DNA from: Holtermannia corniformis
Taxonomy: Eukaryota; Basidiomycota; Tremellomycetes; Holtermanniales
Direction of reading: 5' to 3'
Length of the DNA: 64,000 nucleotides
NCBI GenBank assembly: GCA_001599935.1
Contig: BCIJ01000017.1
Location: 379,798-443,797, forward strand
The notes under the pieces were generated by a model. That model had not been told where the DNA came from and did no database searches. It was given only the letters and a program-made list of their open reading frames with translations. Every line of letters starts with the position of its first letter. Position 1 is the first letter of the stretch. Positions 1 through 64,000 of this stretch are shown here, piece after piece. The position numbers and the translations under genes were made by a program.

Positions 1-84
1 GTCGCCAAGATGAGCATCGTCGCTCGTGGGGGAGTGTTGGAATACGCCACGCAGCCAGCCATCCCGGCGGAGGACGCCGCATCC

Positions 85-185
85 GGCGAACACTACATCC
101 GGCGAGGATGTAGCCAAGACACGTCTGCCGCGGCGAGGATGTAGTCAAGGCGCCGAGGGACACTACATCCGGCGAGACAGTCAGG
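85..185. repeat. Short inverted/tandem repeats around CTACATCC...GGATGTAG
   Basis: The octamer CTACATCC and its complement GGATGTAG recur about four times here with a shared GGCGA between or beside them. One copy forms an 8-bp stem with a 5-base loop. The block lies just upstream of the lone paralogous exon at 298-538. It may be a small repeat or hairpin-forming relic. No function can be read from it. Confidence 0.5.
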
Positions 186-297
186 ATGGCGTGCTAGACA
201 TCAGGGACGTCAGAGTTGTAGGCGAAAGCCTACAAAGAAGCGCCGTAGCGAGCGAGATGCATCACGGTTCTTCCCCATCATCTAACAAGATGCGTAG

Positions 298-538
298 CTC
301 TCCCAAAGCCGACACCACCAAAGCGGACGCCGGTTTCTTCGGCCGCACAGACGTTCTCAACGTCTTGCCAGTCCCTTGGTCTGACAGTCTCAAAGGGTCC
401 AATGGCAAAGCGAAATGGGTTCAACTGTCCGAAGCCACCACTGGGTGGTTCACGCACACAGCGACCCAGAGCCGTGAACAACGACCGCAACTACACACCG
501 GAACCAGCAATGCGTTACCGGCGGCGACCAGGCGCTAG
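298..538 (+). pseudogene. Isolated second exon of a secreted-protein paralogue
   Basis: The encoded peptide runs parallel to the second exon of the gene at 895-1660. Shared stretches include FFGR.DVL.VLPVPW, DSLKGS.GKAKWV and LSEATTGWFTH, and both end in AATRR or a close variant followed by TAG. A branch-like CTAAC and an AG at 296-297 sit exactly where the intact gene has its acceptor, and the exon starts in the same phase. The DNA is clearly diverged, largely at third codon positions, which suggests protein-level constraint after duplication. The bases before 297 contain nothing like the intact gene's first exon (no counterpart of WRWTADQLW). This is therefore either a broken copy or a gene with an unrelated 5' part that starts outside the window. 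An open frame does continue upstream to about base 26. Confidence 0.55.
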
Positions 539-894
539 GACTAGTGATTTGCATGGCTTGACCGTTCCTTCATCAGCGCACGTTGTCGTAGATAAAAGTC
601 ATCAAGTCATTATGCTCGCCGAGAAAGGGATTTGCCAAGTTGACAGAGCCCACACACGGCGAAACCATGAGATACGGGCAAGACGACAAAGGTGAGCCTA
701 CTTGGCAATGCCCTGTCCGCACACGCGATCGAGGCAAAAAGGAACACTCCTGGTCGCGTCAAACGCCAAGGTAATGGAGCAAAGGACGTTTGTTCTCTCA
801 AGCGTGTCGGTGCACAAAGGAGACGGGCGTTTCAGATCGGCCGTGGTGATGATAAGTAGGGCCCGTTGACGCTGTTCATTCGTTCATCAACCGA
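539..894. other. Intergenic, no gene seen
   Basis: No long or conserved reading frame is visible. This stretch is the presumed promoter and 5' leader of the secreted-protein gene that starts at 895. I see no clear TATA element. Confidence 0.5.
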
Positions 895-1660
895 ATGAAG
901 CGCACTGGTGTCCTGTTTGCGCTTGTCGGGCTCTTGCCCTTTGTGGCGGCCGATACGGTGCGCGAGACGACGTTGGAAATGTCACCCAACACTGGCTGCG
1001 TCCTCGTCGCGCGGTTCGAGTTCAAGCTCAAAGACGTGCCAGCCACAGGCGACATCACGGTCCAATACCGGCCGTATGCGGTTGCGGGCGTGTGCGACGG
1101 CCAAGTAGCGCATTTCGACTCTGGGGTCGCAGAAGACCAGTATACGGTCGTGTACGCCGGTCTGAGCCCACAAGATAAGAACAAGCTGCAAGACTATGCG
1201 GGGCTGTGCGTGTCGGGCCCGCAAGAGGTCGTGGCGTACCGGGATGGGGATCCGCGCGTGTTCAACTATATCCCGTACCAGCCGTTGTTGCTGGATGGGA
1301 ATGGGTGGAGGTGGACGGCAGATCAGTTGTGGACGAATGGCGATGATGGCCAGTGGTACAATACCAACTCGAAGTGGTGCGTCCGTGCTCCGCCGAGTGA
1401 CGAACGCGTTGACACGGCTCAGCCACGCTAAAGGCGACGCGACGCAGCCCGACGCCGTCTTCTTTGGCCGGGACGACGTGCTCCAAGTCCTACCCGTGCC
1501 CTGGGCAGACAGTCTCAAGGGCTCGGACGGCAAGGCAAAGTGGGTCGAGCTGTCCGAGGCCACGACGGGCTGGTTCACGCACGCCGCTACCGACAGCCTG
1601 GACGAAAAGTATCTAATGTCCAGTGCGGCCACGGCCGCGCCGGCCGCGACGAGACGCTAG
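895..1660 (+). CDS. Small secreted protein, unknown function
   Basis: A two-exon model, 895-1376 and 1423-1660, encodes 239 residues. The intron of 46 nt (GTGCGT...CTCAG) joins in phase 2. The N-terminus MKRTGVLFALVGLLPFVAAD is a typical signal peptide with a basic start, hydrophobic core and A-x-A-like cleavage site, so secretion is likely. The mature part has a few Cys residues, is rich in Tyr, Trp and Asp (for example GNGWRWTADQLW) and has no further membrane segment. I recognise no family. A diverged copy of exon 2 lies about 1.1 kb upstream, so the locus has undergone local duplication. It could be a fungal cell-surface or effector-like protein, but the sequence gives no direct proof of role. 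Confidence 0.75.
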
Positions 1661-2045
1661 CGGAATGTGATGCAGATTGTAATGACCGTCCTTTACTATA
1701 CCTCGTGCCTCCCTTGTCCATGCTATCTACCTATGTGTTGTAGAGCTGAAAGCACTAATGAGCATGATCGTGGCTCTCGTGCTCTTCCGCCACATCCACG
1801 AGTTTGCCGATACGTGCACCAGCTGCACCGTTAGCCGGCGGGCAGCAGGTATCGGCGGCGCAGATCTCTGGCGGGCAGCGGATCAAGCATGCTTGGTCGG
1901 AGATTTCTTCGTCTTCGACGCGACGGGCGTCGACGGTCCTGCGGGGGTTAGCTGCGTGTGGATGCGAGTATGCGGTGCCGATGGCCGATCAATCTTGTGC
2001 AGGATGTAGCGGGTTCCGCTTCCGATCCCACCGAAACAAACCGAC
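1661..2045. other. Intergenic between convergent genes
   Basis: Only short unconserved frames are present. The stretch holds the 3' ends of the secreted-protein gene (plus) and the zinc transporter (minus). No terminator motif can be assigned with confidence. Confidence 0.5.
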
Positions 2046-3680
2046 TCACTCTGGCTGAATCGTGACCGAATGAATGCCATGCTGGTGCATGACCTCTCGG
2101 ATCCCATTCGCCACAGGCATGTAATCGTGTCCAGCGGCCACCAGGACGTGTACGGACGCCACGACTGTTTTTTCAGACAATTGCCAGACGTGGAGCTGTG
2201 TTGCGTGAGCGCACGTTGGCGTGAAAGGGGGAGGGACGGACCTCGTGGACAGAGACGACGCCGTCGACACTGGTGATACTCTTGTGTACGGCTTCGAGCG
2301 AGACGTGGGATGGCACACCTTGGAGGAGGATGTAGGATGCGGATTTGACTGAGGGGCGTTAGCGCGGGACACGGGGGGATGACAGGAAAGGGACTGACCG
2401 AGGGGAAGGGCCGAAGTGAAGATGATGACGGTGATGAAGAGGCTGACGGCCGGGTCGAAGTAGAGGGCCCAGCGGGCGTGAACGCTGCGGGGTGTTAGTG
2501 TGCGTTTGTGGGACTGGCTGCGACACCATTCGGTCTGTCGACTCACAACCAGATGACCAGACCGGCGGCAATCACACCGACGTTGCCCAAAGCATCGCCA
2601 AGGACGTGCAAGAAGACGCCACGCATGTTCATCGAGCCATGGCCGTGTCCGTGTCCATGTCCATGTCCATGCCCGTCGCCCTGTTCGGCCTTGTTCAAGT
2701 CCTGAGCGCCCGCCCCGTGCGCAGGCTGGGCCTCGTCCCGACCGTAGCCAAACTCGGCCGCCGTCTCGATCACGGCTGCGCGCTGTTGTGCCGGGTGACC
2801 GTACAGGCTTGAGAAGGATTCGTGACGGTTGTGCTGTGAGCTGGACCCGGGGGAGGCTTGGCGGAGGAGGGCGGTCGTTTCGTCGTCGGTTGCACGGGTG
2901 GTGATGATGGCTGGTGGCGTTGGACGGGGCGAGGCGGGGGCGGTGGTACTGACGGGCTCGTCGTCGTGCGAGTGAGAGTGCGAGTGGCCGCCGTGCGAGT
3001 GGCCGTGCTCTGTGGCACGCATGAGCGCTGGTACTGGTGCAAGAGAGGTAAAGGACGCGACTGACCGTGGAAGAGGAACAGACCGATCACGTTGCTGGCG
3101 AGACCGAGACTGCCGACAATGACAACCAACATTGGGTTGGTGACCTCTGCATGGAGCCATCAGCATCTACTGGCTGGCTGGCTGGCTCGACTTGGCCTCG
3201 CGTCGCGACCCACCCTCGATTTGGAAAAAGCGCTTGATGGCCTCCAACATGATACTGACGCAGAGGGCGACGAGAAAGACGCCATTGATGAGCGCGCCTA
3301 GGATCTCTGCGCGCTGCCATCCGTACGAGTTTGTGGCTGTCGACGGCGAGGTTGCGAGCTTGATCGCGTACAAGGCGACGATGAGCGAGATGATGTCGCT
3401 GTGACGGTCAGTACAAAGGGAATGGAAAGGAGGGAGAGCGGGACCGTGAGGGTCGTTGCTAGCCAGCTGGCGATATTGAACGTACTTGAGCATGTGGAAC
3501 GAGTCTGCTACGAGCGCGAGCGAGCCGACCCAGTAGCCCGAGATGATCTCCTGTGGGCAACAGGACGTTAATCTCCGAGAGTGACAGGGGTGGGTTCCCA
3601 GCCGAGCGACGCACGACAAAGAAGAAGACGACATCGATCCAGAGCAGGGTCGTGATCCTTGCCTCGCGCGAGAGGCCCAT
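2046..3680 (-). CDS. Zinc/cation diffusion facilitator, ZRC1/COT1-like
   Basis: This is a multi-exon CDF transporter that exchanges Zn2+ (or Co2+) for protons, in fungi usually at the vacuole. The first exon (3615-3680) opens with MGLSREARITTLLWIDVVFF. Later exons give GYWVGSLALVADSFHMLNDI, the CDF metal-site helix with H and D, then ALYAIKL, SYGWQRAEILGALINGVFL and VGSLGLASNVIGLFLFHG. A long cytosolic His-rich loop follows, with GGHSHSHSHDD and a GHGHGHGHGHGHG run, then the second metal-site helix HVLGDALGNVGVIAAGLV. The C-terminal CDF domain ends in HGIHSVTIQPE. Intron 2 is needed to restore the N of HMLND. The gene diverges from SEC53. Assignment to the family is firm; ZRC1 versus COT1 or metal preference cannot be settled from sequence alone. 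Confidence 0.9.
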
Positions 3681-4094
3681 GGTGCGTGGGGTGGGTGAGG
3701 GTGCGGTTGCTAAGCTGGGCTGAGCGGGTTCGGAGCTGGCCGATGTGACGGGAGCTGGCGGTGGGTTGAGCTGGGTTGAGCGTGTGGTAGAGTGAGCTGC
3801 TTACCGAGTGATTGATGCTCTCCCGAGTGTGTTTGCCTTGTGTAGTGATGAGCAAAGTCCAGTGTTGAGTCGCAAGCTGGTGGTCACCGTTTGCACTGAA
3901 ATCTCGAGTGGCGAGTGGCGCGCGCAGGAAACCCCTCAGCGGTGACGTGGCAATCCAGTATTTCATGTGATTCATGGGGTAGTATCAACCCGCCAACCCC
4001 CACTGGTTTCAGCGCGTGCCACGTTTCGCGCGCCGATCACCACTTTCACAGCAGCTCACCTCTCTCTCTCTCTCTCTCTCACTCACTCACTCAA
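3681..4094. promoter_or_regulatory. Divergent promoter with pyrimidine tract, zinc transporter/SEC53
   Basis: This 414-bp gap separates the two divergent start codons. Its SEC53 side ends in a near-perfect CT run at about 4060-4082, then a CACT run reaching the ATG at 4095. CT-rich blocks next to starts are common core-promoter or leader elements in fungal housekeeping genes. Direct evidence of function is lacking. Confidence 0.45.
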
Positions 4095-7000
4095 ATGTCC
4101 GTCAAAGCTCCGCAAGCAGACTCGATCCCAGCCGGCACCTCGCCATTCGCAGACCGCAAGTTTCCAAAAATCATCTGCATGTTGTACGTCGCGGTTCAGC
4201 TGTGGTCGTACAGGATCAACCGTGGGTGGTTGGACGGGACTGGATCATGGGCAGGCAGTCTGCGTACGCAAGAGGTGTCCAGCTTGGCTTAGCCCTGCAG
4301 ACTCTGCGTATCAGCAGAGGCTCGTACGGGGCACTCAGCTCAGGCATTCGATGGTGTACAGACGGATCAGACTGCGAGAATGAACATGGTGCCGGCTTTG
4401 GTACGGCAGGATCACATCCCGGCGGTCCGTTGCACTGGGCTGTGCGTTCAGGACGACAGTCTGCGTACTCGAGAGACGTCTAGCTAAGCATTATACCGAG
4501 TTCCCTGCGCACTAGTAGGGCCTTGACCGAAACGCACAGCTGCCGTATCTCAATGACGTGCAGACGGATGAGACAGATCAGCAGAGAAACAGTCGGCGTG
4601 GATGCGATCACGTTGCTAGCGCAGGAGCACATCAATCAATGTCCCAGAGCGCCGCCAAGTCAATCTGCTCCGCACAGGCGCAAGTCTGTCGTCGGAGCTT
4701 ACATTTGACGGCCGTGACGGGCCCGAATATGTGCTACGCCAAGGCCAGCAACCGTGTGATGTGCACAGCTTATCCGACTGAACATTGTCTCTGACTACAA
4801 AGTTGCGATGCTTCATGATCCCAAGCTGTCGATCCGAGGCTATCAGCGATCACTCAATCCCCCTCATGCTTTGCGCCTCTTGAGGTCCCTCTTCCTTAGC
4901 TGCAGACGCTTAGGCGCGATCAGGCAGTCAGATGCGTACAGCAATTCACCACGAGGTGCACAGACAAAGTCTAGTGCAACAGTCTACGCGCAGACGGCAG
5001 GATCCGACTAGCTGCGGTGAGTGTCATGTAGCTGCTCGTCATAGAGCGGTAGACGTGCAGCATAAAAGCTAGGATCGTCACGAGTTTGCGCGTGGCTCAA
5101 TCCTGACGCTTGTCGGAACGCTAGACCGTATAGTGTCATGTCGATCAGATCATCAGCCGATTTCTTCAGCTGAGTTGCTTTTAGATGTATCGCTGTCTGT
5201 CTGTCAGCGCAGCATCCCGACGCAGCATAGCTCTAGCGTCGCGGTTGTCCGCGCAGGGCGTGTCTGCGATGTCGCCCTTGATCAGCAGCGCCACTCATTG
5301 GCCGTGTGGCTGTCGAAGAGGGTGGGTTTCGCGCGCTGTACATGCTACCTTTGTGGGCTGCGATTGGCTTAACCAGACAAGTCGTCATCGTGGACGCCCG
5401 TAGCTGTCCATGAGACGCGTACTACGGGTGCAGCTATCGCCGCGTAGCCGATGACGAGCTGTCTTTGGGCGCCGCCCAGCCAGCGAAGTACCACCGTAGA
5501 TGACACTATCCGGCTATCAAATGCCCGGCAGCTACAAACTACATCTGCCAGACCTCGGCTCGAAAGGAAGAAAGCTTGCCGCTCATGTGATTCGAGCGGC
5601 GACCTGGCTCCGGTCAGCTGAAGGGTTTCAGCTGTACCCAATCCGATTTGTAGGCCTTTGCGGCGCTGCTTAGCTTGTGGTGTAGCCAGCTGCAGCTCGC
5701 AAGAGCTGATATGTGGCATGCCTTGGAGCTGACCGAGAAGATGCGCTTCACTCTTCCAATCGCGGTCAGCTAAAGCGGATTGAAAACACCGTTCTCCGGC
5801 TAGCGGAGCAGCAACCTCTCTGCAAGCAGCTCTTTACCGTCGTTGCGCGCAGCAAGCTAGCCAGGAAGTCTTGAGCCTGCTCGATTGGCGTTGAATGCTC
5901 AGCTATGTGATCACGGAGCTGCAGCCTTTCGCCCGACTAGGCTCGTATGTCAGCCTACTGTCTACAAAGGCATGTCTTCGGTTGCGCATGCCTTCGAGCG
6001 TCAGGCAGTGTACGCCGTCATCTGCTAAACTGTGCGCGAAGGAGCTTCTCTCAGAAGTCCATTCAAGCCAAGCCAGCAGCTGCTCATCCCAAGCAATCGC
6101 ACGTCGCGACTGCACATACACCAAGTCATGACGGTTGCTGCTGTCATCAGCAGCTCCCTGACGGTCAATATATCTGCCACTCGCCTCTAACAATCGGCGC
6201 TGTGTCATCGCCTTGCTCAGCTCCATACCGTCACGGTCATCCTGTGTACCTTACCCCTCTTGGATAGCTGGGGAACTTGCTCGACACGCGCCGAGGGGCT
6301 ACCGGCTATGCGCGCAATACTTTTCAAGTCGGTAACCGCGCAGGGAAGCTGCTAGCGAGTCGGCGTTCTAGTCGGCCTGCGACTGCTAGCCGTCGATAGC
6401 TGCAGGCTCTTGGACGAACAGCTTGGCAAAATGCATCTTAGCGCCTCGTATCGTGTCGGCCTGATCGGGCGGACTCGTCACCAAAGTGGGAACTGACCGT
6501 AGGTGGAACGGGGAGACGTGCGCATGACAGCCTTGTCGGCGCAGTTATGAGAACTTTCCAACCAGTGGTAGCCTCGCGAAGAGGGGCCTGCTCCGCTGTG
6601 TAGCTGAAAATCCGCTCGGTCTGCCGCTCATGCGAGCAGCGGCGCGCGGTCGGAGTGGGCTCTTTGGTGAGATCTGCGACTGTACTCCCGATTAAGTATC
6701 CGTCTAACGTCGCGTGCGTTACTCGACTTCTCCGCGCCCGTCTCACGCCGCGTGGTTTGGTGAATCGTGATCGGGCTTGCATGCGAGGAGATATCCCTCG
6801 AGGCGTTTGCGATCGTAGAATTGGTGCATGGCTGGGAGTCTGTCGTGACGGCTACAGCCGTGCCATAGCCATTGATGACAAGCGGCGAGGACGGCTGTCG
6901 CAAACTCCTCGATCTGGGCTTCCGGCATGATCGAACAAGCTACTGGAAAGAAGTCATGCAAACGCGCACTATGACAACTTCTCGCATCCACTTCGTGTCA

Positions 7001-8018
7001 CTGCATTACTATCAATCAATGCTGACCCTGTTCACAGCGATGTCGACGGAACCTTGACCCCCGCTCGTCGTGTACGTGCCCGCGTTGCCCATGGCGAGCG
7101 CCGCTGATTCCTACAGGACGTCACCCCCGAGGTGACCGCTGCGCTTGCCAAGCTCCGCAAATACACTGTCACTGCCTTTGTCGGCGGCTCGGACCTTGCC
7201 AAGATCTCTGAGCAACTCGCCCTCGACGGCCACAACGGTTAGTTCTCCGCCGCAGAGCTCCAACTCACGCTTCGCTAGTCGTCGATGACTTTGACTACGG
7301 CTTTGCCGAGAACGGCTTGACGGCGTACAAGCTATCGACCCCTCTCGCTTCGGCCAGCTTTATCAAGCACGTCGGCGAGGACGAGTACAAGAAGCTCGTC
7401 AAGTTCATCTTGCACTACATTGCCGACCTCGACATCCCTATCAAGCGGTACGTATCGCCTATCTGCACTGCGCGATTTGATCGAGGATCAGCGGTACCTT
7501 TATCGAGTTCCGCAACGGCATGATCAACATCAGCCCGATCGGTCGTAACGCCAAGTGAGTGTCGCCGACGACAGTTCCGCGCTGATCGCGGCAGCCTCGA
7601 GGAGCGTCTTGCTTTCGAGGCGTACGACAAGGTGCACCAGGTCCGGGCGACGTTCATCGAGGCGCTCAAGAAGGAGTTTGGCTACCTCAACCTTACGTTC
7701 TCGATCGGTGGCCAGCTCTCGTTTGACGCCTTCCCTCAAGGTGAGCTGCAACGCCTCCGCTGCAGCGTGACTGACCATGCCTAGGGTGGGACAAGACCTA
7801 CTCGCTCCGCCACATTGCGTCTGAGGGCTTTGAGGAGATCCACTTTTTCGGTGACAAGGTTGGTTGATGATGTTGTAAAGACCTGACTGACTCTCCAGAC
7901 GTACAAGGGTGGCAACGACTATGAGATCTACGAGGACCCTCGTACGATCGGCCACTCTGTGACCTGCCCCGAGGACACTGTCAAGCTGCTCGAGGAGCTT
8001 TTCTTCAGCAAGGCCTGA
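4095..8018 (+). CDS. SEC53: Phosphomannomutase with a giant first intron
   Basis: Phosphomannomutase converts mannose-6-phosphate to mannose-1-phosphate for GDP-mannose, feeding N-glycosylation, GPI anchors and mannan. Eight exons are inferred: 4095-4183, 7038-7071, 7117-7237, 7279-7447, 7492-7554, 7595-7740, 7785-7858 and 7899-8018. They total 816 nt and 271 residues, slightly longer than the usual 250 or so. The join of exons 1 and 2 creates the HAD-superfamily catalytic motif [11 protein letters not shown], whose F is split by the intron. Later landmarks are [51 protein letters not shown] and [20 protein letters not shown]. Introns 2-7 are about 40-45 nt, whereas intron 1 is 2854 nt. The 3' end faces COG6 70 bp away. 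No frame breaks were found in any exon. Confidence 0.93.
4184..7037 (+). other. 2.85-kb intron 1 of SEC53
   Basis: The intron starts GTACGT at 4184 and ends at 7037 with a canonical branch/acceptor (CTGACCCTGTTCACAG). It divides the SEC53 catalytic loop. No frame longer than about 116 codons and no recognisable protein motif is found on either strand. The interior is rich in recurring words such as AGTCTGCGTAC, CAGACGGAT, CAGCTG and GCTAGC. Other introns in the window are about 40-80 nt, so this one has probably been enlarged by an inserted, now degenerate, non-coding element. A hidden non-coding RNA cannot be excluded. Confidence 0.8.
4254..4590. repeat. Diverged direct repeats inside the SEC53 intron
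   Basis: Two blocks starting near 4254 and 4452 share the order CAGTCTGCGTAC, then a CGAGAG/GCAAGAG-like run, CTAGCT/CCAGCTTGGCT, and a downstream GTGYACAGACGGATSAGA element about 95-110 bp on. A weaker third version, CAGTCAGATGCGTACAG, lies near 4925. The copies differ at many positions and have indels, so they are old. They resemble the remains of a tandemly repeated non-coding element. Confidence 0.4.
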
Positions 8019-8087
8019 GCTGCCTCTTCACATCATTTCTTGGGACCCTGGACGTTAGACATGGGTGGATGCATAGACTGTCGGTTT

Positions 8088-10483
8088 CTACTGCTCGACG
8101 CCAAGTGCGACTGCGACTTGATCCTTGCCCCGACGGAGCAGGGTTTCGCCAAACTCGTACGCATTCTTTTTATCGAGCACGGCGTCGTACAGTGTTGCGT
8201 ACGCGGCAGAGATGCGCCCGAGCGCCGTGTGGTGAATGTCGGTCGCGAGTTTGGGGCTTTGCAGCAGCGCCAGCCGAGGCGATGTCAGGACGTCGAGAGA
8301 CGAGAGGAAGGTTGAAAAGGCGTTGAGCGCGGCCGTGAGGTTTTTGCTCGATGCCTGTGGGATCCGCGACAGTGGCGTCTCGGCGTCTTTGCCCTCGAGC
8401 GCTTTGAGGACGGGCGCCAAGCCGCATTGCTCGATCAGTTTGGTGTGCTGTGGCTGTCAGTTGGCTGTACTGGGTGTTGACCAAGCGACGTACGTGTTCG
8501 TCCGTAAGCGACTGCACATGCGTTTGGATCTGTTCTTCCAGCAACGCAACGCGCGGCGCGGTGAACGAATACACCTCTAGAACGTGCTTTTGCGTCGGTG
8601 TCAGCACCTGACGCACGCCACACGCCACATACCTGTAGATACAGCAAGCAGTTGACCAAGAACAGATCCTTTTCCCACCCTCCTGCACCTCTACGCAGCT
8701 CGGCCATCCGCCGACACATTTCTACGGCCGGATCGATAGCAGTTTCGAGCAGCTTTGCGAAATCCGTCTCGCGCTCGGCTTCGTCGACGAGCGACGAGTC
8801 GTAGACTGCAATGATCTCGCGCAGGACTTGGGTCGTGTCGCGGAGGGCTAGGGGCGGAGCTAGCGTTGCTTCGGGTGGCTGGCAATCATCATTAGTGAGG
8901 GGATGTGATCCAGCGCGGGCGACTTGCGTGGAGGAAGCGGAGCAGGCTGCGGCCTTGAGCTTGGAGTGTTTCGAAAAACGCGGCGTTGGCTTGCGCGTGG
9001 ATCCTGAGCTGTCAGCATGGGACGTAGCAACATGGCAGTCGTGATACGTCCTCTGCGAGCGTTTTGCAGAGCAGCGCCTGTTCCCCAATCGTCTTGCGCA
9101 TCGTGACCATGTAAAACTGCAGGAGATTGGCGATTTTGAACGCCATGATCAGCCCCTCTTGCGACTTGATCGTATGCTGGATCCGGATCTACAGCCGTCA
9201 ACACGTCGTCACTCCCGCACGGTCAGTTCACACCTTGAGTGGACGACAGACCCCTTCGAGGTCCCGATCGAGGCATTCTCGCGCCTGCGCCTCCCAGTCG
9301 CCTAGATCCCGCGCAGCGCCTACCATGCGCCGACTGTCTTTGACTCCAAACAGCTGATCGAGGAACTCGTGCTCTGTCGCGGTCGACTGGTGGATCCATG
9401 CGAGCATGTCGCCGACGTAGCGTGTTGGGTCGTGTGCGTGGAGCTCGATTGGTCTTGGGAGGCCGTTAGGCCCGCCACGGGTGAGGGCGTCGAGGAACGC
9501 GGTGAGGACGGACGACTGGCGAGTGGACGTCAGGGTTTGCAAGGCGTCTCTGGGATGCATTAGTCTACGCCGGGCTCAAGTACGAGGCACGTACTGGAGA
9601 AGGGCAGGGCGATCGCGCAGGCGCCGGATCGCCTCGCGCATGACATCCGAGACTTCGAGCTGGGCATCGCGCGTATAGTGTCGGAACTCGAATTGGCACC
9701 AGCGGTGCATCTTGGCGTAGCCTGCCTCGAGCTGCTGTGCTGTAGCCGCCATAATGTCCATCCTGGCTCGTCAGCTCCACGTCGAATCACGAGCCAGACG
9801 TACCCGGCTAGCGTGTTGCCCTCTTCACCGCCCAGTAGCGCTCGACAGTCTTTGCGGATCGAGAGGACATGATCGAGTGCGGCGAACAGGTCGTGCCCGA
9901 CTGCTGTCTCACGGCCCGTCAACGCCTCGACCTCGTTGGTGCTCAGGGTGAACCGGCTGAGAAAGGCGTCGATGATCAGAGAGCGCTGTTGAGCCGAGGA
10001 GCGCTGGGAGCGCAGACCGTCTGCTTTTTCGAGCAGGTACGACGTGCCAGCGTGAGCCTTGTCGAGTTCCGACTGGACCAGGTTGCAGCGCGTCTCCATC
10101 TCGAGCATGTGTGCACGCAAGACGTCGAGTTTCTAGCACGCATGAGCTGCGCACGCTGACAGGATTCGACTTGGACCGACCTTGTCTACGTCGCCAAACG
10201 CCTGCAGAAAGCTCTGACTGCTCTCGGCCAGTTTGTGCTCGACATCCCGCTTGAGACTGTTGCGAGCGATGGCGGCTGCTGGTTCGGCCGCTTGGCTCGA
10301 GCTCGCAGTGTACAACGCCGAGGCCGTCTCCAACGCTTCTCTTGATGATGGATCATCGAACGAGGTCCCGATGGCCTTGTAGATGCGCAGAGAGATGGGA
10401 TTGCCCCGGCTGCTGCTGCTGCTGCTTGCGAGCGCGGCGAGCGAGGTGTACGAGCGCGAGGGCGAGCCGTTGGGGGATCCCAT
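8088..10483 (-). CDS. COG6: Conserved oligomeric Golgi complex subunit 6
   Basis: COG6 belongs to lobe B of the COG tether, which guides retrograde vesicles within the Golgi. The N-terminus starts [20 protein letters not shown] and continues with the family signature [17 protein letters not shown]. The middle carries [19 protein letters not shown], diagnostic for COG6. The C-terminal exons include [19 protein letters not shown] and end with [14 protein letters not shown]...GVEQ. Several small introns are needed to join the frames. I placed the start at the first in-frame ATG (10483). An open frame extends upstream without an ATG, so an earlier 5' exon is possible. It is convergent with SEC53 and divergent from the RAP1-like gene. 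Confidence 0.88.
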
Positions 10484-10847
10484 GGCGCTGCACGACCTGG
10501 CCGAGGATGCTGAGCGTCGAGTGAGGGTGGATCCAGCACCGAGAGTGCACAGAACGGTCGCCTGAGCTGCCGTTGTCGAGTCGACAAGGATAGTAGAGCT
10601 CGACAAGGACCAACAGGAGCGAATGGTCCCGGAGCGGCTCTTGACCGTATCGACCGTCGACCACCATAGTCTGCAACCTGGGCAGACAGACGTAGACTGA
10701 GCGAGCTGGCAAGACGTACAGAGGGCAAGAGGGTGCGCGGAAGCTGGAAAGAGAGGACGGACAAGCAGGTCAACAACAGCCTGTCATCTCGCTGCACCAC
10801 ATCCCCCAGTCGATGCACACCATCCCTCAAGCTCGCTAGCCAACACC
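10484..10847. promoter_or_regulatory. Divergent promoter COG6 / RAP1-like
   Basis: This 364-bp spacer lies between two ATGs pointing apart. It may contain a short 5' exon of COG6, because one frame next to 10483 stays open. No clear TATA box or known binding site was seen. Confidence 0.4.
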
Positions 10848-13426
10848 ATGTCCCAACAGGCAGTTCTAGACGGCCATGAGATCATGTTCGCGGCCGGTCA
10901 GCTGCCAGCTTGGGCAGAGCGCGAGCTCGGCAGGCTCGTCGAGGTCAGCCGCCATCGCACCGACCCATCTCATGCTGACGGCCTGTCGATAGAACCTGGG
11001 CGGGACTGTCACCACAGAGATCAAGGACGCTACGATCGTTCTCACGAATCCTGCATCGCAAGACTATCCAGAGACCAAGCACCAGCTCGACTTTTTCCGT
11101 AAACACGCCAAGCAATCACTCATCATTGCGCCCTACCACTACCTCGCTGCCATCAAAGCGTCAGACGCCCTTTCCGACGTGTCCGAGCTCGACCCTGCTG
11201 TCCCTCTGTTCATCCATCCAGAGACGCACGAGCCACTCAGGATCTATGTCAGCCTCAACGTTGCGCCCTCCCGTTCCGAGCTAGACGCAAACGAACCACC
11301 CGTCAACGTGCAACACAGGCTGCAGGCCCTCGTATCCCGGCACGGCGCCGTCATCGAGTCGACAAGGAAGAACTGCGACGTCGCACTGTTCAACCTGTCG
11401 CCACGCATGGAGCTTTCCGTCCGGCTCGCCAAAGAGGTCCTCGCCAACGGGAACCGCGTCGCCGCGCGCGAGTGGGCAGAAAGCTGTATCGCAGACGGCG
11501 TGCTCAAGTGGGACGGGCTGACAAAGGCAAAGAGCGCGTCGCCCGAGCAAGACTCGATGGCAGAGGATGAGCCGATCCGGCCGAATGCGCGAGTGAACGG
11601 TGGCAAGGGGCCAGGACGGCCGACGGGCGGGTCCGTCTGCCTTGTCGAGTTCAAATCACGCTGACAGCTGCATAGCGCCCGACGCGAGTACACGGCAGAG
11701 GAGGACGAGCTGATGTGTCGATGGCTGGCCGCGTTTAGACCAACAGGCTCGCACGGCAGTCGTAAAACCTATCGCGAAATGGTCAGTCACGGTCGCTCTC
11801 GCTCTCTCAACAGCCTAACGATCGCAGGTCGAAGACCCTAGCTACCCCTGGGCACAGATGCACAGTGAGCAATCGTGGCATCAGAGGTTCAAGAACAACG
11901 CGACGGCGTTTGGCAAGCGCGTTGCCAAACTGGTACAAGCGGGAGTGGACGAGACGCTCAAGACGGCGCGCGAGCGAGCAGAGATTGCGAGGCAGCGCGA
12001 TGAGATTAAACAGAGGAAGCGTGCGCGGGCCGAGGATAGTGACGAGGGTGGCAAGAGGCAAAAGTGCGTTCAACTGGGCCGCCGCTCTTGGCTTGCTGTT
12101 CGCACGCTGCACGAGCTGATATGATTCAGGATCAAGCAGCAACAGCCGTCATCGCCCGTCAAGTCGTCGACCTCGGCCGCCGCTCAATTAGCAGCCGGTA
12201 ACCAAACGACCAAAGGCCGCAGTGCGAGCCCACAACGCAAGCAGGCTGTTGCTGGACCCGGGCCATCATCGGCCGCGGCAAAGGGTCAGCCCGCACTCGT
12301 GTCGCTTTCTGATGACGAGGCCGCAAACGGCGACCTTGCCGGGGCTGCGTCCAACAGTGTCAGTACGGCCGGTAGCGTTGCAGACGACGCGGTGAGCCTG
12401 GCTTCGGTCATGCCGGAAGATGATGCGGCAGCCGAAGCGGCTCTGTTCCCTGTCGAGCGTTCAAAGCAGGATACGCCGGAATCAAGCACGGAAGAGCATG
12501 ACGTTGCGCAAGAATCGACACCCAGGCCAGATCAGGGATCGATCCCACCCGAACCGTCCTCTCAAGCCGATGCAGAGACACTTGCCGGTGCTGAAACGCA
12601 GGCACTGATGCAACAGCACTTGGCTGTCAAACGCGCCGCTCAACGTCTTCAACGCCGAGCAACGCTTTCACCCCCCTCGGCCGTCTATGTGCCTCGCGGT
12701 GAGAACCGGCGTACGACCATTAGCGTCGACGCTTCATCGGTAGCACCCGAGCTGGACGATGCCTCGACGCGCGTAATGATCTCGATCCCACTCGAGCTCG
12801 AGGTCCACTTTGGCAAGAGCCGGAGTCGTCGAGGGTCCGAGGTGCACTCGACTGAGCCTGTGACGGTGCGCCGGGCGCTCGCGGGTGCTTATGGCCATGC
12901 GAGTATTGAAGAGCTTGCATCGGGTGGGAGCAGAAAGGGGACGACGGCGCGCACGCCCGATACCATCCTTCGGCCTCGAGTGAGCGTGACGGTGAACTCA
13001 CCGACGACGGCTCTTCGTCCGCCTGCGGTATCGTACCAGCCTCGTCCGTCGACTGGGACAGTGTTGGAAGGCAAGGCTGCCACGGCGGCAAGAGCGGCTG
13101 CGTACCGCGAGTGGCTCGCTGCCATGAGTCGCAAATACAGACTGAGCCAGTCGGACATCATGTCGGTATGGGATCGATACAAGAAGCCGGGTCAGGCGAT
13201 CAATGCTCAAGCGGTAGAGGCCATCTTGGCGCGCCTGCGCCAACCCAACGACGAGAAGCAAGACGAGGTGATTGCCGACCGCGAGTGGTTGGCCGCCATG
13301 AGCTCGAAATACCGCATGGCTGTCGAGGAGATTGTGGCTGCGATTGGTAAATACACTGAGCGTGGGCAGGCGCAGTCGTATGCGGTGCTCGAGACGGTGC
13401 TGAGCCGGCTGCAGCGGGACGAGTGA
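10848..13426 (+). CDS. RAP1-like telomere protein (BRCT + Myb + C-terminal repeats)
   Basis: Exon 1 (10848-10943) starts MSQQAVLDGHEIMFAAGQLP. With exon 2 (from 10993: LGGTVTTEIKDATIVLTNP) it forms a BRCT-like N-terminus ending near APYHYLAAIKASDAL. A further segment reads RHGAVIESTRKNCDVALFNL. After an intron comes a RAP1-type Myb helix set: REYTAEEDELMCRWLAAFRP, then SYPWAQMHSEQSWHQRFKNN, followed by a basic coiled stretch. A long acidic, Ser/Ala-rich linker leads to two related C-terminal units that begin YREWLAAMSRKYR and DREWLAAMSSKYR and end with a V-E-x-x-L-x-R-L-type helix. BRCT plus Myb in this order is the RAP1/TERF2IP layout, which acts in shelterin and subtelomeric silencing. Assignment rests on layout and motif resemblance; no search was possible. 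Confidence 0.72.
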
Positions 13427-13594
13427 TGTATATAGTGTACCGTTGGGTGGCGCTGGTGATTTTGTCGACGTGTCGGTTTGCCACTCGTGCTCTTTACAAT
13501 CCTCATTCCTTTCCACTCACAATCGTCAAGGCAAAAGGCGAGCAGGCCTTGTACAGTCTGCACCAGGGCGATCGACTGGCCACGATCACTCCCA

Positions 13595-15990
13595 ATGGCC
13601 CGCAAGAGCAAAAGGCAGAATCCGATCCCATCACCGAGTTCGCTCTCGACTTCTATCAAAGCTACAGCTGCGTCGACGCGCTCACGCACAAGGACTCTGG
13701 CCAGCGACGAGGCCGGATCGTCAACGTCGACTTCATCCCGAGCGTCGTCGTCTGATTCCATGCTCCGCCGTGAGGATTCGGGACTACGAGGACGGACGGT
13801 CGAGGACTCGCAGGATCTGCTGGAGAAGAGTGGGGGCGGGTTTGGGTATGACAAGGAGCCGAGCCGGTATCCGTTGACGGGCAAGCGGGGTGAGGGACTG
13901 GGACTGGGTCTGGTCTCGCCGAGGGATAGAAAGGCGTTCATGCTGTTGATTGTGCTATGTGAGTCTCACCACCCGGCTTGGACTATGCAGCTGACACGGA
14001 CAGATTTGTGAGTCGCACCATGACCGTCAAGGCTTCTATAACACGCCCAGGCTCCAAGGGATCCCAATAGGCCTCACGTTTGGCACGCTCCCGTTCCTGC
14101 TGAAACCGCACCTGTCGTACTCGCAGCTGGCCCTGTTCAGTCTCAGCACCTGGCCTTATAGCCTCAAACTGCTCTGGAGCCCGCTTGTCGATGCCTGGTT
14201 TGTCCCTGCGTTAGTCTGGCTTGGATCATGCGTGCTTAGGTTGACGGTGTAGGTGGGGGCGGAGAAAGTCTTGGATCGTGCCGGTCCAGGCTGTTGTCGG
14301 GCTGGCGCTGTGGGTCGTTGGTGGCAGCGTCGAGGACTGGCTCGAGGCGGTGGGTTGTGACCGGCAAGACTGCATGCTCACAATCGCAGGACGTGATACA
14401 AATACGCTACATTACCGTCATCTTTGTCTCGCTCATCTTCTTTGCCGCCACGCAGGGTGCGTGCTGCTGTCTAGGTGACTCCAAGCTGATACCCATCGCA
14501 GACATCGCCGTGGACGGTGGGTATCCATCTCGCTGTACGGCCGCGTTCTGACCCCGCAGGGTGGGCACTGACCCTCTTGTCCGCGCCCAACCTCTCGTAC
14601 GCATCCACAGCACAGACGATCGGTCTCAACACGGGCTACTTTATGTCGTTTACCGTCTTTCTCGCGTTCAACAGTGTCGACTTTTCGTCCGTCTTGTGCT
14701 CGAGACGGCAGCGTCATCTCTGATCCCCTCAGGAATCGCTACTTTCGTTCGGTCCCGCTCGAGACGCCGTTGATCTCACTGGGAGGCTACCTGCGTTTCT
14801 GGGCGCTCGTGTACGCGTGCGTGACGCTCTGGCTTGCGTTTGGCAAGACCGAGGATGCCGTGTCGGAGGATGATCCGGATATGGATGTGAGAAAGGTGTA
14901 CAAGATCATGTGGAGTATCGTCCGGCTCAAGAGTAAGTCGTGTCCAGTGGTGATCCAGAGACAGTGCTGATCCTCGTCTTGTCTCGTTGATTCGCTTGAC
15001 CCGCCAGACATCCAGTCGTTCATCCTGATCCACCTCGTTGCCAAGATCGGATTTCAAGTCAACGATTCCGTCACGGGCCTCAAACTGCTCGAAAACGGGC
15101 TCTCAAAGGAAGACTTGGCCGTTGCCGTGTTGATAGACTTTCCGTTCCAGATGGCCGGCGGCTGGCTTGCGGCGCGCTGGGCTCGGCAGGCAGGCGGTGG
15201 CGGCCCGCTACGGCCTTGGTTGGTTGCGTTCTGGGCGAGGCTGGCCATGGCCGTCGTGGCGACCTGTGTGGTTGCTGCTTTCCCTCGTAACGGTAGCGTC
15301 GGCCGGGTCTACTTTGCGGCCGTGATTGCGACGACGCTGCTGGCGTCGTTTACGAGGTGTGTGTGTGTCGGCAAACGTGATCGGTCCTGATCCTGGCCTT
15401 AGCACGATCCAGTTTGTGGGCATCACGGCGTTCCATACGCAGATTGCGGATCCGCTGATTGGCGGCACGTACATGACGGTGCGTGGTGAGCTACGCAACG
15501 TGGACGCTGACGTGGTGACGGTAGTTGCTCAACACGGTCAGCAACCTCGGTGGGACGTGGCCAAAGGTGCGTGTGGAGTGCCTGCCGTCGGCGTCGTGCT
15601 GATGCGCTCGGCAGCCGCTCGTGCTGAAAGGTGTCGACGCGTTGACGAAAGCGACGTGTTTTGCGCCCGATGACAAGTCGGGCTTGCTCCGAGCTGGTGC
15701 GTGCTGGCCGCTCGTAGAGTGTGGGCGGTGCTGACGCGACGCAGCGGGCGAGTGCGTGTCCGAGCACGGCAAAGCCCAGTGCTCGAGCCTGCTCGGCGAG
15801 TGCGCGGTCCAGCGCGACGGGTACTATCCCATGTCTGCGCTCTGTATCGGCCTCGGCGCCGCGTTGCTCGTGCTGTTCATTGTCCCGACGACGCGCAAGC
15901 TGCAGTGTGAGTGGCTCTACCGCCCGTTGGATCGGCTGATGGTGTCCAGCGCTGCCAATGTCGGCGTGGCGAGTCAAGATAGCAAACTAG
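13595..15990 (+). CDS. Acetyl-CoA transporter, SLC33A1/AT-1 family
   Basis: A major-facilitator-like carrier that in animals imports acetyl-CoA into the ER/Golgi lumen. The N-terminal 120 or so residues are polar and Ser-rich (start MARKSKRQNPIPSPSS). The first membrane segment is DRKAFMLLIVLC, then the family signature LQGIPIGLTFGTLPFLLK and LWSPLVDAW. Later segments include AVDGWALTLLS-type and NTGYFMSFTVFLAFNS motifs, IPLGGYLRFWALVYA-like and FPFQMAGGWLAARWA. The end includes MSALCIGLGAALLVLFIVP and, after a last intron at about 15915, the tail LQSLPMSAWRVKIAN. That last intron is inferred because only it gives the LQSLP.SAWR ending shared by the family. At least six introns of about 45-60 nt are present. 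Confidence 0.85.
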
Positions 15991-16708
15991 ATGGATCCCA
16001 TGACGGTGATGGGTTGCAAAGTGGCGATCTTGCTGGCCGTGCGGTCGGATCCCCGCCGTGTGCTCCGTGTGTGTGTGTGGATGTGTGGGTAGAGTGTGCT
16101 TGTTGCCCTGGCTGTGCTGCCCACTGCTCGCATCCCTGGCTGCAGTCTACGGTGCTTTGTTGGATCGCATTCCCAGTCGGCAGTTGCGTACCCTGGCGTG
16201 AAAACCAAACGCGGCAACTCGCACTCGTCGTCGCTCTCTCCTCTCTCTCCTCACTATCCACTCCATCGCCCACTCGTCTCTGCTCGCACAGACGGACAGT
16301 GGGCAGCAGAAAACACTCGCACAAGCACACACGGGCACAAGCAGTGTGTGCTGGCACACTCCAACACGACTCGACACCATAGGGGCTCGTCACTCGCAGA
16401 TAGCATTTCTGCAGCCCTCCACGACTCGATCAGCGGTTGCATCCAGTGACGATCGCCGCCCGGTGCTTCCTACCAACGTTATCACCACCGACTCGGCCTG
16501 GGATCGTGACAAGGACCGAGCGCGGCCGTCGCGCGCAGTAAAGGACGTCAGCACGGCGCGAAAGGGATCCGCCGCTCGACAAGACACGTCGACAGCTCGC
16601 CTCGCACCGTCTCCTTTGATCCGATCGGCTGCACGCTAGCCATCGCCCACGGTCCCACTCCCCTCGGCTTGTTTGGTCCCTTTGCTAGTAGCATCCACGA
16701 CGACGACC
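15991..16708. other. Intergenic, leader and promoter of the APSES gene
   Basis: No conserved reading frame was found. A GTGTGTGTGTGG run lies near 16066 and a CT-rich block (CTCTCTCCTCTCTCTCCTCA) near 16234-16258. The CT block is similar to the one upstream of SEC53 and probably belongs to the promoter or leader of the gene starting at 16709. Confidence 0.5.
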
Positions 16709-19700
16709 ATGCTCTCGTTCGCAGCGTTCCCAGAACTCCCCTTGCCGCCCCCCGTCCCGATCCAAGATTTGAGAGCGGCCGGGATCGAGCCCGAACCCTC
16801 GGTCACGCACGGCCTGCGATCTGTTTATGCGGGACCGAGTGGCGGGCCCTGCCCGTTTCCCCATCTCTGGCGCATCAGTGTCGCTCAAGACGATGCGAGG
16901 GATGCAAACTTGATGGCTGTTTGTGCGGCCATTGCCGGTCTGGTGAGTTGCCGCGGCCACAAGGCGGTGCTGACGTGCAAAGGATAACCGTGCCCTGTCA
17001 CCGGCCGAGATTGGCGACATTTGCGTTGCGGCCGGCTGGGTTCGGCTCAGGTAACGATCCCAAGCTCGACTATATTGCTAGGCTGACATGGACCTTAACA
17101 GCCCCGCCATCACCCCAGCCACTCTGATCACGACCACGATCCGAACGCATCAACGACGATGTCAAACGGCCAGACCACCCCGCCCAACCCTAGTCGACAA
17201 GCACCAGCTCCAAGGCTCGCTCGCTGAAGCCCACCTCGCGCCCGCTCTTCACCCAGACGCGTACGCTCTGGGGAAACGACCCCGCGGCGCAGTCTGGTTC
17301 CTCGCGCCTGCACCGGATCGACCGTGGAAGGATCCGTTTCTAGGTCTCGAGGTCGGCCCGCCCGTCAAGCGTGAGCGCAAGAAGAAGCCACCAGCCGCCA
17401 AGGCTCGCAAGATTGTAAAGGAGCCAGGCCCACCCGCACCCGGGATCAAGATCCGCATCAAAGTCGGCGCCGGTGTGCCCGCACCCGAGTTGGCGAGCGC
17501 GACTGCACGGAGAAAAGTCGACGAAGAGGACGATGACGAGTTTTCAGCAGGCCCTTCGACCGCGTCGGGATCACGCGGTCAGTCGCCGAGGCGAGCGCGC
17601 GTGTGCGCAGTCGATTCAGACTCGGACAACTCGTCGGATTCCGAGCTCGATCTCGAGCTCGCACCTGCACCGCGAACGCGCCGCCCGCCACCGGCACCGC
17701 TCGCTCTCACCCACCCGTCAAGCTTTCTCGACCTGTTTCTCAACTCGCCCAGTGCTGCTTTGCCGCTGCAGAGTCCCGAGACGGCCTCGGTCCCGTTCTC
17801 GCCGTTCCCGTCGCATTCACTCGATAACACGACTTGGGCGTCGCACCGGCCAGGCGAGATGGACTTTGAGAGCTCGAGCGATAGCGAGGTCGAGGGCGAT
17901 CGCACGGCCGATTGGGGGAACAACTCGGGCGTGCTCGATGTCGCCGCGGTCGACGAGGAGCATCTGGAAGAGGCTGTGCAGGCGATGAGTGAGCTGCTGC
18001 CCCAGGCCGCCGTCTCGCCGGGCGAGACGGGACCAACGGGCAGCCTGCTCGCCAACCTCGACTTGAACCCGCCAGCTCCAATCGACACGGTCCCGCCTGA
18101 TCCTGGCCCAGTGTGTTCCCCGCTCGCCCTGCGTCGGTGCCGCAACACGATCCCGCCACTCTTGTCACTGCCGTTCGTACCGTGGACGCCAGGATCCAGT
18201 CCGATGCCATCGCCCGTCGCGCTCGTCAACGAGAGCGCCAAACCCGACGACATTTCACCTACGGCACACCTCGCGCGCCTCCCGCTCGTCGAGACCGCAG
18301 CGGACCTGATGGACGTTGAAGCGACAGCCGCGACGGCAACTTGGGTCGACGCCGTCAAGCTCGAAGAGAATGAAGACGACGAGATGGAGGTCGATGAAGC
18401 CGCTTGGGAGCGTCAAGCGCGCGCGGCAGAGTGGGCCACGCGCTGCGGGTTCGAGGCCCCCATCAAGCACGAGTATGAACCGGAAGATGCCGCTTCGCCC
18501 GTGACCGAGCTCGATCTCGATGAGCGACAGGAATCGTCCAGTACGACGCCTAGCTCTCGCTCTTCAGACCTGCCACCGTTCGACGTCGAGCTCGATGCTT
18601 TGCCGCGCCCCGAGACGGAGACGGCCGACCTCGTCCTCGGCGGGCCTGAAAGCGTCGCCCTCGATGAACTCGATACAGTCTGGGGCCCGCTTCTGCCTGG
18701 CAGTGACGCCAGGATCGAATGGGACACGAAGCGCAAGACGCCGCGAGGCAAAGCGCAGCGCTGGGGCGGGATTGGCGTCGGTGCCCACTTGAATCTCCAG
18801 TTCAAGCCGATGACACGGAGTCGAGCGGGCATCCGACCGGGTCGAGCCGTCGCCGCACCGCCGGTCGTCACGTTTGCGCCGGGCCAGGAGGAGGATGAGG
18901 ATGGCGTCGGTACGGCCGATGTGGAACGTGCCGGACTGTGGGCAGACGAACAAGAGACGACTGAAGAGTCTAACCCGCTCGAGCTCGGGTCTGGGACTAG
19001 GCTCGAGACGGTACCGGAAACCAAGCCCGAGACGTGCGTTTCACCACCGGCACTGATCCTCTTGTCGAAGGCCAACACGGGTCTCGTCCCGCCCGCTAGC
19101 TTGCAGCCATCGCCGGCTGCGATCCCGATCAAGCCCGCTGTAGCGCCTGTAAAGGTCACACTGCCCGTCGCACGCAGTGGCATTGTCGTTCACCCGAATG
19201 AACAGCTGTGGCCGCCTGTGCACGCGAGCGTGATGGATGAGATCCCAGTCTATCGGAGTGAATGGGAGGGACGGAGTGGGACGGGCCACGATGGCTGTTT
19301 ACTTACCCGCCGGATCGACAGTGATTTCGGTCAGTGGTTACGAGGGCGCTATTGATGGATGCATACTGACGCAGTACCTAGTGAACGGGACATCGCTCCT
19401 CCTCGCGCTCGGCATCCCATCGCTCGCGACGCGCACCAAACACCTCAAAGCGCTACCTTCGCACGTCGCTGTGCCCGCTACGGCCCCGAGTGGGAGTCCT
19501 CTTGCGAATGGGATCCCTGGAATCTGGATCCCGCTCGGTGCGGCGCGCGAGATGGCTAGGCGACTGCAGGGTGAGACGGGCTGGCTGGATAGCTTTTTGC
19601 TCGAGGACCTGGCCAACAAGGTGTGTGGCTGTAGTCTAGCAAGAGTGTTGCTGACGACGGCCAGTTTAACGATATCGCCCAGGTCAAGCGCCGTAACAAG

Positions 19701-20126
19701 GCTCTGACGCCGAACGGGCCCCGTCTTGTCGAGTTTGGCTGTCCGGTCTGTTGCTCTCACGCAGATGTGGTCGACGCTGACGCTTTGCTCCAGTTTGGCG
19801 TCACGAAACCGGTTGCCACGACGCCGCTTGGGTACCCAACCAACACGCACTCGCAATCTGCGCCGAACCTCAACCTGCTCGCGACGACCGTGGCGCCCGT
19901 GATCCATGTTGGGAAATCGCCCTTGGTGCGCTCGGCGCCGCCGACGCCGCCAAAGGACGATGGGCACGTTGCGAAACGGAGAAGGGCGATGACCCTGTCG
20001 GAGCCTTCGCCGGTACCGGTACCGGCAGCCGCGCCGAGCCCGACGGCAACGACGACGAAACCGGCTCCACGGCGGTCTGCACGCGCCAGCGTTGGCGGCG
20101 AGCTGGCCAAACCGGTCCCTCGGTAA
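16709..20126 (+). CDS. APSES/KilA-N transcription factor with N-terminal winged-helix-like domain
   Basis: The start is MLSFAAFPELPLPPPVPI. Residues from about 50 read PHLWRISVAQDDARDANLMA, then (after an intron) LSPAEIGDICVAAGWVRLS and ATLITTTIRTHQRRCQ, resembling the GDS1-type winged helix. About 650 residues of acidic, Pro/Ser-rich sequence follow, with basic patches such as KRERKKKP. Near the C-terminus, joining across a 53-nt intron restores HDGCLLTRRIDSDFVNGTSL and, further on, GIPGIWIPLGAAREMARRL, the hallmark pattern of APSES DNA-binding domains. A final exon holds KRRR and an Ala/Pro-rich tail. A nuclear transcription regulator is likely. The APSES match is good; the winged-helix call is weaker. 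Confidence 0.75.
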
Positions 20127-20350
20127 CGGTGAGGATCTATTGAATCTAGGCGCTGTCGAGCGGTGTACAGACGTAGAGAGCCTTGTTCTTGTATGGATGA
20201 CCTGATGCCACCACGTGCACCGTGCTTATTGTCTTTGACAAGCACAATAGCACCAGCAGCACCGTACATGCTCCAGCGAACATCAAGGTAGGTACAGAGT
20301 GAACACACTGGGAAGGGGAAGAAACGGACGGCACAAGACGGTCACCACCA

Positions 20351-23133
20351 ATGACGATCCACCCGGCTACACCACCACCGCCGGCTCTGACGGTTCAATT
20401 CCCGACGCCATCCAGCTTTTCCGCCCATCGAGCACGAGCCAATGGCTCTGGCCACTGTCGGAGCTCGAGCTTGACTACGACTGCAGTCGCTCTCCAGGCC
20501 GTGACCAAGGATTCAGGTCCTCGATCCGCCCGACGCAACCCTCCGACACCGCTCGCTCTCCGCGACGGCACCCTCCTCTCGCCGTATGCGACACCACCGA
20601 CCGGCCTCGATAGCCACAGCCTGCCGTCTGCCGCTCGAGTCCGCGGCTTGGCCATCGCCGTCGTCAAGCATGCCGACGGGGGCATAGTCGTCACAACGCC
20701 TGGTCTACCCAGTGCAGGCCTCACCCCGACGTCTGCGGCGCTCTTACCCGGTGCGAGAAAGGAAAGTGAGTGACGGCGTGGGATTGCTTGCTCGCCAGAT
20801 CAACGGATCCCATCCTTTGCTCGAGCCCGGCCATCGCTCTCGTACTGACCCCGCCTAGTCATCCTCTGCAAATACTACCATACCCCCGGCTTGAGCTGTA
20901 CAGCCCGACCCTGTCGCTTCGTACACGACCTCAAGACGGCTCAACCGCTCAGTCCCGCGGCAACCGCAATGCTCTCGCCGACGCATATCGCATCACCGAC
21001 TGCCGGGACGTTTGCGCGTGCTCAAGCGCTACCGCAAACGCAGGTAACCTCGCCGCATAGGCTCTCGATCACAGAGCACGCCACTCTGCCGCAAGGCTTG
21101 GCCATTGGCGACACGGTCGTGTTGGAGGATGAGAGGGGGGACGACGTCGTCGGCAATCTCTATGCCATGAGTGGCGGTGGGGCCGGTCTAGCCGGCAAGA
21201 CGAACAAAAAGTTTAAAAGTCGGTCACCGCGCCGAACGCTCACGATCGTGCTGATCCGACGTAGCCGAACCTTGTCGGGACTTTGCAAACGGATCGTGTC
21301 CGTACGGAGACTATTGCTCCTTTCTGCAGTCAGTCGGCTATGCACACCGCCGATCGATATTGACTCTAGCCCAGTGACGAAACCAAGCAGGCCGAGATCA
21401 AGCACGCCAAGCCTCCGCTGACCGAACGCCGAGAGCGCGCCGCTCCAGGCTTCAACGCTTGGCTCGCAAAGATCCCAAAGTCGGTCTATGACCCGAAAGC
21501 CGATGCTCACTGGGCCGCCGACGAGAGCGATCCGCTACCGGCGAAAAACGTAGATGCCGTCTTGACGCCCAAGTCGGTCAACGCACCGACGTTTGAGCCA
21601 GCGGTCAAGCCTGTCAAACACCCAAAGCCTTCAGCGTGGTCTCGCGGCCCGCCCTCGAGTAGACCGAAAGCGCTCGACCTGCGCAAAAAAGTATCGGATC
21701 GCACGCTCAAACCTTTTGTACCGCTCCCGACGGCGACCTCCATGTTCGGGACGGATTCTGACCCAGCGACACCGTGGGACCCAGCGCTTCGCTACGAGCG
21801 CGATCAAGCGGATGATGCCGAGGCCCGAGCGGCCGCGTACGCCGTCGCCCGTCTCGGCATGGACGAACACAGTCTCGCGAGCGGAACCGCGCCGGCGTTT
21901 GTTGAATCCTCCGAGTTTATCCCCACTCAGCCGCCTAGCCAAGGCATGACGTTGTCAGACCTCTCGTGGGAAGCATACATGCCGCCGCCTAGCATCGCGG
22001 GCGTCGCGATCGTATGGACGGCAGAGGGCTGGGCCGTCCAGGAGGCAAGTGGCACTCAAGGCGTGGTGGGCGTCAGGCAGCCGAAAATGTATTACCGAAG
22101 TGAGTCGCACTAGCGGCATTCGTGTTGGACACTGACGAGACGTAGCACGGCCTTGCAGGTTTTTCCTTGAAGGCTTTTGCCCGCACGGCGAGACGTGTTC
22201 TTAGTGCGCATCACGGTCAACCGTACAGAAGACCCACTGACGAGACGATAGCCAGCACATCGCCAAATCACCAACGCCATCGGCACTGTCCGACTCGGAA
22301 GACGCGGGGCCTGGGGACGGCAAACAAGTCACGGGGGCGTCCAAGTCGGACGATGGGTCGGGCAAAAAGCGGCATCCGAAACACAAGAGTGGGTGTTCAT
22401 GCTGTTCACGGTAGCAACGCTGACAACATCTCAGCGCAACCATGCAAGGTGGGCTCGAGCAGCTGCGCTTTGGATGCACTGACACGACGCAGTTCTTCAA
22501 CTCGGCAGGAGGGTGTACGAATGGCGACGACTGCGCTTTCTTGCACGAGACGGTCGTGCCCGTGCATGCGCCTCTTGCCCTGCGGCCGCGTCCTTGGCGA
22601 AGTGAGTCTGATCAAACGCAACGCAGGAGCTGACACTTAACCTCAGCACGACCCTGCCGCGTGCGTATCTCCGACCGCACGCTGCACACGAGCTGACCCG
22701 TCGCAGCACTTTCAAACGGCCTCGTGCCACGCGGGCGATCAATGCCATTTCGCTCACGTCCTCGATCCCCTGTTCAAACCGCCGGGAACCGACTGTCGCG
22801 ATCCTCTGGATCCAAACGTCTCACCGGCGAAACCGTGCAAGTTTTGGCTCAAGCAGGGTCACTGTTTGTTTGGCCACAAGTGCAAGTTTTCACACCCGGA
22901 CCGGCGGGACGACCTCGTCCACGATCAATTAAACCTGTTGCCGTCGGCACCGATCCAGCTCTGGCCGACGGCTCCGAGTCGGCGCGCTTACAGTGAGACA
23001 TCGGACAGTGATGATGACAGTGACGATGATGTCGAGATTGTGAGTCTGTGCTGCGAGAGCCACCGCTGATGCGCTACGATAGGAAATCAACCCAATGTCG
23101 CCAATGCCCACCCTCGGTGGCATCACCGCCTGA
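20351..23133 (+). CDS. Multi-CCCH zinc finger protein
   Basis: The N-terminus is Pro/Ser/Thr-rich. Exon 2 opens with a CCCH finger, CKYYHTPGLSCTARPCRFVH (C-x9-C-x4-C-x3-H). After a long low-complexity middle that includes AAPGFNAWLAKIPKSVYDPK, more fingers follow: CRFFLEGFCPHGETC, then FFNSAGGCTNGDDCAFLHE, CHAGDQCHFAHV and CKFWLKQGHCLFGHKCKFSH. CCCH arrays usually bind RNA, so a role in mRNA processing or decay is plausible. The acidic tail SETSDSDDDSDDDVEIE precedes a 45-nt intron (GTGAGT) after 23039, and the protein then ends PMSPMPTLGGITA. Reading through that intron would instead stop at 23069. No specific orthologue is recognised. Confidence 0.75.
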
Positions 23134-23274
23134 ACTTGATCGTCCGCTCGCACCAGCACCCGAGGTTGTATCTCTTGTATCCCGTTGCTATGCTACTGTA
23201 TGGACACTATGTGCATGGCGTGCGATTGGTTACTGACGGATGCCGTTTGATGCTACACACTACTCCCGCCTCGG

Positions 23275-24580
23275 CTAGTGCTCGACCTTCCACAGCGTCG
23301 CCTTGCGCTTAGGTTTGCGCGTCACATGAACGGCCGAGCCCGCATCGCCACGGAAAGCCAACACGACGGATTCTTCAACGCTGGGCCCGACCGACTTTTT
23401 ACGAGCGGCCACGACGCGCTTTGCAAACTGGAAGCGCTCTTGGTCGGATCCAAACTTGAACGCGGGTGACTCGACGCAGCGTTTGAGCAGAGTGTAGGGC
23501 AGGGAGGCGTACGTGTTGATGAGGGCCGGGTTGGCGCTCATGGGTGTGCCAGTGGGGGCGAGCTGCGTCGGCAGAGTCCGGATGAGATAAGTGATGCTAC
23601 CGTGTGTTCAGCCTGGCTTCGAATAAGCCGAGCGAGGGGAACCACTCACATGTCCTGCTTGAGCCGCAGACTCCAATCACCATAGCTCAGCATTGCGTCC
23701 TCGCGCCATCCGCCTGAACCTTGGTCGTCGGTGTCACCGTTGACGAGGCCAGGTGGGACCGTGGCGCCCTCGCGATCGACCCACTGCACGTATTCGAGCA
23801 CCGTGTCCGGGCCGAGAGAGTGCCTGCACAGACTGTATGCGTGCGCGCACAGCTCGGGCATGCCGCCGAGCGCAAACGCAGTCGCGAGCACGGCACGGGC
23901 ATTGCTACCGGTCACGAGCGCTTGAGCGGGGGCTAGTATGGTCAGCTTTGTGCCGGGATTGCAATCCAGCACGTACAATACAGGTTCTCGAGCGCGATGC
24001 GGACAGACTGGTAGGTTGTCAGTTTGGAGCTGACGGGTCGACCCGAGCTGATGACCGACCTCGTCCGTCACACTCCCGTCCAGAATCGGGACCCTGACAG
24101 CTTGTCCTGGTCCGCCCATCAAGTGCGCAAGGTACGGGCTTCGAGCGAGCACGACTATGCACAGTCGTCAGTTGAATCTTACATTTAGTCGACTCGACTC
24201 ACTCCGGTGCAGCTTGAAGACCGAGTTGAGTACATGCAGGTCAATGTCACTATACTCGGCTCTGAGAAAGCCAGAGTGGTACAGGTGTGAAGTGAGAGCC
24301 TGCGAGCTGAAGGTTGCGATCAGCTCTTAGGATCTGCTAGTAAAGACCGGTGCGAGCGTGCTCACGCTTCGCCAGCCATTCTCGAACTCTCCGGTACGTC
24401 TACATGTCCGTTCACGAGCGAGCCGTTTGGCGAGTCCCACTGGGTCGCGACCATGGTCTTGTCGAGTGACAGCGACGAGGCANGCGAAGGTGCGGCCGTG
24501 TCGGATGACGACGCTACGGTGGTGTGGGTGTTGAAGGAAGCTAGGCTGGTCGGGGACGGGAGTGATGACTGCTGCGACAT
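23275..24580 (-). CDS. BTB/POZ domain protein
   Basis: Exon 1 begins MSQQSSLPSPTSLASFN and is Ser-rich. After an intron the BTB core reads EYSDIDLHVLNSVFKLHR, then VLARSPYLAHLMGGP and VRVPILDGSVTDE, with a helical region including AVLATAFALGGMPELCAHAY. BTB domains dimerise and often recruit cullin-3 or transcription partners; none can be named here. The C-terminus is basic (TRKPKRKATLWKVEH). The undetermined base at 24483 falls in exon 1 and hides one residue. The gene follows VPS1 on the same strand, with about 230 bp between them. An alternative in-frame ATG lies at 24616. Confidence 0.72.
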
Positions 24581-24810
24581 GCACAATCTCTTGACTGCGA
24601 TCGTACAGTGATCCAACAGTCACTGCGGCCGAGGTCGCCCCAGCCAAACCGTTTATTACGACCGCGTCACGACTTTATCGCTGGCATCATGTTCCGAACC
24701 CATGAGGATATAACTAGCAACATCCCAAGCTCGCGCGCCCTGCTCGATCTCTAGACTGCAGCGACACTGTTGCGCAACATCAGCAGGCAGCAGAGCCAAC
24801 GGCGATCGAC

Positions 24811-27586
24811 TCACATGGCCTCGGCCGCGTTCAACGCGCTGACCATCTTGACGCATTCCTTGCGCCGGGCCACGACATCGGGCGACTCCTTGAGCAGTTC
24901 GTCGAGGACGTCGGGCTCTGCAACGTGATCAGCGCTGTGACGCAGACGCGCACGCGCAAGACTGACTGTACAGGTGCTCGAGCAGCTCTCGCTGCAAGTT
25001 CTCCTTGGCATAGTTGACGAGCGTGAGCGTGATCGCTTTCGGCACCATGTCGATCATCTCGCGCTGTACAGCGATCATCAACTGCGATCCCGAGTCGGAT
25101 CGTGCGAACCGTCACGCACCTTGACGACGCTAAAGTACGAAGTGATCAAAAGCTCTGTACCGTCGTTAGCCAGTGTCCACGGTCGGCCCAGAACGCACTG
25201 ATCACCTCGGTCTCCATCACCTCGCGGTCATTCAACGACGCAACAGGCTTGATGATCGTAGGCGGCTATTTACCATCAGCTCCGCCATCGCCTCCGTGTG
25301 CGCCAACCCACAGCCTCCATGATCGGCCCGCCCTTCCGCTTCGGCGCCTTGTCCTTTGCAAAGAAGCTACCAAAAAAGCTTGGTTCATCCTTCTTCAAGT
25401 CGGTGTCGAGATCTTTGCCGTTGTTGAGGGTCCCTGCCGCGAGCTTGCCCGTCTTGGGGTCGATCGCCTTCTCGGGCGGTTTGTTGGCGTTCAGGCGGTC
25501 ATTCACAATCGCCATGGCCTTGTGGCCGTTCAAAAAGTCGGGGTGAGTCGTGTTGACGTAACATGCTTGCATCCTGCAGCGAGTCAGCACGTTGCAGAAC
25601 GCCAAACGCAGGGCACTCACGCCACCATGTCCGAGACGAGCTTGTTGGTCGGCTGCATTGCGCTCTTGAAAAAGTTGATGACGACCAAGTTGAAGCGATC
25701 CTTGAGCTCGGGGTAGCGTTTGAACGCGCTCTGGGACATTAGCGGGTAACTGTGCGGCGTGACGCGCCACGCACCGTCTTGGTCAAGAGCTGACCCAGGA
25801 TCCTGATCAACTCGTCATACACGAGCGAGCAGCAGCGCAAGCCCGGCTCCTCCAATCGACGGATCTGCTGCTTGACAATCACCTCGAACGCCGTCGTGCC
25901 CACAAAGAGTGACGGCGTCGAACCCTGTAGCCCCATCAGCTCCAGCTCTTACTCGCGATGGAATCAACCCACCGAAGAGTTGTACAGGATCGTCCTGATA
26001 TCCCCATCCTTGACCTGATCAAACGGATCAATCGACTTGACTCCGTTGTTGAACAGTTCGTGGAAGACAAAGCTGATACGTGCGCCACCCGAGAGCTCGT
26101 TGAGTGACAAATCGTTCGTGTTACCATCAATGACGGTGCGGAACTCTGAGCAAAACTCGGTAATGGTCGAAAGGACGACGGAGCCCGGGTTGGTCTCGCC
26201 CATGGCGCCACCGAGCGCCTTGAGCTCTGCAGAGTACTTGGCGAGCTGGCTGGCGATGCGCGCTTTGATGTCGGGCAGGGTTTGGCGAATGTGGTGCATG
26301 AGAATCTATTGCAAACATCGTCAGTTGAGTCCGTCGACTGACTGCGATGCGACTGACAATGTTGAGCTTGCGCGCGAGCCACGGCGTGCCGCAATAGGTC
26401 GACTTGCCAGCGTAGCTCGGGTGCTGCTCAAAGAACTTTTTCTCGTTCTCCAGCGCCGACGAGATCGATTTGGACTGGTCGATATCGCGTTGACCGCGGT
26501 TCACGACGGGGACGTAGCCGAGTCGGAGCGGGATGATACGGCCAGCCAAGATATCCACTACATCTGTGCCCTGGTCCCTGCATAACGTCAGCCTCGATCG
26601 ACCGCACTTCAAGTACCACAACTCACATCAGATCCACCTTTGTCAACACACCAATCGTCCGCGTGCCCTCGGGGTCGACATCACGCGCGAGCTTCAACCC
26701 ATCCGAGTTTGCCAAGTCGGTGTTGGCGGCCGTGACGGCGAGGATGATGGCGTTGGGCTTTGAAATGAAGCGGAGTAGCATCTCACGAATCTGGCGCTCA
26801 ATGTCCCGCGGCTGGTCTCCGACTGGGACTTTGGTCAGACCGGGCAAATCGACCAAAGTGAGAGTCAGGACGTTTGGCGAGAAGATGCGCAGGTTGATAG
26901 GGTTGGGCGAGATACCTATGAGCGCGCATCAGTTTCAGCTCATCGTAATCACGTAGCGAACCCACCGGCATTCTTGCCCGTCATCTTCTCAGTGTCCTTG
27001 ACAATCTCCTCACGGATCTTGGCAAAGTCGTGGAACTTTTGACCGGGCAGGTGGAGGAACTCTCCCCATTCGTCGGCATTGTTCTCATTCTTCTTTTCTT
27101 CTGGCTTTTCCTCGCCATTGGGCTTGGAAGCCGCGGGCCGGTTGATGAGTTGGAGGATCTGGGGTGCTTAGCGCATGGACGGAGTGTGGGTATAGGGCAA
27201 CTCACAAGCGGTCGACGCGTCACAATACCAGTCCCTCGAGGCAAGAAGTCGCGTCCAACAATGTTCTACGCGTAGCCACTGTCAGTGACGACTACAGCAT
27301 CCACGCAGCGAGCCGCACCTCGAGCACCGACGACTTGCCGCTACTTTGGGAACCGATGACGGCGATTTGAGGTAGGTCCTGCGCGGTAAGGATTAGCACA
27401 GCAGTTTCCTCTTTCCAGATTTAGTACCCACAATGTTGTTATTGACGCCGATGGAGGAGAAGACATCTTGGAGCTAAATGGGATCACACGACGATCAGCT
27501 GTGCTCAGACCACGAGGCAAGGGGCTTGGGGGTAGAGGGGCTCGATGGCTGACCTTGTTGATGAGGGAGATGAGTTGTTGGTCCAT
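24811..27586 (-). CDS. VPS1: Dynamin-like GTPase of vacuolar sorting
   Basis: A large GTPase that drives membrane fission at the Golgi/endosome and in peroxisome division. It starts [11 protein letters not shown], and the next exon carries the P-loop [14 protein letters not shown]. Then come [20 protein letters not shown], an insert ending [18 protein letters not shown], the G3 motif [18 protein letters not shown] and G4 [12 protein letters not shown]. The middle domain includes [30 protein letters not shown] and [17 protein letters not shown]. The C-terminal GTPase effector domain reads [18 protein letters not shown] to NAAEAM. The short acidic insert before DEWGEFLH and the wording of G3 fit VPS1 better than DNM1. 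Many introns of about 45-60 nt interrupt it; no frame break was noted. Confidence 0.93.
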
Positions 27587-28249
27587 GGTGCTGATGAGCT
27601 CCTAGAGCTGCTGATGGGTGGTGGTGAGGCGCGATGGCTGGGATGATGTCAGACATTGCAAAGGTGTGGTTGTCGTTCAACGAAGATAACTGCCACCCAA
27701 GCATTCCAGCCAAAGTCTAGCTCATGGACGTGATCTATGCGCCACTGTATGCAGATGTCGTGCGACCGCCGGCTGGACCGACTGCGAGCTGGCTGTGCTC
27801 GTCGAGGCGGTGGCATGTTGCGCAAAAGGACTCACGGGGATGTCTCTACCCGTTCTGACCTTGTGTCTGGCTGTTTGACCGCTCTGTAAGGTCTGGAAGC
27901 TGTTGCCTGTGCTGCTGCCCTGGCGTCTACGCCGTTGTCCAGTCTAGGTCTCGAGTGCAGCGACGTGTCGGTGGCGAGCCAACCGCGCCGTCATCCAAGC
28001 TGCCAGCCAAACCCCACCGTTCTGTACCAACTCCGACAATGCCGCAACCCCCTTCTGCAGCAATGATGATTAACAGCCTGGACAAGCAGCAGGTGTAGCA
28101 GGCATAGATAGATAGACAAAGAGCATGGAGCAAGGTATACACACAATGGCGAAGAAGCGATGTCTGTCATCGACGAGACGCATCACAGCAAAGTGGCACT
28201 CGTGCCTGTCTCGCAGTGCTATGGCGGGATGAGATTCGGCAGGGTCATT
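27587..28249. other. Intergenic between VPS1 and RecQ array
   Basis: No conserved frame. The VPS1 promoter must lie here, and the 3' end of the first RecQ gene is at the right. A short TAGATAGATAG run sits near 28103. This is the left boundary of the RecQ array. Confidence 0.5.
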
Positions 28250-30730
28250 CTACGAGTTCCTCTGACGTACCGAGCAGTTGCCACAGCCTGTGGAAGGCAC
28301 ACTGTCTGCCTCGTTGAAGTACTTGGCCGTTTCCCGCGCATAACCTGTTTCGTTCAAGGTCAACCCCCTCAAACGAGCACATGGAGACTCACACGATGCG
28401 CCGGTCACGACCTTCTTGATAGCCTCGAGATCAACTAGTCTAGCCCGCTGTTTGGCTTGGACAGAATCGAGCAGGCTCTGGAAGAGCTGTTCGAATTCGG
28501 CCTCGGCAATGGACTGGTCGACCCCCTGGCGGACGTCAAAGCGCAGTCGAGCCACTTGTTGATGAGCCACAACCCAACCTTGTTCAACCCAGTACTCGAC
28601 ACGCCTCGCTACTTCGTCCCGAGATAGGTTGTACTTCTTGGCGATGAGCTTGGTATTGACCTAGACCCCGCTTAGCTGCTTTCGTGTGTCCAGCAGCATG
28701 ACTGACCAAACCATCCGCCATACACGAGCTAGCCCAGTGTCGTAGGATGGCCTTGGCTTTCGGAGAAGCGTCATTCTTGAGCTGCGCTCCATGTTCTACA
28801 GAGTTTACCGTGACGCCAATCTCGTAGATTGACCGTGGTGCGCTCAGGAGTTGATGTGTCTTTTCGAGCTCGAACAAGAGGTTGGTCTGCAGATTACGCG
28901 AGCGGGCTCGTTCGTTGCTATTCCAAATCTGTCAGCAAGCCGCTTGCAAAAGTTGAAGCTAGGCAGAGACTGACCCCGATGGACCAAGTAGCGGCGCAAG
29001 CTCCTCGAAATCAACCGTGAGGGTGTGGCCCGACGCCATGCGTTTAAGGATCCAGCGCAGCCACCGCCGAATATACTGGGGCGGGCAGCTAACAAACCCA
29101 TTAAGCGCAGCGAACGCGGTTTTCTTCTATACGGACCTCAAGACTCTTGCGAACCATTCAAGCGTGGAAAGATCATTGTTGCAAAGGTACGTCACGGTCT
29201 CGCAAGGTGCGCCATCGCGCCCGCCGCGTCCCATCTGCTGGCTGCGCGCTGTCAGCTTGCACAAAGGCCGTGAACAAAAGACGAACCTCCACGCTTCCAT
29301 GCTCGGAGGCAGCATGAGATTGTGTACTTGTCGAACATTCGGCTTGTCGATCCCGAGACCGAATGCGCTTGTGGCGCAGATCACGCTGCGCTCGTTGGCC
29401 ATGAACCACTTTTGGGCTTCTGCCGTGGTTCACATCAGACCCTAGAAGTTACCGAAGCCAGCGGTATACCTATTCGGTGGGACTGAGCCATACCCGCGTG
29501 GTAGGCTCTGACGTCCTCGATGCCTGAAGATCGAAGACGCTCAGCCACCTCGGTGGTCTGTCATCTTCAGCGGCATCCTGCTACTGCCCGCTGGCCCACC
29601 TCATCTCGTTTGGTGACGTAGACGATTGCGGAGCCTGCAGATGATATATAAGAAATCCTTCCGCTGCGATCCCCTTACCTGTACGACGCTGAAGCATAGG
29701 CACCAAATGGTCAAACTTGACATCGGTATTCTTTGCCGATACCACGGAGATATGCAGGCTAATGACCGGTCAGCGTTATCTTGGATTAGGCGCCTACGAC
29801 TTTTTGCGATACACAGGGACTTTGCAGACATCACTCGCTGAATTCAATCCGAACTGCTCGCAGATATCGTTGAGCACCGCCGGCGTCGCGGTCGCGGTAA
29901 GCGCCATAACAATCTCGATATTGTGTGCCTTGATGAAGTCGGGAATTCGCCGGTAGTCTGCAAGTAGTCAGCGACGCTGAAACTCTACCGGATAAGCTCG
30001 AGGGCTGCTCTTGCAGTCACTCACCAGGCCGAAATGATTGACCCCACTGACGTAGTCAGTCTTTGGCGCAGGAGTGCGGCTGACTAACCTGACTGATGCA
30101 GTGCGCTTCGTCAATGGCAACTAGCGATATCTCTCGCCCCTTCAAGACCTGCTGCAGCTGCAGTGTCGCCTCGGGTAATGCTCTGTCCACTGCCGGCCAA
30201 TCGGTTGTTGCGTTGCTGAACAGCCTAAGAATATCCATGTCAGCAGTTTCAACAACAAAACTTTACATCTGTAGGCTGACCTCTCGGGCGCTATGTAGAG
30301 TAGCTTGCAGCTCTATATAGTGACAGGGTCAGCCTCTGTGCGTGTGCGCACTCTGAACTGACGCCGGCCGCGATTTTCCGAAGTACGACCTCTCGGTCCG
30401 CGTCCGTCATGCTCGAGTCGAGCCAGCTGGCGGCAACGCCTCTACGCTGCAGCGCAGTGACTTGATCTCTCATGAGTGACTGTAGCGGGCTGATGACCAC
30501 TGTCAGGCCCGGCAGTAGCAGTCCAGGTAGCTGATAGCATAGACTCTTGCCGCCCCCTGTCGGGATGCACACAGCAGAGGACTTGGCTTCGATCAACGTG
30601 CGGCGAACCACCTTCTCTTGAATATGCGTGAGTCTTACCAAGGACGTCAGCTTGGAACCTGTAAGCAACTATCTCGAACTTACTCGTGTATCCCGAATGT
30701 GCTTGCCGCAACGGTGCGAGCTTGCTGCAT
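28250..30730 (-). CDS. RecQ-family DNA helicase, array copy A
   Basis: A 3'-5' DNA helicase of the RecQ family. The first certain exon ends TFGIHE. An intron closing at an AAG acceptor leads to LTHIQEKVVRRTLIEAKSSA and Walker [17 protein letters not shown]. Motif II is SLVAIDEAHCISQ and motif III is MALTATATP. Motif V reads TSAFGLGIDKPNVRQVHNLM and motif VI QQMGRGGRDG. About 200 residues follow with a helix-turn-helix-like stretch (LIAKKYNLSRDEVARRVEYW). A C-terminal Zn-binding motif reads CESPC, then AKYFNEADSV and CGNC. All catalytic motifs are present, so activity is possible. The AAG acceptor is unusual, and the true start may lie upstream of the ATG at 30730. Confidence 0.75.
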
Positions 30731-31342
30731 GGCGTCTCCATGAAGACCTCGTAGTGGGCTTAAGGCTGAATACTGACGTCGGAATGGTCCAGGCAAGATG
30801 TTCGGCGCTACAGGCTTACAAAACGCCCAGGACTGCATGGCAGTAGGCCGGCGAGCGAAAGAGCACACTGATACTCCTTGTCTGTGCAGAGTAGCACTCA
30901 TCCGTCTTACGCCAATCTTGCTGTAATCAACGGCTCTCGGCGTGTGACTGTTCAAGCAGCCACACCAACTCGCTACATGTGATACGATCATTCACAGTTT
31001 CACACGCAGAAGCTCCGGGAGGATCGGCTTCTGCCGCCTTCCGAGGTCTTGCGCTAACGACGGCCTTCAGGGTCCAACACCGATGCTGCCCTTGATAGGG
31101 ATAGGAAACGACAGGTTTGCATATCAGCTACGGTCAGTTCACTGTAGTACCGGGCTGTTCTACACGTACCGGCGAGTCGGGGTATCGCCAGACGTGCCGC
31201 ACGTACTTCGTGACTACACGGCGGGGCCAGTCGTGCGCTCGTTTCAATGCCACGCAAGAGGTTGCTGCACATCCGCAAAGACACTTATCACATGCGCGGG
31301 ACGAGCAAGCTGGACACTATCGATACAACGCAGATACCTATC
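30731..31342. other. Intergenic between RecQ copies A and B
   Basis: Short frames only. It may contain an upstream exon of copy A, since the first certain exon begins with a conserved MQQAR helix rather than an obvious N-terminus. Nothing else is recognisable. Confidence 0.4.
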
Positions 31343-34098
31343 CTACAAGCCTCGAGAGTCCCCGAACCCCACGCGCTTTCCAGTTCGACATAACTGCAAA
31401 GCGCACATCAGTAGCAAAGCAACCGGGATTGACAAGGTGATGCTACAAACAGTGCAATCACCGCAGTGTCCTTTTGGCACACCATCTACCTCGCCAAAGT
31501 ACTGTGATAGTGCTTGAGCATAGCCTAGAAGTAGATAAGACTGATGCGCCTCTCTCCCAATGGCACTCACATGTACTTCCAGTCACAATGGCCATGATCT
31601 GTCTCAGGTCCGCCAGCTTGCTTTCCTTCTTCGCCGCTAGCGCGGCTTCGAGCGAGGTGGCAAGATCCGATATCCTGGCAGTCGATGGGAAGAACAAATT
31701 ATCCAAGGTCTGGAAGCGCAACTGCGCGATCTCCAAGTGACCTTCGACCCAACCGTTGCCAAGCCATCGTTCCACGCAAGACTGCAATTCAGACTGCGGG
31801 ACTGCAAAGCGCTCTGCAATCAATTTGATATTGACCTAGATGGCGGTCAGCTCAATATGAAGCTCCGAGCACTTAGCTTACTAATCCTTCCGATACCCCC
31901 AGCTCTTTCCAGTGAGCTCGAATCGCAGACGCGGCGCGCGACTCGTCGGAGGAGATTTTACCCCAGAGGAGCGCAGAGACCTTTGAAACCCCGTCGTTGT
32001 ATACTGTGATCGGTGTTGACAAGAGCTTGTGCTTTTGTTCAAGCTCAAAAAGCAGATTTAGTTGCAAATCCCGGAGTGACCCTCTAGCAGAGCTGTCAGA
32101 GGGACCATATCAGCTTGATGGGCTCTCTCATATTCCTACACATACCCTTTGACGGAGAGGCATGCCGAATACTCCTCCAGGTCTATCTCTAATATCTGCC
32201 CAGGACGATACTCTGAGAGAATGGAATCTAGCCAGGATTCAATGCTCTCGAGGTCACGTCTGGCATTCGAGCAGTCAATGGCGGTCGTACGAGAGAATAT
32301 GGCTCACGTCATGTTGTCAGCAAACCACTGCAGCGTCTTCAGGTCGCCTTGGCAGAGGTATGTGAAGGTCTCGCACGGTTCTCCGTCTCGTCCGCCACGT
32401 CCGATTCTTTGACTGTGGTGTTCGTTGGGGTGAGCTTTCCAGGATGACGGCTCAGTTGCGTACTTCCAATCCTCCACGCTTGGAGGTAAGGTCAAACAAT
32501 GGATCTGCCTCACGTTGGGTTTATTAATCCCAAGACCAAAGGCAGTCGTAGCACAGATCACACTTCGCTCCGCCGACATGAACCAGTCGTGAGCCTCTTC
32601 AGTGATTTGTGTTTGTGTTTAGCAGGACAACAGCTTTTACCCTTCAATTTACCTTGTCGTTCTTCGTTGGTCAAGCCCGCATGGTAAGGTTTGACGACAA
32701 CGCCCCGGCTAGCCAGCCGACGTGCGATGTCATACGCCTTTGAAAGTCAACACGGCGCAGCTGGACAAAGCAATCTCGCCGCACCTCAGCCCGAGTGGTA
32801 ACGTACAAAATTGCAGAACCTGCTTGCATCAGCTGCTCGACTGGCGGTGACACCGCAACGTTGTCGTACCAGTGCGATGTTCGAGCACAGGCACTGCCAA
32901 CTCCAGCTTCCTACTCGTGTTGGCCGCTGTGATCACTGAGAGCCGAAGGCTTGTGGCCATAAGCAAGTATATCAGCATGCTCGACTCTTTGCGCTCACTT
33001 TGGGCGGAAAACTGGGGCCTTCACGACATCACGCACGGGGTGCAGTCCGTAGTCTGCACATAGCTCCTCCAGGATCTTCGGCGACGCTGTTGCAGTAACA
33101 GCCATGACGGTGTGGATACTGTAATCCAGAATGAAGCTCTGTAATCGCCGAAACGCTTTTCATTATATTAGCTGAGAGTGTAGTACATTCGACATGGTAC
33201 ACACCCAGTCGGAACGTCTGACCCCACTGGGACTAGTGGTGGGCTCCAATCAAGGATATATAGTATAGCCAGGACGTACTTGGATGACACAGTGTGCCTC
33301 GTCAATGACTAGTAATGAGATCGTGGACGACTGCAGTATCATTGTAAGTCGGCTGGCCATACCGGCCGTCGTCGTGTCAGCGGGTCCGTGCTCGACAATG
33401 GGCAACGTCGTGAGACTGTGCGTGCGCGGTTATAAGCCTTCGAAGCATGGCCTGGTGACACTTACCGCTCTGGAGTAGTGTAGAGAAGCTTGCAGTCCTG
33501 CAACATCAACATCAAGTACCTACAGGCCCGTCAGACTCACTCCTCGAGCTAGTTGATCGAGCGCGCGGCGCTGCTCCGACTGTAACATGCTCGCATCAAG
33601 CCGAACAGCTGACACTCCGATGGCCCTCAATGTATCCGTTTGGTCTTTGATCAAGGCTTGAAGAGGGCTCACTACGATCGTGAGTCCGGGGAGCAGCAAA
33701 GCCGGTATCTGGTAGCAAAGGCTCTTGCCACCGCCCGTGGGTGCACAGACTAGTGTTGAAGCGCCTCCGAGAAGCGTCCGCTTGATCACCACCTCCTGGA
33801 ATGGCTTGAAGCTACCCTCAATGAGTGCATTGTCCTTGCATGCCAGTCGAACTGACGCTGCGATCCCAAAGGTACTTTGCAGCAATGTCTGTACGTGCCG
33901 CATGAGTTTAGACTCTTCCAGGTGGGCGGCGGTTGGAGTCTCAGCAAGCTTCTGGCGCAGTGGAGGTTGGATAGCCTGCAAAGAGCTCGTCAACGTCTGC
34001 TCATGATTGCCGATGTGATCGCGACTCACCCACAGATGGTCGACCTCCGCCAGCTGCATATCCGGAATCATCTCGCTATCCGAATCGTAGTCTGACAT
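31343..34098 (-). CDS. RecQ-family DNA helicase, array copy B
   Basis: It starts MSDYDSDSEMIPDMQLAEVD. After two introns the helicase core begins FKPFQEVVIKRTLLGGASTL, Walker [21 protein letters not shown] and VVSPLQALIKDQTD. Motif II is LLVIDEAHCVIQ, motif III VTATASP, motif V TTAFGLGINKPNVRQIHCL and motif VI QRIGRGGRDG. The region after the core has a winged-helix-like segment (LIAERFAVPQSELQSCVERW). The C-terminal Zn site reads VTGSTCEC, then ALSQYFGEVDGV and HCGDCTVC. Exon order and splice phases match the other three copies, supporting origin by tandem duplication. Divergence between copies is high, so the duplication is not recent. All catalytic residues that I could check are intact. 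Confidence 0.78.
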
Positions 34099-34890
34099 CG
34101 TGAATGCTTTGAGCTGGATTGAACACTCAGGTAGAAATGAGAATACATTGCGCACGGCTCTCACAAGGTCGCGACCGCACGACCTCGATACACTACTCGA
34201 GGCTAGCGGGACCCTGTCGTGCACAGACTCAGGGGTTGAGGATCGCTGACCGTGCGTCGTGTAAAGCACATGCTGCAATTGATTCAATATGGTGCTGCTG
34301 CTGGAGTTGATGGTGCTGAGGACGCCGGAAGCCAGCACTATGCGTTTCAGGTTAAAACGCGAAATGCGTATCAAGTGAGGGTGAGAAGCAGTAGGCTCGC
34401 GTTCAGGCCACAACTAGCTTCGTTTAGGCCTCCCAAATAGCACTGCCGCAAACCCCTCAGTGCTTGCTGCTCAGCAGAGCGCTGTCACTTGCTTTCTATG
34501 AGATCTAGAAGCCATACAAACCTACTGAGAGATGTGCATGTTGCTCCAAGAATACATTAAAGCGCAGGGAAAAGAGAAAAGTACATGCTACCCTCACTTT
34601 ACACGCAACTCGGCGGATTTGCCCACAACGCATAGTCAATGAGTCTTGCTGCAGTCATCGAGCATGTACCCGATATTAACTCTGAGCGCCCCGTCATGTC
34701 GCGGGTCAGCAGGATTCGAACGCCGGAGCGAGGGAGCTTCTCCACTTCTCCAATCAGCGGCGGCAACGCAGAGCGCAGACAGCAAGGCCAAGCAGGTAGC
34801 AGTGAATGGTATATATATACGGCGAAGACAAAACATACACAAATGGCTATTTGGAGATCCGCCTATGACGCCGAGCAAGACGAGGGGCAG
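34099..34890. other. Intergenic between RecQ copies B and C
   Basis: This stretch should hold the promoter of copy B. Bases 34113-34440 keep an open frame continuous with copy B's first exon on the minus strand, so a longer 5' exon is possible. An AT-rich patch around 34800-34815 (TATATATAC) is present. No other gene was recognised. Confidence 0.45.
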
Positions 34891-35133
34891 CCAATAGGCT
34901 TGATTGCTTCCTGCGAAACCTGGGTTCGGCTTTTGGGCCCCTTGACGGGAGGCAGAGGAGTGGAGATAGGCGAGGGCGCGGAACGCGGCGAGGGAACGCA
35001 ATTCTGGAGGCCAACAGACTTGATCGCTTGCTGCGAAACCTGAGTTCGGCTTTTGGGCCCCTTGGAGGGAGGCGGAAGACTAGAGAAGATAGGCGGGGGG
35101 ACGTTACGCAGCGAGGGAACGCATTTCTGGGGG
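34891..35133. repeat. Tandem 120-bp repeat at the 3' end of RecQ copy C
   Basis: Two units, 34891-35010 and about 35011-35133, share long identical runs such as CTGCGAAACCTG, GTTCGGCTTTTGGGCCCCTT and GCGAGGGAACGCA. Offset is 120 bp at the left and 123 bp at the right, both multiples of three. On the minus strand each unit stays open and encodes a 40-residue Pro/Ser/Lys-rich module with KGPKSRTQVSQ. The second unit overlaps the last codons of RecQ copy C (LPPEMRSLAA plus stop at 35104). Confidence 0.8.
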
Positions 35134-37088
35134 CAAGCATGAGCGCATGTTCCTCCTGGGCGGCACATGACCTACTGAGCACTTGTTGCATCGCTGGGAG
35201 AGCACACCTTCTTGGTCACCCAGATGAGCAGCCAACGCTCGCGACAGACCTACACGTCGAGGCAAATCAGCGTCACGGTGCGTGAAGACAAGAAGCACTT
35301 GCAGCGGTCTCCGGTGAGCACAAGCTGGATCCGTTCCGCAGCCAGCGTTCGGCGCACCAAGCCTGCCGGAGTCTGATCGTTGCGACTGAGCAGTACACAT
35401 GAGCTGGAGCCCTCACGTTTGAGCATGCTTCCGTCAGACTTACTCCTCGATGACAAACCGTTCCGCATTGCGGAAGTCACCCGGTGACAGATATGTCACC
35501 GCCTCGGCTGTCTTCCCGTTGCGCCCCGCGCGGTCTAGTTGACGGCTGATTGCAAGATGTAAGGAATCAGCAATGTGAAAGCTCTTCGAAACGACGTACG
35601 ACCATTCATCCAAGCTAGGCGGCACGGCGAATGTATGGATCTGACCGACATCCGCTTTGTGACACGGGAATGCCAACACGTTGGTGGTGCATATAACGCT
35701 TCGCTCCGTGTTCAAGAACCACGTTTGCACCGCTTGAGAGTGTTACAGCGAGAATTGGTGCGCGATCTTGGGAATCACTCACCTTGTTTCTCAGTATCAG
35801 ACAAACCCGCATGGTAGGGCTTTACGTCAACCACGCCAGCTTTGTGCATAGCTTCAGCGACGGAGCAGGCCTGCGCACGTTAGTATCGGACGCGCGAACT
35901 TGAACCTACCTCGCGTCGGGTAGCAGCATAGATCAATGCAGAGCCTCGCGAAATCAGTCAAGTTGGCCGCGTCGTCTCACGCAACCGCTCACTAGATCCT
36001 GATCGGGCTTTGAGCCTGTGCGCTACGGTAGCCAGCTTGTGCTTGTAATCAACGCAGTTGATGACTGCTATGTATAGACTTTCGGCTATCTGTCAGTCCC
36101 ACATCAAGGATCGAAGTCAACGTACTCTGCGCGCCACGCTTTACCCTTACAGATCCCGTCGGCGGGGTCAATGCCATATTGATTACACATGTCTTGCACA
36201 CTTTCATCCGGCTCCAAACCCGAGATGACAAGCGAGGTGTCAACTCGCAGGCGAGAAATCACACCGGGCAGCTGCTTGAGAACTGCACGTTGTTGAGCAG
36301 CAGCTTTCGGTAGCGTTGCCACGCCCGTCTTACCCGGCTGGAATCCCGCTGCCCACTGTTTCGGATTACATTCAGTCTCATCAAAGGGCACCGCTCACTC
36401 ACGTCCAGTATCGTGCCCGCATCGTAGATCACGAGGAGACTGATCGATATGTTCTTGACGCATGGGACGAAGGTGACTGAGTAGCCTAGCGAATCTATAT
36501 CGTGACTTGCGGCGCGTATCAAGCCTGAGCGCATAAAGCTGGAGATTATCAGCGATCGCAGTCATACTGTCACCACGGCCATACCGTTGCGGAGTCACCA
36601 CGAGAATCTTGCATTGCTACCGGACGGTCAGGTCTGCGTGAAATCCGTTGAGACTCACGCGAGTGGCGAGGGCGGCCATGATGCGGGCTTCCTCTCCATA
36701 CGACGTTCTCCCATCCATGCCCTCCACCAATGCATCTACGGCTCTCATTGCCTCGACTTGCTCCCACAGAGGCACCCGCTGAGGGCAAATCACGACCGTC
36801 AAACCAGGCAACAAAAGTGCGGGTATCTGATATAAAATGCGCTTGCCACCTGCCGCCGGCAAGGTTGCAAGCGTGGGCTTGCGCTCGAGAATACGCTTTA
36901 TCACAGGCTCCTGGACGGATCTGAAGCTACGTTGTGGAGATCGCTCAGTACACGGTCTCCACGTACGATATGACTTACCTGGAGAAACCGAATTTGTCTT
37001 GTAGCAGTCGTTGCGCATTGGACATCAACTCATCAATGTCTGTGACCGTCGTGCGTTTCAGAAGCTGCTCGAGAAAAGTGTCGGACAT
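35104..37088 (-). CDS. Degenerate RecQ-like pseudo-helicase, array copy C
   Basis: The frame and splice pattern parallel the other copies. It starts MSDTFLEQLLKRTTVTDID and continues FRSVQEPVIKRILERKPTLA. Every core catalytic motif has changed: Walker A is LPAAGGKRILYQIP (GGGKS lost), motif II is LLVIYDAGTILD (DEAH lost), motif III is VISGLEPDESV (TATATP lost) and motif VI is DRAGRNG. Fold segments such as ALIYAATRRE, PYHAGL and RSVICTTNVLAF remain. The roughly 150-residue helix-turn-helix block is missing, but ALAAHLGDQEGV with CNKC survives at the end. Introns have intact GT/AG and branch sites. It is either a pseudogene decaying only in its active site, which is unlikely by chance, or a retained non-catalytic protein. 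Confidence 0.65.
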
Positions 37089-37303
37089 GATGTTGTCGCT
37101 CAAGATGCAGCCAGCTCTTCCTGATATGGTCCACGATCGAAGCTGCGTCCACAGCGTTCGAGCGAGACCATGCGGAGTGTCCGATCAAGGGCGCTCGCAT
37201 CTGTTCGAGGGTCCAGAGGACAACCGGGCAGATCAGTACACTAGGCCATCCTGCCCGGTCAGCACAGACCCAATGGCCGGGATCAGATCTTGCATATCAT
37301 GCA

Positions 37304-40268
37304 TCACCTTTTGCGCCTGTTGGCCGCGCCGCCACCTGGAGCAGCCCGCTTTGTTGCGGTAGACAACGACGCTGGGAGGTTCTTGTATCCACACTTGACG
37401 CACTCTTGCTCAAAGATGTCGACGAGCGAGTCGAACGCGAATTCGCCACACGAGCCGAAGACGGCGGACTTGCCCAGGGACAGCGCACTGTGTCAAAGGC
37501 ATCAGCACAGACTAAGGGCCATTCAAAGGACATACGTCAAACGCGGGGTCGAGATGCCGAACGCGCACCGCGCTAGCGCCCGGCTGTCGTCTCTGATCGG
37601 GCACGCGTGGAGGATCTGCAAAAGACTTGGTACCTGGCCGGGTTGCGCGTCACGTTTGCACTGACCGCTTCAATTAGGCTCAGCGGCGGGGATCTCTTGT
37701 ACTCCTTTTCGAATTTGACCGGTTCTAGGGTCTTGCACCACTGCAGTCTACGTCAGCAGGTCTGTGCGGAAGGGTGACGGCGGGCATACAGTGCAGTGAT
37801 TACACATCTCATCTGGGACATTGTCACCATCCCCAAAGTACTTTGCGATGGCGAATGCAAAGCCTGCCAGCGGCGTCAGCGGTGGCCGAGGATGCACTGC
37901 GACTCACACTCCTCGCCCGTTGCGACGTCGATGACCTGGTCAAGCCTCGCGAGCTCCTTCTTCTCTCTATCCTCCATCGTCTTACTCAACTCTTCCGCGA
38001 GCTTCTCGACGTCCTCTGGCGTGCTCGGCAGCTCCTTGCGCGGCTTGAGCAATGCATAGCGGTTGCGCACTTGGCTCGGTTTCGAGTTGACCAAGCCACT
38101 GAGCTCCCAATGGCTGATCCGCATTGACAAAGCTTCACGGCGGATACCCGACTTGCTAGCAATATCGACCACGTTGACCTACATTCGATCAGCCTTGTCC
38201 TGTGAGATTCACACCACGCACGTTGCCCCTCGTCCAGTACCTGTTGATAGCCGTACCCTCTGGCGACTTGTCCTGCTTGACCTGCTCGAGCCCACCAGGC
38301 GCTTTGGCAGTGAGCGCGAATTGCTCATAGTAGGGCGTAGCGGCACGCAAGAGGCCGTAGTCGAGCTCGAGCAGTGCGAAGAGAAGGTTGAGCATGCTGG
38401 GCTACGAGGATCAGTCGTTGTGGTGAGCCAGTTCACTTACTCGAATGTCGTAGTCGCGTGACATGTGCCAGAGACTAAAGTCGAGAGTGTTGTCCTGCGA
38501 CACGGGTGCGGAGAAGACGGTATTGAGCCAGTTGACGAGTACGAGCTTGGAGCATCTATGGTCAATCAGTATTACTTCTTGACATTGTCTGGATACTCAA
38601 CGCGTCGCCCCGAGCAAAGCCTTCCAGGACCGGCACGTCCGTTGGGCAGAGGTACATGCAGCACTCGGACACGAGACCGTCCCGTCCTGCACGACCGACT
38701 TCTTGGCTACCTCGACGTCAGCGCTGCATTCACGCGCCGCACACACTACGCACCTCCACGACTCGACGCTCTTTGGCAACATGAGATGGTGGATCTGCCT
38801 GACGTTGTTCTTGTCGATCCCCATGGCGAACGCAATAGTGGCACACACGACACCGCGATCGCTCGCCATGAACCAGTCTTGTACGTCTGTCAACCGTCAG
38901 CGCGTGACCGGACCGTGCCTCGGCGCGGTACGGACCTTTACGGGCGTCTGCAGTCATACCCGCATGGTACATCTTGATCTGATCGACACCCATGCTGATG
39001 AGATCCTCGACAGCGTTCGCCGCCTATTCGGGCGTTTAGTGCATGCAAGGCGAGCCGTCTGATCTGCTCACTTGCTGCTGCAGCGTCACATAGACGATTG
39101 CTGGACCTGGTATTGACAGTCAACACCTGCCGCGGCGTTTCCGGACGAGCGCACCTTTCCTAGCTCTGAGCTTTGGCGCTAGATCCACCAACTTGTCCTT
39201 CATCGTCTTTGCCACCTTGACAGACAGATGCAGACTTTGAGACCGATCAGTGACCTCGTCGTTTGATCAGCACCCACTTTTCGCGATACACCGACGTCTT
39301 GAACACGCCGTCTTGCTTGTCAATGTCAAAGCCTCTGCAGATATCGTCGATCACGCTGGCGGTCGCCGTCGCTGTCAGAGCCAGCACGCGCTCAGCGTTG
39401 ATCTCTTTCGCAAAGCGCGCGACCTTGAGGTATTCTACGGTGGTAGGTCAGAGGCGCAGTGGTCAGCTTAGTGTATATGTGACAGACCTGGACGGAAGGA
39501 TGGACCCCACTGAGAAGCAGAGGTCGTTAGCCGGGCATACAGCGGCCAGGTAAGAGAACCGCACCTCTGACACACAGTGCGCCTCGTCAACCGCGAGCAG
39601 AGAGATAGTGGAACCCGCCAGCAATCGTCCAAAGCTCTCTGCGCTCGTCAGATCCCAGCACCTCATCACTCGTCCAGCTTCTAACCGTTATTGAGCCTAT
39701 CCCGGATCAGCAAGCTGTCACACAGGGCATGACCGCACAGACCTCTCGGGCGCCACATACAAAATCTTCAAATCCTACACTCGATCAGCTTGACCCCTAG
39801 GCCGCACGGAACGCACCCCCGTCCTGATCCCATTCTTGACCGCCTCGGCCTCGTCCCTGCCCAGACTGGAATCCAGACTGGCGGCCTTGACGCCCTTGCG
39901 CCTCAGCACGTCCACCTGGTCTTTCATCAACGAGATCAGCGGGCTGATGACGATTGTCAAGCCTGGGAGGAGGATGCCGGGGATCTGGTAGCACAGGGAT
40001 TTGCCGCCGCCGGTCGGGAAGCTGACGAGTGCAGAGGCTGAGGAGACGAGGAGACGGGAGATGACGGCTTGCTGGGCTAGCTTGAAGCTGTGGGTAGTCA
40101 GGATGGGTACGGAGTGGTCACTCGACTGGGCTGGGACATGGCAACAGTGGTGATGCGAGTATCCGAGCACGGGCTTCAAACTAAGAAACCGCGTACGCAC
40201 AAAGGGTAGCCAAACGTCTCGCGCAGCTCGTTCTCAGCTCGCTGCATCATGTCAATATCCTCACTCAT
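37304..40268 (-). CDS. RecQ-family DNA helicase, array copy D
   Basis: This copy has the most canonical motifs. It starts [20 protein letters not shown]. Exon 2 holds [20 protein letters not shown], Walker [21 protein letters not shown] and [16 protein letters not shown]. Motif II is [12 protein letters not shown], motif [17 protein letters not shown], motif [21 protein letters not shown] and motif [12 protein letters not shown] winged-helix-like part includes [20 protein letters not shown] and a Lys/Glu coiled coil. The Zn site follows: [10 protein letters not shown], then [20 protein letters not shown]. The C-terminus adds [17 protein letters not shown] and ends basic (ANRRKR), possibly a nuclear signal. 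Its closeness to the family consensus suggests it is the founding copy. Lies 95 bp downstream of the T5orf172 gene's stop. Confidence 0.82.
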
Positions 40269-40362
40269 CTTGAGATGGTTCAACCCGGACCATGCACCTG
40301 CGCACGATCCGTCCACCGCACCCAGCGGACATGGCGCCCTGTCCGCACTATTTGGTTCGACG

Positions 40363-42262
40363 CTACATGCCTCCTATACACACGGTACGCACAAAGCGTT
40401 CCCACCGCGATACAACCTCGTACACCACGTCCTCATACACCCTCGCACCATGGCGAGTCTTGGACAGCGGAAAGATCTCCTTGTGCACCGTGCCGCAGTC
40501 TGTGCAGGGCGCTAGCAGCCGCGCGAGCGGGGATCGATCGGCGAGCTCGAGATGGATCAGGCCTGGAGCTGAGCGTTAGCGTGATTGATGGCATGGGAGG
40601 CGGCGAGGGACTGACGCTCGAGTCGTTTGACCGCGCCGCACATTTGCCGGCCTGTCGTGCCGCCGTCTGTGGCGCCTGGGAGGAGCGAGCTTGCTGAAGC
40701 GCGGTCCGCAGCGCCTGCTAACGGAAAGATGTCGCGCAACGTTGGAGTGTGCGACGAGCACCCTGTGGTACCATCTGCTTCAACATGGTGCTCTTCAGTA
40801 TAGTCGACCGACGACTCACGCTGCGTCCACTGTCCGATCCGCCGAGGAACATTGTCCGTCCTGCCAACTTTGAAATACGCCAGATCGTCCGTTGCGAGAT
40901 CTGCCGCTGTCAGTGATCACGTTTTACAAGATTGCCAAAGGTTCGACATACCCCGCAGCTCGTAAGCATAGATGAACCCAGGTGATTCCTGTCCATCAGC
41001 TACACACACAGATTGAACATTGTACACACCTTGGTCGAAAGCTCGGCCTCCATCGTCATCCGCAGCAGCGCGCGCGTCTGCAGCCCCAATTCCTCCGGTA
41101 TCCAATCTATCATGCTCGTGTCAGTTGATCCCGACCACTCGCGGCACACACCGTCAAACTCGACCCAGATCGCCTCGGCCGCTCCATAGCGCCAATAGAA
41201 GCCATCAACGGCACAAATCTGCCCCGCGTGGTCTTTACAGTACCGTGCGCGGGTTCGTGCCGGCCCGGCATCATCCTCGCCCTCGAGGTCGAGGTCGAGC
41301 CAGGGTGCCGAGGTCTTGACGAGGCGTTTACAGGGTAGACCTTGGCGCGTGATCCCGGCGCACTGTGTTGTACTGCTAGACGCGGGACTGGGACTGGGTG
41401 ATGCAGATGCGGCGATCCGGATTCGAGATCGATCGGTGATGTTGGCGCTTACGCTTGGAGTGACGGACACGGCGGATTTGACGCGCCGGCGGGGGGTGCA
41501 GGGTGTGGGGTCGGAGGATGAAGGAGCATCGAGGATGATTGGGTTGCTTTGGGTCCCGATTGAGGGTTTTCGCCGCGAGGGGGGTACAGGATCCGTTGGT
41601 GGCGTTGAGAGGGGGTGGAAGGACGGCTTGAAGGCCTTGACGGGCGTCTTGGCTGATGCGGGTGTAGTTGAAAACGTGTTGGGTCGTGATGAGGGTCTTG
41701 GTGAGGTAGATGCTGATGCTGGTGCTGGCGTTGGGACCGTGAGATGGCTTGGCGCTGGTGCCGAGTTTGGTCGTTGATCTCCATTCGCCACGTAGGATGT
41801 TCGATCCACCACCTGCTGCCGCTCGCCCGACCTCGCGTCCGGTCGCGACCCAGCCGCAGCATAGCCCGTCACCGTATACGGCCGCGTCGCCAGATCCACA
41901 TCTGGCGGTCGACCCCCCGGCGGCGCGTAATACCCAGCATACTCCCCCGGGTAGCTCTGCACGGGCGGTGGTGCCGGCCTCGTTGCAGGCCGATACGGCC
42001 ATTGCGGGCCTCGATCACCCGGTAGAGCCGGTAACGGCTTCTCTACGCCCGGCGAGATGCGCACGGCTCCCATGTCGGTACTCAGGCTGTGCATGTAGTC
42101 GCGCCATTGTGCCTTTGCGTTGGACGGGTAGGCTTCGACCCGCGGTGGGGAGGGCAGCGGCTGGATGTTGGCAAAGTAGCGAGTGCGAAAGGTCGAGCCG
42201 GCGGCGGTGCCAGGCGGGAGCGGTGGTCTGTAGCGTTCGAGATGGGTGTGGTCGTGGTTCAT
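40363..42262 (-). CDS. T5orf172 (GIY-YIG-like) domain protein
   Basis: Starts MNHDHTHLERYRPPLPPG. The first 300 or so residues are Pro/Ser/Ala-rich and probably disordered. A Cys/His cluster follows (TQCAGITRQGLPCKRLVKT ... RYCKDHAGQI), then a conserved region DWIPEELGLQTRALLRMTME. Across further introns comes GFIYAYELR, then DDLAYFKVGRTDNVPRRIGQ, the core of the T5orf172 family, and later LLAPCTDCGTVHKEIFPL. The domain belongs to the GIY-YIG nuclease superfamily and is common in fungi, where its role is not established. The stop at 40363 assumes no further splice after RWERFVRTVCIGGM. Confidence 0.75.
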
Positions 42263-42571
42263 GCTGCATACGAGATGGTTCTGTCCAGCTCAATGGTGTC
42301 TATGTGTTATGACAATCCGCATCACCCTCGCTGCTCGCTGCACCGTCTCTGTGCTTGTCCGCCTGGAGCAGTCGAAGCCAGCACCGAGCTGCCAGCTACT
42401 GGACGCACCGAGGATGTCAACAAGGTCAAGGTGGTACAAAGTGGTGCGATCACGTGAAAGTGGATCATTAGGATAAATTAAAACAAACACCAACCGCGTT
42501 CTCGCCACCACCACTCTCACCGCGAGCGTCTCCACCAAGCGAGCGTACAGCCAGGCAGGCAGCGCAGCACC
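42263..42571. promoter_or_regulatory. Divergent promoter T5orf172 / PRP3
   Basis: A 309-bp spacer between opposite ATGs. It includes an A-rich patch (AAATTAAAACAAACACC near 42475) and a CA/CC-rich leader before PRP3. No defined factor site is recognisable. Confidence 0.45.
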
Positions 42572-44610
42572 ATGTCGCACAGGCGCAGGGCAGACGACGA
42601 GCCAGCAGGACAGCCAGACTCGAAAAAGCACCGATCGTACGCATACTCTGGCTCGCAACCGCTCACCCATCGCTGACTCTACAGTACCACCGTCCGTCGA
42701 GCCGTTCCAACCCGTCCAGTCTCACACTGACATTACTGCACAGATCGCTCCTGCATCTGGCTCGGCCGGTGGATCAGGCTCAGGTCTCGACATTGCCGTC
42801 AGTGCTCAAAGCAGACGAAACGTCAGACAGCAACTCACGTCGTCTTAGGCCATCCGCGCACAGCTCGCCGCCAAGCGCGCGCTGCTAGAAGCCAAGAATG
42901 CAGGCTCGCTTTCACCCTCCGCCTCGCCGGCGCCCATGGGTCCTGCGACCGCCCCTCCGCGGTCAGCAACCCCAACTTCAGGCCCCAACGCCGGCATGTC
43001 GGCCGACGTGTCTGCCCGCCTGGCAGCGATCAAAGCCTCCATCGCGGCAAAGTCGGATCGCTTGGCCATCCCGTCACCCGGTACGAGCGCACAGGCGAGG
43101 CAGTCGTCGGCATCGGACCCGACGCGATCCGTCCACAACCTCGGGATCCACCCGCTATTGATGCCAAAGACGGAAGACGCAAAGGAGGAAAAGAGGAGTA
43201 ATCGGGATCGTTACAAGCCCATGGCGCCAAAGTTTGCCAGCGTGCGAGCAAACGCCGTCTCGGTAGCACCGGTTCAACCGGTCGTCAGGCCCGTCGCTGC
43301 ACCCGCGCCGTCGTCCAACCCCTACGTGGCGGCCGCCTCGTCGTCGACCGCTCCCGGTCCGGCCGGTACGCCAGAACCAAAAATTGTCGCCGACAAGCGC
43401 AAACGCCGGTTCGGCGGCAACGCCCAAGGGAAATACATCCAGCTCGGCGACGAGCTTCGGCAAGAAGCAAAGATGGACGAGCTCCGGCGCAAGATTGCCG
43501 ACGCGGCGAAAAAAGCCGGGCTCGATTCAGAGTTTGAAGTACTCGAGCGCAACCTGAAGCGCCAGGCGCCGCCCGAGGTTGAGTGGTGGGACCTCGCGCT
43601 GCTGCCAAAGGGCGGATCGTATGATGATCTCGAGGGTGCGATCGAGCACATCAACACCAACCCGACGTCGCTCGTGACGCTCTATATACAGCACCCGATC
43701 CAGCTCCCGGCTCCGATGGACGGCCGCAGGGTCGAAGAGCGCGGCTTGATGTTGACGGCCAAGGAGCAGAAGAAGATGCGCAAACAGCGCAGGCAGGCCG
43801 AGCTGCAGGACAAGCGTGATCGACAAAAGATGGGCTTGATCCCGCCAGACGCTCCAAAGGGTAAGAGCGTCGTCACACCGCAGCCAGCTAACGCCCCACA
43901 GTCAAGCTCGCCAACATGATGAAGGTCCTCACCTCGGACGCGGTGCAAGACCCCACCAAAGTCGAAGCGAGGATCCGGCGCGAGGTCGCCGGGCGCGCTC
44001 AAAAGCACGAGACGGACAACCAGAAAGCAAAGCTCACAAAGGAGCAACGGCATCAAAAGGACTATGAGAAGCGGGTCGCGCGCGAGGCAAAGGGCCTGTA
44101 TGCGACCGTGTACAAGTGAGTGCTGCCCGCTGGCGCACGCGCGCGCGCTGACATTGCGTCAGGATCAAATACCTGACCGACGGTCGGCACCGGTTCAAAG
44201 TCAACAAGACGGCCCAGTTCAACAACCTGTCGGGCGTCACAATCTTCCACCCGCAGTTTGCCCTCGTCGTCGTCGAGGGCGAACACCGCGGGATCGAGCA
44301 CTTCAAGGGGCTCATGACGCGTCGGATCAACTGGACCGAAGAGGCCCGACCGCGCAACGACCAAGGCGAAGAGGAAGACGAGCCCGTTCCAGAGTTTTTG
44401 CAGAAAGAGGCCGCCGACGACCCCAAGCAGAGTCTGGCGGATAACCAGTGTGAGATTGTGTGGGAGGGCGAACTGGCCGAACGCGTCTTCTCGGGCTTTA
44501 GGCCGCGTTATGTCGATTCCGACTCGCAGGCAAAGCAGGCGTTGACGGATAAATGGGAGGGCATGTTTGATTTGGCGAAAAAGTGGGTTTGGGAGGATGA
44601 AGGCTTGTAG
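42572..44610 (+). CDS. PRP3: U4/U6 small nuclear ribonucleoprotein PRP3
   Basis: A core component of the U4/U6.U5 tri-snRNP in pre-mRNA splicing. The first exon encodes MSHRRRADDEPAGQPDSKKH. Short exons follow (including AIRAQLAAKRALLEAKNAG), then the long main exon with NLGIHPLLMPKTE, NRDRYKPMAPKFASVRANA, RKRRFGGNAQGKYIQLGDEL and EVEWWDLALLPKGGSYDDL. The PRP3 domain continues through TLYIQHPIQLPAP and KMGLIPPDAPKVKLANMMKV. The C-terminal DUF1115 part has GVTIFHPQFALVVVEGEHR and LMTRRINWTEEARPR, ending KKWVWEDEGL. Introns near 43861 and 44118 are needed. The first two introns are less certain, chosen because they keep the frame open. Convergent with the transketolase, 53 bp apart. Confidence 0.93.
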
Positions 44611-44663
44611 CGCATGCATCGGGTGCACATGGATCCTAGTGTACATACAGCCGAACCCTTGCC

Positions 44664-47169
44664 CTAGTGCGAATGCACCGTCTTGATCCCCAGCAGCAAC
44701 TCTTCAAACTCGCCCACAGCCGGTAACTCGTACCCGCCGTCGGCTTTTTTCCTCGCATCCAGATACGCCCGGATCTTGTCGGCGACGTCCTTCTCGCCAA
44801 ACCCGAAATGATCATAGATCTGCCCCACGGGGGCCGAGAGCCCAAACGTGTGCATGCTGAGCGATGCGTGCGCGTACCGTGCCCAGCCGTAGCTTGCGTA
44901 CGCTTCCAGTGCGATCACGATCCTGCGCGAGGACGGGATCACGCTCTGGCGGTATTCCTTTGACTGGGCGTCGAAAAACTTTTGGACGGGCATCGAGACG
45001 ACGCGGACGGTCAAGCCCGTCTCGGACAGTTTGTTTGCGACGGTGATGGCGCGCGCGACTTCAGCGCCCGTGGCGACGAGCGTGACGTCTGGCATTGACG
45101 TTTCGTCACCTTGGATAATGTATGCGCCGCGTCCGACCTTTGTACGGTCCGATCCGGCGAGGAGCGGGACCGCTTGGCGCGAGAGCGCAAAGATGCTGGG
45201 GTTGCTCTCGTCTTCGAGAGCGCTGATCCACGCGCCCATGACTTCTTCCGCGTCGGCTGGTCTGATAAAGTTGAGGTTTGGAAGCGCGCGGTAGAATGCG
45301 GGCAGCGCGATCGGCTGGTGCGTCGGGCCTGGAGCCGTCAGCGAGGTAATCAGTGGCTTGACTTACCGTCCTCTCCGATCCCGATCGCATCGTGTGTCGC
45401 GATCCCGATGAACCGCAGCTTTTGCAGCGCCGACATGCGCACAGCCGGCGCAGCATACAGCCAGAACATGAAAAACGTCGACATGATCCTAGGACTGTCA
45501 GCGCCTGTTTGGCGATCCTGGTAATACTGACGGGATGAACATGCCGCGCTGGTACGCGGCAAAGCCATTACCGATGGCAACCATTGAAAACTCTCGGATC
45601 CCATAGCGGATCTGACGACCCGAGTAGTCACCCAGACCACTCGCAGGCTGAGCGACGCTCAGCATCGCAACCGACAGTGCGCACCGGGCCACACTCACGT
45701 TCTGGAACTCGGTCTGGCCTTTGAAATTGACAAACGTCGACTCCATCAAGTCTGCGCTGCCCGCCGTAAACGTCTTGCACTTTGGCACAAGCGTCTGCAG
45801 TACGATCCCACTCGATTTCCGCGTCGGCGCAGGCGCCTGCGGGAGATCGCCCTTTGCCGGCAACAAGTCCTTCCACCCGTCTAGGATCTTGCCCTCGCGC
45901 CGGGTTTGCAACTCCTTGTACTCTTCCGGGTACGCGCTCGAGTACTTGTCCAGGAGCTCGTTCCATTCCGCTTCGAGTTTTGCGCCTTTGGATTCGCATT
46001 CGGTAAAGTAGTTGTAGACTTTGGGAGGGACGATAAAGTGTTCGTCTGGGTTGAAGCCGAGGGCCTTCTTGACGTAGGCGACGTCGTCGACGCCGAGAGC
46101 TGCGCCGTGGACGGGACCAGTGTCTTGTGCGGAGGACCCGAAGCCGATGATGGTGCGGATGTTGACGCACACGGGCTTGCCTTTGACGGCCTTTGCTTGG
46201 TCGAATGCAGCCACCACGGCGGCGAGCTAGACCCGCAGTCAGCCTTTCGCCGTCCTGGACATCAGCTACAACTCACATCGTTCGACCCGTCTTCAACCTC
46301 GATCACCTCCCACCCCGTCGCCTCGAGCTTGGCCGAAGTGTCGTCGGTAAAGCAATTGTCAATCGTGCCGTCGACCGTGATCCGGTTATTGTCATAGATC
46401 AAGATCAAGTTGTCGAGTCCAAAGTGTCCCGCCACACTGATGGCTACGGTCCCATCAGCCTGGGCCATTCTGTCCCCCAAAGCGACTCACCCTCTTGCCC
46501 CACACCCTCCTGCAAGCAGCCATCGCCCGTAAAACACCAGACCTTGCCGTCGACAATCGGGTAGCCCTCGCGGTTATACTGCGCTCCGAGCTGCTTGCCC
46601 GCCATAGCCATGCCAACCGCGTTCGCGATCCCCTGACCAAGCGGTCCCGTCGTGATCTCCACACCTGGGAACTCGATCTCGGGGTGACCGGCGGCCATGT
46701 GGCCCTCTGCGCTTGGCGAGTGATATTTCTTAATCTCGTCCAGTGTCCACGCTTTGAAGCCTGTAAAGTGGAGCATGAGGTACTGGAGCAGACAGGCGTG
46801 GCCGGCAGAGAGCACAAAGCCTGTAGAGTACGGCGTCAGCGCGTTGTAGTGTACGACCGAAGACGTACGGTCTCGCGCGAACCAGTCTGGGTTGGCAGGG
46901 TTGTGCCTTAGATGGTAGCGATACAACGCGAGTCCGATCGCCGCAGCGCCCATCACGGTACCCGGGTGGCCACCTTTGTACTGCTGGCACAGGTCCGCAG
47001 CATAGCAGCGGATCGTGTTCAGTACCAAGCGCTCTTCACCAGGCTAGGCGCACGTCAGCTTCCGCCACACGCCGGGTTGATAGCCAAAACGGACCGAAGA
47101 GACTTTCGCGGGCACATTCGGCTTCTTGTCGAGACGTTGCGAGTTTCCATGGTCTGCAACGGGCGACAT
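44664..47169 (-). CDS. Transketolase family, dihydroxyacetone synthase-like
   Basis: A thiamine diphosphate enzyme. Exon 1 reads MSPVADHGNSQRLDKKPNVP; exon 2 has the N-terminal motif YKGGHPGTVMGAAAIG. Then come YHSPSAEGHMAAGHPEIEFP, EITTGPLGQGIANAVGMAMA and the TPP site CFTGDGCLQEG with LILIYDNN. The pyrimidine domain has GSADLMES, RQIRYGIREFSMVAIGNGFA, STFFMFWLYAAPAVRMSAL and IGIATHDAIGIGEDGPTHQP. REFSMVAIGNG plus the MFWLYAAPAVRM segment follow the dihydroxyacetone synthase (formaldehyde transketolase) branch rather than TKL1. Those yeast enzymes are peroxisomal, but this protein ends GIKTVHSH with no PTS1 tripeptide, so a cytosolic site is inferred. Confidence 0.82.
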
Positions 47170-47379
47170 TGTTCGTGTTGGCTGAAAGCGAGATGGCCAA
47201 GATGTCAGCTCAAGCTGACCATCTTAAATCTGGGGATCCCGCGGCCCCGCATCCGTTCGGAGTTGTATCGTGCCGAGCTGGTGATCGGTTCGGGCCAGCG
47301 ACCGTGTCCGGCCATGCCGAGGTGATGCATCAAGCAGAGGTACGATACAACAACATGCGCTACAACAGCGTGGGCTCGA

Positions 47380-48526
47380 TCAGATGAGACGCCGAGCGAG
47401 GAGCACGACGAATGCCGAGAGGGCAAAGCCGAGGCAGAGGTCGATCCAGATGGGCGGCCGGGAGGACGAGGTGCGCCGTGGAGGCGGAGCCACGCGGGAG
47501 GCTAGAGCCGAGAGCTCTGTTTGCTGCAGAGTGAGCGTAAGGGCTGGAACGGCCGTAGGAGCCATCGGTATGCTCGGCGCGCGCTCGGCGTCACGAGGGA
47601 CGGACTGGACGGGCTCTGGTCTGTCTACAGCAATGGCTGGCGCTGGCTCTACTGGCGCAGCCGATTGATCACACGGGACCGGTGCCTCCGCTTGCACGGC
47701 ATCCGCGGCTGCTGACGATCCCGGCGTGCTCGACATCAGCTCGTGGTTGGAAACACCACAAGTGGGGCAAACCCACTCGCGCGAGCTGGGAGTGTCAGCG
47801 CGGCGTGCTGTCATCTTGGCGACGGTGATTGCTCACAGCTTTGCAAGCCTCCTTCGTTCAGCCTTGGGTGCGTCGAGCGCCCCAACGGCACTGAGCGCCT
47901 CACCCTGCTGCATCCAGAACGAGCGAAGGCCCAAGATTGCTGTGCGCGTCAGTCGTGTCTACAACGGTTTCATGCCAATACCCACCAGTTCGCACACCCC
48001 ACGCAGGTTGCCATGAGCCCGCGTGGAAGCTCGTGAGGCCGTCAATGCAGATCTACGATCACATGCGATCAGTCGGTGCAGCTGGTTGGAGGCTCAAGGC
48101 ACCTACCTTCTTGCCAAGCTCGAATCGACCGCTCGGTGTCAAGAGGATGATATCTGGTGCAGCCATGGGGTATTGCGGTGGCAATACGATCCGAAAGTGG
48201 TACAGGCCTGTTCCTGTCAGTCACAGCAGTAGCTCTCCCACATCCTATCCCAGATCATTGCGATCTCGAGCAGCGCTACTGACCTCCCTCGAATTCACTG
48301 CCCTCGACACCTCTGATCGTACAATGCCAATCGAACAAGTCGTCCTACTCGACCCCGCATGAGTCCTTTGTACCGTACAGCGTCCAGTTGACGGATGACG
48401 AACCTCGAGGGGTGCCGCCGTGAAATCGGCGTCAGTGTCTCTAGCCATCTCTGCTGCCTCTTGCATGATGCGCTTGACCGCTGTGCTCCTGAGGTTGACC
48501 TTGGACCGCGCTGGAGGGGATGCCAT
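47380..48526 (-). CDS. UBC6: Tail-anchored ubiquitin-conjugating enzyme E2, UBC6/UBE2J-like
   Basis: An E2 of ER-associated degradation. It starts MASPPARSKVNLRSTAVKRI. Joined exons give EWHCTIRGVEGSEFEGG, YHFRIVLPPQYPMAAPDIIL and LTPSGRFELGKKICIDGLTS, in which the C of KKIC is the active-site cysteine. Then come WQPAWGVRTALLALRSFW and GALDAPKAERRRLAKLSREW with a CPTCG motif. A Pro/Ala-rich linker follows and a C-terminal hydrophobic helix (IDLCLGFALSAFVVLLARRL) serves as tail anchor, with its end at the ER lumen. This is the UBE2J1/Ubc6 layout. It is divergent from MRP10 across 146 bp, a likely shared promoter. Confidence 0.88.
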
Positions 48527-48672
48527 TGTGCTTAGCTGTACGGTCCGTTGCTGGCGGCAAGTGGGTGGCGACTCTAACCCCGTTTGCCGTCAACAATGAC
48601 GTGTTCACCTCCTTTACTCTCTCGCCGTCTTACTGGTGTACCATCGTCCGACGGCACCGTCCAACACTCAGC

Positions 48673-49000
48673 ATGGTCAGGTTCAAGGTCCGCCCTCGCA
48701 AGGGTACGTCTCATCCCGACTCGGCACTGCCATGTCGAACACTGACACTGCACAGATCAAATCGTGCTCCCGTGCGCGCTCGAGCTGTCCGCCCTGCTCA
48801 ACTGCTTCGCCACCACGGGCGACCTGCGAGCGGTCGAAACATGCGCCATCTCGGCCAAAGCTCTGCACGCGTGCATGGCCGGCCAGGCAAAGGGTAAAGG
48901 CAGACCGTCAAAGAGCTCGGTACGTTCCTCCACGTTAGGTCAGAGTATACACCTGACGCGGTCGTGACAGATCAACCACCTGCTCGGCAAGATGAAGTGA
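48673..49000 (+). CDS. MRP10: Mitochondrial small ribosomal subunit protein MRP10 (mS37)
   Basis: Three exons (48673-48703, 48756-48919, 48971-49000) encode 74 residues. After a basic start (MVRFKVRPRK) there is a twin CX9C motif: Cys17-x9-Cys27 and Cys40-x9-Cys50. The tail KGRPSKSSINHLLGKMK matches the end of MRP10-type proteins. Twin CX9C proteins are oxidised by Mia40 in the intermembrane space; MRP10 then reaches the matrix ribosome. The gene is too small and too split to be obvious from single frames. Convergent with APC5, with 51 bp between stops. Confidence 0.83.
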
Positions 49001-49051
49001 TAGAGACGGCAAGGAAAACTAGAAACAGATGGAAAAACACTGCATAACCAC

Positions 49052-51938
49052 TCAAGCCCAGTGCTCGACCATCCGTACACCGACAAGCTGGATCACTTGA
49101 CCGACTTTTTGCACGCGAGCGACAGATGGCTCGTCTACTGTGTGAGAGGCAAGCGTGTGCGCGGCTTGCCATCTGGTAGCGTGCGGACGGCTTGCGTCGT
49201 CGTCGCCGTCGAGCATGGCGAGGAACGCCAAGATCTCGGTTTGGCGTTTGATCAGGTTCTGCGCGGTCGCAGCGTTGAGCGCGAGCTCGAGATAGTTACG
49301 TGCCGCAACTGCAACCGTTCAGCTGCTTGACGACTCGATCCTGCGATTCACGCACTCAAGCCCTCTTGCTCATGTACCGGCGCATCCAGAGCCTTTGTCA
49401 ATTCCGTCCGCGCGAGCACCCACGCGCCGATCGTGACCGTCTCAAGCTCTTGACTGTGATGAACCTGCCGAAATGACACTCAACACTACGCACGCCGACT
49501 GATGACGGTACTGACCTGCGGCCAGATTCGCTTGACCTCTTCAGCTGCTAGCTCTGCCATCCCGGTATCCTGCATCCCCTCGAGCACCTCGGCGAGCATG
49601 ACGGTCCCGAGGCGGTAGAGCGGCCACAGCGCGAGTTCCTGCGCGAGCTGTACACCCGCTAAAAGGTTTGGGAGGATAACATTCGGCGGGGCTTGACTTT
49701 GCTGCACGTTCATCAGTACCGAGCATGGCGGGTAGCGACGCTCACTGACCCTCAGCTTGCGCGACTGCGCGAGACAACTTTGAACCTGTTCCTGCGCGAG
49801 TCGGATCCCACCTTCTACACCCATCGGCGCAGGCGCAAACCTCGCTCGGGTCGGGCCACCAGGCCCATCGCGCCCCACTGACCCCTCGGGCGCTCGGAGA
49901 GACTCGATCACAGCAAGGGTAGCGCCATCTTCACGATTGGCCGCATCGCGCGTCAAGAGGTTCCAGATGGTATCAGACCAGATTGGGTACGTCTGCATTG
50001 ACATGCCGTGGATCACCGAGAGATCAAGAAGGGACGCGAGTGCGTCGTCGAGTCGGCCTTTTTGCGCTTGCTGTGACGGGTCAGTATTGTCCTGCTGCGT
50101 GTTGGATGAGTGGGACGTACCCTCTGTGCCCGTGCGAGCAACACTGTCCATTTCGAGTCTTCGCTCGCAGGCGGCGCATCGAGCGTCAGACTCTCGTGCA
50201 ATTCCGTCACTGGCTCGACACCTAGCTCTGTCAGTTAACCGTCACACATTGCACCCACGACTGACCCATCAATCCCCACAAACGCGCCTGCGCTGCGTGC
50301 CACTCGCCCGGCTCCAAAGGCTCTCGCTTGGCATCGCCCTTGACAACCTCCTTTCCGTCTTCATCAACCTCTGCCGGCCGCAGCGCAGCCTCGTGCCGCC
50401 CCAGAGCCTTGTAGATGCGCCGGAACGCTGATGGCACAGACTCGCCAAGGTCCATGGCAAGTGTTGCGCCCCATAGCTCGTCGCGAGCTGCCGTGATCGA
50501 GGGGATCTTGCTCAACGAGAATGAGACTTGTTTGATCAGGTTTGCTTGGGTTGGAAAGGTGGACGACGAGGCGGTCTCCATTGAGATGCGGTGGAGCAGG
50601 CTGTGAGCCTCAGCAGGGACAACTCGTAGGTTGCTGCAATCACTGACCCCATGCAAAACTGCAGACAGTCACGATCCCCTTCTGTTCGTGCAATCTTGAT
50701 TGCTTCGTTCGTCGCCTGGACCCATCAGCACTGTCCGCTCACGACTGCTGCGCTCACATGCCGCGCAGCCTCCATCCCGCCGGTACTGTAGTGGTACGAT
50801 GCTAGGTTGAGCAACGCGTGCTGGTGCTGACCCCTGGACCCTCTCAATGGCTACCACTTGCAGATGCAAGCTACCCACCGACCGCTCCGTGGAAAGCGAT
50901 AGTCGTAAAACTGGCGTAAAGACGCCAGGGCTAGCGAATAGTCGCCAGCGGCCGCTGCCGCTTGATGGCTGTGGCAATCATCAGCCTGCAACATGCTGCC
51001 GTCTGTATATCTTACGTTTCTAGGGCCCGGACTCGCGTCTCGAGCGTGTCCGACATCGCGTTCCGCTCTACGCGGTGTGAGTGTCTTACAGTCCAACTCA
51101 TAGACTCACTGTCCAACCGCTCCACTGTTGTAAATGGACGAGTTGGCGCAGCCGCCGTCCACGCGGCCAGCTGCCTCGCGAGGCGGGTCAGACCGTCGAA
51201 AGAGAGCTTTTGTAGGCCAACAATCATCGAACGGCAGAACAGGCCAAAGGGTGAGCGCCGATACTGACCAGAGTCAGTCCAGCTGTAAGAGCGAACGCGC
51301 AACCGCACCAAGGGCTCTGGCGCGTCGGGGATCTGCAAGAGTCAGCTCGTTAAACACTACGCACAAGCAACACACATCTTCATCTGCATAGTTGACCAAG
51401 GACGAGAGGTTGCGAATCATACCTGTGCTCGCGTCAACGTTGTACGATCCGTCTTGTGCGACTGACTTTGCAACAGGTCACATCCCCTCGCTACGTCTGC
51501 GTGGGACATGGGTCGCGAGCCGGCACCCAGGGTATCTAGTAGAGCGAGACGCCGTTTTCCAGAGAGCTCGATCTGAGAGCGCACGGTTTGACCGTCGCGG
51601 TCATGGCTCAAGTCGTCGAGGGCTCCGAGTTGTCGAGCTTGGTCGGATGAGACGCAGCGTTGAAAGTCGGTCTCGAGCTGGGCGAATGTTCGAGGTTGAG
51701 CGTGCACCTATGCGGATGTCAGCCATGCAGCACTAGGGTGCGAGCGAGGCTAGCAGCAGACCTCGAAGACCTCCTCGGCAATGAGCTTGTAGACGTCTGA
51801 GACGAACTGCGGCGAGTCGACGTTGCCAGCCTCGGCTGCATGACACAGCAAGAAGGCGACCACGATCCGATGCGGAGTGACTGGCTCGAGCTGACGCCTG
51901 CCCACACTTGGGCCCGGTTCGCGTTGATGATCCGACAT
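49052..51938 (-). CDS. APC5: Anaphase-promoting complex subunit 5
   Basis: APC5 is a TPR scaffold of the APC/C ubiquitin ligase. Exon 1 reads MSDHQREPGPSVGRRQLEPV and then TPHRIVVAFLLCHAAE, the conserved N-terminal helix (TPHxI). The next exons include FALFCRSMIVGLQKLSFDGL and TRLARQLAAW. The diagnostic APC5 TPR is QHALLNLASYHYSTGGMEAA, followed by ATNEAIKIARTEGDRDCLQF. Further helical repeats include RTGTEGTSHS-adjacent exons, QKGRLDDALASLLDLSVIHG and LPNLLAGVQLAQELALWPLY. The C-terminus is AARNYLELALNAATAQNLIK to RMVEHWA. At least eight small introns interrupt it. The family call rests on the N-terminal TPHRI and the central TPR wording. Confidence 0.8.
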
Positions 51939-52105
51939 GATGATGATGATTGTCGACGACTAATGAGCGACGTGCTGTTGGTCGCCACCACCAACGACGA
52001 CGACGACGACGAGACTGCAAAGAAGAAGAAGGCTGGAGCTGCATGCAAGCCCTCGTACCGACTGCACGCTGTCTGCAGATCCGCTTGGCTGTGCGAGTGC
52101 AAGCA
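51939..52105. promoter_or_regulatory. Short divergent promoter APC5 / lipase with trinucleotide runs
   Basis: Only 167 bp separate the two ATGs. It contains an ATGATGATGATGATT run overlapping the APC5 start, a GACGACGACGACGACGAG run near 51997 and GAAGAAGAAG near 52021. An open frame in phase with the lipase runs back to about 51950, so a longer N-terminus is conceivable. Confidence 0.45.
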
Positions 52106-54184
52106 ATGACCGACGGCGGTCCTTCATCCACATCCACATCCTCCATGACGCTCAGCTCGTCGCCAGTCGTCGACCGCAAAGGCAAGGGCAGGGCTACAGA
52201 CGGAGATGTGACGCCTGTACCGGGTGGGCGAGATCATGCTGGTGCACGGACACCACCACCGACGGCGCCGTTGGCCTGCATGCTCCAAGAGGCCCTCAAT
52301 ACGCCATTGTCGACCGCCAGTGAACCATCGAGTATCGACTCGCAGTATCCACCCTCACCCTCGCCAAGACGGCCTGATCATGTCCTATCTACACCACCGC
52401 TGGCCCATCACCCGAGCTACCCTACGAGCAGCAGCAAGCGGCCACAGCTCGTCTCGCAGCTAACTCGGTCGACGCTGCCAATCTCCAGTCTGTCGTATGC
52501 GACCGTCGCACCCGGGTCTATCGACGCCATGCTCGGCTTGTCGCAGAGCCTGCGCCAGCCCTCGTTCAGCTACCAGCCAGAACCCGGCTCGCCCAAAGTC
52601 ATTCATCGTCGACAGGCATCGGTGGCAAGTCAGGCGAGCTCATCGTCTTCTCGACCTTCGTTTCCGGATCTAGACCCTGCTACGGGCTTGCCCCTGTCTG
52701 CTGCCGACAAGCCGCATAGCGGTACGCCATCAGACAACCAGCTACATCTTCAACGAACCATCAGTTCCCTACTCGCCCACCCGGCCGACCACGCTCAAAG
52801 CAAACCAGCCGCGTCAACGTCCTACCTGCCCTCCCTCCCGTCGTTTGGCAACCTGTCTATCGGCCTGCCCGGACGCGCAAGCAATGATGGCCCACGACCG
52901 GCGCAAAGGCAGCTCAGCACGTCGTCGCGCGATTCGGCGTCGTGGGGCTCGTCTCTTGGAAACTGGTGGAACGGCGGGACAAAGGGCATGATGGCAGATG
53001 AGGACGTCAAGGGCTCGGCAGAAGAGACGCAGGCCAAGCTGAATGAGAAGTGTGGGTGCGGTTGGTGCTGGCTTTTGCTGACGGGATAGATCGGACGCCG
53101 AAGAACCCTGTAGTCTTCTGCCACGGACTGCTTGGATTCGACTACCTGGGTGGGTCACGAGACAGTCTGTGGGTTAGTCGACTGACAGACCGACAGGACC
53201 AACGAGTCTCCCACCGTGCGTTCACCGCCGTGTTCCGTTCAAGCGCTTGCTGAAGCTCACAGGCTGCAAATCTCCCACTGGCGAGGGATCCGCGAAGTCC
53301 TCGAGTCCAACGGCGTCGAAGTCTTGATCACCCGGGTACCCGCCACGGCCTCGATCGAAGATCGAGCCAAGATCCTCGACGACGTGATTGCGGAAAAGTT
53401 TCCCGGTCGCGACGTCAACTTGATCGGGCACAGCATGGGCGGATTGGACTGTCGCTATCTGACTTCGCAGTTGAACCCGACACGGTTCAACGTTGTGAGC
53501 GTGACGACGGTTGCGACGCCGCATCGGGGGTCACCGTTTGCAGACTATGTGATTGATTCGGTGATTGGCCGTGAGTTTTGCGCTGCGTTTGCCGCAGAAG
53601 ATGCTTATGTCTGCCAGGCGAGCGGTTGCCGACGTTGCTTGGGATGCTGGAAACGTTCAAGCTCGAGAACTCTGGCGATGGCTCGGCGTTTGATGCGCTC
53701 TCGACACGATCAATGAAGCAGTTCAACGCGCTCGTGCTGGACCGCCCAGACGTCAAGTACATGTCGTGGGGCGCTGCGTTTGAGCCCGGTCTACTCGATA
53801 CATTCAAGTGGGTTGATCGGATCGATCGTGGCTGCGGCTGACAGGATGCAGGTGGCCGCATTCAGTCATCCTAGCAAAGGAAGGCCCCAATGACGGCCTG
53901 GTCTCTGTTCAGAGCGCGCAATGGGGCGAGTACAGGGGTACCCTTCTCGGCGTCAACCACCTGGATCTGTGAGTGCCCTTCGCCGTGTGCATGCGTCCGG
54001 CTGACGACCCGAGCGTCGGCTGGGTCAACCACGTCCGATACGCATTCTCAAACTGGTCCGGGAACCCCATCACGTTCAAGCCGGCTACTTTCTACCTCGA
54101 AGTCGTGAGTCGCTGCGCCTCGGCCGGCAGGTTGCTGACTGGGGTCGTTTGCAGGCAGACTACCTGGCCGGGCAAGGCTACTAA
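52106..54184 (+). CDS. Triacylglycerol lipase, TGL2-like alpha/beta hydrolase
   Basis: About 300 N-terminal residues are Ser/Pro-rich and probably disordered (start MTDGGPSSTSTSSMTLS). After an intron at about 53052 the hydrolase fold begins YRTPKNPVVFCHGLLGFDYL, with the oxyanion HG, then ISHWRGIREVLESNGVEVLI. The nucleophile elbow is LIGHSMGGLDCRYL (catalytic Ser in GHSMG), followed by VTTVATPHRGSPFADYV. A later exon holds EGPNDGLVSVQSAQWGEY and GVNHLD, giving the probable catalytic Asp and His. The end is FYLEVADYLAGQGY. The family includes yeast Tgl2, a mitochondrial lipase acting on short and medium chains. No clear targeting peptide is visible here. Confidence 0.85.
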
Positions 54185-54460
54185 CCTTTGCCTTGCCGCG
54201 CATCTCCGTTGTCCTACTGTATACGTCGTCCGCATGCATGCTGCATTGTTCGCTATTGTCGGCGTTGCGGTCGCCGATGCCGACGCCGACGCCACGAGCC
54301 CCGCCAAGGCCGCCCGGTCCGCCGAGACGGGGACGGCGCCGTCGAGTGCACCGCCGAGGGCAGCGAGCGTGCAGACGGCGCTCGGTCGGGCGTTGAAACA
54401 GCTTGAGTGGCCGCCGGTCCCATCAGCGGTCGAGCACAGCACAGCACCGGACCGCACACA

Positions 54461-57204
54461 ATGTCGACTTCACCCACCACCGCCCAGTCCCAGTCCCAGA
54501 AGGTCACGCCCGTCGCTCGCTTCGGGTTTGCAAAGTCTCGCAAGTCGAGCTGTGCTCTGTGTCACCGTCGCAAGATCAAGGTAGGTGCACCGCTCGTATC
54601 CCTTTCAACGACCCGCTGAGCCCCTATCGACCGACAGTGCGATCAGTCTCGGCCAGCATGCTCTTCTTGCCTGCGCAAGTCGAAACCGTGCGTGTACGCC
54701 GACGAAGCTCCTCGTACTGGTTCCAACGCCTCGACTCTGGCACCGGCAGATTCAACCATGGCAAAGGCAAAGCAGGCGACGGCCATCCGCGATCGGGTTC
54801 TCAATGGCTTTGATAGTGATTCGGAAGCCGAGCCCGCACCGTCGTCTGTGCGTGATCAGTCTGCCGCAGCCAGCACGGACACGGCCGTTAAGAAAGAGGT
54901 GGGCGATGCAGCCTCGGGCTCGCCAGTGACGGCGTCGGAACCATCAGCCAAGCGGCGCTCACCGCGTCGCGACCTCGATGAGGACGACGAGTTGGCAGAG
55001 CATGCCGATGGCCTCGTCGAGAGCCCGAGGCAGACGTCGGTTCCGCTCGTTACCAACGACGACGCCAGCCAGCGCGAGTCGAACGATGCAGGCAAGCGAT
55101 CTCGAGAGCGTTCGATCGACGACGAGATCTCTGGCGAGGTGGGTGGTCGCTTGGAGATTGAGAAGGCGCTAATGAACCGTACAGCTGCTCGAGCTCGCTT
55201 CTGCACCGGCTCCAAAGCCCAAAAAGTCGAGATCTGGCAGACACTCGAGCTCGCACGCTGGCTCAAGCCAGCACGTACCACAACACTCGCAGACACTGCC
55301 GGCGTCGACCCGTACCCACCCGAGCTCAAGTCGAGGCCACCGCGTGAACGGACAGCATGCTGCTCGGTCTCGACATTCCGACTACCCACCCACCCCAGCT
55401 TCTGCAACCCATGCCAACCCCTACACTACAGCGCTGCTGCCACTTGTTGCCTGTCTCCCATCAACCGATACGCAGTCGATTCTCTTCAACACGTTCTTCA
55501 CCGATCCGTTCCTTGCGCAAGGCATCAGCCTGCTGCGCCCGCAATACCTTGACGATTTCCGGACAATGAACAAGCGCCGTAACCATGGTCGCTTGCGCGA
55601 GGGCGACGCCACGACGCTCGCAAATGCATTTGCATTCCTCGCCGTCAGCCTGCGGATCCTGCCGGAGGAGACAGGTCGACTCTTACTCGCTGCCGCGCCT
55701 GTACCGTCTGGTTCGGCGCAGAACGCCAGCGCGCCAGTGTACCCTCGCTCACTATCACGCATCCTCGCTGCGCTTCCACCACTAGCAAACGATCCAACAC
55801 CACTCTACCATCGATACTTTGACCTCGCGCTGCTCACCGCCCAGATTGCCGAGGAGTCGGATCCACCGAGCGTCATGCTCGTCATGCTCAAATTGACCTT
55901 GTATCGCTATTCGGTGCTGGGACACAAGCATGATCGACTGCTTCCGGCCGGTGGCTGGCTCGCGCAGGGGATCAAGGTTGCCCAGGCGCTGGGTATGGGC
56001 AAAGAGTGGGATGGGATCCCTCAGGGCGAGCGTGAGCTCAGGCGAAGAGTCATGTGGGCGCTTTATATCGCCGATCGCCAGCATTCATAGTGAGTCTGCA
56101 GCTCGTACTCATCTCAGTCACTGACGGCGCCGCAGCTTGACGTCGTTTCCATACACCATCTTTGACGGCCACAACCTCATCGCATTGCCGTCACCCATCT
56201 CCGAGGCCGACTTGTATGCCATCCCGCCCGACGCGCCTGCCCTGCCGGCTTCTACAACGGACGCAGCACCCACAGCTAGTACCTCGCTGTTCATCCAAGC
56301 CCACCTCGCGCGCCTGATCACACCCGTGCTCGATTCCTTTGTGACTGTATCCCAGGCTGGCACACCGCATGACCTTGTACTCCGCTTCGACTCATCCATC
56401 AACGCCTTTCAAGAAGCACTGCCAGCCTACCTCCGCTTCTTCCCGCTCACCAACACCTCGTTTGACGGTCAGCACCCGTATCTTCCTGCACACCGTATCC
56501 ACCTACACGCCACGCTACTAGCGTACCGTATCGGCGTCCATCGCTCCCATCTCCCACAATACCTTGATCCGGCAACCCCAACGCCAGCACGTAAACTCAT
56601 TGCCCAGCTTTGCATCGCAAACCTCCGCGTTCATCGCTCGGCGCGCATGCTTGATGCCAAAGTCGCGCCGAGGCTGTTCGACCCGGCCTCAGTGTTCGAA
56701 GCGGCTGCGACGCTCGGCCTCGTCATGCACGTTGACAAGGTCTTGCTGGCGCTCACGCCTGCCTCGGACGAGTGGATCCAGATGCGCACGGCCGCGGCGG
56801 ATGCGATTGAACTGTTGGACGGCGTGGTGCAGTGGCCAGACTGTGGGGCTTTGGCGCAAAAAGCGGCGATTGTCTTGCGCGAGATGATGCTGAGGGTTGA
56901 CACGTTTGAGCGGTGAGCTTGCGAGTGGATAAACTGGGTTGTGGCTGAACAGTACAGACCTGCCAGCAGGCCGCCATCGGCGAATGGCACTCGTCTCCAA
57001 GAGACCGTTCTGGATGCACCGCCAGAGAAGGTGGTTGTCGAACACGGCGCATCGCCACCAGCATGCGCTACACCCTCGCCGGTAGACGTCGCCGCCTCGC
57101 GCGTCATCGCCTGGCTAGACCACTGGCGGACCCACAACCTCGAGTACCTCATGCGCGAAGCCGAATGGGTCAATGGCTGGGAGACAATCGCAGGCACCAT
57201 GTAA
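54461..57204 (+). CDS. Zn2Cys6 fungal transcription factor
   Basis: The binuclear zinc cluster is split by an intron: CALCHRRKIK then CDQSRPACSSCLRKSKPC, giving C-x2-C-x6-C-x6-C-x2-C-x6-C. Next is an acidic, Ser-rich linker with SAKRRSPRRDLDEDDELAEH. An intron at about 55343 joins to HANPYTTALLPLVACL and FNTFFTDPFLAQGISLL. The fungal-specific regulatory domain has FAFLAVSLRILPEETGR, WLAQGIKVAQALGMGKEWD and ERELRRRVMWALYIADR, followed by LTSFPYTIFDGHNLIALP. The C-terminal exon ends NLEYLMREAEWVNGWETIAG. It should act in the nucleus as a DNA-binding regulator. Targets cannot be inferred from the neighbours. Confidence 0.9.
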
Positions 57205-57287
57205 TGACGGTCACGATCCGCCCATACGTTGTATCTGACGCTGATGAACATATTATATGTCAACCGTGGGTGCTACAACTGAATGGA

Positions 57288-58262
57288 CTACATGAGCACA
57301 CAGCACCCCGCGCCGTGGCTTCTGCTCTTGTGTGCCGGCTTGACTGGTGTCGGCGGTTTCTCGGGGATCCCTTGAGTGGCTGCTAGCGCCTTCGAGGCGT
57401 TGATGGCGATCCGCTGCGACGTCAGTCTCTCCGAATGGGCGAATCGATTCAAGCACCTTTTGGTCACGCCGGACGAGCCGGATCAGCTCTCGAAACGCAA
57501 CGTCGACATTCACGGCCTCGCGCGCAGAGCACTCGATGAAAGGTGATGCAAGCCGTTTCGCCAGGTCCCGGCCTTCGAGCTGGCCTACTCTGCGATGTCG
57601 TTCCAGATCGCACTGTGCGCAGTTGAGCTGTGGCTGTGATAGGATCAACAGAAGAGAGCGCTCACCTTGTTGGACGCGATCACACACGGCACCGTATCTC
57701 GGTCTTTAGTCCGCAGGATGCCCTGGTGGAACGCTTCGACGGCTTCGAAAGACCGTCGATCGGTGATGGAATAGACGAGGAGAAAGCCCATGCCGTAGCG
57801 ATACCACTGATCTTGCATTGCGCTGGAGACGTTGGAATCATGGCAGACTGGCATGGAACAAGACTGACCTGTATTCCTCTGTCGCAGGGTCAGCTCACCA
57901 CGTTAGCAGCAGTCGTGAGGGCACACCTTGGCCTGCCGTATCCAGGATGTCTAGTTGCACGGCCTCGCCGTCGATCAGTCGTTGACATCGATATGCATCT
58001 TCAATCGTCGGGTTGTAGTCACTGTTCTATCAGCTCGAGCCGCCGCGTAGCCCGCACGCACTCGTCGACAAACTGGGCTGAAACGTATTGGATAGTAAGA
58101 GAGCTCTTGCCAACTCCTGAATGACGGTCAGCGAGCATCCAGTCCCCGCCAGGCCGTCACGCACCACCACTGCCGACAACGACCAGTTTCTGCTCTCTGA
58201 CCAGCTGGGCCTAGACCGGGATCAGTGCCGCTTGAGGCGATAAGCGCACTCACCTTGGACAT
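57288..58262 (-). CDS. Ras-family small GTPase with CVLM CAAX box
   Basis: Exon 1 is only MSK. Following exons give [16 protein letters not shown] + [18 protein letters not shown]; both glycines equivalent to Ras 12 and 13 are present. Switch I is YNPTIEDAY, and switch [11 protein letters not shown] with [20 protein letters not shown] follows. G4 is NKCDLE, split by an intron, and G5 is ECSAR in place of the usual SAK. A 44-nt intron after LVRRDQK leads to [18 protein letters not shown] and the end CCVLM. The CVLM box predicts farnesylation, and the neighbouring Cys palmitoylation, so plasma-membrane signalling is likely. Without that last intron the CAAX box would be missed. Ras1- versus Rsr1-type cannot be decided. 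Confidence 0.88.
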
Positions 58263-58682
58263 TCTCCCCGCCCTCCTGTCCCCGTTGCTGTACTTATCTA
58301 GCTAGTGAGCAAAGCGGTACGGCGACGTAGTGAGCTGCGTTGGCCAAGAGTGCAAAGGTAGGGTCCGGGACGAGAGTGGAAAGCACAAAGGAGCACAGGA
58401 TCGACCGGCGGCAGGTTCGCCCTGAGTGTGAGCGGTGTCGACCGAGATATCGCTGGGATTCGCACACGGGTATGGACCGTCAAGCGTAGCTCTACCTGAG
58501 ATCCGCCGAGCACTCGGGGCAGCGAGCGCTGACAACACACCCAAGCGCAGAATCTTGGTCCGCTACCGTCCGCCGGCCGAGATGCACAACGTCCTTTCTC
58601 AAAGGACACATAGCCCTGCTCCCGTGGCGACCGCGAGAAACGCCGCAAGGATCTACAATGTGTCGCATCTCGCGATTCTACT
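58263..58682. other. Intergenic between Ras and PAQR genes
   Basis: Only short, unconserved frames. It contains the Ras promoter and the 3' end of the PAQR gene (both on the minus strand). No element was recognised. Confidence 0.5.
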
Positions 58683-60972
58683 CTACCGTCTCGGGCCGTA
58701 CACCCAAGTCGACAAAAGCTGAGTGATGGGCGGCCCGGCGTCCGGCAACGCGCACGAGTAATCAAAGCGCGCGCTGTGGACGATGAAGATTGCACGGTAG
58801 TGTAGGTAGATTGCGCACACGATGGCAATGTGCCATATCTGTACAGGCGGTCAGCACTCGATCACTCGATCACGCGCAGACGGACCTGGTGGCTCGCGCC
58901 AAAGTAGTCGAATCGGCCTGGCCAGACGACCTCTGGGAAATGGAACGCGTAGAACAAGAGTCCAAGCACGTAGGTGAGGCCGCCGAGCGCAAAGGGGGCT
59001 GAACGGCACCAAAGGCGTTAGTACGTCAGTCCAGCCGGGCCGATCTGGGACTAACAGACAAAGTGCTTCGCCTCGCCGTAGCCATGCCGGAAGATGAGGT
59101 GGAAGAGGGGGGCGATCATTGCGGCGCAAAGGGCGAGGAAGAAGAGGATCCGCCAGTTCTGAGATGGCGTCAGGATCCGAAGCAGATGACGCGGAGCGGA
59201 CGGACGGACCTTGTTTTCTCGCCGATTGAACCAGGCTTGGAACGGGAGGATACTGCCGGCGGCACCGCAGCTGATGTTGGTGATGGTGTAGAACAGGAGG
59301 GGTCTCGGTGAGCAGTAGAATGCATTGTAGACCACGGCTTCGAACGAGGCGGCGATGAGCCCTGGCTTGTCAGCGCGAGCCATGTCATCGCGGTGGCTTA
59401 CATGAGATACCGATGTCTATGCAATGTCAGCAGCCTGACCACTTGGAATCAGACGGACTCACAGTCGACACAAGCACCCCACTCGAACCACTTACGAGCC
59501 GCACACCCGCTCAGCACATGCCAGCCGGCCGACGAGATGAGACACGAGGCAGCCGCCAGCAGATATGACAGCAAAAAGACCGTGTCGAGGACATGAGCCT
59601 CGGGCAAGGGCGATTGATGGATGATGAGCTGTACGGCGGGTCAGCACGCCCGGTGCAGATATGGTACACTGACTGGGATGCCGATTGTCAAGAGCAATAT
59701 GGTGGGAAATAGATGGGTGTGGATGTTGACTGGGGAGCGTGAGTGCAGGGACAAGGCAGCGAAGCGATACCGACGCGTCTCGTTGTGCCATGCCGTGATG
59801 GAGCGCATGAGTGGGATAGGCCCCGTTTTGGCGTGAAGCGGGATGAAGCGACTAGCGCGGATCAGCCTCACATGTCCATCGCGGGACCAAGCCACTCACT
59901 AGCCTGTCACGATATGCTCGTTGTTCTGGAACCAAACTGGCAGATCTTGAAACTCGATCAAGCGCTTGCCCTGTTCGCTCCGGCGCAAGCTCTCGGCCAC
60001 CGTCGGGCCAGGTAATAGATCCTCCGGGACCGTGAGCTTTGTGAGCTTTGTATCCGTCTTTTGCGGATACAGCGCAATGTCTGGACTCGGTGACGGCGAT
60101 CCCGACGGTGTGAAGGGTGACTTTTCAACCGTGTGCGATACGCTCCGATCGAGCATTGGCAGATTGTAGCGCGGGTCAGCACCGTGGCCTAGCGACCCTA
60201 GCGAACGTGAGCGCTTTGTCCTCTGCCGTCGCGCAACAGCGGCCGGCGTTCGATTCGGGAACAGGTATTCCGGTTCGTCCTCTTCGCCCGTTGCGATTGC
60301 ACCAAAGTAATCTTGCTTGTGGTGCGCGGTCGAAAAGTCGGATGGTAGATCACCATCGTTGTCTTGCTCTTCCCAGCCGAGCCGTTCCCAGCCTGCCCAG
60401 TCTTCTGAAGGGAGGAGGGTATGGACGAGGCGGATCACGCTGGCGCGCGCGCTCTCGACGGCTTCGCTAGGCGCTTGGGCTTGCGGCATGGTGGATGTAG
60501 CGGGCAGACCGCCGAGGTGAAAGTCGAGCACGGCGAGGCGACTGGGAAGGCTATCGAGGATGGCGGGTCGGGTGAGCGATGGGAAGGGTAGTGCGGGTAA
60601 AGAGGCCATGACGTCTTCGCGCAGGGACGCGAGGTGGTTCAACACGTAGTCTGCATTGTACGTTGGTGCGGATTCGGACAAGCGCCGGCGGAGACGGTTG
60701 CGTAGAGACGACGTCGTTGACGGTCCGGCTTGGTTGAGTGCGGGTGGGGTCTGCGGGTGACCTAGGCGTTCACGCACGGCACCTTCGACTTCACCCAAGT
60801 AGCCTAGCAGGGCAGCTCGTAGACCGCCCAGCGAGACGTGAGGGAGCGAGCCATAGTCGAGATATGGCAGCGGTGCTCTTGGACCCGCAGGTGCAGAGAG
60901 CGGAGGGATGCGAGGGGGATGAGACTCTGTCGTGGGCGAGCTCGCCGGTGGTGAAGCTGTAAAGTCGGGCAT
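58683..60972 (-). CDS. PAQR/adiponectin-receptor-like membrane protein (IZH/hemolysin III family)
   Basis: The long N-terminal cytosolic region (about 350 residues, start MPDFTASPPASSPTTESHPP) ends with EFQDLPVWFQNNEHIVTGYR, the family entry motif. Joined exons then give PVNIHTHLFPTILLLTIGIP, SAGWHVLSGCAARKWFEWGA, CVDYIGISWLIAASFEAVVY, FFLALCAAMIAPLFHLIFRH and PFALGGLTYVLGLLFYAFHF. The last parts are PEVVWPGRFDYFGASHQIWH and IAIVCAIYLHY. The D and H residues in the VDYIG and SHQIWH segments match the PAQR metal site. Fungal members (Izh) affect zinc and sterol responses and have ceramidase-like folds. The long N-terminus resembles Izh3-type proteins. Confidence 0.85.
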
Positions 60973-61351
60973 CCTGCGTAGCTATGAATCTCACTGCACC
61001 CTTGCGAGGGATGACAGCTGCGAGGGATGGCCGCTGTACGAGGATGAGCGGTTGCCTGTCAGGATGCAAAAGACCCACATTCTTGACAGTGTTCGACTGA
61101 CAAACTGAGCGCCGGTGGCCGCCGTCTCGTCGACTCGGACACCTTTCACCACGGCCGATCACGCTGATCGTCTCCAGTGTTCTCTCCTATGATCGTCTCG
61201 CAGTCTGTGAGATGCCAGTAAGGATGGATGGTTGATCGCAGCAACGGGCGAGGAGATATACACGTGCAGCAGCAGCCCTGTTCCGTTCAAACAGTTGCAT
61301 CTCCCTGCTCGCTGAGCTGCTCTCTTGATCAGCACTGCTCGCCCGCCTAGA
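60973..61351. promoter_or_regulatory. Divergent promoter PAQR / ELP4
   Basis: A 379-bp spacer between opposite ATGs. No conserved coding frame and no recognised control motif. Confidence 0.4.
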
Positions 61352-62852
61352 ATGTCCTCGTTCAAGCGCCGAACGCCATCGACCGTCGCTCCTCCCCCTC
61401 CCGGCACCCACCTGTCCACCTCGACCCCTACGTTCCCGCTCGTCGCTACGGGCATTCCCTCTGTCGACGACGTCCTCGGCGGTGGTTTGCCCCTCGGTTC
61501 TGTTCTGCTAGCACTCGCTCCGGACGCTCATAGCGCCTGGTCCACGCTCGTTGAGCGGTACTGGATCGCCCAGGGGTTGGTCGTGGGTCAGAAGAGTCTG
61601 GTGGTGGGAGATGCCGGGGCTGGCAGGGAGCTGGTCAAAGGGTGTATGTGGGTTGATGAGCGAGAAGGGGTAGAAACAGGGACCGGGACCGAGCCAGAGA
61701 GTGAAGGCGAGGGACTGGACGAGGTGACGGGGCGGACAAAGATTGCTTGGCGGTACGACAAGATGAAAAAGTATCGAACGACTGTTGTTGGTGGGTGGTG
61801 GTTGATCGAGGTGGATCAGAGCTGATCTGGGATGCAGGCTCATCGCCCTTGACATTGACGCAAAGGATCCCCTCGCCACTACTCGACCATCTCCACGACA
61901 CGAGCCAAGTCTCGTACGTCGACATCACCGAGCGCTCGTCATCGCAAGCTCCCTCGCACCCTTCTGCCGACGCATTCCAAGCGTCCATCAGCGCCATCCA
62001 AACCGAACTGGCCTCATCCCGCTCGACCGCCGTGACCCGGGTGTCGGTCCACTCGCTCGGATCGGTCGATTGGTCGACCGACCCGTCCGGCGCAGTCTCA
62101 TCAACCCAGATCCATCGCTACCTGCATTCCCTCAAGCTACTCGTCCGGCCCAAGCCTACCGTCGCGCTCGTGACGCTGCCATGGTATCTGTGCAAGACGC
62201 CTCCAAAAGACTGGCAGGACACCCAACAGGCGTGGATCAAGTCTTTGGCCAGGGCTGTAGATGGCTGTATCGAGCTCCAGGGGTTTGCCGGTCCGTTTCG
62301 GCTCTTGTTCTTTTTCTCAACAGGCTGACTGACACGTCAGACGACCCAACGCTCGCACCAATGTTTCCGCACTCGCACGGGCTCTTTACGCTCCACTCGT
62401 TTCCGAGCAGAGGCGCTCTCCTGCCCGCCTCTCTCAAGTCTTCAAGCCTACTTGGCGTCTGCGACGGCGCAGGCGAGAACAACCTGGCGTTCAAGCTGAA
62501 GCGCAAGCGGTTGGTGATTGAGACGCTGCATCTCGGAGTCGAGGGTGGCGTTGGGGAGCGCAGGACCGAGCCGGTTACCGAGACGGGCGTTGGGACGCGA
62601 GCGACACGTGTGGCGCAGGAGCAGCAGTCACACGCCGTCCACGAAGGTGTCGAGCCGGCCGCGGGACCTGCACCTACACCCAAAAGTGGGATTGCGCAAC
62701 CTGAATCAGCCGACCAACCGATCAAGCCGAAAAAGGTGCGAGCTAAAGTCAGGTTTGGCGAGGAGAGTGTCGCGCCTGTGCATGAGCATGCTCACGGTGA
62801 CGAGCAGCGGGGCAAGGTGAGGCATGATCGGATGGACCTGTACGAGTTTTAG
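61352..62852 (+). CDS. ELP4: Elongator complex protein 4
   Basis: ELP4 is a RecA-fold subunit of the Elp4-6 ring of Elongator, needed for wobble-uridine modification of tRNAs. It starts MSSFKRRTPSTVAPPPPGTH, followed by LVATGIPSVDDVLGGGLPLG (start of the RecA-like fold), SLVVGDAGAG and KIAWRYDKMKKYRTTVVG, a family hallmark. An intron at about 61793 joins to SSPLTLTQRIPSPLLDHL. Later come LLVRPKPTVALVTLPWYLCK and, after another intron, DPTLAPMFPHSHGLFTLHS and FKLKRKRLVIETLHLGVEGG. The C-terminus KPKKVRAKVRFG...MDLYEF is basic then acidic. Like other ELP4 proteins it lacks a classic Walker A. Confidence 0.88.
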
Positions 62853-63100
62853 CATTGCATGTAGCATATCAAGGTGGCGGGACTGTACAGCGCTTGGACA
62901 CGGCGACAGAGTGAGCACTCGCTGCTGCATCCTGCTTGCCTAGGCTGCTCACTCTGGTGTGCTCGTGTTATCCGATCCATAGTAAGCATAGTAATGACCG
63001 ATCACGTGACCGCGTTCACTTCACTCGGTCGATTTCCAACATCCTCGTCGCTGCCAATCCGGAACGCGCAATCTCACCTCGACCGCGTTCAACAACCAAC
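62853..63100. promoter_or_regulatory. Intergenic, promoter of lipoyl synthase
   Basis: A 248-bp gap between two plus-strand genes. A short frame in phase with the next gene starts at an upstream ATG (62994) but lacks mitochondrial-presequence character, so the ATG at 63101 is preferred. Confidence 0.4.
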
Positions 63101-64000
63101 ATGCTCACTCGATCCCTCGCATACTCTCACTCTCCAAGCACGGTACGCCGTCGCCGTCACTCGCGATCGCGCGCTGACACCCCAGTTTGTCCGCGCACTC
63201 GCCACCGCGGCCTCGATCCCAGCCGCTAGTTCGAGTACGAGCACCGGCCATGTCAGGGAGAAAGCGAGGGCGAGGCTAGATGATGGATTGAGCTTTGACG
63301 ATTTCGTCTCGGGTGCCGAGCTGCCGCCGAAGGAATCCAGGGTCACATTGGGCAACACCAAGCAGTGCGTCTTTGCCGAGCTCGCAGCAGACTGACAGTT
63401 GCGCAGACCACGGCTTCCAGCGCATCTTAAACACCCGATCCCGACGGGCGCATCGTACGCCGCGATCAAGCGCGACCTTCGCGGTCTCGGCCTGCACACG
63501 GTCTGCGAGGAAGCAAAGTGTCCTAACATTGGCGATTGCTGGGGTGGCGACAAGGGCAAGGCGACGGCCACGATCATGCTCATGGGCGATCAGTGTACCA
63601 GAGGCTGTCGGTTCTGTAGCGTAAAGACCTCAAAGGCGCCCCCGCCGCTCGATGTGCACGAACCCGAGAATACGGCGGAAGCGATCAGGAGGTGGGGGTT
63701 GGGCTACATCGTGTTGACCAGTGTCGATCGTGATGGTTTGTATCAACCGAGAGAGCGCTGTTCAGTCGCTGATACAGCGCAGACTTGGCCGATGGCGGCG
63801 CTGCACACATTGCCGAGACGATCCGCAAGATCAAACAAAAGTCAGTCGGTCACGTCCCACCCACCAACGCTAACGCCCACTCGCAGAGCACCCAACATCC
63901 TAGTCGAAGCCCTCACACCCGATTTTTCCGGCCATGCAGACCAAGTGCGCACCGTCGCCACTTCGGGCCTCGACGTGTTTGCACACAACGTCGAGACCGT
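63101..64000 (+). CDS. LIP5: Lipoyl synthase, mitochondrial (5' part)
   Basis: A radical SAM enzyme that inserts sulfur into octanoyl groups to make lipoyl cofactor for mitochondrial dehydrogenases. Exon 1 (63101-63142) [14 protein letters not shown] plus exon 2 [16 protein letters not shown] form a mitochondrial presequence: basic, Ser/Ala-rich and without acids. Then [20 protein letters not shown], the lipoyl synthase auxiliary-cluster stretch [13 protein letters not shown] and the radical SAM motif [14 protein letters not shown] (C-x3-C-x2-C). Beyond that, [20 protein letters not shown] and [20 protein letters not shown] continue. The gene runs off the window in the middle of the TIM barrel ([10 protein letters not shown]). 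Introns were read near 63143, 63371, 63735 and 63841. Confidence 0.93.

Follow-up and report, generated by a model that had tools for sequence, protein, structure and literature searches.

The window, a 64,000-nucleotide stretch of Holtermannia corniformis contig BCIJ01000017.1, holds four RecQ-family helicase genes (RQ4, RQ3, RQ2 and RQ1) arranged head to tail on the minus strand at 28183–40268. The sequence demonstrates that these genes have open spliced frames and a common origin, that one of them has lost most of its catalytic motif residues, and that all four retain an exact zinc motif. RecQ helicases are guardians of the genome and are usually few per genome. We consider it rather probable, on this evidence, that RQ4 represents the ancestral gene, that RQ1 and RQ2 are diverged and probably active, and that RQ3 is a retained non-catalytic copy, all arising by local duplication. 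Neither a tandem RecQ array nor a RecQ pseudohelicase in fungi is named in the titles and abstract openings listed by searches of the open-licence literature.

Layout and common origin of the array

The spliced models of RQ1–RQ4 contain no internal stop or frameshift and bear out the four tandem minus-strand genes proposed in the initial annotation, with RQ1 ending 67 bases beyond the left border first noted (28250). The genes are spaced by 215 (RQ4/RQ3), 764 (RQ3/RQ2) and 612 bases (RQ2/RQ1). Pfam scans, trees, motif counts and the zinc check used an RQ1 model of 593 residues, one exon of which was later corrected to give the model in Table 1. When RQ2 was searched against its own genome, at least 23 matches were found, 18 within the array and 5 weak.

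Table 1 Features of the RecQ array and its flanks (window coordinates).
Feature	Position	Strand	Description	Basis
RQ4	40268-37304	-	684 aa, 19 exons	Predicted spliced model
RQ3	37088-34863	-	529 aa, 14 exons	Predicted spliced model
RQ3 last exon	34863-35126	-	Tail in which a KGPKSRTQVSQ-holding stretch occurs twice in similar form	Translation, by eye
RQ2	34098-31343	-	667 aa, 16 exons	Predicted spliced model
RQ1	30730-28183	-	603 aa, 16 exons	Predicted spliced model; start codon uncertain
Left flank	24001-27200 (scanned)	-	One exon of a dynamin-family (VPS1-like) gene	Dynamin_M, E=8.7e-32
Right flank	40700-42289 (borders approximate)	-	T5orf172-domain gene	PF10544, 20.2 bits against a cut-off of 20 (marginal)

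The flanks had been described as VPS1 and T5orf172 genes. The left assignment is supported by the Dynamin_M match, and the right one is marginal, its Pfam match having been obtained on hand-joined exons; the open reading frame at 41003–42289 alone has no Pfam match. Three of the ten stretches scanned gave a Pfam match, and PRP3 and transketolase genes also lie on the right.

The four copies share one exon/intron plan, as had been proposed. Intron positions and phases are identical between RQ1 and RQ2 at 15 of 15 sites, RQ4 agrees at 14 of 15, and 11 of the 13 RQ3 introns agree in position and phase within a tolerance of two residues. Before the RQ1 exon correction, RQ1 and RQ2 showed 14 exact coincidences, where 2000 random draws averaged 0.12 and never exceeded 3, so their intron sharing is far beyond chance. 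In a tree rooted on bacterial relatives, RQ1 and RQ2 are sister to RQ4 plus its relative from Naematelia encephala (support 93/86), and RQ1–RQ3 lie on one side of a branch supported at 100/100; the RQ3 branch is very long (5.74), and RQ3 pairs with RQ2 only insecurely (97/73). A grouping of RQ1, RQ2 and RQ4 without Naematelia is rejected only marginally (AU p 0.048). By these sequences RQ1–RQ3 form a fast-evolving clade beside RQ4 and Naematelia. The common introns and the tree together support a common origin by local duplication. The possibility that the four genes belong to unrelated RecQ clades was tested and not borne out.

RQ4 and its relation to known RecQ helicases

RQ4 comprises a helicase core, a winged-helix-like stretch, a zinc module and a C-terminal domain, with Pfam matches to DEAD, Helicase_C and RecQ_Zn_bind; its model begins ~20 residues ahead of the core (start codon inferred). 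We searched a large protein collection with RQ4, RQ2 and RQ3, taking the best 120 of 7998, 7994 and 675 matches, respectively. N. encephala P0001 is 60% identical to RQ4 over 97%, and the best 120 of 7998 matches cover 85–99% of RQ4 at 46–60% identity. A strict Walker A pattern is missed by four of these 120: two read AGGKS, one has an insertion and one apparently lacks the N-terminus. All 120 match DE[AS]H and motif VI. On its sequence, RQ4 is a conserved basidiomycete gene, the ~690-aa RecQ named 'ATP-dependent DNA helicase' of which P0001 is an example, and which carries the C-terminal domain in the relatives inspected. The array differs from this gene in having four copies in tandem, three without the C-terminal domain and one degenerate.

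The initial annotation had reported Walker A, DEAH and GR[AG]GRDG in three copies; these are intact in RQ1, RQ2 and RQ4, which carry the full RecQ motif set (Walker A, DEAH, aromatic-rich loop, GRxGRDG), and RQ3 is degenerate. The PF16124 zinc module scores above cut-off in RQ2 and RQ4 and at 22.7 bits, below the cut-off of 25, in RQ1; the Pfam scan finds none in RQ3, although its cysteine spacing is exact. No RQC or HRDC domain was found by Pfam in RQ1–RQ4 at E up to 0.001, which sets them apart from the Sgs1/BLM type, where an RQC winged helix follows the zinc module and an HRDC domain is present. A separate BLM/RECQ1-like gene lies on contig C28 near 180–182 kb; the RQC profile nevertheless has no match in the genome, so this search misses intron-split or diverged domains. 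The HRDC profile gives two weak matches, on C15.

A structure was predicted for P0001 as a relative standing in for the RQ proteins. Among the best 50 entries, human RECQL4 (PDB 5lst) has the highest query TM-score (0.63), and VIA-align aligns 537 residues of the model to it versus 339–450 for the other 49 entries. By Z, 5lst ranks 12th (36.6), the top score of 44.0 belonging to D. radiodurans RecQ. A winged-helix stretch between the core and the zinc module is predicted in the Naematelia relative and in eight C-terminal pieces, some of which give weak helix-turn-helix Pfam matches; a profile of the C-terminal half matches 5lst weakly in this stretch (E 0.026). The modelled layout of the Naematelia relative thus resembles that of human RECQL4. 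The core sequence is closer to bacterial RecQ and RECQL5 than to RECQL4. The RECQL4 subfamily has an Sld2-like N-terminal domain, and RQ4, unlike RECQL4, has no N-terminal extension, no such domain being found in the ~20 residues before its core. MZB is a marker of Hrq1, and its profile has no match in the genome in a type of search that misses intron-split or diverged domains. Hrq1 is given as the yeast RECQL4-like protein (PMC7074392).

Diverged and degenerate copies

RQ1 and RQ2 lack the C-terminal domain and keep intact helicase motifs (Walker A, DEAH, motif VI). Measured against 46 relatives in alignment A1 (P0142 entered twice), RQ1 retains 69 of 77 family-conserved motif residues and RQ2 63 of 77, compared with 33/53 and 32/52 other conserved ungapped sites; motif residues are thus kept preferentially (Fisher p 0.0004 and 0.014, respectively). 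Among the best 120 of 7994 matches to RQ2, full-length relatives are all at most 34% identical, and partial ones reach 35–42% over only 51–61% of its length. RQ1 and RQ2 are probably fast-evolving, active helicases.

RQ3 carries PAAGGKR, YDAG in place of DEAH, and DRAGRNG. The threonine and serine of Walker A are gone from it, as are DEAH, motif III, the greater part of motif V and the winged-helix stretch; it keeps only 30 of the 77 motif residues (47 lost) and shows no preference for them (30/77 versus 23/43 other conserved ungapped sites; p 0.13). Its amino acids differ from those of the other copies at 65–68% of core codons, and its repeated tail was not seen in translations of RQ1, RQ2 and RQ4 compared by eye. 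It still matches E. coli RecQ across the whole core (E=1.6e-31) and is open over 529 codons, following the intron plan with usable borders at 13 introns. The C-x19-C-x2-C-x2-C zinc motif is exact in all four copies, in RQ3 depending on a GC-AG intron at a conserved place. Full-length relatives among the best 120 of 675 RQ3 matches are all at most 34% identical; of the matches checked, three fail DE[AS][HQ] and none fails the Walker A or motif VI patterns.

The reading that fits RQ3 best is of a non-catalytic RecQ that has been retained. The alternative, which we regard as possible but on the unlikely side, is that RQ3 is a slowly decaying pseudogene, that selection on RQ1 and RQ2 is relaxed, and that only RQ4 matters in a relic array. 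The motif and winged-helix losses of RQ3 would fit such decay, as would the absence of close relatives of RQ2 and RQ3 among the matches listed and a GC3 of 0.605–0.655 in RQ1–RQ3 versus 0.738 in RQ4. Third codon positions are saturated among the copies (0.62–0.68 differences). Third- relative to second-position change gives a ratio of 1.53–1.80 in RQ3 pairs versus 1.77–2.42 in other pairs, lowest for RQ3–RQ4, as partly relaxed constraint would give. Against slow decay stand the open frame, usable introns and exact zinc spacing of RQ3, and the preferential retention of motif residues in RQ1 and RQ2. Simulated neutral decay of RQ2 moreover shuts the frame long before the divergence of RQ3 is reached: with indels (1000 runs) the frame survived in 0.1% of cases at 5% change and never at 10%, and with substitutions alone in 9% and 0.5%. 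The spliced aligner can hide damage, since decayed copies looked clean in 8, 5, 1, 1 and 0 of 25 cases at 2, 5, 10, 20 and 30% change. A frameshifted RQ3 pseudogene is disfavoured, with some doubt. Of the earlier proposal of an old duplication with retained, perhaps specialised functions, the old divergence of the copies (27–48% identity) is supported, and retained specialised function stays conjectural, RQ3 having lost most catalytic residues and no close relative of RQ2 or RQ3 being among the matches listed.

Origin and significance of the array

In the account we favour, an ancestral intron-rich RecQ gene, today RQ4, would have been duplicated in place in a tremellomycete lineage, with unequal crossing-over the probable mechanism, at about the time of the divergence from Naematelia or earlier. 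RQ4 would retain the original form of the protein and, presumably, its work as a 3'-5' DNA helicase. A derived line would have lost the C-terminal domain and given rise to RQ1 and RQ2, which retain ATPase and helicase motifs, and to RQ3, which would have lost its motor motifs and winged helix yet been long maintained as an open, spliceable frame with a zinc module. The likeliest role for RQ3 is DNA or partner binding, with modulation of the active RecQ forms. We infer expression of the genes, activity of RQ1, RQ2 and RQ4, and inactivity and a partner role of RQ3. A full functional set, in which active RQ1, RQ2 and RQ4 are regulated by a pseudohelicase RQ3 whose DNA- or partner-binding zinc module is the reason for its retention, is a rather unlikely proposition. 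Utp25, described as a pseudohelicase (PMC9539457), is an RNA-helicase relative in ribosome assembly and not a RecQ; its likeness to RQ3 lies in being a pseudohelicase.

That repeat-induced mutation of duplicates, and not selection, drove the divergence is very unlikely. The array is lower in GC (0.553 versus 0.604–0.605 in the two flanks) and higher in TpA/ApT (0.71 versus 0.54–0.55), as such mutation might leave it, but the frames are open and CpG observed/expected is 0.91–1.07 in the four genes. Classical RIP, by generally known thresholds, lowers (CpA+TpG)/(ApC+GpT), which is raised here (1.15–1.25); the dinucleotide ratios of the array carry no clear RIP signature.

An inward move of subtelomeric, telomere-linked RecQ helicases is more improbable still. 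These genes share a RecQ-like core and superfamily with the array, which lies 37.7 kb from the right end of its contig, C17, where the telomere repeat is absent. The telomere repeat of the genome is CCCCCTAA, and TTAGGG in three copies has no match. Subtelomeric-type genes of the same genome lie at contig ends on C2, C36 and C4 (full frames of 1155–1178 aa) and, shorter, on C43 and C28, with telomere repeats on C2 and C4; four are near-identical and one diverged, and the two scanned match the zinc family just below cut-off. They are intronless with a long N-terminal region, whereas the array is intron-rich with divergent copies. The relation of RQ4 to a conserved basidiomycete gene, the tree, the intron plan and the layout also disfavour such an origin, consistent with the earlier view that the array is not of subtelomeric type. 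An assembly artefact is scarcely credible for copies only 27–48% identical.

Graded motor loss at one locus, from intact to probably motor-dead, would allow RecQ roles without unwinding to be tested, and the array would let one test how a genome-guardian gene escapes constraint. If the role proposed for RQ3 is true, tandem duplication would have created a natural RecQ subunit without catalytic activity beside its own targets.

Gene models and common origin of the array

Gene models for the four head-to-tail RecQ-like genes, RQ1–RQ4, were built from minus-strand stop-to-stop frames and with a home-made spliced aligner, for which the RQ4 protein served as guide and the RQ4 introns did not; splice borders were then corrected by hand. 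The 61 introns measure 39–113 bases, with GT-AG borders in 60 and GC-AG in one (in RQ3), and none of the four spliced models contains a frameshift or internal stop. The array (28183–40268) is AT-richer than its flanks (GC 0.553 vs 0.604–0.605); intron GC is 0.501–0.535 in RQ1–RQ3 vs 0.576 in RQ4.

Location of the array genes (window coordinates) and of loci near contig ends (C, contig; L, locus)
Feature	Location	Strand	Description
RQ4	40268-37304	-	19 exons, 684 aa
RQ3	37088-34863	-	14 exons, 529 aa
RQ2	34098-31343	-	16 exons, 667 aa
RQ1	30730-28183	-	16 exons, 603 aa; start codon uncertain
L027	C2:1-9000		near-end intronless RecQ-like gene
L032	C4:1015000-1024000		near-end intronless RecQ-like gene
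L029	C36		near-end intronless RecQ-like gene
L030	C43		near-end intronless RecQ-like gene
L031	C28		near-end intronless RecQ-like gene
Second ORF family	L027 from 2663; L032 from 6539	+	

All 15 introns coincide in position and phase between RQ1 and RQ2, as do 14 of 15 between RQ4 and either of them. RQ3 matches each other copy within two residues at 11 of 13 introns, nine of them exactly; the other two flank the zinc motif with phases (1, 0), as in RQ1, RQ2 and RQ4, and in our reading are misplaced by the alignment because RQ3 lacks the stretch preceding that motif. Random placement yields a mean of 0.09–0.14 coincidences and a maximum of 3, far below those observed, which upholds the initial annotation of four paralogues with one exon/intron plan. 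The copies are also, as it proposed, strongly diverged, with identities of 47.5% (RQ1–RQ2), 42.8% (RQ1–RQ4), 39.3% (RQ2–RQ4) and 27.3–28.7% (RQ3 to each).

The degenerate copy RQ3

Across 137 columns conserved at ≥90% in 46 relatives, 77 of them motif columns, RQ4 keeps 132 (75 motif), RQ1 102 (69), RQ2 95 (63) and RQ3 53 (30), 17 of the 137 being gaps in RQ3. In RQ3, DEAH reads YDAG, 6/6 conserved residues of motif III and 9/11 of motif V are changed, and the winged-helix stretch is missing. The Walker lysine, both motif VI arginines and the zinc motif C-x19-C-x2-C-x2-C, the last as in the other copies, are preserved. The C terminus carries a new repetitive tail, in which a roughly 45-residue repeat containing KGPKSRTQVSQ was seen twice by eye (34863–35126, minus strand).

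In neutral simulations of a 443-codon stretch, 5% change left the frame open in 9.0% of runs with substitutions alone and 0.1% with indels (n = 1000 runs); at 10%, the values were 0.5% and none. Decay trials with an aligner allowed to bypass damage were less clean-cut than this plain frame simulation, with 8, 5, 1, 1 and 0 of 25 seeming intact at 2, 5, 10, 20 and 30% change. RQ3 core codons show a 65–68% amino-acid difference from the other copies, and third/second-position ratios of RQ3 pairs (1.53–1.80) lie at the low end of other pairs (1.77–2.42). For most of its history RQ3 was probably maintained as an open frame with a product that probably lacked catalytic activity, and it may recently have been released from selection.

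Relatives and RecQ type

Pfam DEAD and Helicase_C matched all four copies, and the zinc family scored above cut-off in RQ2 and RQ4, below it in RQ1, and was not listed for RQ3. Among the best 120 of 7998 RQ4 matches, the nearest is Naematelia encephala (P0001; 60% identity over 97%), which points to a tremellomycete host; the remaining 119 show 46–53% identity, and the named ones read as basidiomycetes. No other Tremellales (e.g. Cryptococcus, Tremella) were noticed among these 120, and RQ4 relatives were possibly lost or diverged in those lines. The best listed RQ2 matches (120 of 7994) are bacterial, unnamed or ascomycete, at 30–34% over 86–94% of RQ2, with further ones at 35–42% covering about half; RQ3 matches (120 of 675) reach 25–32%. 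Neither search listed a close relative.

In the 40-row tree that includes RQ3, a branch supported at 100/100 has RQ1–RQ3 on one side, and RQ4 and Naematelia form a pair (99/93). In the 30-row tree that omits RQ3 and is rooted on bacteria, RQ1+RQ2 are sister to RQ4+Naematelia (93/86), and a constraint keeping RQ1, RQ2 and RQ4 together to the exclusion of Naematelia is rejected only marginally (AU p 0.048). Long branches restrict what these trees can show.

In RQ4 and its relatives the helicase core is separated from the zinc module by ~170 residues that include a winged-helix-like stretch, and a C-terminal domain lies beyond the zinc module. P0001 was modelled with AlphaFold2 (mean pLDDT 90.1). 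Of the 50 structural matches listed for this model, human RECQL4 (5lst) had the top query TM-score (0.63). In a separate comparison, VIA-align aligned 537 residues to 5lst (model residues 1–562) vs 339–450 for the other listed entries, though by Z 5lst ranks 12th (36.6), with D. radiodurans RecQ at the top (44.0). A C-terminal-half profile ranked zinc modules of RecQ and RECQL5 at the top, with a weak 5lst match (E 0.026) that falls in the stretch N-terminal to the zinc module, and the core sequence is nearest to bacterial RecQ and RECQL5. The N-terminal part of RECQL4 is Sld2-like; because the RQ4 family lacks such a part, we describe it as RECQL4-like in layout and do not assign it to RECQL4.

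Four bacterial proteins (P0121, P0127, P0129, P0137; some named Thermoanaerobaculia) have the domain order of the fungal family, including the C-terminal domain, and an old inter-kingdom transfer is possible. Clavulina sp. has two members (P0093, P0113), whose entries both give 177,051 bases as the longest contig, and therefore perhaps a second, independent local pair. In Rhizoctonia solani relatives (P0115, P0120) Walker A reads AGGKS.

Genome setting and proposed mechanism

The assembly comprises 20.2 Mb in 55 contigs. CCCCCTAA repeats occur at ends of C2, C3 and C4 and at none of the inspected ends of C17, C28, C36 and C5; two further ends read N. The array ends 37.7 kb from the right end of its contig, C17 (457,785 bases). 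Subtelomeric-type RecQ genes lie separately, as intronless frames on C2, C4, C28, C36 and C43, in contrast to the intron-rich array, in agreement with the earlier view that the array is unlike telomere-linked helicases. Four of these five are near-identical and the C4 copy is diverged; the two scanned matched DEAD and Helicase_C, with the zinc family just below cut-off. They have a long N-terminal region, and the PDB matches listed (60 of 127) cover the helicase part only. By eye, a stretch of this region (...GHTSSTARAYYG...) recalls a tyrosine recombinase. Members of a second ORF family, 388 and 401 aa long, accompany such genes at two or more contig ends, and C28 also holds a BLM/RECQ1-like gene. 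The same split is seen in Agaricus bisporus var. burnettii, for which 19 RecQ gene models in subtelomeres are reported, distinct from three copies located elsewhere (PMC7473861).

As read from the sequences, the array would have arisen by local duplication of a RecQ gene, loss of the C-terminal domain in a derived line and rapid divergence thereafter. In this proposal RQ4 would be a helicase, RQ1 and RQ2 would probably be helicases too, and RQ3 would be a putative non-catalytic relative binding DNA or a partner.
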